Assembly (NCBI GenBank): GCA_030710605.1
Contig: CP092882.1
Location: 14,203,677-14,267,676 of the forward strand
Origin: Cordylochernes scorpioides
Taxonomy: Eukaryota; Arthropoda; Arachnida; Pseudoscorpiones; Chernetidae
Length of the DNA: 64,000 nt
Direction of reading: 5' to 3'
A model generated the notes under the pieces. That model worked only from the letters and a program-made list of their open reading frames with translations. It did not search any database and was not told where the DNA came from. This document shows positions 1 through 64,000 of the stretch, piece by piece (positions within the stretch are counted from its first letter, which is position 1; the number at the start of each line of letters is the position of its first letter). The translations under genes and the position numbers were made by a program.

Positions 1-190
1 TACTACAAGAGCCAACAGCCCGAAACGCGTACGTGGTTATCTTTCTTTGATTAATTGAGAATGAGTATTTGGCCAATTCTGGCCAATAATTCTAAAAAAT
101 CAACGAGAATAGTGAATATTTATTCAGATAGATGGCGCAAGTGATCAGCAACTTTCAGTTGCACGATAAGGAGATTCCTTTTTCTTAATC
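1..190. repeat. Foldback family B, right half, with decayed hammerhead
   Basis: Positions 46-190 match the right arm of the family B foldback repeat seen whole at 41506-41951 (the stretch with GATAGATGGCGCAAG and CAACTTTCAGTTGCACGAT). Positions 10-42 align with the hammerhead of that copy: stem II GCC/GGC flanks, loop CAACA, CGAAAC and GTACGTGG survive, but the CTGATGA core is not intact. The copy runs off the left edge of the window. Confidence 0.7.
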
Positions 191-954
191 TTAACAATAT
201 TTGGTTAAACAATCAGAAAATGTATTTAATGCAATATATTTTAACACAACTCTAATTTTCTTAACTTTAAAAAAAATTCCTTGGGAGTACATCGATTTAA
301 TAAACACACAAAAAAAAAATGTTTAAATCTAAATTTAGAATCATGTTTTAGTAAGAGAAACGAAATCACAGTATAAATAAATATAAACTATATGGAATTT
401 TATAATTTTCAACATAACAAAGATTCCATAAAATAACTATAATGTTTATTCCAAACTAACCCAAAACTCCATTCTTTATTCTCTTTATGGTTTTATTTAT
501 ATAAAGGGCTATAATTTGGAGATTTTGACTTGGAAAAAAAAAGGTATAAAATTTATTTAAATAAAAATCAACATAGACAATAAAAACACCCCATTTCCTA
601 AAGCTACATTTCCTATATAAATATAACATTAAAGGTAATTTTAGAAAAAATATTTTTTTTTTACAAAAAATTGCAGACGGCGAAATGGATGAAATTTAAA
701 GTAGAGAATACATAAAACGAAGTCGTTGGTTTTAAATATTTAAAATTTAAATTAAATGTGAAAAATATTTAGTAGGCGCTCGCTTTAAAAACTGTATATA
801 TATATATTTATATTTATATCAGGATGTGTGCTTTTTATTCTTTACTTTTCGGTATGTTTTTTTATATGACAAGGATAATAAGGTGTGTGAGAAAGATAAA
901 AAATATATTATGATGCATTAGCGCGCCATCTGTTATCAAAATTCGAAACTATTA
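191..954. other. AT-rich stretch without recognisable genes
   Basis: Homopolymer runs and short AT microsatellites only. I see no ORF, exon or named repeat. Confidence 0.5.
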
Positions 955-1320
955 TACACGCGTATGATTCTTTTTAAAAATAAACAATTTCTACTGTCCT
1001 TACTGCAATGGAAAAATTAATGGGAAGGCCTGTCTCATCAGTGGTGAACCCTCCCAGCGTATGATTCTTTTTAAAAATAAACAATTTCTACTGTCCTTAC
1101 TGCAATGGAAAAATTAATAGGAGGGCCTGTCTCATCAGTGGTGAACCCTCCCAGCGTATGGTTCTTTTTGAAAATAAACAATTTCTACTGTCCTTACTGC
1201 AATGGAAAAAAACCTTCCGCTAGGAGGGTTCACCACTGATGAGCCAGGCCCTCTCATTAAATTTTCCATTGCAGTAAAAACAGTAGAAATTGTTTATTTT
1301 TAAAAAGAATCATACGCGTC
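955..1320. repeat. Foldback family A, three direct 97-bp units plus an inverted unit
   Basis: A unit beginning CGTATGATTC recurs at 961, 1058 and 1155, exactly 97 bp apart; the third is cut short. An inverted copy fills 1208-1318, so the block can fold into a hairpin. Each unit has the family hallmarks: the terminal motif near TTACTGCAATGGAAAAA and the internal GTGGTGAACCCTCCCAG. Other family A copies are at 3.6, 10.1, 11.8, 19.0, 20.3, 26.6, 31.7, 37.4, 38.2 and 45.8 kb. Confidence 0.85.
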
Positions 1321-1464
1321 TATGAAAATATATAAAATTTAAAGGTAATTTTCTTTATAAATTGGTATATGATTGGCATTATCAGTTGTTTACTGTGTTG
1401 TTATTTGCCTCTGCTCTATATTGTAAATTGACAAAATATTTTATTGACACTTAGTCAATTGAGA

Positions 1465-1580
1465 AAAAGGGCATCTCCTGATCGTGCAACTAAAAGTTGG
1501 TTAGCACCATCTGTCGGAATAAATATCAACTATTCGCTGATTTTTTAATTATTCCTGAATTTGCCAAATACTCATTCTTG
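1465..1580 (+). repeat. Foldback family B, left half
   Basis: Matches the left arm of the 41-kb family B copies: GGCATCTCC, then a diverged CAACTGAAAGTTG hairpin stem, then ATAAATATCAACTATTC. The right arm is missing here. Confidence 0.7.
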
Positions 1581-2100
1581 ATACTCTTCTTCCTTATCTC
1601 TACACTGGGTGAAGTAGAATGCGTCTGCCTTTGTCATTAAGACTGGGAGCACTACTCAGTGGCAGGCTGACTTAGCTCCAAAAGAAATGGCCGCCTCTGA
1701 CATGAGGAACAGACACCATGTGCAGCTGTTCTTTACATGGAGTACAAACACTGCTTATCCTGTATCCCTGGATTAGGAGCCCTTACAGGGTACTATCAGC
1801 CAGGCCAACTGAGCCCAGGTTTTTTAGTGAGCTTGTTACTGCTCTCCCTCCTCCTATTTCATCCGGGCTTGGGACCGGCAAAGGCGGAGTTCTCATTCTT
1901 GATTAATAAAGAGAAGCAAGTTACGCGTTTTGGGGTGTTGGCCTTTGTCAGCGTAGTGAAAGCTGTAGTTGATATTTATTCCGTCAGATCACGCAAGCCA
2001 GCAGTAAATAAACGGAATGTCAGATTAACACTATAAATTGGCGAAGCCTCGGGATTTTGTCGATTTTTTTCTATGGTTTGATGGAAATTTTTACCGTGAG
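1581..2100. other. Unassigned stretch with short ORFs
   Basis: An ORF at 1737-2036 (+) has a hydrophobic run (LLLLSLLLF) but no motif I recognise. Base composition is less AT-rich than the flanks at 1600-1900, so this may be an old element or exon. No function is assigned. Confidence 0.3.
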
Positions 2101-2290
2101 GATATTGATCAATAAAAAGAGAGGTCACCTCTCCCGTCAAAATAGACGCAATAACAGGTGAATAACTGTGAAATTATTATCACTAACAGTCTTAATTGTG
2201 AATATTTGAAACTATTATTACGCCATTTGTCGGAATAAATATCAAATATTCGTTTATTTTTAATTATTCCTGAATTGGCCGAGTCTTAAT
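2101..2290. repeat. Fragments of families D and B
   Basis: CACCTCTCCCGTCAAAATAG near 2127 resembles the family D end (CTCTCCCGTCAAA). Positions 2225-2285 resemble the middle of family B (GGAATAAATATCAA, then AATTATTCCTGAATTGGCC). Both are partial. Confidence 0.45.
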
Positions 2291-2544
2291 TGTTTAATGA
2301 AAAAAATCCCGAAAATTTTGAAAACCTTCATGGAAGCTATCAACTAGGAATGCGACACAAGGAAAAAGATTAATTTAGGACCGAAACAACTTTTATATCA
2401 ACTAAGCCAGAAAACGACGAAAAGTAGAAAAAAATGAAAGGAAATTTAAATATCTAAAAAGCCAGGCTAAACTTCTCCTAAAACAAGATTGCCACGATTC
2501 CGCACACTTGAATACATGGATACCATAATTGTGAGAACGCGAAA

Positions 2545-2740
2545 CAATGTGAAAAAATAGCACAAATGTGAAATTGAATTGGGATAAGGTGGATAAATTA
2601 AGAAAAAGGCATCTCCTTATCGTGCAACTGAAAGTTGCTGATGGTTTGCGCCATCTATTGGAATAAATATCAACTATTCGTTGATTTTTTAATTATTCCA
2701 GAATTGGCCAAATCCCCATTATTGATTAATCAACTTGATA
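2545..2740 (+). repeat. Foldback family B, left half with outer flank
   Basis: Begins with the outer family B flank (ATTGGGATAAGGTG) and runs through GGCATCTCCTTATCGTGCAA into the centre (CCAGAATTGGCCAAAT). The second arm is missing. A CAACAACAACAAC run follows at about 2787. Confidence 0.7.
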
Positions 2741-2912
2741 CCATAATAGAACCATTGTATATAAACCTCTCTACCCATTATGGTCAACAACAACAACAAC
2801 AAGCCTTATATTGGGGACCTATGCCCCTACATAGGATTCATCCAGGTGAATAATTGCTTTGAACAAATCAGTTAGTTATTTACAGTTGATCATTCATTTA
2901 TATATCCATTTA

Positions 2913-3240
2913 CTTGAAATTAAAGATACTTCGGCCACAGTAAATCTTTTCATCACCTCGACCTTTCGACAAAAAGCTTTTGTCCTCTTAAGGAGAAAAC
3001 AAAAATTAAAACATTTGGCAAGGCGTTAAAAATTATTCTAAGGCTCCAAGGGCGTTCTCACGCGATGTTGTACAAAATTTGAAATATCCCGTGAGAACAC
3101 CCTTGGAGCCTTAAAATAATTTTTAACGCCTTGTCAAATGTTTTAATTTTTGTTTGCTCCTGACGAGGACAAAAGATTTTTGTCGAAACGTCGAGACAAT
3201 AAAAAAGATTTACTGGCCGAAGTATCTTTAATTTGAAGAA
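2913..3240. repeat. Foldback family F MITE
   Basis: The ends are inverted repeats: AAAGATACTTCGGCCA at the left and its complement TGGCCGAAGTATCTTT at the right. The arms stay complementary inward (AAATTAAAACATTTG against its complement, and AAGGCTCCAAGGG against CCCTTGGAGCCTT), leaving a short centre near 3070. There is no coding capacity. The right arm carries a hammerhead-like core at 3153-3199; the matching core in the left arm is mutated. Confidence 0.8.
3153..3199 (+). ncRNA. Hammerhead-like ribozyme motif in family F
   Basis: The core CTGACGA (3160-3166) is followed by a 7-bp stem II (3168-3174 with 3178-3184, three-base loop), then GAAA (3185-3188), a minimal stem III and the cleavage triplet GTC ending at 3192. 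Stem I can pair CTC (3157-3159) with GAG (3193-3195), extended by TTG/CAA with one bulge. One unpaired G (3167) next to the core suggests a lost partner base, so activity is doubtful. It fits the type I hammerhead layout known from Penelope-like elements and retrozymes. Confidence 0.5.
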
Positions 3241-3624
3241 CTATGAATGCCGGCCAGGCAGCCTCTATCTTTACGATAACCATTTACATACGGCTCTCAA
3301 TGTTTCTTCTCTTACGCAGCCCTGTAAATTATTGTCAATATAATGACCTGTGGGTTGCTCTTTGTGAACGGCGCACCCAATTAAGTTATTTTGATCAGAA
3401 AACTGGTTGATTATGTTATTTAAAAACACATTTTTACGTTTAGCGAACGATACATATGGATAACGCAAGATGAAAATACCGCATTACTATTTCTCCTACG
3501 AAAATCCTCAATGAATAGACCAACAAGGCAACATCTTACCACCAGTCTATAGCCGCCATCGTCTTGAAGGAGCTTGATTGAGGAAGCTATATCAATCTTA
3601 GAACTGTTTCACCTGACATAAAAC

Positions 3625-3945
3625 TAAATGGAATATTCAAAACTATATTAAAGGCGTAAGATTCTTTTTGATATTAAATAATTACTACTGCCCTTACTGC
3701 CATGGAAAGTAGAAATTATTTAATATCAAAAAGAATCTTACGCCTTTAAAATAGTTTTGAATTTTGATAACAGATGGCGCGCTAGTGCATCATATTATAA
3801 ATGGAATATGATAAATAAGGTAGACCTGGCTCATCAGTGGTGAACTCTCCCTCCTAGCGGTTTGGTCGGTTTGATACTGGGAGGGTTCAACAATGATGAG
3901 TAAGGCTCTACCAATATTATTTAATATTCCGTTTAGTATAGCTGT
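3625..3945. repeat. Foldback family A, two adjacent hairpins
   Basis: The first hairpin (about 3637-3790) has perfect arms around GGCGTAAGATTC and centre CATGGAAAG. The second (about 3820-3940) holds the internal GTGGTGAAC/GTTCA arms around the GGTTTGGTCGG centre. Together they look like one family A element rearranged or inserted into itself. Confidence 0.75.
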
Positions 3946-3970
3946 AAAATTATAAAAAAATAAGAGTATA

Positions 3971-4075
3971 TGTGATAAGATCCTGTCGACTCTCTGTGAT
4001 ATTATCCTGTCGACTCTTCTGTTATAAGATCCTGTCGACTTTCAATGTGATAAGATCCTGTCGACTTTCAATGTG
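3971..4075. repeat. Short minisatellite, about 22-bp unit
   Basis: Four imperfect copies of a unit with GATCCTGTCGACT, spaced about 22-28 bp apart. Confidence 0.75.
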
Positions 4076-4639
4076 GCAATATAGTGATAATAATGTGGTG
4101 GGAAAAGAGAAATAAGCACACACACAAGTTTGGTAGATGAACCCAGACAATCCAGAGAGAGATGGGAGAAAGCCGTGCCCGGAAACCGCCGGGCGGCCGT
4201 TTGTGTCGAATACAATCACCAACTGTGTCCAAAGTCCCGAGGTGTTGAGTGACGGACCTCAGGAGCCCCTTTGGAATGTCGTGATGTCTAAAGTGACACC
4301 CTTTAGCTGCCCATCTCTCTCTGGGTTGGCTGTAGGTTTGTTTTATTATTCCAGGAAGAGTATATATTATGACATATATATATAATTAACGATAATTTTG
4401 TTATACAAGTATACTATTAACCAGATAAATGCCGCGCTTTGTGTTGTTTTAGAATAAAACTATTTTACTATATATAATAGCCTTGCGATTTATTCTATCT
4501 GCTTATGTTGTTGCTTGTATGTTTAATGGATATTGAATGTTTAATGTATATGTTTATTCAATGCTCTTTTTCGTAATTGTTTATTTTCTTTTTGACAATT
4601 CTGTTACCTACTCTACTACAATATGAATTATTGTAAATA
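4076..4639. other. Unassigned stretch
   Basis: An 82-codon ORF at 4137-4385 (+) in a locally GC-rich patch has no motif I recognise. The rest is AT-rich. No exon could be tied to the SV2-like gene. Confidence 0.35.
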
Positions 4640-5953
4640 CTTAGTCTAGCCATAAATATTGTTACAAAACCAAATCAGTGATAAAAAATTAATTTGACCG
4701 CGTTAAGTATTCAAAATACAGTTGTTGTTATTTGAATATCTCGTGCACACGTGCTCAGAAAAAAAAAATCGAAATATATTTGTTTTTTGATAATGGGTTT
4801 GGGTATTAAAGAAAACCCTATAGTTGTAATAGCCTTACACAAGGTAGGCCAAAATCTTTCACCCTTTTTAAACTTTTGCAAAATTTGAATATTACGCGTC
4901 AATTTGTTTACCGAATCATTGAAAGGTTCAACAAGGCTTGCAATATTGATGACCTTGAAAGATCTGGTCGACCTCGCATGCAACGAACGCAAGCAGCTAT
5001 AAAAGCCATTCGCGAAATAATTCGTCGAAATCCACACTGCAAACAAATGATCTTAGCAAAGCAGATAAATTTAGCTCCAAGATAGTTTCAAGGATAATCA
5101 ACGAAGACCTTGGACTGAGAGCTTTCAAACGACGCACAGGTCATTTGATAACCCCTGCTCTTAGAGATATTAGAAGGGTTAGATCAAAAATGTTGTTGGC
5201 GCAGCATGATGGTCGGTGGCATGAGAGAATCCTTTTCACAGACGAGAAAATTTTCACTGTCGAGAAAAAGATTAATCGTCAGAATGATAGGATATATGCT
5301 CGTAGCTCTCTAGAAACTTCTTTTAAAGTCAGAAGACTTGAAAAAGTTACCATCCTTCTTCTGTCATGGTTTGGTGGGGAGTTAGCTACCAAGGTGTAAC
5401 AGATCTCCACTTCTGTGCCAAAGGGGTAAAAAATTCAGCTAAAAACTATAAATAAGACATTTTGTAACAAATAGTAAAGCCTCTGAATACAAAAATGTTT
5501 AATGGAGAACATTGGATATTTCAACAAGATTCAGCTCCTGCTCACAAAGCTAAGTCAACTCAACAATGGTTGGAGACGAATGTTCCGGAGTTCATAAAGG
5601 CCAATGAATGGCCCTCTGGAAGCCCTGATTTAAACTCCCTTGATTACAGTTTGTGGGCATATTTAGAGGAGAAGGTGTGCTATAAAATATATCATAATTT
5701 GGATAAATTGAAATCAGCATTGGTGAGAGCAATGAAAGAAATACCCTTAGAAAAGGTGCGTGCCACCATAGATCAGTGGCCGGAACGTTTGAGATCCTGT
5801 GTCAAAAATAAGGGAGAACATTTTGAATGCTTGTATATATTTAAAATCTATGTCCTATTGGCTAATAAAATATGTATTTATATTCCATTGGTTTTTGTTC
5901 TTAATCATTTAATTTATAAAATTGTTTGTAACAGAATTTATGGCTAGACTGTG
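4640..5953 (+). mobile_element. maT-type (DD37D) Tc1/mariner transposon, decayed
   Basis: Terminal inverted repeats of about 29 bp begin C(TT/AC)AGTCTAGCCATAAAT at 4640 and end with the complement at 5953. They are flanked by TA at 4638-4639 and 5954-5955, the target duplication expected for the superfamily. The interior is one broken transposase gene in the same orientation. The length of about 1.3 kb is normal for a full element. Confidence 0.85.
4780..5947 (+). pseudogene. maT-like transposase, frameshifted
   Basis: Broken DDD transposase of the IS630-Tc1-mariner superfamily. Order of parts: helix-turn-helix DNA-binding region (4876-5085, with ITRQFVYRIIERFN and the AT-hook-like SGRP linker), then a frame change near 5083 and the first catalytic Asp in ILFTDEKIF (about 5240). 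After a degraded stretch with stops (5400-5490) come the second Asp in FQQDSAPAH (5524-5550) and the third in SPDLNSLDYSLW. There are 37 residues between the second and third Asp, which is the maT (DD37D) spacing. At least one frameshift and several stops make it inactive. Confidence 0.85.
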
Positions 5954-6110
5954 TAGTTTCACGCGAAATTATCCTGATCGGATATAGCGTGTCTTGTTTG
6001 CAACTGGTAAATAAAAAAAATAATAAAAAATAATTCAAAATAGTTCTTTTTCAAAACGAAGAATTCCTCTTTTAAAACGACGACTCCATTCAGAGATGAA
6101 GAGCACTTAC

Positions 6111-6199
6111 CCGAAAGCAGTGGTGATCCAGACGACCAGAAGGGCGCAAGTTGACTTGGTGAAGGGGGGGAACATGATCTGACCGAATCCTCCCCAGAA
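6111..6199 (-). CDS. SV2-like transporter, exon vi (partial gene)
   Basis: Sixth visible exon in transcription order, 89 nt. The acceptor is TTTACATATGCGCCATGTGCAG and the donor GTAAGT. It is entered in phase 0 from exon v and leaves in phase 2. It encodes FWGGFGQIMFPPFTKSTCAL and on into VVWITTAFG. This matches the end of the cytoplasmic loop and the first part of TM7 of SV2 proteins, which read roughly VWGNF, then a hydrophobic helix ending FSYYGL. The next exon, expected to start in YYGL, was not found in 1-6110, so the gene continues beyond the window or in an unrecognised exon. The exon is GC-richer than its flanks, as are all exons of this gene. Confidence 0.7.
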
Positions 6200-6411
6200 C
6201 TGCACATGGCGCATATGTAAATAAACATATGTGTGGACATGGGAAGTAGAGATTGAAACTGATTTATTACATTGTGTTCTCATATAGAATTATATAATTG
6301 TATAAGGTTAATTATATGGTAAAATATAAAGATAAATAGGATATGTATAAATATTTATATAATATAATTGCTATATATATGGAAATTTTGCCGGGAAGAG
6401 AAATTGATTTA

Positions 6412-6616
6412 TAAAAGCATAGGGCGCCTCTCCCGTCAAACCTAGACGTCATTAGACGAGGGCCATTAACCCGAAACCATGGTCTCTAAGTGGACGATCT
6501 CAGTTTGCCAAAGCTGGTGTTATGGCTTTGTTACCGACCTGAGGCTGCTAGTTTGCGGCGACGGTCAATAGATGGCGTCCAGTTTTGACGGAAGAGGCGC
6601 CCTATGCTTTTATATA
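6412..6616. repeat. Foldback family D MITE
   Basis: The ends CATAGGGCGCCTCTCCCGTC and its complement form long terminal inverted repeats. The interior includes CGACGGTCAATAGATGG and a decayed hammerhead: at 6453-6493 stem II (GGG/CCC with ATTA), GAAACCATGGTC and the stem I strand TCTAAG are intact, but four bases of CTGACGA are deleted. A second copy is at 18709-18905 in opposite orientation. Confidence 0.8.
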
Positions 6617-6639
6617 TACACAAGGTATGATCATTAAGT

Positions 6640-7745
6640 AGGGAGACAAGGTTGTTAAAAATATTATCATAGTAGATATAAATATATAACAACTAGTATT
6701 CTTCAAAGTATGATGCTTGCACTACACAACCTTCCCATATTTTGTCAGCTGCTCATAACTTAGAGCAAATTCGTTTTTCGGAATGGCTCTTAAAATTTCT
6801 TCAAATTTTCTATGATTGTACACTTACATCATATAAAGGTTGACTCTTCAAGAAAGTTTTATCTTAGGAAGAGAAAAACGTTAGGGGGTAGAGTTCAGAG
6901 GAATAGGGAGGGTGAGGAAGTTCGTGGGTTCTGTTCTCTCCAAATATTGAGCAACCGAAAGAGCCATGTGAGGTCGATCATTATCGTGTAACAGGATCCA
7001 TTTTCTCCCATAAATCAGGTCTTTTGGGTCTAATCGCTTCACGTGAACTACAAATAATATCCAAATACAGGTATTGTGTTATTGTTGAAACTTCTTCAAG
7101 AAATTCAAAGTGAATAATACCTTTAAAATCGGAAAGTGATCAAGAAAGTTTTGATCTTTGATTTTGTTCTTCCTGAAAATTTGGGTCTTGATTGTTCTTG
7201 TTCAACCCATTCACTTGACTGGCGTTTTGTCCCGGGTCATACACGTAAACCCATGTCTCATTGACTGTGAGTATTTGTTTCAGCATGTCTGGGTTATTCT
7301 GGTAGCTTTCCAAACTATTTAAACAATCTAAAAGTGTGGCCTTATTTGTTCCATTGTTAACAATTTAGGAACAAACCAAACTGATATTCTAACCATATTC
7401 AAATCTTGAGCTTATTTTTGATCACACGAACCCGTACGGTATCTCTAATTGTCTGCTCACCTCCCTGAATATCCTTCTAGGGTTTTTCTAGCAAAGGTTT
7501 TTGATTTGTTAGATATTTACCTGGTTTCTGATGATACACGGTCGACCAGGTCCAACTTCGCCAAAGAGATTTGTTCTTCCATTTTTAAAGATGGCGTACC
7601 AGTTAAAAACTTTTTTTTACTTTACTATAAGATTTATCTTCATACGCCTCTTCACTTAAAGCATTAGTTTCTGAAGCTGTTTTACAGAGTTTCATACAAA
7701 ATTCAATAGCGGTTCGTTTCTTGATAAAAACTATGCGTTAAAAAA
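6640..7745 (-). pseudogene. Classical mariner transposase fossil
   Basis: Fragments in three minus-strand frames follow the mariner order. About 7745-7460 carries the N-terminal paired-like domain (IEFCMKLCKTASETNALSEE). About 7270-7230 carries the first catalytic region, where NETWVYVYDP has Asn in place of Asp. Next come a stretch like FEFLEEVSTITQYLYLDI and RPDLW. At about 6990-6960 the second catalytic Asp is kept in LLHDNDRPHMAL, and at about 6915 HPPYSSELYPLTFF corresponds to the PPYSPDL region. Many frameshifts and stops make it long dead. I could not define the terminal repeats. Confidence 0.75.
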
Positions 7746-8071
7746 CATTTTCGAAGACCTTTCTGACAACGTTCGCTTTATACAATAAATTTCAAATCAC
7801 GTACGCTCGGGCCATGATCAAATTATATATTATTTAAAATTTTAGTTAATGAAGATACAATTTACAAATACAAACGCGCGCAGCGTGGATATTTACAACT
7901 GAAATTTTAAAATTAATATGTAATATAACAATGTTATGGAATATGTCTATTTACATTTTTAGGGCAACCAGAACCTATAAACTTGATCTATTGCCAATAA
8001 ATAGCGTGGTTGTGAAGATCTTTGATACGTTTAGAGAGACGAAGATTGTTTAAAGAGAAAAGGAAAATTAC

Positions 8072-8170
8072 CGTTTCCAGGACCTCACAGAGATGACTTC
8101 CAAATCCCCCAATCTTGGGGTCCGAGCCTGCTCCCCTCAGTCTGGGTGTCGGCAGTTCCAGCTCGGACAG
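8072..8170 (-). CDS. SV2-like transporter, exon v (partial gene)
   Basis: 99 nt, phase 0 at both ends, so it drops in exactly between exons iv and vi. The acceptor is ACTGTGACGACAG after a pyrimidine-rich tract; the donor is ACG/GTAATT. It encodes 33 residues starting LSELELPTPRLRG and ending SHLCEVLET. This fits the variable cytoplasmic loop between TM6 and TM7. The intron separating it from exon iv (8171-8226) is only 56 nt, while the other introns of this gene are 1.9 to 17.7 kb. Retaining that intron would keep the frame briefly and then hit a stop. Support comes from splice sites, phase and position rather than strong family similarity. Confidence 0.7.
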
Positions 8171-8226
8171 CTGTCGTCACAGTTGACAATGTGACACAGA
8201 GAGACAGACAGACAGAGAGTAGTTAC

Positions 8227-8310
8227 CTGGTACTCCACGCCGGGCTTGTGGCTGTGGTTGTACTTGAAGACCTTCTGGTAGACAGCCATGGCATCGACGT
8301 CCCTCCCCAC
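8227..8310 (-). CDS. SV2-like transporter, exon iv (partial gene)
   Basis: 84 nt, 28 codons, phase 0 at both ends; acceptor GGGTGTCTACAG, donor CAG/GTAACT. It encodes VGRDVDAMAVYQKVFKYNHS followed by HKPGVEYQ. It continues directly from PESPRYLLE of exon iii, as SV2 proteins run from PESPRFFLE into a helical loop segment (GKHDEAW...KQVHDTN). The segment is cytoplasmic. Charged and amphipathic residues with no membrane helix agree with that. Confidence 0.8.
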
Positions 8311-8798
8311 CTGTAGACACCCAGCCATTGTCTATCCACGGGAGAAACAACCCAGAATGGCTACTATATAATGTTTGTATTGTAGAAAATGTATCGCAGG
8401 AACCACTCTATCATCCTCCGTGACGTAAAACTTATTTTTTTCTTATCTGCTATCATCTATCATGTAAAGATATAAAGTCTGAAACTTGAGTTTTTCGATT
8501 GCTGGAGGTTTTGTTGGATATTATTTTCAAATATTATTTTTATTCATTTAATTATTAATATATTAATTTCATTTTCTGTTTGAATTTAGATCATGTTGAG
8601 GATTATTGTAATGGTGATGCACACAGTCGTGGCTATAATAATAATAATAGTCTTGATCAGAGGTTTCTTTAATTGAACTAAGTGATATATATGAAAAACA
8701 TAATTTGATTAAAGTACTGCCTGGCTTAAGGCGTAAGAATAAAAAAATGAAAAGCTTATTTACATAATGTACAAATGTTTTGAGCCGACCCACGGGGT

Positions 8799-9125
8799 TA
8801 TTTATTTATTTATTTCATCTCAATTTGCAGGTGTTACATTCGAGCACAGCTCGCGAGTCACCTTGTCCAGATTATTTACACATGGCGAGTTGTAATGCTG
8901 GAGTGGTCCCCCGAACCTTACAGGAGGGCAGTTGTTGGGTGTTTGGCTGTCAGCTAGCCATTGGGTCCAGGTCGTCGGATTCGGTGGCTGAGGTCACCTT
9001 GATTTTGAACAATTTCTTGTATAGTTGGATTTGATGATTTTTGAAATTGCGAGAATAGTCTTGTCGCAGAGTCTTGATAAATCTCTTCTATATTAGGCTG
9101 GTTGAGATCTTCTTTGAGAATTTTT
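8799..9125 (-). mobile_element. LINE 3' end (Jockey/CR1-like), truncated
   Basis: An 11-bp target duplication ACCCACGGGGT flanks the insert (8788-8798 and 9126-9136). The minus-strand reading gives a LINE C-terminus (WVKILKEDLNQPNIEEI, then ATRLFSQFQKSSNPTIQEIV) with one in-frame stop. The 3' end has an (AAATA)-type tail at 8799-8815. It is strongly 5'-truncated, as usual for target-primed reverse transcription. Confidence 0.75.
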
Positions 9126-9380
9126 ACCCACGGGGTCAAACAACAACGAGTTTTTATACGGGAACAGTGACCTCTGGCGGTCGATTTAGCAGAGTATTTT
9201 ATCTATGAAATATAATTTTAAATAAAATAATACTTTAATATAACAATTTTAAATGAAATATTTTAATATAACATATATATACCGATATACACGTACACTA
9301 ATATGGATCGCTTGGGAGAGAGGGGTGAGAGGTAATAGATATTGTTAGAGAGAAGTAGGTTTTCCCAGTAAGGCTAACTT

Positions 9381-9383
<3 letters not shown>

Positions 9384-9427
<44 letters not shown>
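9384..9427. repeat. (AT)n microsatellite
   Basis: About 22 AT dinucleotides; the adjoining repeat starts at its right edge. Confidence 0.95.
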
Positions 9428-9428
<1 letters not shown>

Positions 9429-9670
9429 TAGCCGAATGACCCGGGCAACGCCCGTGTTTTACCCGAATGAATGTTTTGATTCAAATACTATTTGTTACAA
9501 TTATAAATAGGCGCCTTAAATAAATGCATATATTAGTTAATAACTATAGCCTATGTGCTTTATTTGTCTATGTACTCTTGGCTTCCGTAGGCGTCTCTTA
9601 CTGGAAAAAAGAAAGAGAGGATTCCATTTAGTTATTAACTAATATATGCATTTATTTAAGGAGCGACCCG
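9428..9670. repeat. Interspersed repeat end and an inverted-repeat pair
   Basis: CTAGCCGAATGACCCGGGCA at 9428 begins a GC-rich self-complementary motif (CCCGGGCAACGCCCG). It recurs inverted at 15160-15210, and a cousin is at 35380. It is followed by a 33-bp inverted repeat (AATAAATGCATATATTAG at 9517 and its complement near 9640) around a short centre. Class unknown. Confidence 0.6.
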
Positions 9671-10024
9671 CTCCAACACAATAGCTACAAAAACGAAAAA
9701 ACGAGTGGGGTGGCGTGATCGTAGCCAGCCAATAGGAGAGCGCCATTCCAAAAAAAAAAAAAAGCAAACGGTGACAGAGATGAAAACTGAAGAATTAAGA
9801 GATGAAGAACGCATGACGCTCGTAACTGTATGTATTGATAGAAAAGTATGTTCTCTTCAAATTATTTAATTTGTACCTTTAATAAAGAAGATCTTTATTT
9901 TAAATGATAGTAATTATTCCGATCCACCCAACAGGTGTGTCATCGATGTTGGTGTATTAAAAATATAGCAAGGAGTTTTATTTGGTAGATAGGTGAACAA
10001 ATGTTTTCATTTTCTTTATAAATG
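9671..10024. other. No recognisable feature
   Basis: Short GC-rich start, an A13 run near 9753, then AT-rich sequence. No ORF, exon or repeat family recognised. Confidence 0.4.
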
Positions 10025-10345
10025 AAGCGTTATAGCCTTATATTAATTTATGCCTAACTGGCCTTGTCTTTTTGTTTGCAGAAGAACATTGCTCGATGCA
10101 AACATTTATATGTAATTCTATAGTCCTAAAAGATTATGTCTATAGTTTTTTTTAAATACCATTTCTGAGATTCCATCCTTCAGTGTAACATATATAAGCA
10201 GAATCGTCCAATATTGGAGCTCTAAGAAGCGGTCTCTGGTAGATTATATTGGCGATACCGCTGGGAGGGTTCACCACTGATGATCCAAGCCCTCTCAATA
10301 TATTTTTTCACCGCAGTAAAGACAGTAGAAGTTTTTTGTAATGTG
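10025..10345. repeat. Family A, long variant (A2)
   Basis: Carries the A2 left part (GCCTAACTGGCCTTGTCT, then AGAACATTGCTCGATGCAAA), the ATATAAGCAGAATCGTCCAA motif, and the family core CGCTGGGAGGGTTCACCAC followed by a TTTTTCACCGCAGTAAAGAC end. The same long variant is at 18990, 26690 and, partly, 45775. Confidence 0.8.
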
Positions 10346-10684
10346 TAAAAAAGACATTCATATCTTAATGTTTTCATTTCCTAAAGTTTCAACCACTTTG
10401 GAAGGTCATTGTCCGTAGATGACCAGACTTAAGTATAGAAATAATAAACTGTTATAAGGTTGTACATTGGTAATATTGGTCACCTTGGTAAAATTATAAC
10501 ATAATTCTTATAGAAGAATGATTTGCTGATGCTCTATATCAAGGGTGGTCAATAAGCAGGTGGGCCAAGTTTCAGAATTAAAAGGTTATCCCAAAATTTC
10601 GTAAACACTTGCAAAATATAATTTACGAACTTTTGGGACAACCTTGTATCTTGATGTATAGCGGTGAACAAGTGCTACAAGTAC

Positions 10685-10970
10685 CTCCAGCAGATAGCGC
10701 GGACTCTCCGGGAAGAAGATGAGCCCCAGACAAGAGAGGATGGCCGGCAGCGAGCAGAGGAGAAGGAAGATGCGCCAGCTGTTGAAGTGCAGGTTACGGG
10801 AGAGCACGATGCCCATGCCGGTGCGGGGGATGAGACCCCAGGCCATCACCGCCGTGAAGACGCCGCCCACCGCCCAGAACACCAGCAGCCAGCTCAGGTG
10901 GCGGCCCCGGTGAGACTTAGGCAGGAACTCCGAGTAGTACGTGAAAACGATGGGCAGAGATCCGCCCACG
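10685..10970 (-). CDS. SV2-like transporter, exon iii (partial gene)
   Basis: 286 nt; acceptor GCATTGCGGTGTGCCAG, donor GAG/GTACTT, phases 2 and 0. It encodes VGGSLPIVFTYYSEF (end of TM4), RGRHLSWLLVFWAVGG (loop and TM5), MAWGLIP, then WRIFLLLCSLPAIL (TM6) and the conserved PESPRYLLE. The match to the SV2 consensus (IPIVFSYFSEF, RGEHLSWL.MFW, AMAWAIIP, WRVFVLVC, PESPRFFLE) runs throughout without gaps. SV2 proteins are 12-TM major-facilitator-type proteins of secretory and synaptic vesicles. This is the strongest of the six exons. Confidence 0.9.
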
Positions 10971-11151
10971 CTGGCACACCGCAATGTTCTTGTTCCAAAA
11001 TCACTTTATTAGGTACTGCTCAAAAAGAGCAACCTAGCTTATGATATTTGCAACAATGACTAATATATTATCTTATTCTGTTTTCTTTCATAAATTCAAT
11101 GGCCATCTATCTATAAAATTTGTAACAAATAAATTTACTATGTTTCTTTTT

Positions 11152-11576
11152 AATAATATCATCAAATATTATCTCTACAGACCTTACTGTAATGATATAA
11201 GTTATTGAATAAGAGACCTTGGATAATCTCATTCAAAACTTCAGTAAAGTCTGTAGAGATAATATTTGATGATATTAAATGGGAGTCGGTGGATCCGTTG
11301 GTTTTCGACCACTACGACCCGTGATCGAATCCCGCATTAGAAAATTTTTTCTGATAAAAAATAATACTATAATGCCACCCGATTCTTGCAAAAGTCCAAC
11401 CCCACCAGCGAGTGCAAGTAACCAAACGGGGCATTGGCACATTTGTAAGTGAAAAAGTCGAACTGCTTTTCACATGTGTAGACATGTGGTACACTTACAG
11501 TAAAAAACAGTCATCAACTTCTTCCCACCATGATTATCATGGCCTGTAACACGTGTACTCTAGAGATAATATTAAA
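11152..11576. repeat. Inverted-repeat element hosting a SINE
   Basis: AATATCATCAAATATTATCT at 11155 is inverted at about 11255-11275 around CAGACCTTACTG/CAGTAAAGTCTG arms. Immediately after comes a SINE (11280-11545), and AGAGATAATATTA resumes at about 11563. The SINE therefore appears to have landed in or beside the foldback element. Confidence 0.55.
11280..11545 (+). mobile_element. tRNA-headed SINE, copy 1
   Basis: The head reads like a tRNA with an internal pol III promoter: GTCGGTGGATCCGTTGG (A-box region), then GTGATCGAATCCCGC (B box, one mismatch to GGTTCGAATCC). The body (AGCGAGTGCAAGTAACCAAA, then CACATGTGTAGACATGTGG) and the tail ending CCACCATGATTATCATGG match the copy at 12636-12908. 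Partial copies lie at 17840 and 46860. It has no ORF. Confidence 0.8.
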
Positions 11577-11624
11577 AAAATATATATATTAAAAATGAAC
11601 ATATTGCCAGTAAATTTAATTGTT

Positions 11625-11760
11625 ACAAATTTTAACCTTAAATAAAATGACAATATATTGGGTCAAAATATCATTTATTTTACCAATACTTCATTTGGCT
11701 GAACGCCAATCTTAATCAAGGCATTATAACATTTTGATCCAATATATGTCTTTTTTTCAA
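11625..11760. repeat. Foldback family E
   Basis: ATATTGGGTCAAAATATC at the left and TTTTGATCCAATATATG at the right form the inverted ends. The interior TGGCTGAACGCCAATCTTAA is shared with copies at 39640 and 46995. Confidence 0.7.
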
Positions 11761-11764
11761 AATT

Positions 11765-12055
11765 CGAAATTATTTTAAAGGCGTAAGATTCTTTTTGAAA
11801 ATAAACAATTTCTACTGCCCTTACTGCAATGGAAAAATTAATGGGAGGGCCTGGCTCATCAGTGGTAAACCCTCCCAGCGGTTTCGCCAGTTTAATCTAC
11901 CATGGGATGGTTCACCACTAATGAGCTAGGGGCCCTCCCATTAATTTTTCCATTGCAGTAAGGGTAGAAGAAATTATTTATTTTCAAAAAGAATCTTACG
12001 CCTTTAAAATAATTTCGAATTTTGATAACAGATGGCACGCTAGTGCATCATATGT
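11765..12055. repeat. Foldback family A, nearly complete palindrome
   Basis: The arms run from AATTCGAAATTATTTTAAAG through GGCGTAAGATTC and TTACTGCAATGG to the centre AGCGGTTTCGCCAGTTTAAT, and back out to GATAACAGATGGC. This is the best-preserved short-form family A copy in the window. Confidence 0.85.
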
Positions 12056-12635
12056 CTTTTTATTTAAAGATTTATTTATGGATTGCTCTATTTTCAATTT
12101 TAAAAAAATCTTATTCTGTATATTTTCCCTTGTGTTCTGTTGTTTGTTTTAAAACCATATGTAAGTCAAATAAAGTCCCCCACATGATCAATATTATCGA
12201 GAAGTTTAAAAACCCCGTTAACAAACAACAAGAATGCTCAAGGGTTTGAAAGTAAGGGAATCCAATAGCTCTCTCCTTTGGGATCGGGCCAATTATCTTC
12301 TTTCTTTTTTTAGAACTCCACCCTTTTTTGTCTTAAAGTTTTTTACTTAAAGATAACCAACCCATCTAATGTTACCTTCCATTATTATTATTAACCATGG
12401 CCCCCCTGACAAGGTTGGTTGTTAAAAATTAAACTTTCACCACCGTATAAATTAAAGGAAACCTATAGAGTGAGTCTTAACGAACCTCTGTCTGTAGTAT
12501 ATATATATATACTGATATGTGCTAAGTAAAAATAATATTATGTTTTTTTTTTTATTTTTTAATACAAGTTACGATCAAAAAATTACATAACTTTTTAAAA
12601 ATCAAAAGAATTCTCTTCTTCTTTCTTATCTCAAA
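12056..12635. other. No recognisable feature
   Basis: AT-rich with a short AT microsatellite near 12500; a 75-codon ORF at 12022-12249 overlaps the repeat edge and shows no motif. Confidence 0.4.
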
Positions 12636-12908
12636 AGCCATGATAATCATGGTGGGTAGTTAGCGACTGCTTTTACTGTAAGTGTACCACATGTCTACAC
12701 ATGTGAAAAGCAGTTCGACTTTGCACTTACAAATGTGCCAGAGCCCCGTTTGGTTACTTGCACTCGCTGGTGTGGTTGGACTTTTTCAAGAATCGGGGGG
12801 TCATTGGAGAATTTTTTTTTAAACAGAAAAAAGTGTCCAATGCGGGAATCGAACCCGGGTCGTAGTGGTCGAAAACCAAACGGTTTAACCAGCCTTCCAC
12901 CGACCCCC
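12636..12908 (-). mobile_element. tRNA-headed SINE, copy 2
   Basis: Read on the minus strand it begins GGGGGGTCGGTGGAAGGCTG (A-box region), then has a perfect B box GGTTCGATTCC, the body with AGCGAGTGCAAGTAACCAAA, and ends CCACCATGATTATCATGG. The intact tRNA-like head implies RNA polymerase III transcription. The tail motif is a perfect odd palindrome around a central T. Confidence 0.85.
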
Positions 12909-13059
12909 CGAAAAATCTTTGTGGTTACATTGTTCCACGACATTTTTCAGTTTGTGGTTGCGATTCATCTTACAAAATTTAGAGATTAAAAAAATCCAAA
13001 TACTATACACTTAAATTACGAGAAAGGTTTCTTATATAGGGGAATATTATATATTTTCT

Positions 13060-13165
13060 CATGTTCGCTTCGTTAAATAGGAGTTCGCTAAATCGAGGTT
13101 CGTTATAAATAGGAGTTCGTTAAATCAGGGTTCAATAAATCGGGATCCCCGTAAATATGGGTTCG
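13060..13165. repeat. Short tandem repeat (about 15-30 bp)
   Basis: Several variants of GTTCGTTAAATC/GGAGTTCG follow one another just downstream of exon ii. A related motif (GTTTAACGAATCTCTCGATA) recurs near 35430. Confidence 0.5.
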
Positions 13166-13204
13166 TTGCATCAAAGTTATGCCTCTACAGAAAGCAGTAG
13201 GTAC

Positions 13205-13385
13205 CCGATGCCGCTGAAGAAGCGGGACATGAGGAAGAGACTGTAGTTGGGCATGAAGGCCGTGACGATGGCAAAGATGGCGTTGGTCGCCAGGGCAGAG
13301 ATGAGGGTCCGTCGGCGGCCCAGTCTGTCGGCCAGGGTGCCCCACACCAGGCCGCCCACCATCATGCCCAGGAATGATATCCCTC
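13205..13385 (-). CDS. SV2-like transporter, exon ii (partial gene)
   Basis: 181 nt; acceptor GTACGATGTGGTGTGCAG, donor GG/GTACCT. It joins exon i at a split Gly codon (phase 1) and exon iii at another (phase 2). It encodes GISFLGMMVGGLVWG (TM2), the major-facilitator loop 2-3 signature LADRLGRRR, TM3 (LISALATNAIFAIVTAFM) and TM4 (LFLMSRFFSGIG). SV2 proteins read LGMMVGAFLWGGLADRLGRR at this place, an almost residue-for-residue match. Confidence 0.9.
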
Positions 13386-13461
13386 CTGCACACCACATCG
13401 TACAGGTATCAGCAACACATTTATGGTACATAGATGACGCGCATCGTACAGGTTTCCTTCC

Positions 13462-13740
13462 TTCCCTCCTTCAGTGCCTTCCTCTACTGAGGGTGTGTCC
13501 CATGGTCTCTCCATATCTCCCTCCTTTAGTGCCTTCCTCTACTGAGGGTGGGCCACATGGTATCTCCTTATCTCCCACCTTCAGTGCCTTCCTCTACTGA
13601 GGGTGGGTCTCATGGTCTCTCCTTATCTCCCTCCTTCAATGCCTTCCTCTACTGAGAGTGGACCAAATGGTCTCTCCAAATCTCCCTCCTTCAATGCCTT
13701 CTTCTACTGAGGGTGGGCCATATGGTCTCTCCGTACTTCC
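13462..13740. repeat. 55-bp minisatellite, five units
   Basis: The motif CCTTCCTCTACTGAGGGTG recurs with its key CCTCT or CTTCT at 13481, 13536, 13591, 13646 and 13701, exactly 55 bp apart. It lies in the first intron of the SV2-like gene, right upstream of exon ii. Confidence 0.9.
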
Positions 13741-13929
13741 CGGTCCTCCGCCACCCATCATCACCTTATAGGTGTGTCGTTCAGTCCATTGTTTTAGATC
13801 GTCTGTTTTATCCCTCCAACACTGTCAGCAATGTCTCTCCTGCTGATCCGCGCATCATATGTCCAGCGAACGTCAGTTTTAGTTGTTTAGCAAATAACAC
13901 ACACACATTACCATTTAAATACTGACCTA

Positions 13930-14215
13930 TTAAACAATCCTATAGTCCGACAGGAAGCAACCTGTATTTCCAGGCTCAAAACTACCATACAAGGCTTCTC
14001 ATTTACCAGGATGGTGTCAATACTTTCCCACAATGTACCATCTGCAGGACCAAAGAGGCCTCACCAGATCACCTCTTGAAATGTATGGAAGCCTCAAGAC
14101 AGGACCTATATTCCACCAAGATTGTAAATTTAATCGATGAATTCAGTCTCCATGACCTTGTATAATTATACATCAATACAGATATACAATGGCGGGAGAA
14201 TAATAATAATAATGT
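13930..14215 (+). pseudogene. LINE C-terminal fragment
   Basis: One plus-strand frame reads NTFPQCTICRTKEASPDHLL, then KC, and ends SLHDLV before a stop near 14163. The C-x2-C ... H-x4-C zinc-knuckle pattern is the C-terminal signature of Jockey/R1/CR1-type LINE ORF2 proteins. An AATAATAATAAT tail follows, then a (TG)n run at 14212-14230. It is strongly 5'-truncated. Confidence 0.6.
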
Positions 14216-14423
14216 GTGTGTGTGTGTGTGATAAAAACAATTCAATAGTGGTTTTATAGGTTAAACTGGAATAACCGTTATAAGAGTTCGTTACTGTGAT
14301 GAGCCAAGTCTTTCACTATCTACTTATATATTTGCCTTATTCTGTCTGTCTGTCTGTCTGAAGCTCACGGATAGAATGCGCGCCCATTGGCTGCCAGCAA
14401 ACACGTGACCTCCCTGCCCGCCC

Positions 14424-15115
14424 CCCTCTAGACAACCCTGTTATCAGCTGTGTGATACATACACCTGTCTATAGCGGCCATTCTAGACAACCCTGTTATC
14501 AGCAGTGTGTTACATCCACCTGTCTATACAGACCACCCTGTCTATAGCGGTCACCTCAGACAACCCTGTTATCAGCTGTGTGATACATACACCTGTCTAT
14601 ACAGACCACCCTGTCTAAAGCGACCACCCTAGACAACCCTGTTATCAGCTGTGTGATACATCCACCTGTCTATACAGACCACCCTGTATATAGCGGCCAT
14701 TCTAGATAACCCTGTTATCAGCGTGATACATCCACCTGTCTATACAGACCACCCTGTATATAGCGGCCATTCTAGATAACCCTGTTATCAGCTGTGTGAT
14801 ACATACACCTGTCTATAGCGGCCACCCTAGACAACCCTGTTATCAGCTGTGTGATACATCCACCTGTCTATACAGACCACCCTGTCTATAGCGGTCACCT
14901 TAGGCAACCCTGTTATCAGCAGTGTGATACATACACCTGTCTATACAGACCACCCTGTCTATAGCGACCACTCTACAGCTGTGTGATACATCCACCTGTC
15001 CATACAGACCACCCTGTCTATAGCGGCCACTCTAGGCAACCCTATTATCAGCTGTGTGATACATCCACCTGCCTATACAGACCACCCTGTCTATAGCGGC
15101 CACTCTAGGCAACCC
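14424..15115. repeat. Satellite array, about 75-bp variable unit
   Basis: Roughly nine units built from ACCTGTCTATACAGACCACC, CTGTCTATAGCGGCCA and GACAACCCTGTTATCAGC. Units differ by internal deletions (about 55 or 75 bp). The motif CCTGTCTATAGCG also forms the terminal repeats of the small hairpin element at 25845-25975, so the array may derive from a DNA-transposon end. Confidence 0.9.
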
Positions 15116-15159
15116 TAGGAAGCAAGATGTATACAAGGTGTAGACAATAGACAATAGAC

Positions 15160-15210
15160 ATATTCGCACTCGGGTAAATCCCGGGCGTTGCCCGGGCCAT
15201 TCGTCTAGTA
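15160..15210 (-). repeat. Inverted copy of the 9428 repeat end
   Basis: CGGGTAAATCCCGGGCGTTG followed by CCCGGGCCATTCG is the reverse complement of the 9428 motif, so the two copies face each other across 5.7 kb. Confidence 0.6.
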
Positions 15211-15559
15211 GTTCATATTCTGGTTAGAGTAAGATATTCTTTAAATAAGGTTGAATTTATACACACACAATAAGGTATTCAAATTAAAGTTCTTTTAAAT
15301 CAGAAGCTTTCAGGCAAGCACTTTTTCAAATCTATGTACACTTGTTGTAAGGTGATGATATGAAAAAGGAAAAGTTTAGGTACAAAAAGGCAAATAACGA
15401 ATATCATTAGAATTGAGAACAGCATACTTCCCACGAGAGAACATTAAAAACTTGGATAATCCTGCTTTCTCATAGAGGTGTCCATTTTATAAAAATTGGG
15501 TTAGATCGAAACAAGCCTTTTTTAAGTTATAAAAGTGATCTCTCTTTCGTGAAAACGGT

Positions 15560-16400
15560 TCTTTATCAGATGAGACAGTAAAGGAGGGGGTTCTTTATTG
15601 CCCGGTTTGATCAGGGAGGTTTTTTTTTTATCAGATGGGTTGATCAATGAAAGGTTCTTTATCAGATGGGTTGATCAAGGATGGGTTCTTTATTAGCTGG
15701 GTTGATTAGAGAGGTTCTTTTATCAGATGGGTTGATCAATGAGGGGTTCTTTATTAGCTGGGTTGATCAAGGATGGTTTCTTTATTAGCTGGGTTTATTA
15801 GAGAGGTTTTTTTAATCAGATGGGTTGATCAATGAGGGGGTTCTTTATTAGCTGGGTTGATCAAGGATGGTTTCTTTATTAGCTGGGTTTATTAGAGAGG
15901 TTTTTTTATCAGATGGGTTGATCAATGAGGGGGTTCTTTATTAGCTGGGTTGATCAAGGATGGTTTCTTTATTAGCTGGGTTTATTAGAGAGGTTTTTTT
16001 TTTATCAGATGGGTTGATCAATGAGGGGGTTCTTTATTAGCTGGGTTGATCAAGGATGGTTTCTTTATTAGCTGGGTTTATTAGAGAGGTTTTTTTATCA
16101 GATGGGTTGATCAATAAGGGGGTTCTTTATAAGATGGGTTGATCAAGGATGGTTTCTTTATTAGCTGGGTTTATTAGAGAGGTTTTTTTTATCAGATGGG
16201 TTGATCAATGAGGGGGTTCTTTATTATCTGGGTTGATCAAGGATGGTTTCTTTATTAGCTAGGTTTATTAGAGAGGTTTTTTTATCAGATGGGTTGATCA
16301 ATGAGGGGGTTATTTATCAGATGGGTTGATCAAGGATGGGTTCTTTATTAGCTGGGGTTGATCAGAGAGGGTTTTTTTATCAGATGGGTTGATCAAGGAA
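15560..16400. repeat. Satellite array, 31-bp unit in a 93-bp higher-order repeat
   Basis: Three sub-units alternate: TTATTAGCTGGGTTGATCAA, TTATTAGCTGGGTTTATTAG and TTTATCAGATGGGTTGATCA. The trio (about 93 bp) repeats about seven times with small indels in the T-runs. Degraded units start the array. Confidence 0.9.
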
Positions 16401-17486
16401 ACTGTTTCTAATAAAATCTATCGCTTATGCATATTTAAATAACACTATATTAAAATGTCCAACATTTATAGAATTCTGTATAGACATTTCAATAACAAAA
16501 TTTCCCCATTTATTCTCTCAATGTAAATATAGAAAAGACGGGGGGAAAAATGTCAGATAGATATTAAGAGTTCAGAACACATTTTATAAAATATATTTCT
16601 CAAAATTTTAATATAGAGAGAGCGAATGTATATAACAAAATAAAATGGCGAATATATAAAAAACGTGATATTTCTCCATTGTTGAAATGTATAAAAATCA
16701 CTGCTTTAGTGTCGACAGGAAGTTTTTAAATGTAAAGGGGGGAAAAGGGAAGAAAGAGAGAGAATAAGAAAGAAGAAAAAAATCTATTCTTTCAACAATT
16801 CCTTCCAAAAATTTCAGCACTATATCGGAGGACTAGAGAAAATATTCACAATTTTTACAGCTAAACATTCACTTTTTAAATTTGTGAACAACGACAAAAC
16901 ATCCTGTTTTTAACTGACATTATCCGTGGGAGAGAAAACCAATAAACTATTTTATAAAGAATTTATATATCTCCGTATAGTAAGAATGTAAACTATTTTG
17001 TCATGAATGTTGGTTTTTATTCAAATATAGAACAAATTTCTGCTGCCTACTTTCTACAATGATAGTGGACTCACCCAGCAGTTTAGTCTATCTTAACGCC
17101 TTAATATTGTTGTTGGAGCTTGGTTCCTGACAATGTTAGCCAGGACTTCCTTTCGCTCCTTCAGCCTCTAGTCTGGTCTCAGTTGATGACGATATGTGGC
17201 AGAGCTTATTGATGACTGTACTTTATTAGACCAGACCGGCGGATTGACTACCGAGAATGTTGTCCCTTCGCAAGAACGCGATGTAGCAAGCTGTTTGAAT
17301 AGAGGAAGGACGCCTCACTCCTTTTAGCTAACTGACTCACTTTATTGAATCTTTCACTCATTTTATATACATATATATTTACATAATTAAAAGAAAGAAA
17401 GAAAATTTTACATGATTATAAATCAATGCAGCCTAGCAAGTTATTTACATAACTAGGCGCAAAAATTGTAATGGGCTGTTTTGCTT
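16401..17486. other. No recognisable feature
   Basis: AT-rich intronic sequence; I see no exon or repeat family. Confidence 0.4.
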
Positions 17487-17703
17487 ATATACACTTATGG
17501 ACAAAACTTAAGAAAGTGAAAAGTCTTTAATGTAGCAGGTGGGCTGTTTTTTTTTAAGGAGACAGTGACAAATTTGTTCACACTTGGGTATCTGGTGTGT
17601 CTTCAATAAAGCTTACTGTAATATCTTTCAGAGTTATTGTCCGAATCAAGATATATATGCTAAAAGGTACAACTTCCTTAGGTTTTGTCTATGAGTGTAT
17701 ACA
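17487..17703. repeat. Tc1-like MITE, family H
   Basis: Ends TACACTTATGGACAAAACTT and (complement) GGTTTTGTCTATGAGTGTA. The interior AATAAAGCTTACTGTAATAT is as in the copy at 34779-34987. It is non-coding. Confidence 0.75.
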
Positions 17704-17839
17704 TCCAGCACTTATGAAGGGTTCTTGGTAAAGGTCTTTGAACGAACTAAGGATATAAGCTATACTGTTAAGCTATGCTCTCTTATTGTTTTTAACATTG
17801 CAGAAAGGGGGCAATGAAAAATAAATATTCGTGTTGTAT

Positions 17840-18060
17840 GTTTCAGGAACTTTTTTAAAAGAAAAAAAAGAAGCTTCTCAGTGGCCCCAATTCTTGTACA
17901 AGTTAAACACGAACAGCAAATGCAAGTAGCCAAACTGTGTGAAGAAATTGAACATGCTTTGTACCTATGTAGACATGTTTTTGATGTATATAACATGGTG
18001 AAAACAGTATCAAAATCCCGTCCACCATGATTATCATGGTCATATATGTTTATTATAAAG
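17840..18060 (+). repeat. SINE copy 3, lacking its tRNA head
   Basis: Shares the SINE body (GCAAATGCAAGTAGCCAAAC, TGTAGACATG) and the CCACCATGATTATCATGG tail with the copies at 11280 and 12636, but is diverged and starts after the promoter boxes. Confidence 0.7.
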
Positions 18061-18069
18061 TAATAACGC

Positions 18070-18189
18070 GCCACATATATATATATATATTTATTTTTGT
18101 TTAGTTTATTTTTGCTCCACTAGATGGCGCTCTGCCATCTGAAAAGCACATGTGCTCGTGGTCAGGAGATGCCTTTTTATTTTTAATAT
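18070..18189 (+). repeat. Foldback family C, partial
   Basis: Contains GATGGCGCTCTGCCATCT flanked by AGCACATGTGCTCGTGGTCA and GGAGATGCC, the family C centre and end; fuller copies are at 28265 and 39095. Confidence 0.75.
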
Positions 18190-18201
18190 ATATATAGAAG
18201 C

Positions 18202-18708
18202 GTCGCACGCGGTAAAAAAGAACAGATAGCCCTCAAAATGTGGACAGACCTCTACATCCAAGATTACTCCACCAGAAATCTACGAAGATTTGCTGCTACC
18301 CCGAAACTACTCCTCCAAATGCTTCGAAACATCAAGCATGGATCTACCTCCACAACAATCTTGACCGGCCATGGTTACATTCAGGCAGACCTTGCAACGG
18401 TATCGAAAGAAGACCCAATTTGCCCCCACTGCCAAGATGAAGACCAAACCGTAGACCACCTCCTCTTCACTTGCCCAACCTTCAAATACCAAAGATTCCA
18501 GACAGCCACTCTCCTAGGTATCACCAACATATGTCCAGCATCCCTAGAAAATCTCCCAAGAAAGAAATCTGCCTGGCGACACCTCATTAATTGGACTTCC
18601 ACTGACATTGTATATAAATCCAAGAAGACTTAGTTCAGAAGGACATCCCGGGTAGTTGGCGACTTCTGTGCGCTCCAGGAACCTGGGTTACTTAAATAAA
18701 TAATAATA
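18202..18708 (+). mobile_element. LINE 3' end, 5'-truncated
   Basis: A 12-bp duplication ATATATAGAAGC flanks the insert (18190-18201 and 18709-18720). An AATAAATAATAATAAT tail marks the 3' end. The insertion split the left edge of the family D MITE at 18709, whose end otherwise reads straight on from family C. Confidence 0.85.
18238..18633 (+). pseudogene. C-terminal part of LINE ORF2
   Basis: 131 codons without a stop. LTGHGYIQADL is the usual end of the post-RT region of Jockey/R1/I-type LINEs. It is followed by the C-terminal zinc knuckle CPHCQDEDQTVDHLLFTC (C-x2-C, H-x4-C). The RT and endonuclease are absent, so it is a dead end-fragment; the ATG at 18238 is probably fortuitous. Confidence 0.8.
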
Positions 18709-18905
18709 ATATATAGAAGCATAGGGCGCCTCTCCTGTCAAAATAAACGTCAAAAACTGACGCCATCTATTGACCGTCGCCGCAAACTAGCGGCCTCGGG
18801 TCGGTGACAAAGCCACAACACCAGCTTTGGCAAATTCGGGCTAATGGCCCTCGTCAGTCTAGGGCGGACTTTATTGACGGGAGAGGCGCCCTATGCTTCT
18901 ATGGA
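18709..18905 (-). repeat. Foldback family D MITE, copy 2
   Basis: Inverted ends CATAGGGCGCCTCTCC and GGAGAGGCGCCCTATG. On the minus strand at 18833-18862 it keeps CTGACGA and stem II (GGGC/GCCC around CATTA) but has lost the GAAACCATGGTC part. The copy at 6412 shows the opposite damage. Confidence 0.85.
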
Positions 18906-18989
18906 TCAATTTCCTCCCGGCAATTTTTCCATATATATATATATATATGAAATTTTAATTTTTATTTATCATATATATGGCGGGTTAAA

Positions 18990-19305
18990 TTGCCATATAA
19001 TTGACTTATGCCTAACTGACTTTATTTTTATTGTTTACAGAAGAGCATTGCTCGATGATAAATATAGCATTCACATGTAATTCTACAATCCTAAAAGCGT
19101 ACATCGCCAAAGTTTTCTGGAATACCATAACTAAGATTGTATCTTTCATTGTCGCATATATAAGCAGAATCGTCCAATACAGTATTAGAGCTCTAAGAAG
19201 CGGTCTGATGGATTAAATTGGCGAAACCGCTGGGAGGGTTTACCACTGATGAACCAAACCCTCCCACTATTTTCCATTAGAGTAAGGACAGTAGAAGTTT
19301 GTTTT
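18990..19305. repeat. Family A, long variant (A2)
   Basis: Same order as at 10025: TGCCTAACTGACTTTATTTT, AGAGCATTGCTCGATG, ATATAAGCAGAATCGTCCAA, GCGAAACCGCTGGGAGGGTT, ending with AGTAAGGACAGTAGAAG. Confidence 0.8.
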
Positions 19306-19353
19306 ATTTGTGGAAGAAACATTCGTGTGCATAATATAGCTTTATTTCTCAAA

Positions 19354-20265
19354 CACTCATGGACAAAACTTAAGGAAGTTGTACCTTTTAGCATGTATAT
19401 CGGAATTCAGACAGTAACTCTGAAAGATACACTCATGGACAAAACTTAAGGAAGTTGTAACTTTCAGCATGTATATCGGGATTCAAACAATAACTCTGAA
19501 AGATACACTCATGGACAAAACTTAAGGAAGTTGTACCTTTTAGCATATATATCGGGATTCAGACAATAACTCTGAAAGATACACTCATGGACAAAACTTA
19601 AGGAAGTTGTACCTTTTAGCATGTATATCGGGATTCAGACAATAACTCTGAAAGATACACTCATGGACAAAACTTAGGGAAGTTGTAACTTTTAGCATGT
19701 ATATCGGGATTCAGACAATAACTCTGAAAGATACACTCATGGACAAAACTTAAGGAAGTTGTAACTTTTAGCATGTATATCGGGGTTCAGACAATAACTC
19801 TGAAAGATACACTCACGGACAAAACTTAAGGAAGTTGTACCTTTCAGCATGTATATCGGGGTTCAGACAATAACTCTGAAAGATACACTCACGGACAAAA
19901 CTTAAGGAAGTTGTACCTTTCAGCTTGTATATCGGGGTTCAGACAATAACTCTGAAAGATACACTCACGGAAAAAACTTAAGGAAGTTGTACCTTTCAGC
20001 ATGTATATCGGGGTTCAGACAAAAACTCTGAAAGATACACTCACGGACAAAACTTAAGGAAGTTGTACCTTTAAGCATGTATATCGGGATTCAGACAATA
20101 ACTCTGAAAGATACACTCACGGACAAAACTTAAGGAAGTTGTACCTTTAAGCATGTATATCGGGATTCAGACAATAACTCTGAAAGATACACTCATGGAC
20201 AAAACTTAAGGAAGTTGTACCTTTAAGCATGTATATCGGGATTCAGACAATAACTCTGAAAGATA
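19354..20265. repeat. 76-bp satellite made from a family H MITE end
   Basis: Twelve units of exactly 76 bp, each starting CACTCATGGACAAAACTTAA (some CACTCACGG) at 19354, 19430, 19506, 19582 and so on to 20190. The whole unit matches the terminal 76 bp of the family H MITE at 34779-34987 read inward from its right end. Units differ by a few substitutions and no indels. Confidence 0.95.
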
Positions 20266-20274
20266 TTAAAGCGA

Positions 20275-20470
20275 CCTTTAATGGGATGCATTAGCGCGCG
20301 CCATCTGTTATAAACATATAAACTATTTTAGACACGTATGAAACGTATTTGAATTAAACAATTTATACTGCCCTTACTGCAATGATACAATAATGGGAGG
20401 GCCTGGCTTATCAGTGGTGAACCCTCCCAGCGGTTTCGCCAGTTTAATCTACCATACCGCTGTAATATTG
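20275..20470. repeat. Foldback family A, half copy
   Basis: GCGCGCCATCTGTTATAAAC at the edge, then TTACTGCAATG, GTGGTGAACCCTCCCAGC and GGTTTCGCCAGTTTAAT; the second arm is missing. Confidence 0.75.
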
Positions 20471-20699
20471 CATTTGGCTGTTTTCCTTTTATACCGATAC
20501 TGAAGCTAGACTCTCTTGGAAAGGATATTTTAAATTAAATATAGACATAAGCTTTGAGAACGTTAGAAATGCAAACAATTATAAATATATAATATGCTTC
20601 GAGCATTGCTCTTCCGCAAATGGTAAGTAAAAGTGACTTTTATTAGAGAGATACACGAGATAACCAAGTATGAACAAAATTGCTTCTGTAAAAAAATAG

Positions 20700-20820
20700 T
20701 ACATATATGACATTGTATTGGGATAAGGTGCATAAAATACGAAGAGAAAAAATGGCATCTCCTTATCGCGTAACTGAAAGTTGCACGATAAGGAGATGCC
20801 CTTTTTTCCTTTCTTAAAAT
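20700..20820. repeat. Foldback family B, short deletion form
   Basis: ATTGGGATAAGGTG flank, then GGCATCTCCTTATCGCG meets its inverted copy CGATAAGGAGATGCC directly after a CAACT/AGTTG turn; the middle of the element is gone. Confidence 0.75.
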
Positions 20821-21059
20821 TGCCTTTGATTCCTTAAAAAAAGGACGACCTGCGACATCAAATACTTTACATTTCTTTAGTTTAGTCCATGAGTGTATAT
20901 GTTTAAGAAAATTTTAAAACATATATTCAGATAACCATCTCTTTATGCTGGTGTACCTCCTATTGCTTAGATATCTCCAAACCGCTTTATTTATTGGGGT
21001 TATCCGATGGTTTATTTCTTCCAATAAAAAAACGTGTTAACCTCCCCCCTCTCCCACGC

Positions 21060-21270
21060 AACTATAAATAGACCTGAAGTAAAGAATGTTTCGTTTTACA
21101 AATGGCGGAGCTATCGCCGCGTTTATTGGAGAAATTCTTTTGATTCTGCGCATGCTCCGTCTCACCAGACGATTTTCTAAATCGCGCGGGCGCCATATTG
21201 GAGTTCTAAAATATTATATTAATAATAACGTACGGGAGAAATATATGATGGCGAAAAACATCGTTTGATC
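21060..21270 (+). other. Possible promoter-like patch with short ORF
   Basis: CTATAAATAG at 21062 resembles a TATA box. The next 150 bp are unusually CpG- and GC-rich (TCTGCGCATGCTCCG, GCGCGGGCGCCATATTGG), and a 60-codon ORF at 21086-21268 has no recognised motif. This could be an old element end or promoter; the call is weak. Confidence 0.25.
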
Positions 21271-21284
21271 GTAAAACTTTGCAT

Positions 21285-21338
21285 TGAAAAGCCATCTACG
21301 CCAATGAATTAGAGATCATCAGGATATGCCATTTTTTA

Positions 21339-21370
<32 letters not shown>
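21285..21370. repeat. Family C fragment and (AT)n
   Basis: CATCAGGATATGCCATTTTT with a TTTAATATATAT tail matches the family C end; the AT run abuts the inverted-repeat element. Confidence 0.55.
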
Positions 21371-21371
<1 letters not shown>

Positions 21372-22820
21372 ATAAATAGTTATTTAATTTTATAGTCCAG
21401 TTTTGTATTAAGATTATCTTCATTATTATGATCATTTAAATTCAAATTATAAAATTTGTAAAATGTTATTAATTTGTAGATAGAGAGCGAAAAAAAAAAT
21501 CCTTTACTTCTAATACATCATCAAGTTAATTATATATTTATAATCAATAACAATAAAAATTAACAACGTAACGTCTTTTGCATCGGCTTTTACACGTCAT
21601 TTAGACATACTCTAATCCTATATATAGAATAATCGAAGTGAGAATATATATAATAGTTAGAAAAAAGAGAGAAAGACAGAACCATGCACTTTTAATCAAA
21701 CTAATAATAAGGAAAAAAAAAAAGGTTTGTAAAGAAGGTAGATAATATTGTTAGTATATATATATATATATTTTTATAATTTTATATTTTATCCTTTTTT
21801 TTTTAAAAGATTTTTTAAGGTTTTTTTTATTTTATAATATGATTATAAATAGTTGTATTTAGTAATATATCTATAGTATGAATTAACATTTGTTATAAGT
21901 TTGGATATTATGTTTTGAAACCCTAATGGTAGACCAGACATACACAAAAAACTTTAAATTGAAATAAATTGGAAAAAGAGATCTGCTGGACCGGGGATCT
22001 TCAGATAAAAGCCCAGCGACATTTCACCCCTTCTTTATTATGTCATAGATCTCTTTTAAACCGGATTTTATGTGTTAATATTAAGTTGTTTCAGTGAAAT
22101 ATTTAAATGAACATATATAACAGATACAAGTGTTAACAAATTCAAACTGTAAACTTACCTCGACCGCGGCGTCCTCCATTGTGAATATCTATTTCTGGCT
22201 GACACATGTTGCGGGGGGGACATTTCAAATTTAGACCATTTATTCTGAATTTTTTGAACAACAAGAAAATTAAAGAAGAAAGGAAAAATAGTTAAGGGAA
22301 GAAAGCTGAATTTCATAATCTTTACAGCTAGTTATATCAAAATAACTGATTCAACACTTATTCATCTATTAATATTCCTTTAAAAAGGCAAATTATAAGA
22401 GTTTAATAAAGCTATTAATTGTGCAAATTCACCTTTATTTAACTTCCATTTTCCTCCCCAGAAATTGGAGATTAAACAAAATGAACTATATACTATAACA
22501 CTTTAAAAATCTTGTGAAAAAATCTTTTAATCAGTTATTTAATCAAAGTTTAATTAACTGTTAAAGATTATAAATTTGTATTAGTTATTATTAAGAGAAA
22601 TTATAGAAAGTTGATTTCATAAATGGATATTTCCATTTATTTTTTTTAAAATATTTTATAATTGATATACTGTTGAAATATTTTACTTGTCTGATACTAA
22701 ATTTGTTTTTAATAAATTCCATGTTTAAATTTTTAACATCTTCTATGAAATTATCTAATATATTATTTATTCTATAAAATCTTAGAAACTGACCATAATA
22801 TATACCCTTACAGCAATTTA
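21371..22820 (-). repeat. Left inverted arm of the Penelope-like element
   Basis: Reverse complement of 23317-24764. Reading leftward it holds the last about 58 RT codons, the 3' flank, an ATG (22179-22177) with a consensus splice donor GTAAGT (GT at 22158-22157), and AT-rich sequence. Confidence 0.85.
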
Positions 22821-23489
22821 ATGATAGATATTAATGACAAAACTTTCTACATTAAAATTATTCATAACAGATATAAAACAATTAAATTAGATCTTAAAAC
22901 AGCAAAAACTCTACTGGAAACATTTTTAAATTTTAACTATATAGAATTTAAAAATAAAATATATATTCAACCAGAAGGCGTTCCCATGGGAACTTCTTCT
23001 AGTCCTTTATTAGCCAATCTAATATTGTTCTGGTACGAAAGAGAATACTTTCTACAAAATAATATTAATTGGCAAATATTCCGATATGTAGATGACATAA
23101 TAATATTTAATAATCCACAGTTTAAAAAATTAATACCTGAAATATATCCTAAATACTTGAAACTTAAGAACAATGAAAAAATTTATAGAAACAAAAAAGT
23201 TAACTTTTTAGACTTGAATATAGACCTTACAAATAGTGCTGTTAGAGTTTATAATAAAAAGAGTAATTATAATTTCAATATTATAAAATACTGTAATATG
23301 AATTCTAATATATCATTTAATTGCTGTAAGGGTATATATTATGGTCAGTTTCTAAGATTTTATAGAATAAATAATATATTAGATAATTTCATAGAAGATG
23401 TTAAAAATTTAAACATGGAATTTATTAAAAACAAATTTAGTATCAGACAAGTAAAATATTTCAACAGTATATCAATTATAAAATATTAA
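22821..23489 (+). CDS. Penelope-like reverse transcriptase, N-terminally truncated
   Basis: 222 codons. It begins right at the arm/spacer junction, so the ATG is probably fortuitous and motifs 1 to A are missing. Seen: the motif B region PEGVPMGTSSSPLLANL (residues about 53-69); the catalytic motif C YVDDI (about 90); VNFLDLNIDL (about 130), the thumb-proximal motif typical of Penelope-like RTs; and a C-terminal stretch with KGIYYGQFLRFYRI. No GIY-YIG endonuclease follows before the stop. Without motif A (first catalytic Asp) it cannot be an active polymerase alone. Codon use is extremely AT-rich, like the surrounding arms. Confidence 0.75.
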   Translation: MIDINDKTFYIKIIHNRYKTIKLDLKTAKTLLETFLNFNYIEFKNKIYIQPEGVPMGTSSSPLLANLILFWYEREYFLQNNINWQIFRYVDDIIIFNNPQFKKLIPEIYPKYLKLKNNEKIYRNKKVNFLDLNIDLTNSAVRVYNKKSNYNFNIIKYCNMNSNISFNCCKGIYYGQFLRFYRINNILDNFIEDVKNLNMEFIKNKFSIRQVKYFNSISIIKY

Positions 23490-23957
23490 AAAAAAAAAAA
23501 ATGGAAATATCCATTTATGAAATCAACTTTCTATAATTTCTCTTAATAATAACTAATACAAATTTATAATCTTTAACAGTTAATTAAACTTTGATTAAAT
23601 AACTGATTAAAAGATTTTTTCACAAGATTTTTAAAGTGTTATAGTATATAGTTCATTTTGTTTAATCTCCAATTTCTGGGGAGGAAAATGGAAGTTAAAT
23701 AAAGGTGAATTTGCACAATTAATAGCTTTATTAAACTCTTATAATTTGCCTTTTTAAAGGAATATTAATAGATGAATAAGTGTTGAATCAGTTATTTTGA
23801 TATAACTAGCTGTAAAGATTATGAAATTCAGCTTTCTTCCCTTAACTATTTTTCCTTTCTTCTTTAATTTTCTTGTTGTTCAAAAAATTCAGAATAAATG
23901 GTCTAAATTTGAAATGTCCCCCCCGCAACATGTGTCAGCCAGAAATAGATATTCACA

Positions 23958-23980
23958 ATGGAGGACGACGCGGTCGAGGT
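23958..23980 (+). other. ATG plus 5' splice site in the element arm
   Basis: CACAATGGAGGACGACGC, then GGTCGAG/GTAGGT: seven codons (MEDDAVE) and a donor. The left arm has MEDAAVE and a perfect GTAAGT. GC-rich codons stand out in AT-rich sequence. It may be the first exon of the element's own ORF, since introns are known in this family, or a captured host first exon. Confidence 0.5.
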
Positions 23981-24080
23981 AGGTTTACAGTTTGAATTTG
24001 TTAACACTTGTATCTGTTATATATGTTCATTTAAATATTTCACTGAAACAACTTAATATTAACACATAAAATCCGGTTTA

Positions 24081-24162
24081 AAAGAGATCTATGACATAAT
24101 AAAGAAGGGGTGAAATGTCGCTGGGCTTTTATCTGAAGATCCCCGGTCCAGCAGATCTCTTT
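24081..24162 (+). ncRNA. Potential three-way-junction RNA structure
   Basis: A perfect 10-bp closing stem (AAAGAGATCT 24081-24090 with AGATCTCTTT 24153-24162) encloses two hairpins, GACAT/ATGTC (24093-24097, 24115-24119) and GCTGG/CCAGC (24120-24124, 24148-24152). Their loops hold GGGG (24107-24110) and CCCC (24141-24144), which could kiss. It lacks the hammerhead core order. The structure is duplicated in the left arm. Confidence 0.4.
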
Positions 24163-24764
24163 TTCCAATTTATTTCAATTTAAAGTTTTTTGTGTATGTC
24201 TGGTCTACCATTAGGGTTTCAAAACATAATATCCAAACTTATAACAAATGTTAATTCATATTATAGATATATTACTAAATACAACTATTTATAATCATAT
24301 TATAAAATAAAAAAAACCTTAAAAAATCTTTAAAAAAAAAAAGGATAAAATATAAAATTATAAATATATATATATATATATACTAACAATCTTATCTACC
24401 TTCTTTACAAACCTTTTTTTTTCCTTATTATTAGTTTGATTAAAAGTGCATGGTTCTGTCTTTCTCTCTTTTTTCTAACTATTATATATATTCTCACTTC
24501 GATTATTCTATATATAGGATTAGAGTATGTCTAAATGACGTGTAAAAGCCGATGCAAAAGACGTTACGTTGTTAATTTTTATTGTTATTGATTATAAATA
24601 TATAATTAACTTGATGATGTATTAGAAGTAAAGGATTTTTTTTTTCGCTCTCTATCTACAAATTAATAACATTTTACAAATTTTATAATTTGAATTTAAA
24701 TGATCATAATAATGAAGATAATCTTAATACAAAACTGGACTATAAAATTAAATAACTATTTATT

Positions 24765-24893
24765 ATTATAATTAATTTAGATTTAGCTTGCTAATCTAAT
24801 CAAATCTAATTGATATAAGTTATCATTATTATCAGTTTGCTCCTTAAGTTTTAAAAGTAGAATCACTGTTATAATTTTGTTATATAGTTTCTA

Positions 24894-24940
<47 letters not shown>

Positions 24941-25445
24941 AATACATTTCAATATATACTTAATACCCCCATATGTTATATAGGTATAGTGTAACAAACC
25001 AAAACTGTAGACACAATCTAACACACCAGTTTGGCCATCATATAAATCAAAACGAAGTAATAAAATTAGATTGAGTGACAGCCGGTGCCCAGACAGGAGA
25101 AAGGTCTCCTATTACACCGTCAGTCCAAAAAACAGTCGGATTACAGAAAGTCCCCCTCTGACTCTAGAATAGATCAGATCCCCCTCCGCCGCTTTCTCTG
25201 AGGTGACATCCAACATGCCTCGTCCTTTTGTGCTTATCCCATTCACGCCTGAAACCACTCTGAGCATTGTGGTCACCACGACTGCATCCAACTAATCATA
25301 CCACACGGCAGTCATCCGACAAGATAAATTCATCACGACAGTCATCTGACAGGATCATTTGCAATATAACATATATATATATACCTATAAAGGGGCAATC
25401 TATCCCTTTAATTATGCATCAGATCGATGCGCAATATGTTCATAA

Positions 25446-25477
<32 letters not shown>

Positions 25478-25844
25478 TATAATAAAAATTATTTTGAGAT
25501 AGAAATTAATTGCTAGTTCTTTTGAGTACATGAGTACTTAATGGTATCGTTTGCAGTCGTGTCATTTTGAAAGAAAAGCAGAAAAATAACTATTTACTAT
25601 CACACACACAAGTAGTTTTTATTTTAAATTACTTTAAGAAAATTACAATAAGACATTTTTCAGTTATATAGAATTTATGAAATGAATTATATATTAGTGA
25701 ATTTCAAAAATAGGTTAGATAACTACATATTTACAACAAGTATTAAAAGTCGGCATATTCTTACACTATGGTCAAAAAACAAGTAGAACTATCAATAAAT
25801 GAAAATAAAAAATATATTTTAAATTATAGAATATATATACATAC
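24765..25844. other. Microsatellites; no gene recognised
   Basis: (TA)n at 24895-24935, (CT)n/(AT)n at 25445-25475, otherwise no feature beyond a 71-codon ORF at 25267-25482 without motifs. Confidence 0.45.
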
Positions 25845-25975
25845 AGTTAAACCTGTCTATAGCGCCCGATTTTAAATACATAGTACGATGCGCTTTACAT
25901 TAAAAGTGACCTGTCTATAGCACCCTATTTTGGTGAGTCCCAAGAGGGGGCTCTATAGACAGGTTTAACTGTATA
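25845..25975. repeat. Small hairpin MITE with pogo-like ends
   Basis: The ends are ACAGTTAAACCTGTCTATAG and its complement. CAG-start ends with CCTGTCTATAGCG resemble pogo/Tigger-type terminal repeats; this is an inference from motif memory. The centre is short and non-coding. Confidence 0.65.
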
Positions 25976-26239
25976 TATTGTGACGGTGTTTTGACGGCCA
26001 CCACGAGCAGACATTCTTTCTCATCCATCCATTTGAATCAAACATTTTTCAACTCCTTTTTACTAGATATTTAATTTGTAACATTTTATTTATATTTATA
26101 TTTTATCCTTAATAAATTAAAATACCGCGATTGAATAATTGAATCATTTCTTCAAAACCAGACGAACCACCTCAATATTAAAAATAATGAAAGCATAGTA
26201 AGCAAAGAAAAGTAAGAAAAAATATAAAAAAGGTCAGGT

Positions 26240-26385
26240 ATTGATATTAAAAACAAAAATGCAAAATCTTGACCGCTCACATGGACATTTAGTTCATTTT
26301 TATTCAACTAGATGGCGCTCTGCCATCTAAAATACTCATGTGAGCGGTTAGGATATGCCCCTTTTTTGTTTTTAATATCAACACA
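26240..26385. repeat. Foldback family C
   Basis: Inverted ends TTGATATTAAAAACAAAAA and TTTTTTGTTTTTAATATCAA, arms TGACCGCTCACATG/CATGTGAGCGGTTA, and centre GATGGCGCTCTGCCATCT. Confidence 0.85.
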
Positions 26386-26569
26386 TGACCTTTTTTTTCT
26401 AATTTATTTTCTTATTTTTCATATAAATATATATATATATGTTATGATTATAATGTTTTGATGTTGAAAATATAGAGATTTGGAGGTGCAGTCGTGAAAA
26501 AGGAAAGATAGTTATTTACTCATCGGGTAGTTTTTATTTTTAATTACTTGAAAATAATTACACATTAAA

Positions 26570-27245
26570 TATTTTTCACAGTAATATAGAATTTTCCATC
26601 GCAGTAAGGGCAGTAGAAGTTTGTATTATGTATAAAAGAAACATTCGTGTTTTTAAATCCTTTCATGTTATATGTATAGATGGCGCGTTATTGCTTTGTG
26701 TTAATTTATGCCTAACTGGCCTTGTCTTTATTGTTTGCAGAAGAGCATTGCTCGATGCAAATATTTTAATATAATTCTACTGTCCTATAAGCTTATGTCC
26801 ATAGTTTTCTTGAAAACCATTTCTGAGATTCCATCCTTCAGTGCTGCGTATATAAGCAGAATCGTCCAATACAGTAATATATGAAGTTTCGATCCTCGTG
26901 GTCACTATTTTTGCCGCCTTGGGGCTTCGGGCTCTAGGTGTGCTTGGTGCGTCCTTGGTTCCTTCGCAGGCGGCGCGCTGTACCAGATTCGGCGGGCTGT
27001 TTGCACGTGTCGTCTAGATGTCGTCCTGTGTCTTTTTATGTGCCTTAAAAAGCTTACCTGAAAGCTTGTAGAAGGCGGAATAATTGATACGTCCAATACA
27101 GTATTAGAGCTCTGAGAAGCGGTCTGGTGGATTAAATTGGCGAAACCGCTGGGAGGGTTCACCAGTGATGAGCCAAGCCCTCTAATATATTTTTCCATCG
27201 CAGTAAGGGCAGTAGAAGTTTGTATTATGTATAAAAGAAACATTC
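26570..27245. repeat. Family A2 copy interrupted by a GC-rich insert
   Basis: The A2 order (GCCTAACTGGCCTTGTC, GAGCATTGCTCGATGCAAA, AAGCAGAATCGTCCAATACA) is broken at about 26881 and resumes at 27089 with CGTCCAATACAGTATTAGAG, duplicating CGTCCAATACAG. The insert (26881-27088) is GC-rich, has no motif I recognise, and carries a CAG/GTAAGC donor-like site on the minus strand. Confidence 0.7.
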
Positions 27246-28264
27246 GTGCTTTTAAATCCTTTCATTTTATTAATTCGTGAATTAAAAAAAAAATAGGTAG
27301 GTTAACTATACATATTTACAACAATATTCAAAGTATTCCAAATCTATGGTCAAAAATAAAAGAATAGTCAATGATAAAAATAAAATACATGTTTTTAAAA
27401 AATAAAATATTTGCATTTTAGATTATATATATGAAAGATTGAAATAGAAGCTGTGTCCCCCCACCACCCATCACCATCATTTCTTGTCTAAAACTTAACC
27501 CAGAAAATTAATCGATTGAATAGTAATAAAAAGGCCAGAGAGTGAAGCTGATCATTTTTCTTCTCGCGATAGATTAGCCAAATAATTAATCTGAATTGAT
27601 TCCTTCACTTTTTCATTGGCTGAAGAAATATATTTACAATCCCTAATTTAATTTCACTTAAAACCTTGCCAAACTGTAATTAAATAAATAATTAATTTTT
27701 ATGTACACTCGTTTTTTTCCGAAGTATTTCTTTAGTGATAGATGGATAGACTTTATATGGATTGTTGTAATGAGGGACAGAATTCGTGGAGCGTCTAGGA
27801 AACTCCGAATAAAGGATTGATCCATGATACAACAGAGTCTCTTGTTTCTCTTAGCTATGACTGAGTCAAAGTGAATCATTTAAGAATATGCCAAGGAAGA
27901 TGATACCATCCCAATGGTACACTGGGGCAGTCCAAACTGTGGACAACTACAAACAATGTCCCATATCATAGAAGGTCTAAATATGAGATTTTAATGTTTT
28001 TATTGTCCTTGTATCGCAAGAAAGTGCAAAGTAATCGAGATGATAATACATATATGTCATAATTTGTATAGTTAATGCCAAGAGATATAATTTATTTCCG
28101 TCAAACTAAGTATGTAAATATGTTACGCTTGTGTTAAAATGTAAATATGTAAATTCATCCATGTATAAAAGCTGGGCAAAAAATAAAGGTGGCAGACATC
28201 GCGGGTGCGCTGTTCGCTAGGCATAACGGCTGCGCCTCTTCATTTAGCTACGACATATATATAT
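27246..28264. other. No recognisable feature
   Basis: AT-rich intronic sequence; ORFs here show no motif. Confidence 0.4.
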
Positions 28265-28560
28265 ATAAATAAATATTAAAAATGGCATATCCTGACCAGG
28301 AGCACATGTGCTTTACAGAAGGCAGAGCGCCATCTGGTGGAACAGAAATCAACTAATCATTGATTTAGCTTGTTCCCTGATATTTGGCCAACCCAATTTC
28401 TTGATAAATCAAGAAAAGCCATCCACGAACGCATTTCGCGCTCGTCATATAAATAAATGTTAAAAATAAAGAAGGCATTTCCTGACCACAAACACATCTA
28501 AAAAGCACATGTGCTCGTGGTCAGGAAATGCCTTCTTTATTTTAATATCAACACCTGACC
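28265..28560. repeat. Two family C elements, the first chimeric with B
   Basis: 28275-28440 starts with family C (GCATATCCTGACCAGGAGCA, GGCAGAGCGCCATCTGG) and changes into the family B centre (TGATATTTGGCCAAC, TTTCTTGATAAATCAAGAAA). On the minus strand 28418-28449 is a decayed hammerhead (TGACGA, GAAA, GTTCGTGG). 28470-28555 is a compact family C hairpin. Confidence 0.7.
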
Positions 28561-28906
28561 CACTTATCTTTTATTTTTTCCTATTGTTTTTTTATAAATA
28601 AATGTATAAATAGTCGATATATTAATGTAGCTAGTACTGTAAGAACTATCAACCGTTATAGAAACCCCATTTAGACTTTTAATTTATAAAAGACGACTCG
28701 ATTTCTATTGGTTATTTTATGGAAATGTTTGAATTTCCCGTTAAACAAAGACATCCCGTTAAGAATACCGTATTTAATTAAGAAAACATGCTTGGAAGCG
28801 CGCGCGATTGGGTCGCTAGTTTAAAACGGCTCAAATTACTGAAATATGGAGCCTGCCTGAATTGTTAGCTCAACTGTTTATTTCAGAAGTTGTGAAACTG
28901 TAGGAG

Positions 28907-29944
28907 CTATTGGCTCCGTCTAGAAATAAACACCATAACTCCTCTAAGAGATAGTAACTTCTCCTTGTATAAGTTGTTTGTTTTTAAATTAAGGCTATTG
29001 AAACAACCTGACACAGGACTATTTTCAGCAACGGCCCAAATTAAGAAAAACTCAAAACTAGTTGAAACTTCAATGGAAGTTAGAATGGAGTAGCCCAACA
29101 TTTGGAAAGTTATAAATGAGTAGACCAACAATGGGAAAATTGAAATGGAGTAAACTAACAATGGGAATGTTAGAATGGAGTAAACCAACAATGGGAATGT
29201 TAGAATGGAGTAAACCAACAATGGGAATGTTAGAATGGAGTAAACCAACAATGGGAAAATTGAAATGGAGTATCCCAACAAAAGGAAGGTTAAAATGGAG
29301 TAAACTAACAATGTGAATGTTAGAATGGAGTATCCTAACAAAAGGAAGGTTAAAATGGAGTAAACCAACAATGGGAAAATTGAAATGGAGTATCCTAACA
29401 AAAGGAAGGTTAAAATGGAGTAAACCAACAATGGGAAAATTGAAATGGAGTATCCTAACAAAAGGAAGGTTAAAATGGAGTAAACCAACAATGGGAAAAT
29501 TGAAATGAAGTATCCTAACAAAAGGAAGGTTAAAATGGAGTAAACCAACAATGTGAATGTTAGAATGAAGTATCCTAACAAAAGGAAGGTTAAAATGGAG
29601 TAAACCAACAATGGGAAAATTGAAATGGAGTATCCTAACAAAAGGAAGGTTAAAATGGAGTAAACCAACAATGAGAAAATTGAAATGGAGTATCCCAACA
29701 AAAGAAAGGTTAAAATGGAGTAAACCAACAATGGGAAAATTGAAATTGAGTATCCCAACAATGTGAATGTTGGAATGGAGTAAACCAACAATGAAAATGT
29801 TAGAATGGAGTAAACCAACAATGGGAAAATTGAAATGGAGTATCCCAACAAAAAGAAGGTTAGAATGGAGTAAACCAACAATAGGGAAGTTAGAAAGGAA
29901 GCCAAAAAAACAATTATTAAATTAACCGAGGCCTCCATCTTCAA
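28907..29944 (-). CDS. 345-codon ORF through a 30-bp minisatellite, doubtful
   Basis: An open frame on the minus strand spans the whole repeat array. It would give a hydrophobic leader (MKMEASVNLIIVFLASF) and about 28 ten-residue repeats alternating LLVYSILTFL and LLGYSISIFP, then a unique C-terminus. The 30-bp unit keeps the frame and this strand has no stops, whereas the plus-strand frame is broken by TGA codons. It matches no family I know, and the start and splicing are unsupported. It may be an accident of repeat composition, or a repetitive membrane or structural protein. Confidence 0.25.
   Translation of the reverse strand: MKMEASVNLIIVFLASFLTSLLLVYSILTFFLLGYSISIFPLLVYSILTFSLLVYSIPTFTLLGYSISIFPLLVYSILTFLLLGYSISIFSLLVYSILTFLLLGYSISIFPLLVYSILTFLLLGYFILTFTLLVYSILTFLLLGYFISIFPLLVYSILTFLLLGYSISIFPLLVYSILTFLLLGYSISIFPLLVYSILTFLLLGYSILTFTLLVYSILTFLLLGYSISIFPLLVYSILTFPLLVYSILTFPLLVYSILTFPLLVYSISIFPLLVYSFITFQMLGYSILTSIEVSTSFEFFLIWAVAENSPVSGCFNSLNLKTNNLYKEKLLSLRGVMVFISRRSQ
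29056..29900. repeat. 30-bp minisatellite with 60-bp higher order
   Basis: About 28 units of exactly 30 bp (ATGGGAATGTTAGAATGGAG followed by TAAACCAACA and variants) with no indels from 29101 to 29880. In the middle the units alternate between two types, giving a 60-bp period. Confidence 0.95.
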
Positions 29945-31080
29945 TAGACTAGGAAATCTCTTTTACAACTTAATAATAACTTATTCAAAATAATATTTTC
30001 GGGTTCTTTTAATATCAAAACTTAAGCCATGTTAATAATTACATGGGGTTGCATACTAAAAAAGAAAATCACACAATACAACTCATCTTATTCAACTTTC
30101 ATCAACAGAAGCTCTTTCTAGCACGCATTTTAAGCAATCGATAATTTAAAAATAAGTTTTGAGGATGTTTACAGAGGGATTTAAATAGAGATTACTTAGC
30201 GAGAGATAATGGAGTTTTTGCTAAAGTACAACTCTGAGAACACACCTAACCTTTAATGACAATTTCAGCCTACAATTGGTGAACCCATCGAAAAAACCTC
30301 CAACAATTTACGCTTCAATATACTTATGTAATAAAGAGTTGAATATTTCTAAAAGCATTTCCCAGATGCGCCAATTTTAGAAAATGGCCCCGCGAGAAAA
30401 ATATTTTATCACATTATGCAAATAAACGCACAAACGGGTATGTAAATCAAGATAGAATTTGTGAAATTTGAAAACATTTATGTAGAAGACAGCATACAGG
30501 GACGATGCATGAGCTCTGTCAGCCATGGACGTTTTGACATGTTGTGCTGATGACCTTTGTTTAACATACCTTACATGTCACCAATGTGCTTGTACTATCG
30601 GAAGAGAACTGACGCCTCATTGATATACCAAGAAAACCAAAACTGAGTTACATATGTCATGTACTTATACATGATAGAGACTACTGAAGAGATTTGGTGA
30701 AGGGCTATTGATGAAACTAGATCGATATAGAACGTCATAGTACTAAATTCATAGAACAACTGAATGAAAAAACCAAGACAACCAAGTCTCACTACCAGTT
30801 GAAAACTATGGGTATGGATTAATAATCGTGGAGAGACAGAGAGAGATTGAGAAACTACTATTATATTGATTTATCACATACTCTACATAAATCTGGTATT
30901 CCTTCAGCCCGAAGACCTATGTGTTTTTACAATTGTACGAAGAGAGCTAGAGGAAAAGGGATATATGCTATTATATATATATATGTAAATATTAATTCCA
31001 ACCTTCGCCATATGTTGGATATTAATTTCGTTGCTCTAATGAGGATATGTTCTTACGAAACATTTCTATTTCAAACTTTG
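29945..31080. other. No recognisable feature
   Basis: AT-rich intronic sequence; short ORFs without motifs. Confidence 0.4.
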
Positions 31081-31114
31081 AAAGAGAGAGTGTGAGGGGG
31101 AATGTGAGACCTAC

Positions 31115-31282
31115 CCAGAACTCCTTTCTGGAAGTCGGTGATGCAGAGATCCCTCTCCGCCGAGGGGATGACGTAGGCGATGACATAAATCTCGATGGCG
31201 TCCGCAGCGAGGGCAAGTCCGAGGACGAGGAACAGCAGCCATTGGAACACTCCGAATCCAGTCTGGACACGATCACATACAT
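31115..31282 (-). CDS. SV2-like transporter, exon i of the visible part
   Basis: 168 nt; acceptor CAATCACTGACAG, donor CTGG/GTAGGT. It starts with the last two bases of a codon and ends after the first, joining exon ii across 17.7 kb at a Gly codon. It encodes QTGFGVFQWLLFLVLGLALA and continues as TM1, then IPSAERDLCITDFQKGVLG. SV2 proteins read GRFQW...VLGLALMADGVE and LPSAEKDMCLSDSNKGMLG here, including the luminal Cys. The N-terminal cytoplasmic exons upstream are not seen in the remaining 32 kb, so the start of the gene is probably outside the window. Confidence 0.9.
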
Positions 31283-31589
31283 CTGTCAGTGATTGGATTA
31301 CTAGCATAGGTGGTCATGTCATTCATCGGTGTCAGTGATTAAACAGGCGTACAGACTTCGGTCTAGGATAGCCCACTATCCATTGATGTCAGTGATTGGA
31401 GAAAGTGGCCTTGCTTCAAGGAATTATATCTAAAGTTTTTTAAGTGATTGGACTGGCGTACAGGCTTCGGTGTTAGTGAACGTATCTCTATATAGGTTAT
31501 TTAATGTACCCCCACCCTTTAATATTACCTTTAAGTGGTCAATAAAGCGATCAGTGAAATGAAGAAGGAAGGGGCGAATTTAGACCTAG

Positions 31590-31870
31590 AAGAAGAAGAG
31601 TAAGCCAAAGAAACAGTTCTTGATGTTTCGGCCAAAGGGCTAAGCCTAGAGGAGCACTGCCCGTTCATATTCAGCTTTTGAGTAAAAAAAAAAAAAAAAC
31701 ACACACACACACACATTTGAGAGCAATTTTTATATATATATAATGGAAAAAACATCTTTCCTATTGTCCTTACTGCGATGAAAAAATATTGGGAGGGCTT
31801 GGCTCATCAATGGTGAATCCTTACAGCGGTTTCGCCAATTTAACCAATCAGACTGCTACGATATTACATG
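31590..31870. repeat. Decayed repeat and family A half copy
   Basis: 31600-31665 read on the minus strand has GCCCTTTGGCCGAAACATCA, a motif resembling the stem II and GAAA part of hammerheads but without a CTGANGA core. A short (CA)n run precedes a family A half (31741-31865: TTACTGCGATG, GTGGTGAATCCTTACAGCGG type, GGTTTCGCCAATTTAA). Confidence 0.55.
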
Positions 31871-32335
31871 CATCGATCTAATAGGACATTGGGATATTCT
31901 GATTTTATACAGAGTTTAAAGACGACAATTTCTTGAAGGACAGTTCTAGCTGAAACAGACATGCTGTTGAAACTCGCTCTGAACCACCAATATCGTTTTA
32001 CGTGGCAACCAGCCAGGATCCGATCTCTGCTCACCGACTGGCAAGACCACTTTTTGCCCACGATAACGCAACCCGAACTTGGCTCTCACATCATCACTAT
32101 GTTACTATCACCGATACCGGGCTATGGCCTCATCATCACAGAGGCGGGTTTTTAACATACTACGGGAGACGCTATGAAATCTTCCCAAGTGGTGTTTTAG
32201 CTAAGCATCGTGGTAGAGTCGGTTTTCAGGCAGGAGCACAATATTAGAAATCGGTAAGATGCCTATAAAGCGCATCTATCATCAAAAGTACCTATTTTTA
32301 AAGAGAGGGGTGTCCCTTATATATAGATAAGAGAT
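31871..32335. other. Unassigned, locally GC-richer stretch
   Basis: Overlapping ORFs (31961-32155 and 32002-32247, +) have no motif I recognise. Possibly a remnant of a mobile element; no splice-supported exon found. Confidence 0.3.
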
Positions 32336-32337
32336 GT

Positions 32338-33078
32338 GTCATGGATGTAATGTCAGGAGACAAAATTTAAGGAAGTTGTACCTTTTAGAATGTATATCGA
32401 GATTCAGACAATACCTCTGAAAGATATTTGATACACAGTGATCTTTATTGAAGACACACGAGATAACCAAGTGTGAAAAAATTCCCTCTGTCTTCTTAAA
32501 ATAAACAGATGACTAGCGGGATTAAAGACTTCCCACTTCTATAAGTTTTGTCGATAAGTGTATTCAGAAGGAGCTAGAAGGATGGGAGAGATTCAACACA
32601 AGCTATTTTTACAAAGACAATCGCCTTAATGGCACAAGATTATCCCTTGGGCCATCTTGTTAACTTCCTCAGTTCGCCATGCTTGTTTGAACGCTCGTAC
32701 ATGGATTAAACAGAATGTTGTCCAAGCAAAAATATACGTTCAACAGTTCTGCAATTACCGAATCACCTCTCAACAGTTTCATTAAACATTATCACTAGGA
32801 ATAAGCCCTCGAATGCAGACAATGCAAACGTAATTTATAAATAAATAAATAAATAAATGTTCATGTGTATACTAATGGACAACACTTAAGGAATTGGGAT
32901 TTCTTTAATGTCGTCGGTCGTCTGTTTGTTTTTTTAAGCGAAAGATAAAATTTTGTTCACACTTGGTTATCTCGTGTGTCTTCAATAAAGGTCACCGTAA
33001 TATCATTCAGAGTTATTGTATGAATCCCGATATACATGCTAAAAGATAAAACTTCCTTAAGTTTTGTCCATGAGTATG
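32338..33078. repeat. Two family H MITEs (one decayed) and (AAAT)n
   Basis: 32345-32562 is a degraded copy (GACAAAATTTAAGGAAGTTG ... AGTTTTGTCGATAAGTGTA). 32868-33078 has clear ends TATACTAATGGACAACACTT and AAGTTTTGTCCATGAGTATG. An (AAAT)n run lies at 32835-32862. Confidence 0.75.
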
Positions 33079-33189
33079 TATTAAGAAAAAAAAAAGAGCG
33101 GTTCCTTATCATATGACAGAAGGTACCCATTTATGTATTTTAGCCTCTAAAATTGTGATAACTTTGAATCCATAATATTTGACATTATA

Positions 33190-34110
33190 CACATGACAAT
33201 TAAACCATATTCCATTAAGGCATATATGCCTTTAGTCATATAAGTCAATCTCAAATGAATAAAAACAATAAATTAAGTAAAATTGGTATATAATGTCATA
33301 TAATGTCTTTTCAAGCCATTAGGAAATTACATTAAGTCATAGGACTCCATTTTAAATAACTACCCACAATAAATTCAATATGATAAGCAATGACATTTCA
33401 GATCATTAGACCTATATATACTCTTTTAACCACATAATTCAATATTTTAAATAACTAAACACACGATAAACTCAGTAAGAGAAGTAAAGACATTTCGGTT
33501 CATTAGGCGCATATAATTTTAGTCATATAAGAGTCATTATTAAATAACAATAAATTCAGTAAGTGGGAAGTAATTATATATTTCAGATCATTATACATAT
33601 ACCTTTAGTCATATAAGTCAATTTTATATACCTAAACCCAAAATTTTCAATAAGAGAAAAAAGTAATGGCCTTTCAGTTCATTAGGTGCATATACTTTTA
33701 GTCATATAAATCAATAAGTCATATAAGTTAGTATTACATAACTAAACACAATAAACTCAGTAAGAGAATAATGACATTTCAAATCTCTCATTAAGAGAGC
33801 ACATATAAACCTTTAGTCATATAATTCAATAAGTCATATAAGTCAATATTACATAACTAAACACAATAAACTCATTAAGATAAGTAATGTCATTTCAAAT
33901 CTCTAATTAGACGCATATAAACTTTTAGTCATATAATTCAATAAGTCATATAAGTCAATATTAAATAACGAAACACAATAAACTCAGTAAGAGAATAATG
34001 ACATTTCAAATCTCTCATTAAGCACATATAAACTTTTAGTCATAAAATTCAATAAGTCATATAAGTCAATATTATATATATACCCAAACACAATAAACTC
34101 AGTAAGAGAA
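33190..34110. repeat. Degenerate satellite, about 100-bp unit
   Basis: Repeated blocks with TTTAGTCATATAA, GTCAATATTA, AACACAATAAACTCAGTAAG and AATGACATTTCAAATCTCTC. Later units (33720-34100) are the most regular. Confidence 0.85.
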
Positions 34111-34689
34111 TAATGACATTTCCGACCAGACGTACCAAAAGAAGAGCAGAAGAAAGTAAGATCCCTAGAGGTCCATCGAGGACCCCACAAAAGAAGTTAG
34201 GTGGCGGACTTATAAAGATTTACGTTCACACCGCTTGAAGCATTGCCCAATAAATTCCCCTAAACGTCTCCCAGCACTTAAGCCTTTCACAAAGATGGCG
34301 TCGTCGATACCAGACGACATTATAAAAATCGTTTGGCATTGTTAAAGCGATGGCGTTTGGTAAAGAATTGGCTAAGATAAGAGGTAATTAATTGATTGTA
34401 CTGGAAATGTAATAGAGCTTTAGATATTTTGGAAAAAAGGTTCCTTTGTCTTTTTTTTCTTTCTCTTCCTTTGCCCCATTTATATGGTTAGGCACATTCA
34501 TTCTCTTTAACGTTGATAAATACTTTGCTTAATTAAATTAATTAACGATTGTTTGGTTAATTGATTTTATTAATTAGTGATATATATATAGTTCAATTGT
34601 ATATTTCTTACCTACCCTTCTTTATATTCAGTGAAATTAATTTGTTTTATCATTGAGAGAGAGAGAGAGAGAGAGATACTATTATCAAA

Positions 34690-34778
34690 CCCAATTGCAT
34701 ATAAATTATAAACGTTAGAAATATGTTTTTATTGGTATTTCAAGCTTTCGGACATTCATTGACCTTCTACAGGCATAT
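34690..34778 (-). repeat. Fragment of a dispersed repeat
   Basis: On the minus strand: CCTGTAGAAGGTCAATGAAT, then GTCCGAAAGCTTGAAATACC. Its end abuts the family H MITE exactly, so the MITE may have inserted into it. Confidence 0.45.
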
Positions 34779-34987
34779 ACACTCATGGACAAAACATAAG
34801 AAAGTGGAAAGTCTTTGATGTCGCCGGGAATCTGTATTTTTTGATGGAGACAGAAGCAATTTTGTTCACACTTTGTTATCTCGTGTATCTTCAATAAAGT
34901 TCACTGTAATATCCTTCAGAGTTATTGTCTGAATCCTGATATACATGATAAAGGGTACAACTTCCTCGAGTTTTGTCCATGAGTGTA
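34779..34987. repeat. Tc1-like MITE, family H (best copy)
   Basis: Terminal inverted repeats TACACTCATGGACAAAAC and GTTTTGTCCATGAGTGTA, 209 bp, with TA at the left flank. It is non-coding. This copy defines the family whose end gave rise to the 76-bp satellite at 19354. Confidence 0.85.
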
Positions 34988-35379
34988 TTTATTTGAGAAA
35001 ATGAAGAGGACATTTAAATACCTAAAATATTATATATTTTAAATGAAATACAAAATCACAAAAATATTCAAAAGGTTGAGAATGAGTCCAAACATGTTTT
35101 ACCCTATTGTCAAGTAGCTCTACAACTCCGATCACAAGAAGCTCCATGGGACACCTGTCAATTATCACTGGACTCTAGGGGGACTACCACAGGTGTGAGG
35201 GGTTCTCGGAATCTTATCTGCAAATAAGGAAAACGGGACGGTGGCTGACGACGCTCATCATTATTATCTTTACCTTGGGGTAAGTTGTTTTTATCACCTG
35301 ACTCTCTCTCCCTATAAATACCTCTTGTATATAATTTTATTGGAGAACTAAAAGGTAGCTACCCACCTTTATAATAAAC
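34988..35379. other. No recognisable feature
   Basis: AT-rich at first, then mixed composition; nothing assigned. Confidence 0.35.
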
Positions 35380-36151
35380 TAGCGGATGTACCCGGCTTCG
35401 CCCGTGTTTTACCCGAGTAAAGGTTTGTTTAACGAATCTCTCGATAAAGTGAACATTTTTTCCCGGTCCCTTGAAAAATACTCGATAAGTTGAATAAAAT
35501 CAATATTAATCGGTACCCGAGTAAAGGTCTGTCTAACGAACATTTGTTAAAACAATTCTCTATAAACTTATAAAAAGAAATAGATATATTTTGATAATTT
35601 GAAACTGATAAAGTGATCATTTTTTCCCGGTCCCCGTGTGCCGTGTCATTCTGAATTTTGTCTTTCCTAATTTTCTACATTACAAAAAAATCGTTTTATC
35701 TAGTGAACATTTTTTCCCGGTCCCTTGAAAAATACTCGATAAGGTTGAATAAATTCATGGTCGTTTATGGAAGATGGACGAAGTTCCCGGAGGTTATCTT
35801 GGGCAAGCTCCCGCGAGGCTTTTTTTCTTGTCTACTTGGCATAGCTGTGTCACCAACTCTGCCCTGATTGGTCGGTGGGTACTTGGACTGTCGGCCGGCG
35901 GCCGGGCGAATCCATTCTCTCACGGGGTGGGGCAGACCCAAGGTCATCAGGAGCAGCAAACCTAAGCCTATCTCCGTCTCAATGGCTTGCGAGTTAAAGC
36001 TACAAATCTGCAAATAACTCTAAGGATATTAAAGATATTCAAGATATTATTTTTCCTAAACCTTTCCGGGGATACACCTAATAATATCCCAAAATATCAC
36101 GGCGATTGGATGTATGGTTTTTGAATCCATAGAGGACACACACACACACAC

Positions 36152-36182
<31 letters not shown>

Positions 36183-36195
36183 TTCATTTTTATAT
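35380..36195. repeat. Dispersed repeat with GC-rich start and microsatellite end
   Basis: Starts ACTAGCGGATGTACCCGGCT, a cousin of the 9428 motif. It contains three repeats of a block with CATTTTTTCCCGGTCCC and CTCGATAAGTTGAAT, a GC-rich patch (35770-36000), and ends with (CA)n, (GACA)n and TTTTTATATATATAGAAGAT. I do not recognise its class. Confidence 0.6.
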
Positions 36196-36904
36196 ATATA
36201 GAAGATTAATTACCCCCAAATTTGCCCTTGCTTTATTTATCTTCGCGACAATATTTACACATTATTTTCATCAGAACCTTTGAATCCTATTACATGACAG
36301 CTTATTACAAAAAAAAAATAAATAAATAAATAAAATCGTCCTCTTTCTCCATTTTTTAAAAATTCTTATAGAATCCAACAGGTCACATTAGGTCGTTAGG
36401 ACTCTTACAAAAATAATCCATAAGCATTGATCCCCACCTCAGTTATCAAAAGACATGAAAAGCAAACTATTATCTGAAACTTGATATCAAGAAGTTACTC
36501 ACTCTTCATTAAAAATCCTCAAACATATCTTCAACCTCTTCAAAAAGACCAATACTATAGCCATTCGAGCAACATGCGTAATACCTAACCAATATGTAAC
36601 TTTGATACTGATGGGTAAGCGTTTAGGTTTTGTGATTCCACAAAAACTTCATGAAACTTACCTAATTGGCCAAATAGATGTTTACCTGGCGAAGTAACTG
36701 GCCCAATTCTATATGACCAATTATAAATGGTAGTTTGAAAAGGAACTAAATGACAAGCATATATCTTCCTGATAAAAAATACACAAAAAACTTGTCTTAT
36801 ATATGTACCGAAAAAGTAACCTCTTCTTTAAAAAAGGCATTAAAATGCGTTTTTTTGTTATAATCCTAGTACAGAAAATAATGGTAGTGATAAATGAATA
36901 AGCT
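36196..36904. other. No recognisable feature
   Basis: AT-rich; an (AAAT)n run near 36312 only. Confidence 0.4.
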
Positions 36905-37010
36905 ATTCATGCTATTCTAGCTTGAAAATCGGTACTATCAATTCACTAGCATCCCTTTTGACATTACGACTGCTTCATAACTCCTCTCGTAGGATGTTAT
37001 GAAACCGCCC

Positions 37011-37051
37011 CTGTACTGATGAGGGCCATAGTCTGAAACCATGGTATACAG
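37011..37051 (+). ncRNA. Type I hammerhead ribozyme candidate, family G left arm
   Basis: Stem I CTGTA (37011-37015) pairs with TACAG (37047-37051). Core CTGATGA is at 37016-37022. Stem II GGGC (37023-37026) with GTCT (37031-37034) uses two G-U wobbles, around loop CATA. GAAA is at 37035-37038. Stem III ACC/GGT has a two-base loop, and the cleavage triplet is GTA ending at 37046. All invariant core bases are present. Confidence 0.7.
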
Positions 37052-37089
37052 ATGTTGGCTTTTTGGAAATTCAGACAAAAAACCAACAT

Positions 37090-37130
37090 CTGTATACCAT
37101 GGTTTCAGGCTATGGCCCTCATCAGTACAG
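37090..37130 (-). ncRNA. Type I hammerhead ribozyme candidate, family G right arm
   Basis: Mirror of the left-arm motif on the minus strand: CTGTA (37130-37126), CTGATGA (37125-37119), and stem II GGGC/GCCT with only one wobble. Next come GAAA, stem III ACC/GGT, cleavage triplet GTA, and TACAG closing at 37090. It is slightly better paired than the left copy. Confidence 0.75.
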
Positions 37131-37384
37131 GAGCGGTTTCGATTTCATTATATCCTACGAGAGGAGTTAAGAAGCAGCCGTAATGCCAAAAGGGATGCTA
37201 GTGAATTGATAGTGCTAATATTCAAGCTAGAATAAAACATAAATTTACACGAAGATTGTATTCATGTACCAAAAACTTATGCACTGAGATGATAAATACT
37301 AGAAATAATTGTTTTAATGCATTTTTAAAGGGAGAGGTGCCATTCTCCTTCAACTTTACTCTCTCTATTTTTTTATGATGCATT

Positions 37385-37545
37385 TTCCCGCCATATGTTA
37401 TGAAAATTCGAAACTATTATAGACGCGCATGATTCTTTTTAAAAATTAAACAATTTCTACTGCCCTTACTTCAATGTAAAAATAATGATAAATTGTTTTA
37501 TATTTAAAAGAATCATACGCGTCTATAATAGTTTTGAATTTTCAT
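37385..37545. repeat. Foldback family A, compact hairpin
   Basis: AAATTCGAAACTATTATAGA with GCGCATGATTC, then the inverted GAATCATACGCGTCTATAAT; the middle is deleted. Confidence 0.75.
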
Positions 37546-38199
37546 TTTTTTTTAAGGAAAGAGAGGTATATCCTCTGATTAGAGACAAAATTGACAGTTA
37601 TTAGTGTCTGTGTTGGAATCTAGTTGTTTGGTGACAAGAATGACAACAATGTCCACTATTTTGTAAATAGTTTGTCTCGCCTGCATTGTGCCACTTTATT
37701 GCCTGCTTTATTAATTTTGCTTTTTCGTCTTTAATATAACGCAATTAATAACTTACATCGTTTTTGCAATAGAGCAAGACTAACAAAATTAATGAAAAAT
37801 AACCTCTCCTGATAATGCAACTTAAATTTGATGATTTCTTTCACCACCTATCGGTTTAAATATTTATTAAACTGTGATTTATTTTCTTTATTACACAGAA
37901 TATTTTGGTTTAATAAAACTTCTTTTTACGATAAATTAATGATGTTGTGTGTGTTGTGTTTTTAGACAATATTTTCAAATTTAAAATATAAATGAAGGTT
38001 TATATTTGATAATAATTTCGATAGATGGCGCAAACCATCATCAGCGTTCATTTTTCACAATCAGAATATTTCAATTTTTCTTAAAAGGAATAAATCCAAA
38101 CGTACGAGAATATTTAGTGTAATAATTAAGAATCACTAAGAAAATTGAAATTACTTTAACGAAACTTGTTTCTTTCACTTAAAAAACAATCTCTCTCAA
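37546..38199. other. Mostly unassigned, one family B scrap
   Basis: CGATAGATGGCGCAAACCAT near 38020 belongs to family B. The rest shows nothing recognisable. Confidence 0.4.
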
Positions 38200-38275
38200 T
38201 GTTTGTACCTACTACGATGGAAAAATATAGGGAAGGCCTGGTTCATCAGTGGAGGACCCTATAACCATATTCCAT
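38200..38275. repeat. Family A fragment
   Basis: CTACGATGGAAAAATATAGG and GGCCTGGTTCATCAGTGG mark part of one arm. Confidence 0.55.
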
Positions 38276-39094
38276 AATGGTATAAGAGCACAGTATAAAG
38301 ATAATTTATTCTAAAAATATAAAGAAACAACGCCTTAAATAATTTCATTTTTTAAAGTTACTATGATCTTAGTATATATCATAATAGTTACATATTGTGC
38401 TTTTTTAAATATTCGTAAGTTGATGGAATAGAGATTTCTATAAATTTGATTTGCATAAACGGCGGCCGTTGCATATCTCCCCTTACAAGAAATGTGACAC
38501 CTAGCGAGAGAAAAAGAAGAAATTTTCTTATCCAACCGTCATTAAAATGTCATTACGTTTATCACGCCAACATATCTCACTAGATAGCAATGGGACTTAC
38601 TCTGGGAATATAGGAGGCATTCTTCTTCTTTTTATATACCTACTACCTATATTTTAGGAAAGATATTTTGGAGTTTGGAAGGACTATCAAATATATATAT
38701 GTTATATGATGATCTTTTAGGAAAAAAATGAGCTGGTGAAGACTATTGACTAGTTTATTTGGTATTCTAAAGTCAAAGTTTACAAAAATTAATTATTAAT
38801 CGGAAATTAAGGCATCTTATATGTAGATTACCTAATTTTAACTAAATATATGGCAAATCTACACGATAAAAGAAATAAAACAAGCCTAACTCTCTCTCTC
38901 TCCCAGGCAAAAAAACAAAACAAAAACAAAAAACAATTAGTCTTTTTATATACACAGTGCCATCTGGGCTTCTCGACGGCGGCGTCACAGAGTTCTTCTA
39001 TGAATATAAAATATCATTATTCACATACAAAATAAAATGGCAAAAGAAAAAAATATATTTACAACATATATATATATATAAAAAAACAATAGAA
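38276..39094. other. No recognisable feature
   Basis: AT-rich; ORFs without motifs. Confidence 0.4.
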
Positions 39095-39252
39095 AAAAAT
39101 AAAAGATAAGTGGGTCAGGTGTTGATATTAAAAATAAAAAAGGCATCTCCTGACCACGAGCACATGCTGCGTTTAGTTTATTTTTGCTCCACTAGATGGC
39201 GCTCTGCCATCTAAAAAGCACATGTGCTCGTGGTCAGGAGATGCCTTTGTTA

Positions 39253-39292
<40 letters not shown>

Positions 39293-39520
39293 AAAATGGC
39301 ATTTCCTGACCGTTCACATGACCATTTTAGATGTATCTTTTAGCATGTATAACAGGATTCAGACAATAACTCTGAAAGATATTTGATACCCAGTGACCTT
39401 TATTGAAGACACACGAGATAACCAAGTGTGAACAAAATAACCTCTGTCTCCATTGGAAAAATAGACACCTGGCGATATCAAAGACTTTTTAACTTCCTCA
39501 AGTTTTGTCCGTGAGTATAA
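39095..39520. repeat. Family C element, then family C/H fragments
   Basis: 39120-39262 is a complete family C hairpin (GGCATCTCCTGACCACGAGC ... GCTCGTGGTCAGGAGATGCC around GATGGCGCTCTGCCATCT), followed by (AT)n. 39285-39325 is a family C end. 39325-39520 is the right two-thirds of a family H MITE ending AGTTTTGTCCGTGAGTATA. Confidence 0.8.
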
Positions 39521-39639
39521 ATTGTTGATATTTTGGGTCATAGAAAAAGTATATAGTTTGATGTATTTTTCGCAATAAATTTCTGAATAAATTCTTCACA
39601 TTGTGTATTTAGTTCCCCTTTATTTATATATATTTTTTA

Positions 39640-39835
39640 ACAATGAGACATATATAATTAAAAAGACATATAATGGATCAAAATATCATTTATTTTACCA
39701 ATATTTCAGTTAGCTAAACGCCAACCTTTATCAAGGTATTAAAACATATTGTTACATTGAAAAAAGTGGTCATTCAGCCAACTGAAATAAATTATATTTT
39801 GATCCAATATATGTCTTTTTAATTAAATATCTATT
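39640..39835. repeat. Foldback family E, copy 2
   Basis: AAAAGACATATAATGGATCA at the left, ATATTTTGATCCAATATATG at the right, with GCTAAACGCCAACCTTTATC inside, as at 11625 and 46995. Confidence 0.75.
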
Positions 39836-40364
39836 TATGGATTGCTCTATTTTCAAAAAAATAAGACATATATTGTAATATATTCTATATCACTTATATA
39901 CGCTTTTATATATTATATAATTTAAAATAATTTTAGTTCATATCGTGTATATGAATTGGTACAAATACCTCCAACAAATATTTCTATAATTTTATTTTAG
40001 AAAAAAAAAAAATAGGGGATATTTTATTAGAGAGAGAGACCTAAAAAAAGTAACTAAATTTAACGAAAATTGTAACGAAATATTTCTTCACATAAAAAAA
40101 AAAGTTTTTCTAAGAAATATCAAATTTCTAGTTCGATTTAGAAAACCTACATAATCAAATCTGGGATTTATCGTCGAATTTTCTTAGTCAAAAATTGAAA
40201 AAAATAATTTGATCGTTTTTTAAATTTATTTGAAGGCAACACATCTCTGATGGCGTTTGGAAAAATGATTTTAAAATGTTCGTCTGCACAAAATAACTTA
40301 GATCAAATTAATTTGAGATATGTAGATATAATATTTTATCAAAATTTTAAATAACACTTGATAA
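39836..40364. other. No recognisable feature
   Basis: AT-rich with A-runs; nothing assigned. Confidence 0.4.
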
Positions 40365-40510
40365 ATTAAGAAAAAAAAACATCTCCTTATCGTGAAACTG
40401 AAAGTTGCTAATGGCTTTCGCCATCTATTATCATAATTCCGATAGATGGCGCAAACCATCAACAACTTTCAGTTACACAATAAGGAGATGTTTCTTTTTT
40501 AATTTAACCA
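40365..40510. repeat. Foldback family B, short form
   Basis: ACATCTCCTTATCGTGAAAC meets its inverted copy (CACAATAAGGAGATG) across CGCCATCTATTATCATAATT; the B centre with the hammerhead is deleted. Confidence 0.75.
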
Positions 40511-41040
40511 CCTTATTCCAGTACAATTTCACATTTGTACTATTTATTTTTTGCACAATACTACAAGGTTGTTCCAAATATTCATAAACACATGCAAAAA
40601 ATTGAAATACCAATATTATTCTCTGTTATGTATGATGTCTTTATATTATGTATAAAGTAATTGTATTATATATTATATTATACAATATAATGCGGCTTGT
40701 GATTGTAAAACGACATTTGAAAATTATCCCGCATATGTTTCTTTTCAACGAAAAATCAAAATTCATTTTAAGGAGAAATAACGATTATTTATAACCTTAG
40801 AGATGAGGTATGAAAGGATGAATTGTATTATTGTAATTATATGAATTGTAATTGTATGAATTGTATTATGTATTATTATGCCGTAATAATATTATTCGCC
40901 AATTAGTAAGAATAACAACGTTTCAAGAAAAAAACACGAACTTTTAGGACAACCTTATATCTACAAATGTATATTGACCTTTTACATACAGAAAATAAAG
41001 AATCAGAAGATTATAAAATACGTTTGAAGAGAGAGATTGA
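40511..41040. other. No recognisable feature
   Basis: AT-rich; a fragment of the B outer flank (CAATTTCACATTTGTACTAT) at 40525. Confidence 0.4.
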
Positions 41041-41134
41041 GATTGAAACTGATTTATTACAAAGTCCATATAAGATTATATAAGGTTAAATACAGAATAA
41101 ATATAAATATGAATAGATATGATTATAAATTAAT

Positions 41135-41400
41135 AAAAAGGCATCTCCTTATCGTGCAACTGAAAGTTGCTGATGGCTTGCGCCATCTAACGGAATAAAT
41201 ATCAACTATTCTCGTTGATTTTTAATTATTTCCAGAATTGGCCAAATACCCATTCTTGATTAATCAAGAATAGGTATTTGGCCAATTCTGGAAATAATTA
41301 AACATCAACGAGAATAGTTGATATTTATTCCGATAGATGGCGCAAGCCATCAGCAACTTTCAGTTGCACGATAAGGAGATGCCTTTTTCTTTATATATGC
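41135..41400. repeat. Foldback family B, near-perfect palindrome
   Basis: Arms of about 130 bp from AAAGGCATCTCCTTATCGTG to the turn CTTGATTAATCAAG and back. The copy lacks the central hammerhead segment. Confidence 0.9.
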
Positions 41401-41505
41401 ACCTTATCCCAGTACAATATCACATTAGTACTATTTTTCAAGATTATAAATATATGAATAAATAGATAGAAATAATTGATAAATATACATACATATATAA
41501 AATAT

Positions 41506-41951
41506 TAAGAAAAAGACATCTACTTATCGTGCAACTGAAAGTTGCTGATGGCTTGCGCCATCTATCGGAATAAATATCAACTATTCTCGTTGATTTTTAA
41601 TTATTCCAGAATTGGCCAAATACCCATTCTTGATTAATCAATTGTACTATTTTTTTTTCACATTTTGTAGCGTTCTCACGCAATTCTGGCCTTAACTACC
41701 CGTTTCATGATTTTTCAGGATGCCTTAATGACCAATTTTTTTGGTCGTTGAGGTACAGCTTACACCACGCTGATGAGGGCCAACAGCCCGAAACGCGTCC
41801 GTGGTTAGCTTTTCTTGATTAATCAAGAATGGGTATTTGGCCAATTATGGAATAATTAAAAATCAACGAGAATAGTTGATATTTATTCCGATAGATGGCG
41901 CAAGCCATCAGCAACTTTCAGTTGCACGATAAGGAGATGCCTTTTTCTTAA
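41506..41951. repeat. Foldback family B, full-length with hammerhead
   Basis: Arms of about 135 bp (41506-41640 and 41815-41951) flank a unique centre of about 175 bp, which contains the hammerhead at 41757-41810. There is no coding capacity. This is the only copy in the window with the complete centre. Confidence 0.85.
41757..41810 (+). ncRNA. Type I hammerhead ribozyme (family B)
   Basis: Stem I ACCACG (41764-41769) pairs perfectly with CGTGGT (41800-41805), and AGCT (41757-41760) can pair with AGCT (41807-41810) beyond an internal loop. Core CTGATGA is at 41770-41776. Stem II GGGC (41777-41780) pairs with GCCC (41786-41789) around CAACA. GAAA is at 41790-41793. A minimal stem III (AC/GT with a two-base loop) leads to the cleavage triplet GTC ending at 41799. 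Every invariant base of the hammerhead core is present, so self-cleavage after 41799 is expected. Confidence 0.85.
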
Positions 41952-42274
41952 TATATGCACCTTATCCCAGTACAATATCACATTTGTACTATTTTTTCAA
42001 GATTATAAATATATGAATAAATATATATAAATAGATAAATATACATATATACAAAATATATACAAGGTCTTCATTGGTGAGGCCCACCGCGGGAAAGAGA
42101 GATTATTTTTTTAGATTGAAGCTACTTTATTTTAATGTCCATATAAGATTATATAAGGTTAAATACAGAATAAATATAAATATGAATAAATATGATTATA
42201 TAATGATAAATATATGAATAAATAGATATAAATGTATAAAATAATTGATAAATATACATTTATATATAAATATA

Positions 42275-42565
42275 TGTTATTTTGCTGCTTAAATAATTTT
42301 CTAGGAATTTATATTAAACAAAAGATGTCTGCACTTATAAAAGAAATAAAGTTTATTTTTCTTCCTTAAGAATATTTACATGCAAACCAAGCAAAACTAA
42401 AATTAAAATTAAAAATTGAACGAACACAATTTACATATCTCTTGACAGAATGAATTTACATTTTCTTGGTCAAAAAACAATAGAAAAATAAATTAATTAA
42501 TATTCAATTATTATCTAATATTCAATCACTCATATTTAATTATTTTTATACGTTCATCCACATCA
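42275..42565 (-). repeat. 3' LTR of the scrambled Gypsy element
   Basis: 291 bp, nearly identical to 44874-45163 (an A-run length change and a few substitutions). Confidence 0.9.
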
Positions 42566-42595
42566 ACTCCCCCTTTTTTAAGATAGCAATACTCA

Positions 42596-43612
42596 TTAAG
42601 GTACATATCTATCCGGTGGTCTCCTCTCTCGTAGTGGATATCTCCGGGAAGGTGTAGATTCAGTCGGTGGTCCAGGTGTAGATTCTGCTACTATTGTAGC
42701 AGGAGTCAGGGGACTTGACGTCTGAGGCCTTGGGTAGCTTATTCCTTCTTCTGATGATGAAACATCCTTTCTCTCCATACTTCTCCTCATATAGTTAGTG
42801 TGTACTTTCTTTTCAATTCCATCAGTTTCTATCATACAGCTGTTGCTTCCCACTATTCTCTTTACAATCCCAAACATCCATTTCGGTTTTCCTCTTTCCA
42901 TCCATCTGTATCTTACTCTATCATTTATTTTGTAGCTATTGTTCTGTTTTTTATTTTTCAATCTCCCCACTCTTACTGATTTCTTGCTCAACATGGAAAT
43001 CTTTGTTCTAATCTCGCGATTTAAAAATATTCCAGCAGGGGATTTTTCCGTTCTAGTCAAAGGACTCAATCTATATGCATATAATGCCTTTATCAAAGCA
43101 AACTCAAGGGGTAATTCTCTTTCCTCCGAAATAATTCTTTTCATAGCTTTTTTTATCTCTCTTACAGACACTTCCGCTAGTCCGTTGCTCTCCGGATGGT
43201 AAGCGGGGCTAAACATCGCATGTATGCCATTTCTTTCGAAAAATGTCTTTATTTCATAACTTCTAAACGGGGGCCCATTATCCATTACCGCCACCTCCGG
43301 GATACCATATCTCGCTAAACATTCTCTCAAAAAGTCTATGCAGAATCCCGCCGATGTATTTGGAACTATTTGACATTCTATCCAATTAGAATGCGCATCC
43401 ACTAATATCAAAAAAGTTTTTCCCGCAAAATAGAAATAGTCGAGATGAATTCTCTTCCAAACTTTGTTTGGTGGAGTCCACTCAGTGAATTCCTGGTTTG
43501 GCAGCTTTGATGTGTTTTCCATACAAGTGCTACAGCTTTTAGACAGTTTCTCAATTTGCTCATCCATTCCCGGCCAATATACAGAACTTCTGGCCAGAGT
43601 CTTCATTTTATT
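42596..43612 (-). pseudogene. Integrase domain of the scrambled Gypsy element
   Basis: 336 open codons on the minus strand. They start abruptly inside the HHCC region (LARSSVYWPGMDE, then CSTCMEN), so the two His of the zinc site are missing. The catalytic core follows: the first Asp in IHLDYFYFAG, the second in VMDNGPPF, the Glu in HPESNGLAEVSVREIKK. A C-terminal basic tail ends RRYPLRERRPPDRYVP. The frame itself is intact. Confidence 0.85.
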
Positions 43613-43621
43613 TACTTTTAA

Positions 43622-44860
43622 TTCTTTCTGCTATTCTTGTAAACAATTGGGACATATATCAACTGTTTGTCATTCAAAATCTAAGAATGGATATTTTCAA
43701 CCAAGAAAGAGAGGAATATCTAGTGAAGCGTCTGCCCACGGAGAATCATTTTCGGGAAAAAATGGTGAGTCCATCAATAATGTAGAATATTTGACTAATA
43801 AATTTGAGAGTATTTTGTATGTCTTCGACATAAAATTCTTAGCAGAAATTGACACTGGTGCGGCTTTAACAACTATGTCAAAAGATCTATTTTTAAAATA
43901 TTTTGAACATATTAAATTGTTTCCGCCTAAATGTTATTTAACCGATTATCAAGGAAATGGCATTTCCTCTATTGGAGAATGTAAAGTAGAAGTAAGATTT
44001 AAAAATAAAGTAGGCCATTTAAACTTAATAGTAACAAATATTAAAAATAATAAATTTCTCGTAGGAAAAGACTGGATAGTATATTTTGATATGGTACAAA
44101 TTAATGTCCAACAAAATAATAATTTTGATACTAATTTAATTTTTAATAAATATTATAAACTTTTCAAAGATATAGTCTTGCCAATAAAAGATATTTCCGT
44201 ACACATTAATGTAAAAAATAATTTTGCGCCAAAATTTTATAAATTTAGACCTGCTCCCTTTGCTATTAGGACTTTAATTGAAGAAGAACTATTATTTTTA
44301 TTAAATAATGATATTATTGAAAATGTAGTGGATAGCCCAATAGCTTAACCGCTGGTATGCGTCCCTAAGAAAAATGGCAAAATTAGAATTTGTGCGGACT
44401 TTAAAAGAACCTTAAATCCATTTATCGAGGATGTTAAGTATCCGATACCGAACATCGATAATGTTTTACATTCATTTTTTGGTAAAAGTATCTTTAGTAA
44501 AATTGATCTTTCAAGCGCATATCATCAGATACTTCTAGACGAGGAATCTCAAAAATTAAGTTATTTCTACCCATAAAGGCCTTTTTAAATATAAAAGGCT
44601 GCCCTTCGGTATCAAGTCCGGAGCGACTATTTTCCAAAGAACTATGGACAATATTTTTTCCGGTCTTAAAAATGTAATAATATATTTAGACGATATTCTT
44701 ATAGCATCGTCTGATGTAAATGAGCATATTTCAGATATTGAAACAGTCATGAATAAATTATCGGATTTTAATTTTTCAATTAATAAAGAAAAATCTTTGT
44801 TTTTTGTTGATGAAATCAATTATTTGGGACATAGAATAAATAAAAATGGAATCTATCCCA
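43622..44860 (+). pseudogene. gag knuckle-protease-RT part, inverted relative to integrase
   Basis: Order: zinc knuckle CYSCKQLGHISTVC (43632-43673), protease motif EIDTGAALTT (about 43848), then RT with FAPKFYKFRPAPFAIR, VPKKNGKIRICADFKRTLNP and the catalytic YLDDILIAS (44680-44706). It ends in YLGHRINKNGIYP at the junction with the primer-binding site. There is one nonsense codon (TAA at 44346) and a one-base insertion near 44556. It lies in the opposite orientation to the integrase and the LTR polarity. Confidence 0.85.
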
Positions 44861-44873
44861 TCCTCGTCGCCAT

Positions 44874-45163
44874 TGTTATTTTGCTGCTTAAATAATTTTC
44901 TAGGAATTTATATTAAACAAAAGATGTCTGCACTTATAAAAGAAATAAAGTTTATTTTTCTTCCTTAAGAATATTTACATGCAAACCAAGCAAAACTAAA
45001 ATTAAAATTAAAAATTGAACGAACACAATTTACATATCTCTTGACAGAATGAATTTACCTTTTCTTGGTCAAAAACAATAGAAAAATAAATTAATTAATA
45101 TTCAATTATTATCTAATATTCAATCACTCATATTTAATTATTTTTATACGTTCATCCACATCA
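44874..45163 (-). repeat. 5' LTR of the scrambled Gypsy element
   Basis: 290 bp copy of 42275-42565. The minus-strand sequence beyond its end begins ATGGCGACGAGGATGGG, the primer-binding site also used by the element at 58840. Confidence 0.9.
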
Positions 45164-45774
45164 ATATATACAGTCTTCATTGGTGAGGTTCAACGCGGGA
45201 AAGAGAGAGAGAGAGAGAAAACAATATTCTCCCTTCCACAATACCTAAATTAAATCGTCAAATATTTTTTATCCTAGAAGAAAATGAGATGCAATTCCAT
45301 CTAATTAATGTTAATTATTGGTAATTATATTCTGACGCAACTCTCATTTTACAAAAGAAAGAAGTCATCAAAGAGCGTTAAGTAAAACAACAAATTCCTT
45401 TTCAATGCGGGGGGGGGGGGAAGTTGTTGGAATTAAAAATGTCAACTTGTTATTTACCAATATTCCTTTTTGGATAATTAGATATATACATTGTGCCAAG
45501 ACTTGGTTTTATTTAATGTTTAATATTTAATTACAACACACACACAAATATTTAAATTCAAGTTATTTGAAATCTTTAAGATACTTTTCAACGATATTTT
45601 AATTTTACATTTTTGACCATTTTAAATAGGGGGAAAAAAATGTGGGGGAGGCAGAAACTTGTGTGTGTTTTAATTGGAAATTGAATCTTTAGAAAAGACG
45701 TGTTTATACATTTAATTACAATATACCATTATAATATAAACTTTTAAAAACTATATACCCCCAATAATATATTA
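45164..45774. other. No recognisable feature
   Basis: AT-rich with a G10 run at about 45411; nothing assigned. Confidence 0.4.
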
Positions 45775-46095
45775 AATTATATAAAATGAAAGAATTTAAA
45801 AGCACGAATGTTTCTTTTATACATAATGCAAACTTCTACTGTCCTTACTGCGATGAAAAAATATATTGGGAGGGCTTGGCTCATCAGTGGTGAACCCTCC
45901 CAGCGGGTTCGCCAATTTAATCCACCAGACCGCTTCTCAGAGCTCTAATACTGTATTTGACGATTCTGCTTATATACGCAGGTGAGCCAAGCCCTCCCAA
46001 TATATTTTTCGTCGCAGTAAGGACAGTAGAAGTTTGTATTATGTATAAAAGAAACATTCGTGCTTTTAAATCCTTTCATTTTATATGTATAGATG
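45775..46095. repeat. Family A2 palindrome
   Basis: AAGAATTTAAAAGCACGAATG with TTACTGCGATG and GTGGTGAACCCTCCCAGC, then the inverted end GCAGTAAGGACAGTAGAAGT and CATTCGTGCTTTTAAATCC. The copy is shortened on the right side. Confidence 0.8.
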
Positions 46096-46209
46096 GCGCG
46101 TTATTGCTTTGTGTTAATATATTAAATTCCTCTATATCAATTTATTTTGATAATTTTGACAGATCTAAATTAAAGAATCCATATATATTCTAGCTATAAG
46201 TTGTCTTAG

Positions 46210-46625
46210 ATAAAATCACAATTATCCCCTTTCAAAAAAGTCCTTCCACACCTCTCTGAGGTCCCCCCTGAACCCTTGGAATATTCGACCAAATTCTGGT
46301 CCAAGGTGACTAACGTGGCAACGGCATCCATTTTCCAATGAAGAGCAACCTACCCACATATTCTCATTCCAAGCAATGGCCGCAGTCTTACAGAAAATTG
46401 ACATGGACCCAGAGCAGCAGCTTTACACACCCAAGATAGTGGACATTGCTGTGATAGAGATGTATGGAGACATCTGAGTGTCTTCATTGGACACGACAAC
46501 AACAACAGAAAATTGACATGGACCCAGAACAGCAGTTTTACACACCCAAGATAGTGAACATTGCTGTGATAGAGATGCATGGAGACATCTGAGACTCTTC
46601 ATTAGACACGACAACAATAACAACT
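46210..46625. repeat. Tandem pair, about 112-bp unit, possibly a LINE tail
   Basis: AAAATTGACATGGACCCAGA ... ACACGACAACAACAACAG occurs at about 46393 and 46507. The CAACAACAAC end resembles a LINE 3' tail, but no protein motif is clear. Confidence 0.6.
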
Positions 46626-46859
46626 GATCTACTGTCGCACTTGTCAAGATAAAATTGTTAAAGTCGTTAGAAACATTGAAGATAAAGTTAAAGATGTGAT
46701 TTCATCTTCAATTTATATATAAATCCAACCTACTATAATAAGTTTTACTATAGAAGAAGTATAAAGAAGTATGCAATATAGACAAGTATAGGACGATGAA
46801 TATAAGGGAAATATACAAGTAGGGAAATATTACTGTTGATATTTATCCCAAGTAGACAC

Positions 46860-46960
46860 AGTACAATCCATGATAATCATGGTGGGTAATGGAGCACGAC
46901 TGCGTACCTTGTTAGTACAACCTATATCTACCCAGTTAGGTTACTTACATTTACATTAGC
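46860..46960 (-). repeat. SINE tail fragment, copy 4
   Basis: CCATGATAATCATGGTGGG starts the fragment (complement of the SINE tail); body similarity fades after about 80 bp. Confidence 0.55.
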
Positions 46961-46994
46961 ATCTGTTCTGAAAATAGAGAAATATATATTTAAA

Positions 46995-47390
46995 TCTTTA
47001 TATAATAAAAGGCATATATTAGATTAAGTAAAAATATTTATTTGCCAATATTTCGGTTGGCTGAACACCAACCTTTGTCAAAACATTACAGTTTGTATAA
47101 ACAAACTCAACACCACATAACGTCATTATATTACAGTTAAAATAATTTTAAAAAATTCAAAGGAGGTGGAGAGGGTAAATTTGTGTATAAAAATATTTTT
47201 ATAAAAAATACTACTAGAATAAGTAGAATAATAACTGTAATATAATGAGACTATGCAGCGTTAAGTTTGTTTATACAAAATGTAATGCCTTGAAAAAGGT
47301 TGGCGTTTAGCAAACCGAAATATTGTCAAAAAATATTTTTATTCAATCCAATATATGCCTTCTTATTATCTAAAGATTAGCATCTGTATA
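46995..47390. repeat. Foldback family E, paired copies
   Basis: GATTAAGTAAAAATATTTAT, GCTGAACACCAACCTTTGTC and TTTGTATAAACAAACTCAAC recur inverted at 47255-47385, making a hairpin of about 390 bp, the longest E copy here. Confidence 0.7.
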
Positions 47391-47447
47391 TTAGCACTTA
47401 TCTCGAATTTGCAAGTAGATGACCATTGAAACCAATTTTTAGCATAT

Positions 47448-48354
47448 TTATTTTATTTATTGTTACAAAAGCACGAAGTCCAAAGGACTATTGTGCTGTG
47501 CTAGTATTATTTATATATATATGATTAATTATTTACACGATGGATTAGTATTGTTTTGTAAATTATTGTACAAATAGTTCTAAACTTAACAAAGTTCTCA
47601 TAAGATAGAGTATATACACAAAGAGAATTTGGTAATGTTTCAAAGTATCTATATACAATTTGATTAGTCAGAGGGCAAGATAAAAGAAGATGCTCTGGTG
47701 ATTCAACATCTAAGCGGCATTCACATGTTGGATCATTGATAGCATTCAGTTTGAATAGGAAACTTAAGAAGGGTCCTTTGCCAGTTAAGAATAATGTAGT
47801 GAATTTATCAGAGGAAATGAAATTTGGGACAGCAATTGGAAAGAATTTCTTGAACAGTTCATTAGATTGAGAAAGATAAAACTTAAATTTTAGATCCAGA
47901 TATAGTTTGTTTAATTCTTTTTGAAGGGGTTTTTTGAGTGTTCGATCTGTGAGAGAATTTGTCATATTATACTTTGTTTGTAATAATTCAAGATAATCGG
48001 ACAGTAAAGGGGTTTTCGCTAGTATATGTGTGATGTAAGAAGATGAAGTCCTATAAGCATGAATGCATCTAATAAGAATTTGATATTGTATAGAATTCAA
48101 CTTGGATCTTTTTGCTGCAGTGATAAAAGGAAACCAAATATTTGATGCATAGCTTATTGTAGAGCGTATCATAGCTTTATATAAGATCAATCTACGTCGA
48201 GTATCAATGCCCCAAGTACGTGCACATAATGAGAATAATATATTCTTAAGTTTCGTAGCTTTCATAATTATATTGTCAACATGTGTTCCAAAATTAATCT
48301 TATTCCTTTGTCTATGATTTTTAAAAATAACTCCCAAAATTTTAACAGTTTCTG
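47448..48354 (-). mobile_element. R1-like LINE, 5'-truncated
   Basis: A perfect 13-bp target duplication ATTTTTAGCATAT flanks it (47435-47447, 48355-48367). On the minus strand the ORF is followed by a short 3' UTR and an AATAAATAAAATAAAT-type tail at the left end. Confidence 0.85.
47525..48337 (-). pseudogene. LINE ORF2 C-terminal 270 codons
   Basis: An open reading frame covering the region after the RT catalytic motifs. LILYKAMIRSTISYASNIWF is the conserved 'thumb' stretch of Jockey/R1/I-type RTs. FLTGKGPFLSFLFKL and the zinc knuckle CECRLDVESPEHLLLSC (C-x-C, H-x4-C) end the protein. The endonuclease and RT palm were lost by 5' truncation. It has no internal stop, so insertion is fairly recent. 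Confidence 0.8.
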
Positions 48355-48390
48355 ATTTTTAGCATATACATGCTTTTGTACTAGCTAAAT

Positions 48391-48604
48391 TGTTGTAAGA
48401 TTTAGGTACTTACAGCTTGTATGAAGGCATGAGGACGTTGATGATTATATTATAATAACCTTTATTATCCATTTAGTAAAAGAAAGTTATAGTAGCGAAC
48501 ACATTTACAGTATATAGATAAGTGAGAAGAAGTAAACAAAACTGTAGTGATGATGATAAGACCAGTGTGGCCCTAGCCGTAGCCGTAGCATTCCGTTTCA
48601 AACA
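48391..48604 (-). mobile_element. Solo Copia LTR
   Basis: 214 bp, TGTTGTAAGATTTAGG ... CGTTTCAAACA, clearly related to the LTR at 56197-56404. A perfect 5-bp duplication TAAAT flanks it (48386-48390, 48605-48609) and no internal sequence remains: the usual result of LTR-LTR recombination. Confidence 0.9.
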
Positions 48605-48902
48605 TAAATGACTAAAAATATTTTTTAAGAAATTGCATTACGTTAATAATATGTCATACTAAACAATCCCGTGCTCTTCGTAAATTTTAACAGGTAGAAA
48701 AGAAGTATCAGATAAATACGAGATACAAGAAGTGAAAGTTATTTCAATTACAAATATTTTAAGGACAAAATGTTTTCATGATCATCCCACAAAATAATGT
48801 ATTTTAAAAGTTTAAAATACAGTTGAAAATTTATGAAATTGCTACACACTCTGAATTATCAGCATATTCAAATTCTTACGATTTTAAAAAATAACTAGAA
48901 TA

Positions 48903-49248
48903 TGTAGTCGTACTCTTCATTTTGACTATTTTAAACATGTTTAAAATTAAAAAATATATAATATTTTAAAAGTGTTTAAAAAACTATAATTTTATTAAAT
49001 AATGAATATGAAAAATAATATACTTCATTATTTTATTTATTTTATTTTATTTTAAAATCAATAATAATTTGTATATTGTTGATAACTCTGTGACCTAAAA
49101 ATATAGAAGTCATTAGATACGTAGTTAGTTCGTTGCTGGTAGATGTAAATATTAACCACCATTTTAATTTAACATTTTGTATTGTAAATAAAAAATAATT
49201 AATTTGATTTAAAAAGGCTAAGGCTATTTCTTTAAAACATCTACCACA
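48903..49248 (+). repeat. 5' LTR of the CsRn1-like element
   Basis: 346 bp; I noticed no difference from the 3' LTR on reading. Confidence 0.95.
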
Positions 49249-49292
49249 ATTGGTGAGCCGGAATTAAAAAAAACAATTAAATCAAGAAGAAC

Positions 49293-50126
49293 CTTTTCTC
49301 ACAGATCAAATAGAATCGTTGATAATAAAATACGATTTGGCCAATTTATCAAAAGAAGAAATTAATGTATTCAGACCGCATGCCCCGACTATAATTCATA
49401 ACTACATAGAATCAAGAATGGCTGAAACAATAGCTAACACTAATGAAACATTCAGAAAATTTTTCCCATTTGGAATTCCTTTCTATTTTCGTCCGAATTT
49501 TTATAACTCACAGTTCGTCACGGGTCATGGTAATTTTGGAGAATTTCTGTCGAGAATCGGGGCAACGGATGATCCTAGCTGTTTCTGTGGAAAAGAAAAC
49601 CAAGACTCAATGCATTTATTGATGGAATGTCCGATATTCCACAGCTACAGAAGTAATCATTTTTATCCCATCGAAGAGGTTTGCGAATTTGTATATAACA
49701 AAGACACTTATGTAAAATTCAATAGTTTTTGTAAGTTCATTTTAGATTTTCTCTTCTGTTTGAGAAAACCATAGTTTCAGTTTTAATTGTGTTTTTAACC
49801 GGTTATTGTGTTGTATATACTGAATTGTATATAGGTTGCTAAAATAATTTATTTTGGATTTTCTCTTCTGTTTGAGAAAACCATCGTGTGTGTTTCAGTC
49901 TTAATTCTGTTTTTAGTCGGTTATTGAGTTGTATATAGGTTGATAAAATAATCCATTTTGGATTTTCTCTTCTGTTTTTAGAGTGCCATCGTTTAAGTTT
50001 TAATTATGTTTTTAGTCCGGTTATTGTGTTGTATAAAATGAATTGTATATAATCTGCTAAAATGTATTTAGGCGCAAGTATCCCGAGCTGGGATATCGCG
50101 TCCGATATGTCAAATAAAATAAAATA
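49293..50126 (+). mobile_element. LINE 3' fragment inserted in the Gypsy leader
   Basis: A 9-bp duplication AAGAAGAAC (49284-49292, 50127-50135) flanks it. The 3' UTR has three tandem copies of a block of about 110 bp starting GATTTTCTCTTCTGTTT (about 49747, 49857, 49968), then an AAATAAAATAAAATAAA tail. Inserted after the Gypsy element. Confidence 0.85.
49319..49774 (+). pseudogene. LINE ORF2 C-terminus in the Gypsy leader
   Basis: 151 codons. FVTGHGNFGEFLSRIGATDD and the zinc knuckle CFCGKENQDSMHLLMEC (C-x-C, H-x4-C) match the end of Jockey/R1/I-type ORF2, as in the fragments at 18238 and 47525. All upstream domains are missing. Confidence 0.8.
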
Positions 50127-50159
50127 AAGAAGAACAAACATTATTATTAAAAATTCAAG

Positions 50160-50993
50160 ATGGCGACCGAAGAGGAGTTAACGAGCGGCGGCGGATCGGA
50201 ACCCTACCATGAAGCCTGCAAGGTAAGCATTAAAATACCTCCATTTTGGACAGATAAACCTGAAATTTGGTTTTATCAAGTTGAAGCTCAATTTAACATA
50301 AATGCGATAACATCCGAAGAAACAAAGTTTAATTACTTAATTGCACAACTTGAGCCAAAATACATTGAAAATATTTGGGACATAATTACTCTCGATAGTA
50401 AATTTAAATACACTGAATCTAAAACACGCCTTTTAAATATGTTTAAAGATAGTGAAAGTGTTCGAATTAAAATACTTATCTCAGGAATAGAACTTGGAAA
50501 TATGAAGCCAAGTTAATTGTTACAAAAATTGAGATCTTTAGCCACTAGTGATATATCTTCTAATTTAATTAAGACCTTATGGCTAGAGAAATTACCTGAC
50601 TCAATGAGAAACATATTGCTTGTAAGTGATGAAGATGTGACAAAATTAGCATCAATGGCGGATAAGATTATGGACATGACTTTTTCTCCTGATGTCTGTG
50701 AGGCTAGTTCTTCACAAACCTCTCATAATGTTATGGAGAACCTGTTAGAAAAAATATCTTCACTTGAAAAACAAGTAGCTGAAATTAACCTGTCAAGATC
50801 AAGGCCATCATTTAGAACTCAGCGCCAACGATCTAGATCCAGTAGCCGAATCCGTAGAAAATACGATCCAAATGGCGGCTTTTGTTATTACCACTTTCGA
50901 TTTGGAGCTCGTTGTATTCCTGAAAAATGCAAGCCTCCTTGCAAGTGGGTAATAAATAAGACGAATAATCAGGAAAACTCCATGCTGCCGTAG
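50160..50993 (+). pseudogene. gag of the CsRn1-like element, one nonsense codon
   Basis: Starts MATEEELTSGGG. FWTDKPEIWFYQVEAQF is the conserved N-terminal gag motif of this clade. A single TAA at 50514-50516 interrupts the frame, which continues without shift (LLQKLRSLA, LWLEKLPDSMRNIL). The zinc site CYYHFRFGARCIPEKCKPPC (C-x3-H...C-x3-C type) lies at 50882-50941. The frame ends at 50991-50993, overlapping pol by 25 nt in the -1 frame. One point mutation has probably disabled an otherwise complete element. Confidence 0.85.
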
Positions 50994-53962
50994 AAGACGC
51001 AGCACATTCTACAGCAGATAATTTAAATAGTTGCTGCAAATATCGTCTATTTATAAAAGATAAAAATTCTGGCCTACAATTTTTAATCGACAGTGGAGCT
51101 GATGTCAGCATTGTACCTCCTAATAAAAATGATAAACGTAAAAACGACTACAAGCTCTATGCTGCGAATGGTTCGGAAATTGAAACCTATGGTGTCAAAA
51201 TTTTAACCTTGGATCTAGGGTTACGCCGGGAATTTCAATGGCCATTTGTGGTAGCCAAGGTGAACAAAGGCATCTTAGGAGCTGATTTTCTAAACAAATT
51301 TAACTTACTTATCGATATAAATAAAAGAAAATTAATTGACGGTATTACCAATTTAGCAATAAATGGAGTTATAACATCTATTACAGAAAATAATAATATA
51401 GTGACACTTTGCAATAATGTAAATTTTTCGAAATTATTATCTAATTACCCTAATATAACCAAACCTGCATTATTTCCGACTAAACCAGAACATGATGTAA
51501 AACATTTCATAATAACTGAAGGACCTCCTGTACACTCAAAAGCAAGACAGCTTGATCACAAGCGACTTGCGATTGCTAAGCAGGAATTTAAATTTATGTT
51601 GGAAAATGATATAATACGACCATCAAAATCTCATTGGGCTAGTCCATTACATATGGTTGCCAAGAAAGATGGTTCTTTCCGATTATGTGGTGACTATAGA
51701 CAACTTAATGCTAAAACTGTCACAGACAGATATCCTATACCACGCATTGAAGATTTTCATCATATTTTAAAATACGCCAAGATATTTTCCAAAATTGATT
51801 TGCTGAAAGCCTATTTTCAGATACCAATCGAGGAAAAAGATAAATGCAAAACAGCTGTGATTACACCATTTGGACTTTTTGAATATAATGTAATGAATTT
51901 TGGCCTTAAAAATGCACCATCATCTTTCCAACGATTTATACATGAAGTTTTATGGGGCTTAGATTTTGTCTTTCCCTATTTAGATGATATATTAATTGCA
52001 TCGGCTAGTGAGGTAGAACATTCTAGACATCTCAAAATTATTTTTGAAAGACTAAATAAATATGGTCTCAAAATAAACGTTTCGAAATCTATATTTGGTG
52101 TAACTGAATTGAATTTTCTAGGATATCTTGTTACACCAGAAGGTTCAAAACCTTTGGCTGATAAAGTACAAGCAATTGTTGACTACAAGTTACCTGAAAC
52201 TGTTCATGACCTTCGAACTTTTCTAGGCATGATCAATTTTTATAGAAGATATTTAAAAGATGCGGCACAAACTCAAGCAATTTTACATGAATACCTTAGA
52301 GGTGCAAGGAAAAAAGATAAGCGTAAAATCCATTGGACAAAGGAAGCTCAGATTCAATTTGAAAGGTGTAAACAAAGTTTAATAAATGCAACCTTATTAT
52401 CCTTTCCCCATCCTGAACTACTCCTGTCACTAAGTGCAGACGCATCGGATTCTGCAATTGGAGGGGTAATTCAACAAAAAGAAAATGGAATGTGGAGACC
52501 AGTCGCATTTTTTTCTAAAAAATTAAATAATACACAAAAGAATTACAGCACCTATGATAGAGAACTTCTTTCAATTTATCTCACAATTAAACATTTCAAA
52601 TATTTGTTAGAAGGAAGAGAGTTTGTGATTTTTACAGATCATAAGCCATTAATATATGCTTTCGTGCAGAAATCTGAAAAAGCAACTCCAAGACAATTGC
52701 AGTTTATATCACAATTTTCAACTGATATTCGGCATATTAAAGGACAAGATAATATTGTTGCTGATGCTCTGTCAAGAATTGAAGAATTAACCTTGCTTGA
52801 TTATGATGAAATTGCAGAAAGACAAAGAAATGATGAGGAGCTTAGAAACTTACAAACTACATCAAAATCATTGAATTTCAAGCAATATCCTCTTTCATCT
52901 GGGAAATACTTGTGGTGTGACACATCTACAAATCATATTAGGCCTTATATTCCAGAATCTTTTAGATTTAGGATGTTTCAACAAATTCATGGCTTATCCC
53001 ATCCAGGTATCAGATCTACTGTTAAGCAAATGTCATCAAAATTTATTTGGACAAGCATAAAAAAGGATGTTCAGCAATGGGCTCGATGTTGCATCCCATG
53101 TCAAAAAAATAAGGTTACACGACATACTAAGTCAAATATTGGAGAATTCCAAGACCCTATGGAAAGATTTACCGAGGTACATATTGATCTTGTAGGTCCT
53201 CTACCTCCATCTAATGGCAATACTTATTGTCTAACTTGTATAGACAGATTTTCAAATTGGATGGAGGTTGTTCCTTTGGAAAATATTTCAGCTGAGAGAG
53301 TAGCTAGGGCTTTCTATGAATATTGGATTTCACGATTCGGTACCCCACACAGACTGATTTCAGATCGAGGAGCACAATTCACCTCTGAAACATTTAAATG
53401 CCTGTCAAGACTCTGTGGATTTAAATTACAGCATACTACAGCTTACCACCCACAGTGCAATGGTAAAGTGGAGCGTCTTCATAGAACAATAAAAGCAGCA
53501 CTGAGAATTAATGATAATTTAGCCTGGAGTGAAACGCTTCCAACTGTTCTTCTTGGATTACGCACTGCGTTACAGGAAGACACGAACCTCACAATTGCTA
53601 AAATGGTTTATGGACAAAATATCCGTCTTCCAGGAGAATTCTTCTGTGAAACTAAGATCCTGCCATCATCAGAGACTTTTGCAAATAAACTCCAAAAGCA
53701 AATGGAATCTATGGGACCAAGACAAAATAAGGTAAAATCTTCATATAAGATATTTGTGCCCAAGGATTTGTCATCGTGCTCGCATATTTTCCTTCGTGTT
53801 GATAAGGTAAAGAAATCTCTAGAACCACCATATAATGGACCCTTTCCAGTTCTGACTAGAACTGAAAAATACTTTACAATTTGTGTAAAAGGAAAAGACA
53901 TGACAGTTTCTATTGATAGATTGAAGCCAGCTTATTTATTAGGAGATTTTAAATCTCCTTAA
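50969..53962 (+). CDS. pol of the CsRn1-like element (PR-RT-RH-IN)
   Basis: The frame is open from 50969, well before the first ATG at 51209, so it is probably read by -1 frameshifting from gag near GGAAAAC (50972-50978). Domains: protease with IDSGADVSIVP (about 51090); RT with RLCGDYRQLNAKTV and the catalytic FPYLDDILIAS (about 51970); RNase H with LSADASDSAIGGVIQQ and FTDHKPL; integrase HHCC (HGLSHPGIRSTVKQ, CCIPCQ) and DDE core (VHIDLVGPLPP, SDRGAQF, HPQCNGKVERLHR). The C-terminus ends at 53962. No internal stop was seen. Confidence 0.9.
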   Translation, partial: SGKLHAAVEDAAHSTADNLNSCCKYRLFIKDKNSGLQFLIDSGADVSIVPPNKNDKRKNDYKLYAANGSEIETYGVKILTLDLGLRREFQWPFVVAKVNKGILGADFLNKFNLLIDINKRKLIDGITNLAINGVITSITENNNIVTLCNNVNFSKLLSNYPNITKPALFPTKPEHDVKHFIITEGPPVHSKARQLDHKRLAIAKQEFKFMLENDIIRPSKSHWASPLHMVAKKDGSFRLCGDYRQLNAKTVTDRYPIPRIEDFHHILKYAKIFSKIDLLKAYFQIPIEEKDKCKTAVITPFGLFEYNVMNFGLKNAPSSFQRFIHEVLWGLDFVFPYLDDILIASASEVEHSRHLKIIFERLNKYGLKINVSKSIFGVTELNFLGYLVTPEGSKPLADKVQAIVDYKLPETVHDLRTFLGMINFYRRYLKDAAQTQAILHEYLRGARKKDKRKIHWTKEAQIQFERCKQSLINATLLSFPHPELLLSLSADASDSAIGGVIQQKENGMWRPVAFFSKKLNNTQKNYSTYDRELLSIYLTIKHFKYLLEGREFVIFTDHKPLIYAFVQKSEKATPRQLQFISQFSTDIRHIKGQDNIVADALSRIEELTLLDYDEIAERQRNDEELRNLQTTSKSLNFKQYPLSSGKYLWCDTSTNHIRPYIPESFRFRMFQQIHGLSHPGIRSTVKQMSSKFIWTSIKKDVQQWARCCIPCQKNKVTRHTKSNIGEFQDPMERFTEVHIDLVGPLPPSNGNTYCLTCIDRFSNWMEVVPLENISAERVARAFYEYWISRFGTPHRLISDRGAQFTSETFKCLSRLCGFKLQHTTAYHPQCNGKVERLHRTIKAALRINDNLAWSETLPTVLLGLRTALQEDTNLTIAKMVYGQNIRLPGEFFCETKILPSSETFANKLQKQMESMGPRQNKVKSSYKIFVPKDLSSCSHIFLRVDKVKKSLEPPYNGPFPVLTRTEKYFTICVKGKDMTVSIDRLKPAYLLGDFKSP

Positions 53963-54176
53963 ATCCGACACAGCCAGTTGTGACAAGACCAAATATTTCA
54001 GAACAGACTCAAGTACCCTCTGATATCAAGACATCTCGTTCTGGAAGAATCATTCAACTTCCTGTTAGATTTCAAGACTAATAGACTATAACCTATTTAA
54101 TAAGTAAATGTTGATGTACATCCAAGTAGCTGAGCAGCTGTAAATATACGCAACTTAGTTACTGGGAGGAGAGTAA

Positions 54177-54522
54177 TGTAGTCGTACTCTTCATTTTGAC
54201 TATTTTAAACATGTTTAAAATTAAAAAATATATAATATTTTAAAAGTGTTTAAAAAACTATAATTTTATTAAATAATGAATATGAAAAATAATATACTTC
54301 ATTATTTTATTTATTTTATTTTATTTTAAAATCAATAATAATTTGTATATTGTTGATAACTCTGTGACCTAAAAATATAGAAGTCATTAGATACGTAGTT
54401 AGTTCGTTGCTGGTAGATGTAAATATTAACCACCATTTTAATTTAACATTTTGTATTGTAAATAAAAAATAATTAATTTGATTTAAAAAGGCTAAGGCTA
54501 TTTCTTTAAAACATCTACCACA
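54177..54522 (+). repeat. 3' LTR of the CsRn1-like element
   Basis: Copy of 48903-49248, preceded by the purine-rich tract at 54161-54176. Confidence 0.95.
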
Positions 54523-56196
54523 AATATATTGTCGCCTAGAAAAATAGGGAAGTCAAACTTCAGGATGAAGGGACAATATTTTTGAGACAAGTACTAAACT
54601 AAAATTAATAAAATACAAAAGAATTTATAAAGGAAGTTTACGCATAATAAAATATATAGACATCAAAATTAATAATATGTTAATAAAATAATAAATACTT
54701 TGCTACAATATAAAGAGACAATATACACACATTATAATTTATATTTTACTATGTTTTTATATAATATTTTCGAAAACGTGTCTATTGAATATAAAAAAAT
54801 AGATACATTTTTAATAGTTTGAAACACATAAATATAAAAGTTTATTTTAAATAAATATTTAAATAAATTCATATAAAAATCACAAAATAAGTATACACAC
54901 ATATTACGATAAAAATAAAAGAATAAATTATCTCTAATGAATAGAATTAATTATCTAATTTACCTCTCGATAAATTTAATCAAACGTTTTGTATTTTCTT
55001 TTGCTTACCTTTCGCCGTCAATGTAAATGAATACAAATTACAGACGAACTTGAAAAGCATTTCTTCAAATCCATCAATTTTGATCAAGGCTTTTCTAAAT
55101 AAATGGATATTTCAGCTTCTAGAGAGTTTTCGTTTGCTTTTAAATAAAAATAAAAGAACCATCGGAAAATTTAATTAATTTTCGTTTGCTTTTAAACCAC
55201 CGCGGTGTTTCAAGCCTACTTTAGCCTAAAAATGCTGGCTCAACAAGAAAGCTTTTTAGTGGTTAGCCAGAAAACAAAAGGTTCTTAAATTGGGCGGGAA
55301 AATAATTGACCAAAATATCTCATTACGTGACCGCCTAACTTAAAACTTTGTAGACACGGTTTATGACGTGACTAAAAGAAAGTTAAATATAGAACCTCTA
55401 CTATTTTGGTCAAATATGGAATATAAATAATTTATATTTTCGTATGTGAAAGGGGAGGGGGGTGTTAAAAATTGTTTTTCTGTATAATTAGAACTTAATC
55501 CTTAAAATTTAATATATTAAATCTAATATATATATTTCTAAAAAATTATACCATACACATCAAAATAGTATTTCTATAATGTTAAAGAATTTTGAATTTT
55601 GAAAATAAAACATTTTATCAATTTAAAATGTAATTTTATAAATAAATGAATATATATGAGTAATATTTTAAAATGAAACTAATTAAGTTCTATATATCAA
55701 CAGTTTAAATTAAAAAATCAACTGAGATAATAAACCCACGCACAAATTTTAATTTACTATCAAAACATAATGTCGAATTCCTTCTATGAAGGAAGGATTA
55801 TTGAGCGACTTCAAATTGGAATAATTAATTTTAATTTGCTTTAATTAGTTTTCAGGATGTGAAATGAAATAAAGGATTAAAAGACGGCTTAGTGAGAATT
55901 ACAGAAGAGATTCCATATTTAAAATAATGATTTTGCAACGCTCTAGCTCGCGAAAGAAGCGCGCGATTCGAGTAATATTTTATTTATTCGAGAGAAAAAA
56001 GGTGAATTATATTTCATGAAAAACGATTTTGAAATATTTGAAATGCCTAAAATAATAAGTAGTTATGTAAAAATTTACGTTTTCAGACTTTCTGAGAATA
56101 AATACTCGTTTACCTAAATTATTAAAATAATGAAAGAAAAGAGAATATTGCTATTTAATATTTATAATATTTATTATATCAATATTTATAAGATAC
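54523..56196. other. AT-rich stretch without recognisable genes
   Basis: 1.7 kb; no ORF or repeat family seen. A GC-richer patch at 55930-55970 carries no exon signal I can support. Confidence 0.45.
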
Positions 56197-56404
56197 TGTT
56201 GTAAGATTTAGGTACTTACAGCTTGTAGGAAGGCATGAGGACGTTGAGGATTATATGATAATAACCTTTATTATCCATTTAGCAAGAAAAACAAAGTTAT
56301 GGTAGCGAACAGTTATTGTAATATAGAGAAGAAGGTAAACAAACAGTTGTGATGATGATAGGTCCAGTGTGGCGCTAGCTGTCGTAGCATTCAGTTATCC
56401 AACA
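56197..56404 (-). repeat. 3' LTR of the Copia element
   Basis: 208 bp. In element orientation it begins TGTTGGATAACTG and ends CTTACAACA; a diverged relative is the solo LTR at 48391. The purine-rich GCCGGGGATT just before it (minus strand) would be the polypurine tract. The pol stop codon lies inside the LTR. Confidence 0.85.
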
Positions 56405-58839
56405 AATCCCCGGCATGAATGTGGAGACATCACGAGGTTGTAGCGTAACTTCTCAAATGTCGGCCTTGGTAGCGGCTTGGTCAGAATGTCCGCCTTCATG
56501 TCGCCAGTTGGGCAGTAGACCATTTTTATCACTGTCTTCTTCTGAAGATCCTTCAGGTGATGGATCTTGGTTGCGATGTGCTTGGTTCTAGAAGACACTT
56601 TTTCGGATGAACATATCTTGAGACATGATTGATTGTCTTGGTGGAAGTAGATTGGAGCTTTCTGTTCCAGTTCGAGATCCTTTAGCAAGTCGAGAAGCCA
56701 TAACAGTTCTTGTGAGGCTTCAGCTGCGGAGATAAGTTCCGCTTCGGTGGATGAGAGAGATACGCAACCTTGTTTCCCAGTCATCCATGAGATGGGGTTT
56801 GAACCCAGTAGGAACAAGTTTCCGCTTAGAGATTTTCTGTCGGTGTTGTCGCTTGCCCATGTGGCATCACTGTATGCTTCCAGTGTGGGAGGTTTTTGGT
56901 TAGATATGCGTAGCTCGAGTTCTTTAGTAGTTTTTAGATATCTTACGATTCTTTTTGCTGCATTCCAGTCACAATTTCTAGGATTCTGGTTTCTGCTGCT
57001 AAGTATGCAGACTGGAGCTGCGATATCTGGTCTGGATACTACGCTTAGGTACAATAGTGAGCCTATCAGTTGTTGGTATTGGACGTTGTTTGGTAGAAGT
57101 TTTTCATCAGATATACCGGGATATCCGCTTTCCATGGGAGTGAAAGTAGGTTTCGCTTCTTGGAGATTGTACCTTTCAACTAATTCTTGGATTTTACTCT
57201 TTTGGCTCAGAAGGAGTTCACCTTCTCTGTTCCTTGAGATTTCTATACCAATGAATTGAGTGGGGTCTCCAAGGTTCTTTATTTCGAATTCTTTTTCGAG
57301 AGTTTTTACAGTGTTTTGGATGATTATCTCGGAATCGCTTGCAAGGAGCATGTCATCCACATATAGAATCAAGTAGATGGAATGGTTTTCTTCATTCTTG
57401 GTGAATAGGCATGGGTCTACAATGCTCTGTTTGAAGTTATTTTTAATTAGAGTGCTTGCAATTTTTGTGTTCCAAGATCTTCCAGCTTGTTTTAGACCGT
57501 AAATTGCCTTCTTTAGTTTGCAGACTTTGTTTGTTTGTTTTGTATGGAGTCCTTCTGGGAGTTCCATGTAGAGTTCTTTGTCTAGGTCGCCGTGTAGGAA
57601 CGCTGTCTTGACATCGAGGTGGTTCACTTGCATCCCTTTGTAGACTGATGCAGCTAGGAAGGCTCTAATTGTAGAATGCTTCACAATTTGTGCAAAGGTT
57701 TCTTCGTAGTCTCGGCCAAATTTCTGATTGAACCCTTTTGCTACGAGTCTGGCTTTGTACCGCTCTATTTCTCCTTTGGAATTGAGTTTTTGTTTATAGG
57801 TCCATTTACATCCTATGATCTTTTTGCCCTTAGGTAGAGGCGTTAGTTCCCAGACATTGTTTTTCTCAAGAGAATCTAGTTCTTCGTTCATTGCTTGTAG
57901 CCATTTTTCTCTTTCTATTTTTGGTAATAGTAGGACTTCCGAGTAGCTGGTGGGTGTCGGAATGTCTTGAGCTTCAGTTTTGTACAGCATGTAGTCATTT
58001 CTTATGGGAGGTATTCCCTTTGTTGGTCTCGTGGATCTTCTTTGTGTGACCACTTGTGTTCCTGTGCTTGTACCGGGTTGAAGGTAATCCTCGGTTTCTG
58101 AGTCCTCAAGGTTTTCGGATTGTGTTCCTGGTTCCTGACTTTCCTCTGCATTACCAATATGATTGGGGGAAGTTAGATCTGTACTTAGTACTTGTGGTGA
58201 AGTTGTTTTTGTGGAAGCGTGGTGAAACCCATTTTCTTTTTCTATAAATTTTACGGATCTGCTGATTGTGATGTCGTCTGTGTCGTGCAGGATTCTGTAT
58301 CCCTTGCTTCGATCATCGTATCCAAGAAAGATCCCTTCGATAACTTTGCTATCCAACTTGTTTCTTTTTATCTTGGGAATATAGGCGAAGGCTTTACATC
58401 CGAATCTTTTTAGATGCTTCAGACTGGGCTTCCTGTTGGTCCATAGTTCAAATGGAGTCTTGTCTGTAGCTTTCGAGGGTATTCGGTTGTGTAGGTAATT
58501 AGCTGTGGTAACCGCTTCCGCCCATAGAGACTGTGGGAGTCCTGAGTCAAACAGCATGCATCTTGTCATCTCCATTAGTGATCGATTTTTCCTTTCTGCT
58601 ACTCCGTTCTGGGCTGGTGAGTAGGGGACTGTTAGCTGATGTTTGATTCCGCTTTGGTTCAGGAAATCTTCGACTTGTCGGTTTACGTACTCACGACCGT
58701 TGTCTGTCCGTATGGTTTGGATATTTTTTCCAAATTCCGTGTGTGCTGAGATGACGTAGTCTTTTATTTTTTCATAGACTTCGTCTTTTCCTTTCAGGAG
58801 GTAGGTCTTCGTGTATCTGCTGTAGTCATCAGTGAAGGT
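56395..58839 (-). pseudogene. Copia pol, 3' part (integrase end, RT, RNase H)
   Basis: Open from the insertion point (58839) to the stop at 56395. Integrase core: TDDYSRYTKTYLL, the second Asp in TDNGREYVN and the Glu in PYSPAQNGVAERKNRS. Then the integrase C-terminus (RIPSKATDKTPFELWTNRKP), copia RT (WELTPLPKGKKIIGCKWTYK, LDVKTAFLHGDL, the catalytic YVDDMLLAS) and RNase H (YSDATWASDNTDRKSLSG, SLSSTEAELIS, HQDNQSC). Complete copia order and no stops. It is broken only because the Gypsy insert separates it from the upstream half. Confidence 0.9.
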
Positions 58840-59037
58840 TGATATATAGCTAGCAATAAATATGTATATATATATATGTTTCTATGAAAATGTTAATCTG
58901 CAAGACGCAGGTTATCATCATCATTGATTTGTTGTTGTCACTTTTTGGCGTTTCGCAAAACAACAAAAAATGCTGTATCAGACGTTACTAAGACAATAAA
59001 GATTTGCTACAAAATAAAAGTGTACTAAGATGTTGCA
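58840..59037 (+). repeat. 5' LTR of the nested Gypsy
   Basis: 198 bp, TG...CA ends; AATAAA at 59014-59019 may serve as the polyadenylation signal. Confidence 0.95.
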
Positions 59038-59192
59038 TTTGGCGACGAGGATATAAGAGTAAGTACCCTCGAATTTTGAAGTAAATATTTTTAGAAATTA
59101 TCTTTGATTTTGCATATAATTGAAAGTTATTTTTAAGAGACTAAAATTGCAAAGTTTTAGGATGCAAATTTAAAAAAAAAAAGTGAAATAAA

Positions 59193-62100
59193 ATGGCTAG
59201 TTACCAATTTAAGGAATATAATGAAGAAACTGAAACTTTTGAAACGTTTTATGAACGATTGGAACAGTTTCTCATATTGGAGGAGGCAGGGGATGAGAAG
59301 AAAAAGGCTTATCTCCTAACCCTCATGGGAAGTAAAACCTATGGTGTTTTGAAGAATTTGTGCAGTCCTATTCTACCTAAAAATAAAACTTTTGATGACC
59401 TAATAGATATCTTGAAAAGGCACTTCTCTCCAAAGCGCTCAATTGTAGTAGAGAGGTTCATTTTTTTTAAAAGAATGCAATTAAAGGAAGAAAGCATCTC
59501 GGACTACTTGGTGGAAATTAAGCGTTTGGCTTCCTCATGCAACTTTGGAAATTTTCTGGAGGATTCTTTACGTGATAAAATGGTTTGTGGGTTATATAAT
59601 GCCAAAATACAAAATAGAATTTTGTCGGAGGGTGACATTTCTTTAGCTAAAGTAATTGAGATAGCATTATCTATGGAAGCGGCTGAGAAAAATACAAAAT
59701 TATTCCATTTGGAGCAGGGTGAAGATTGTGTAGATAAGTTGAGGATTGAACGCAAGGTTGAATCAAATTTCCAGAATGGCAAATGTAAACATTGTGGTAA
59801 ACCACACAAAGAACCATGTAGATTTAAGGAGGCGATATGCTTTAAGTGTAATAAAAAAGGACACATTGCCTCAATATGTTGGAGCAGTAGAAGAAATCTA
59901 AGGCAACATCAAAATCAGCCGGGAAATATACATCAGATAGGAGACCAAGAAGAGGAGGAAGAGTATGTCCAGAAAATTATAAGCGTGACGATACCTGAGT
60001 ATAAAATTAATTTTGCCTCAAGTGACCCTCCCTATCTGATGGAGTTAAAAGTAGAAGGAAACTTTATTAAATTTGAAATGGATACGGGTAGTGGTCTAAC
60101 ACTGATATCAGAAAAGGATTTTAAAAATAGTCTTCAACACTTGAAATTGGAAAAAGCGAGTATTATTGTAAGAACTTATGATGGTACCGTGGTACCCATT
60201 CTGGGTAAAATCAATGTCAAAGTGGAGTGTCAAGATATTACTTACAAACTTAGAGCGTTGGTGGTGAAAGGAGAAAAGAGGGCGTTGATGGGAAGAGAAT
60301 GGATAAATAGATTGAAATTGGGCTGTTTCGCGGTAAAACATATGCCTGTGGAAATTACCATTGAGGAAATTTTGAAGGAAAATCAAGCCTTATTTGTGGA
60401 GACAACTGAACCAATAAAAGGTTTCACATTTTCAGTAAACATGTGTGATGTGAATCCAATTTTCCATAAGGCTCGTCCGGTGCCTTTCGCCATTAGGCCA
60501 GCAGTTACTGAAGCATTAGACAAAATGGTGGCTAAGGGTTATCTATGTGAGGTGGCGAGCAGTAAATGGGCCACTCCAGTGGTTGTAGTGCCGAAGAAAA
60601 ATAAAGAGATCAGAATTTGCTGCGACTTCAAGGTAACTCTAAATAAATATTTGGACACTGCGGCCTATCCCCTTCCCACACAGCAAGATTTATTCTCCAC
60701 ATTGGCCAAGGGAAAATACTTTTCTAAATTGGACTTGAGGAACGCTTATCTGCAATTAGAGGTGGACCCAGGCACCCGACCGTTACTAACGATAAATACT
60801 CATAAAGGGCTGTTCAGGTTTAAGAGAATGCCATTTGGATTGGCAAATGCGCCCAGTTATTTTCAATCTGTAATGGATAGGGTTTTGTCGGGTATAGGAG
60901 GCGTAATTTGTTATATTGATGATGTCCTTATAGCCACAGCATCAATTGAAGAACATCTGGCGTTGTTGAAGACTATATTTGCTCGCTTGGCGAAGTATAA
61001 TATCAAACTAAAGAAAGAAAAATGCCTATTTTTGCAAAAAGAAATTGAATATTTAGGACATCTTGTCACGGGAGAGGGCATCAGACCTTTAGATCATAAG
61101 GTACAAGCAATACAGAAGGCCAAAATGCCTACGAATATCTCTGAATTAAGGTCATTTCTGGGTTTAGTTAACTTTTATGGGAAGTTCATACCCAATTTGC
61201 CAGAGCTTTTGAAGCCTCTTCATGAGCTTCTTCACAAAAAACGTCCTTGGGTTTGGACAAAGGAATGTGGAGAGGCCATTGACAAGTGCAAGAACAGCAT
61301 TACCTCTGAGAGGGTGCTAGTCCCATATGATACGACTTTGCCATTGTGTTTGGCCACTGATGCATCGCAGATTGGAGTGGGCGCTGTGTTGTCACATATT
61401 ATAGAAGGCCAGGAGAGACCGATTATGTTTGCCTCACGGACTTTATCGGAAGCAGAACAAAATTATTCTCAGATTGAGAAGGAGGCTCTAGCCATTATAT
61501 ATGGAGTTACCAAGTTTCATCAATTTATTTATGGAAGAAAATTTATTCTTATTACAGACCATAAGCCATTGGTGACCATTTTGGGCTCAAGATCAGGAAT
61601 CCCCACCTTATCTACTTCAAGATTGCAGCGTTGGGCGCTTATTTTGTCAGCTTATACTTACGATATTAAATTTCGAAGAACTCAAGACCATGGGAATGCA
61701 GATCTTCTGTCACGTTTTCCTGTGGGCTGTGAAGAAATTCCAAGATTAAATAATGTCTATGCTTTATCCTTTGTGGAAGAATTGCCGATCACAGCAGAGG
61801 AAATTGCCACGGAAACTGAAAAAGACGAAGTGCTCTCATTGGCCAAATTTTATACTCAGCAAGGCTGGCCTGAAAAGGTGGCTGATCACCTCAGACCTTA
61901 TTTTCAAAGGAAACTTGAGCTAACTGTAGATGGGGAGTGTTTGGTTTGGGGAATGAGAGTTGTCATTCCACCATCTCTCAGAATAAAAATGTTGAACTGT
62001 CTTCATGAGACTCATTCCGGTATGAACAAAATGAAGGCTGTAGCAAGATCACATTTTTGGTGGCCTAATCTAGATACCCAAATCGAGTTTTTGGTAAATA

Positions 62101-63152
62101 AGTGCAGAAGCTGTCAGCAATCCCAGGATGGGCCAAATAAAGGAAAATGGCAACCCTGGAAATGGTCAACCAGACCTTGGCAAAGAATTCACATTGATTT
62201 TGCAAATAAGGAAAACATTAATTTATTAATAGTAGTAGATAGTCATTCAAAGTGGATCGAAGCCATCCCAATGAGAGAGACCACCACACGCAAAACCATT
62301 GAGCAACTACGGCGACTTTTTTCTTCCTATGGTCTACCGGAGGAACTTGTATCTGATAATGGACCTCAGTTTACTGGGAGTGAAATGAAAGGTTTTCTGG
62401 AAGGAAATGGAATTAAACAAACATTGATCCCGGCGTACCACCCGCAAAGTAATGGCTTGGCTGAAAGAGCGGTTAGAACAATTAAGACTGCCCTGGATAA
62501 AAATAAAAGGAAAAGTGGGGACACCATTCAAGACACCTTGTCAAAAGTTCTTCTGGCATATCGAAGCACCCCGCATGTGACAACGGGAAAGACTCCATCA
62601 GAGCTCTTTATTGGGCGTGCGCTTCGAACCAGAGTGTCGTTGATACATCCCAGCTTGGCATCTAGAGTTAGGGACCAGCAAGCCAGGCAAATGAAGTATG
62701 ATCGGCGAACCCATTTGGAAGAATTCCAGATAGATGATTTAGTGTGGTGTAAAAACTTTAGAGGTGGTGATAAATGGATCCCAGGAAAAATTGTGGGCAA
62801 GAAGGGAACTAGAGTCTACACCATTTTGATCCACGGACAGGTAAAGGCCTATCACAGGGATCAAATTAGAAAAAGGTGGAGGAATGGTGAGGAAGATGAG
62901 AGTGGAGATGGAGAGCGTCAACCCGAGCACTCAAGAGGAGCAGGTCCCAGTGCCATAATCTCGGAGGTTGTACGAGACAGAGGTTATATGGAGTCGATGT
63001 CGCCAGGACTAACTAGCCAGCGGTCGGATCAAGATTCAGAGGTTCAGAGTGATACAGACGATGGAAAGTCATTGGAGCCTCTTCCCTCGCTGGACCCCGA
63101 GGCCTTGAAAGAGGAGGGTCCTGTCCTAAGAGGCGGAACCCACCTCGAGTGA
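59193..63152 (+). CDS. Gag-Pol polyprotein of the nested Gypsy
   Basis: 1319 codons in one frame, without the gag/pol frameshift seen in the 48.9-kb element. Gag occupies about residues 1-240 with a CCHC knuckle CFKCNKKGHIASIC (about 219-232). Protease motif EMDTGSGLTL is at about 294. In RT, RICCDFKVTLNKYLD and the catalytic YIDDVLIAT lie at about 572; in RNase H, LATDASQIGVGAVLS and ITDHKPLV at about 788. Integrase HHCC is HETHSGMNKMKA...CRSCQQ (937-975). The DDE core is IHIDFAN (1000), SDNGPQF (1054) and HPQSNGLAERAV (1089). The tail is charged. Every catalytic residue I looked for is present. Activity is plausible. Confidence 0.95.
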   Translation: MASYQFKEYNEETETFETFYERLEQFLILEEAGDEKKKAYLLTLMGSKTYGVLKNLCSPILPKNKTFDDLIDILKRHFSPKRSIVVERFIFFKRMQLKEESISDYLVEIKRLASSCNFGNFLEDSLRDKMVCGLYNAKIQNRILSEGDISLAKVIEIALSMEAAEKNTKLFHLEQGEDCVDKLRIERKVESNFQNGKCKHCGKPHKEPCRFKEAICFKCNKKGHIASICWSSRRNLRQHQNQPGNIHQIGDQEEEEEYVQKIISVTIPEYKINFASSDPPYLMELKVEGNFIKFEMDTGSGLTLISEKDFKNSLQHLKLEKASIIVRTYDGTVVPILGKINVKVECQDITYKLRALVVKGEKRALMGREWINRLKLGCFAVKHMPVEITIEEILKENQALFVETTEPIKGFTFSVNMCDVNPIFHKARPVPFAIRPAVTEALDKMVAKGYLCEVASSKWATPVVVVPKKNKEIRICCDFKVTLNKYLDTAAYPLPTQQDLFSTLAKGKYFSKLDLRNAYLQLEVDPGTRPLLTINTHKGLFRFKRMPFGLANAPSYFQSVMDRVLSGIGGVICYIDDVLIATASIEEHLALLKTIFARLAKYNIKLKKEKCLFLQKEIEYLGHLVTGEGIRPLDHKVQAIQKAKMPTNISELRSFLGLVNFYGKFIPNLPELLKPLHELLHKKRPWVWTKECGEAIDKCKNSITSERVLVPYDTTLPLCLATDASQIGVGAVLSHIIEGQERPIMFASRTLSEAEQNYSQIEKEALAIIYGVTKFHQFIYGRKFILITDHKPLVTILGSRSGIPTLSTSRLQRWALILSAYTYDIKFRRTQDHGNADLLSRFPVGCEEIPRLNNVYALSFVEELPITAEEIATETEKDEVLSLAKFYTQQGWPEKVADHLRPYFQRKLELTVDGECLVWGMRVVIPPSLRIKMLNCLHETHSGMNKMKAVARSHFWWPNLDTQIEFLVNKCRSCQQSQDGPNKGKWQPWKWSTRPWQRIHIDFANKENINLLIVVDSHSKWIEAIPMRETTTRKTIEQLRRLFSSYGLPEELVSDNGPQFTGSEMKGFLEGNGIKQTLIPAYHPQSNGLAERAVRTIKTALDKNKRKSGDTIQDTLSKVLLAYRSTPHVTTGKTPSELFIGRALRTRVSLIHPSLASRVRDQQARQMKYDRRTHLEEFQIDDLVWCKNFRGGDKWIPGKIVGKKGTRVYTILIHGQVKAYHRDQIRKRWRNGEEDESGDGERQPEHSRGAGPSAIISEVVRDRGYMESMSPGLTSQRSDQDSEVQSDTDDGKSLEPLPSLDPEALKEEGPVLRGGTHLE

Positions 63153-63186
63153 GGAGACCTCCTGTGAGATTTGAAGAGAGAAGATG

Positions 63187-63385
63187 GTGATATATAGCTA
63201 GCAATAAATATGTATATATATATATGTTTCTATGAAAATGTTAATCTGCAAGACGCAGGTTATCATCATCATTGATTTGTTGTTGTCACTTTTTGGCGTT
63301 TCGCAAAACAACAAAAAATGCTGTATCAGACTTTACTAAGACAATAAAGATTTGCTACAAAATAAAAGTGTACTAAGATGTTGCA
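63187..63385 (+). repeat. 3' LTR of the nested Gypsy
   Basis: Near-identical to the 5' LTR (58840-59037). Confidence 0.95.
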
Positions 63386-64000
63386 AAGGTGATGAAGTAT
63401 CTCTTACCGCTGAGAGAGTTAGTTGGTAATGGACCGCAGATATCACTGTGGACAAGTTGAAGCGTTTCAGTTGCTCTGTACTCTGTCTTCTTTGGAAATG
63501 GGGTTTCGGTGAGTTTTCCTTGAATGCACTGAACGCAGTCTGTGCTGTGCGAACAGTTATTTAGACTTAGTCCTCTTGCTAGGTTCTCATTTCGAATCTT
63601 CTTAATAGATTCTATATTTCTGTGTCCTAGTCTGTCGTGCCAGAGCATGAGGCAATTTTTGTTCTTGCAGTGGTTTTGTTTTGCAACATTTGCTTTGAAT
63701 GTGCGAGTTTGGGGGTTATCATCCAGGTGGAGTCGGTATATTCCATTGTCAAGTATACCGTTCGCGAGGGCTGTGTTGTCTCTTTCGATGGTACACCAAT
63801 CTCTGTTGAACGTTACTTTACATCCGTTGGAGGTGGCCGCACTCACTGACAGAAGGTTGTCTGTTAGTTCCGGGATGTAGAGAACTTTTGTGAGAAGTAA
63901 GGTGTCAGTCTTTCCTTGGGGTGTGATGACTTTGATTTCTCCTTGTCCTATCCCTTTGACCTGCAGTTTATTGCCATTAGCAACCACAACATTTTGTGTT
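63386..64000 (-). pseudogene. Copia pol, 5' part (protease end, integrase start)
   Basis: Open on the minus strand from the window edge to the Gypsy insertion. It reads the end of the copia protease (VLYIPELTDNLLSVSAATSN), the GAG-pre-integrase region with LMLWHDRLGHRNIES (zinc-site His residues) and CVQCIQGKL (Cys pair), then the first integrase motif LVHSDICGPLP with its catalytic Asp, breaking off in YFITF. The upstream gag and LTR are outside the window. Confidence 0.9.

Follow-up and report, generated by a model that had tools for sequence, protein, structure and literature searches.

A hammerhead ribozyme of the pseudoscorpion Cordylochernes scorpioides is probably carried by a non-LTR retrozyme with Penelope-like insertion anatomy

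Metazoan non-LTR retrozymes are described, in the parts of PMC7229834 on which we draw, as type I hammerhead ribozymes in non-coding tandem units of about 170-400 nt with a GC content below 50%, found as dimers to multimers and in thousands of dispersed copies; the element reported here shares all of these properties. The same parts describe the axolotl ribozyme HHR_Amex1, whose one-pair stem III with a palindromic tetraloop is also that of our ribozyme, and two retrozyme families in the axolotl genome, as we find here. The satellite hammerheads of newt and axolotl, which we liken to ours by description, have the palindromic-loop layout of stem III and units of 330-350 nt, as here, and are stated in those parts to act better as dimers. 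Penelope elements share the genome with retrozymes in the hosts treated there, as they do in our species. Penelope-like elements have been named the likely mobilisers of animal retrozymes because type I hammerheads, tandem arrangement and shared genomes are common to both, and a December 2024 review still gives LINEs or Penelope elements as the mobilisers.

In rotifer Penelope elements, according to the section of PMC3846280 used here, the insert is finished off by a pLTR in inverted orientation, and one of these inverted pLTRs may bear a 31-bp tail. Duplications there measure 8, 9 and 10 bp, with some insertions lacking any. A purified Penelope protein of Anolis cuts both strands, prefers AT-rich DNA and initiates internally, at two neighbouring sites whose positions match the tail; in vitro, its start sites were not seen to differ between the top and bottom strands (PMC11167929).

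We analysed a window of 64,000 nt of C. scorpioides DNA, together with related loci from the genome. We consider it likely that the ribozyme found in this window is carried by a non-LTR retrozyme mobilised by Penelope-type copying, and that the foldback around it is an integration footprint.

The initial annotation had placed a complete type I hammerhead with all core bases at 41757-41810, and direct reading bears this out, with the full set of invariant core bases present and the stems, including the minimal stem III, formed by the bases claimed for them.

41757..41810, plus strand: type I hammerhead with a complete core (direct reading; RF02275 match below the gathering score; covariation across 22 copies)
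41793..41798, plus strand: stem III, ACGCGT, a single A-U pair closing a palindromic CGCG loop (direct reading; layout as in axolotl HHR_Amex1)

By the same reading, AGCT at 41757-41760 forms an outer pairing with AGCT at 41807-41810, stem I has six pairs (ACCACG, 41764-41769, with CGTGGT, 41800-41805) and stem II has four (GGGC, 41777-41780, with GCCC, 41786-41789). The core segments CTGATGA and GAA occupy 41770-41776 and 41790-41792, C17 is 41799, and self-cleavage is predicted at 41799/41800. Because ACGCGT is self-complementary, stem III could pair between two ribozymes, and the window ribozyme may operate in a dimer mode.

Covariance models supported the hammerhead in part. A permissive Rfam scan of 801 nt (41400-42200) gave Hammerhead_HH9 (RF02275) as the sole match with E<=1, at 41754-41819 on the plus strand (29 bits, E 4.9e-5), with the core and the UUAC/UA internal-loop letters aligned. 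This score lies below the gathering score of 52, so that the ribozyme is not a member by Rfam's test, and no family reached its gathering score in the whole 64,000-nt window. The E-value alone carries little weight, because in comparable scans an evidently false tmRNA match reached E 5.7e-4 and a plain hairpin at 37003-37138 of the window scored E 1e-12 with a microRNA family whose gathering score it did not reach. A search of the whole genome with RF00163 returned no match, and control genomes were equally silent. The evidence that decides for a real hammerhead comes from sequence comparison, namely the genome-wide pattern count and the compensatory stem changes between subfamilies.

The pattern CTGATGAG(9-15 nt)CGAAAC has 21,225 matches in the genome, compared with 16 for the reversed pattern. 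Thirty loci were sampled from the head of the match list, all inside the first 4.7 Mb of contig C1; 24 contain a unit of about 338 nt, five a second, minimal hammerhead family and one neither. A 74-nt stretch has at least 40 exact copies elsewhere in the genome (the best 40 of 1,132 candidates scored), and mapping of exact copies demonstrated that the inverted arms and the centre of the window repeat belong to one repeating unit. Five monomers between neighbouring ribozymes measure 338, 338, 338, 339 and 347 nt, with 97-99% identity. Contig C1 holds a pentamer, in which five successive ribozymes follow each other at exactly 338-nt spacing; overall, directly oriented units are spaced by 338-350 nt.

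The unit has a GC content of 40.5%, i.e. below 50%, and its longest ATG frame is 44 aa, which agrees with the earlier description of a carrier without coding capacity. A simple pattern revealed no Pol III box in the unit, and no LTR arrangement was seen for its insertions. In the folding model, the unit is highly structured as a circle (MFE -114.4 kcal/mol, compared with -68.0 +- 4.8 for 100 dinucleotide shuffles). As judged from its sequence, the carrier fits the known class of animal non-LTR retrozymes and would be a new member, in an arachnid and with two subfamilies. Among the papers listed by a literature search, none combined hammerheads or retrozymes with arachnids, which does not prove their absence. 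Three of the 30 pattern loci (L029, L030 and L031) have about 2.7 kb in common at 95-98% identity, with a retrozyme copy inside; here a larger dispersed repeat carries the ribozyme along. Another locus (L053, 1344-1785) has three hammerheads at 114-nt spacing within a single inverted arm, produced by repetition of a sub-unit (unit 278-54).

The second subfamily is about 70% identical to the 338-nt unit and carries CTGACGAGCGCCAANAGCGCGAAACGCGTTCGTGG or a close variant. Its 35-place pattern (CTGACGAGCGCCAANAGCGCGAAACGCGTTCGTGG) has 11,502 matches in the genome and none for the reversed control, and it likewise occurs in tandem, with 349-350-nt spacing, and in inverted pairs. Relative to the window form, stem II shows a G-C to C-G exchange and stem I shows A-T to T-A and T-A to C-G exchanges, while the core differs at position 7 and the cleavage base only. 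Positions 7 and 17 (the cleavage base) of the hammerhead are free to vary.

Covariation was assessed in alignment A1, whose 22 rows comprise 21 of 43 distinct segments plus L012:452-502; the aligner's antisense misreadings, near-duplicates and decayed copies were left out, and 14 rows were chosen without the core pattern or identity to the window ribozyme. The initial annotation had set neutral variation of core bases and stem pairing as one case against a ribozyme; the stem changes between subfamilies proved compensatory. Over the 22 rows, 92.4% of 341 pair cells hold standard pairs versus 87.7 in shuffles (none of 500 as high), a percentage raised by the omission of decayed copies, which include window:1912-1965, L051:2640-2690 and L019:2734-2793. 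Fourteen cells are changed on both sides, compared with 4.0 in shuffles (0/500 as high), and pairing falls to 23-41% when the partner column is slid by 1-3. The both-side changes lie at four pairs, three of them in four to five rows each (T-A to C-G, A-T to T-A and G-C to C-G); because the double changes are common to one subfamily, they represent about three events rather than fourteen. The cleavage base is C in nine rows, A in seven, T in six and G in none. A core-versus-rest comparison gave identities of 83% in the core (positions 7 and 17 counted as core), 85% in the stems and 80% in the rest.

It is improbable, in our estimation, that the hammerhead is a non-functional passenger conserved by recent ancestry alone. 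Many copies are young and near-identical, and thus conservation within a subfamily says little; decayed ribozymes are present, several rows of A1 have unpaired cells, and of the five covariation measures two are no higher than in the shuffles, namely pairs with a both-side change (113/500) and further pair types (303/500). Against a passenger stand the compensatory exchanges that separate the two subfamilies in stems I and II, although their overall identity is no more than about 70%, the lack of G as cleavage base in all 22 rows and the 11,502 copies of the second form. Stem covariation thus indicates that the ribozyme is under constraint.

The ribozyme had been assigned to a foldback (MITE-like) repeat with terminal inverted repeats, termed family B. 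The inverted arms themselves are real, being 140 nt long (41502-41641 and 41815-41954), 98% complementary and 173 nt apart. The one repeat called family B, however, resolves into two neighbouring insertions, 41125-41445 and 41504-41999, and older relatives lie elsewhere in the window.

41504..41999, composite of both orientations: retrozyme insertion with ribozyme, head-to-head (outer ends at unit 153, in S1, and unit 200, in S2)
41504..41641, minus strand: inverted partial copy, unit 16-153 (unit mapping)
41648..41999, plus strand: sense copy holding the ribozyme, slightly more than one unit, from unit 188 via the cut site to 200 (unit mapping)
41125..41445, composite of both orientations: neighbouring retrozyme insertion without ribozyme, head-to-head (ends at unit 157 and 204)
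41125-41276, minus strand: minus arm of the neighbouring insertion, unit 7-157 (unit mapping)
41253-41445, plus strand: plus arm of the neighbouring insertion, unit 13-204 (unit mapping)
1912..1965, minus strand: degenerate hammerhead of a related older copy (model R1, E 1.4e-7, outside the R1 training set)
1..45, plus strand: hammerhead truncated at the edge of the window, from another related copy (model R1, E 8.1e-9; element remnant 8-189)
40361..40548, composite of both orientations: older head-to-head remnant of the retrozyme, 87% (outer ends 157 and 198)
20687..20805, composite of both orientations: older head-to-head remnant of the retrozyme, 86% (outer ends 202 and 147)

No convincing target duplication was found at 41504-41999, the flanks of which share only 6 nt; those of 41125-41445 share 10 nt, GATTATAAAT. 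A further degenerate hammerhead-like stretch lies at 18808-18871 on the minus strand (model R1, E 6.5e-5).

Insertions were mapped with a five-fold repeated unit against the window and all sampled loci of at least 3 kb, L070 being left out. This gave 108 insertions, or 90 after removal of those with matching flanks; our counts use the 57 that are at least 90% identical to the unit, leaving out 33 older ones. Among these 57 young, unique insertions, 35 are head-to-head and 22 single-orientation, a share that is a biased estimate for all copies because the loci were chosen for holding a ribozyme; the 22 include two entries for L045, whose head-to-head copy is interrupted by a 35-nt gap, as well as L018 and L019, which may be one duplicated locus.

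Both outer ends of head-to-head insertions are 3'-type ends. Of 92 such ends over all 57 insertions, 48 fall at S1 (unit 144-160), 35 at S2 (unit 194-208) and nine elsewhere, the two windows having been chosen after the histogram of end positions was viewed. The 35 head-to-head insertions combine S1 with S2 in 29 cases, S1 with S1 in two, S1 with another position in two and S2 with another position in two, and never S2 with S2. A mixed S1/S2 pair thus occurs in 29 of 31 fully classified pairs, compared with a share of 0.49 expected if the ends were independent (binomial 1.2e-7), and the two outer ends of an insertion usually lie about 48 nt apart in unit position. In an earlier pass, for which the unit was doubled, 55 insertions were mapped, 36 of them head-to-head and 30 of these S1/S2. 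The junctions between arms are spread all over the unit and differ between insertions; the overlap or gap between the arms there has a median of 1 nt and ranges from -24 to 24.

In the 36 insertions that the earlier pass classed as head-to-head, the longest string common to both flanks has a mean of 10.2 nt, compared with 5.4 for mispaired flanks, a value reached in 0/20,000 permutations. A flank duplication of at least 7 nt is present in 29/36 pairs and in 19% of mispaired controls; in metazoan non-LTR retrozymes a target duplication, when present, exceeds 4 bp, with which this agrees. The flanks are 80% AT, compared with 66% for the window.

These data make it barely credible that the element is a terminal-inverted-repeat DNA transposon or MITE in which a ribozyme happens to sit. 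A unique centre between 140-nt arms of 98% complementarity is what had suggested it, but the junction position varies among insertions and the outer ends usually differ by about 48 nt; the units form direct tandem multimers, 22 of the 57 copies are in a single orientation, and the string shared by the flanks varies in length in place of a fixed-length duplication. LINE insertions can show short duplications and inversions, and twin priming would leave one 3' end only. Mobilisation by a LINE, with the inversions produced by LINE-style twin priming, is consistent with these habits, and LINEs are still open as mobilisers in the literature as far as cited, but we hold it to be very unlikely, given that both outer ends come from the 3'-type region at two fixed internal sites, that 29 of the 35 head-to-head insertions have an S1 end opposite an S2 end where a single 3' end would be expected, and that no polyA tail was visible by eye at the ends inspected.

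The anatomy of the insertions resembles that of Penelope pLTR elements as described in the excerpts cited, which share with the retrozyme a direct tandem with a head-to-head inverted partial copy, one-sided extension, an AT-rich target, a short target duplication and hammerheads within the group. Unlike Penelope elements, the retrozyme has neither a reverse transcriptase nor an endonuclease frame, its unit is 338 nt, and its ends are spaced by about 48 nt, compared with the 30-40 nt quoted for Penelope tails. It differs from the retrozymes of PMC7229834, as described in the parts cited, in its head-to-head inverted copies, paired two-site ends and arachnid host; the word 'inverted' is absent from the main text of PMC7229834, and no two-site, head-to-head insertion signature for a retrozyme was found in the literature searched. 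Because the signature is similar to that of Penelope-like retrotransposons, the data suggest that retrozyme RNA, circular or multimeric, is reverse-transcribed in the Penelope manner, a link made through the insertion signature and not through shared sequence. The earlier pointer to Penelope-like elements and retrozymes was correct.

Arms exceed one unit in 29 of 95 cases, which implies a circular or multimeric template in those cases. Among 92 inner or 5' ends, only one comes to within 3 nt of the ribozyme cut, a count biased by the choice of main arms for containing the ribozyme; this count neither supports a linear monomer template nor excludes it. Three single-orientation copies (L014, L021 and L023) start at unit 205-210 and end at 153-156, and thus equal a full unit without the segment that separates the two end sites, as would be expected had copying round a circle halted on reaching the other start site.

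Two Penelope-like lineages with long open frames reside in the genome. The first is 98-99% identical to the following window fragment in its best 150 matches.

21364-24901: head-to-head pieces of a Naiad-like Penelope element (sequence matches)

In this lineage, GIY-YIG (E 3.6e-7) lies upstream of the reverse transcriptase, in a different frame in the copy read (L070), and we take it to be Naiad-like; it forms a tandem of about 4.25 kb with near-identical copies, and inverted pairs too. For the second, Penelope-type lineage there are 112 matches, most of them 86-97% identical to the query and many with 782-aa open frames; it occurs at 2.78-kb spacing in two tandem pairs and also in inverted pairs. 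It matches RVT_1 slightly below the cut-off (E 1.1e-6), and its C-terminal GIY-YIG matches weakly (E 0.03) because the locus ends there. The end-site sample for resident Penelope-like elements comprised one insertion and two stretches, with no Penelope-like sequence in them.

Given these residents, the element could be a solo pLTR or an internally deleted Penelope derivative whose own pLTR carries the hammerhead. Its insertion anatomy resembles that of Penelope pLTRs, hammerheads are known in Penelope pLTRs, and the genome is rich in Penelope copies and paralogous families; even so, we regard this origin as unlikely. When 69 loci and the window, 70 sources in all, were searched with eight Penelope protein queries, only three contained Penelope coding sequence, and in none of the 70 is it joined to the unit, the nearest being about 500 nt away (L002) and that in L032 being an older remnant. 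In the one pLTR of the resident Penelope-type element that was sampled (L079), a simple pattern detected no hammerhead, and this pLTR is not significantly similar to the retrozyme. Moreover, pentamers of 338 nt leave no room for a coding insert, and the internal loop of stem I is that of canonical hammerheads and not of the minimal Penelope form.

The second, minimal hammerhead, family 2, has the form CTGTA-CTGATGAG...CGAAACCATGGTATACAG. At 37005-37139 of the window, two minimal hammerheads lie tail-to-tail in a 65-nt, 95% hairpin, with stem I CTGTA/TACAG and a palindromic stem III, ACCATGGT; these two hammerheads match model R1 at E 6e-5 and 0.0085, though they are outside its training set. 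We considered L032 as a direct join of a family-2 hammerhead to a Penelope frame and rejected it, the frame being 5'-truncated with other sequence between; the pLTR of that element in L079, hammerhead-free by the simple pattern, also opposes such a join. Beside this truncated reverse-transcriptase frame and antisense to it, L032 1136-1537 (+) holds a coiled-coil-like open frame (by eye), which is possibly captured host sequence. A family-2 end about 103 nt after the hammerhead start could not be established: seven of eight sampled copies that stop there in the alignment run on for at least 30 nt, and L078 stops. Both family-2 copies of L032 and that of L039 likewise stop near 103 nt, which may be one of two family-2 end sites. 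Copies in L020, L037 and L062 indicate another likely family-2 3' end, some 150 nt beyond the cut, where a motif resembles, by eye, the retrozyme's S1.

We propose the following route for the retrozyme. Multimeric transcripts of the non-coding unit of about 338 nt would be cut at each hammerhead, and the cut units would probably be closed into circles, as suggested by the known retrozyme class. The ends of the insertions suggest an enzyme of the Penelope type, with reverse transcriptase and GIY-YIG endonuclease, that nicks an AT-rich target on both strands and begins to copy the retrozyme RNA from two internal sites; these lie about 48 nt apart, and each would serve one target strand. The two cDNAs would extend round or along the RNA, up to more than one unit, halting at variable points, and would then be joined head-to-head, a joining whose product is seen in the genome. 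The outcome would be a foldback bounded at either side by a 3'-type end and accompanied by a short target duplication. Head-to-head joining of cDNAs leaves a foldback, and therefore the foldback would be an integration footprint and not the terminal inverted repeat of a transposon. The Anolis study saw no difference between strands, and a strict rule of one site per strand is thus not predicted by it; the S1/S2 pairing goes beyond it. We give an even chance to the broader proposition that animal retrozymes are substrates of Penelope machinery, with starts at two fixed internal sites on circular RNA, one per nicked strand, and with more than one round copied.

A foldback repeat with a central ribozyme need not be a DNA transposon. 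An end signature like the in vitro behaviour of the Penelope protein turns the guess about the mobiliser into a mapping and biochemical test. If our reading is true, every foldback insertion records the integration reaction, and the mobiliser of animal retrozymes would be readable from genome sequence and testable with one purified protein and one small RNA.
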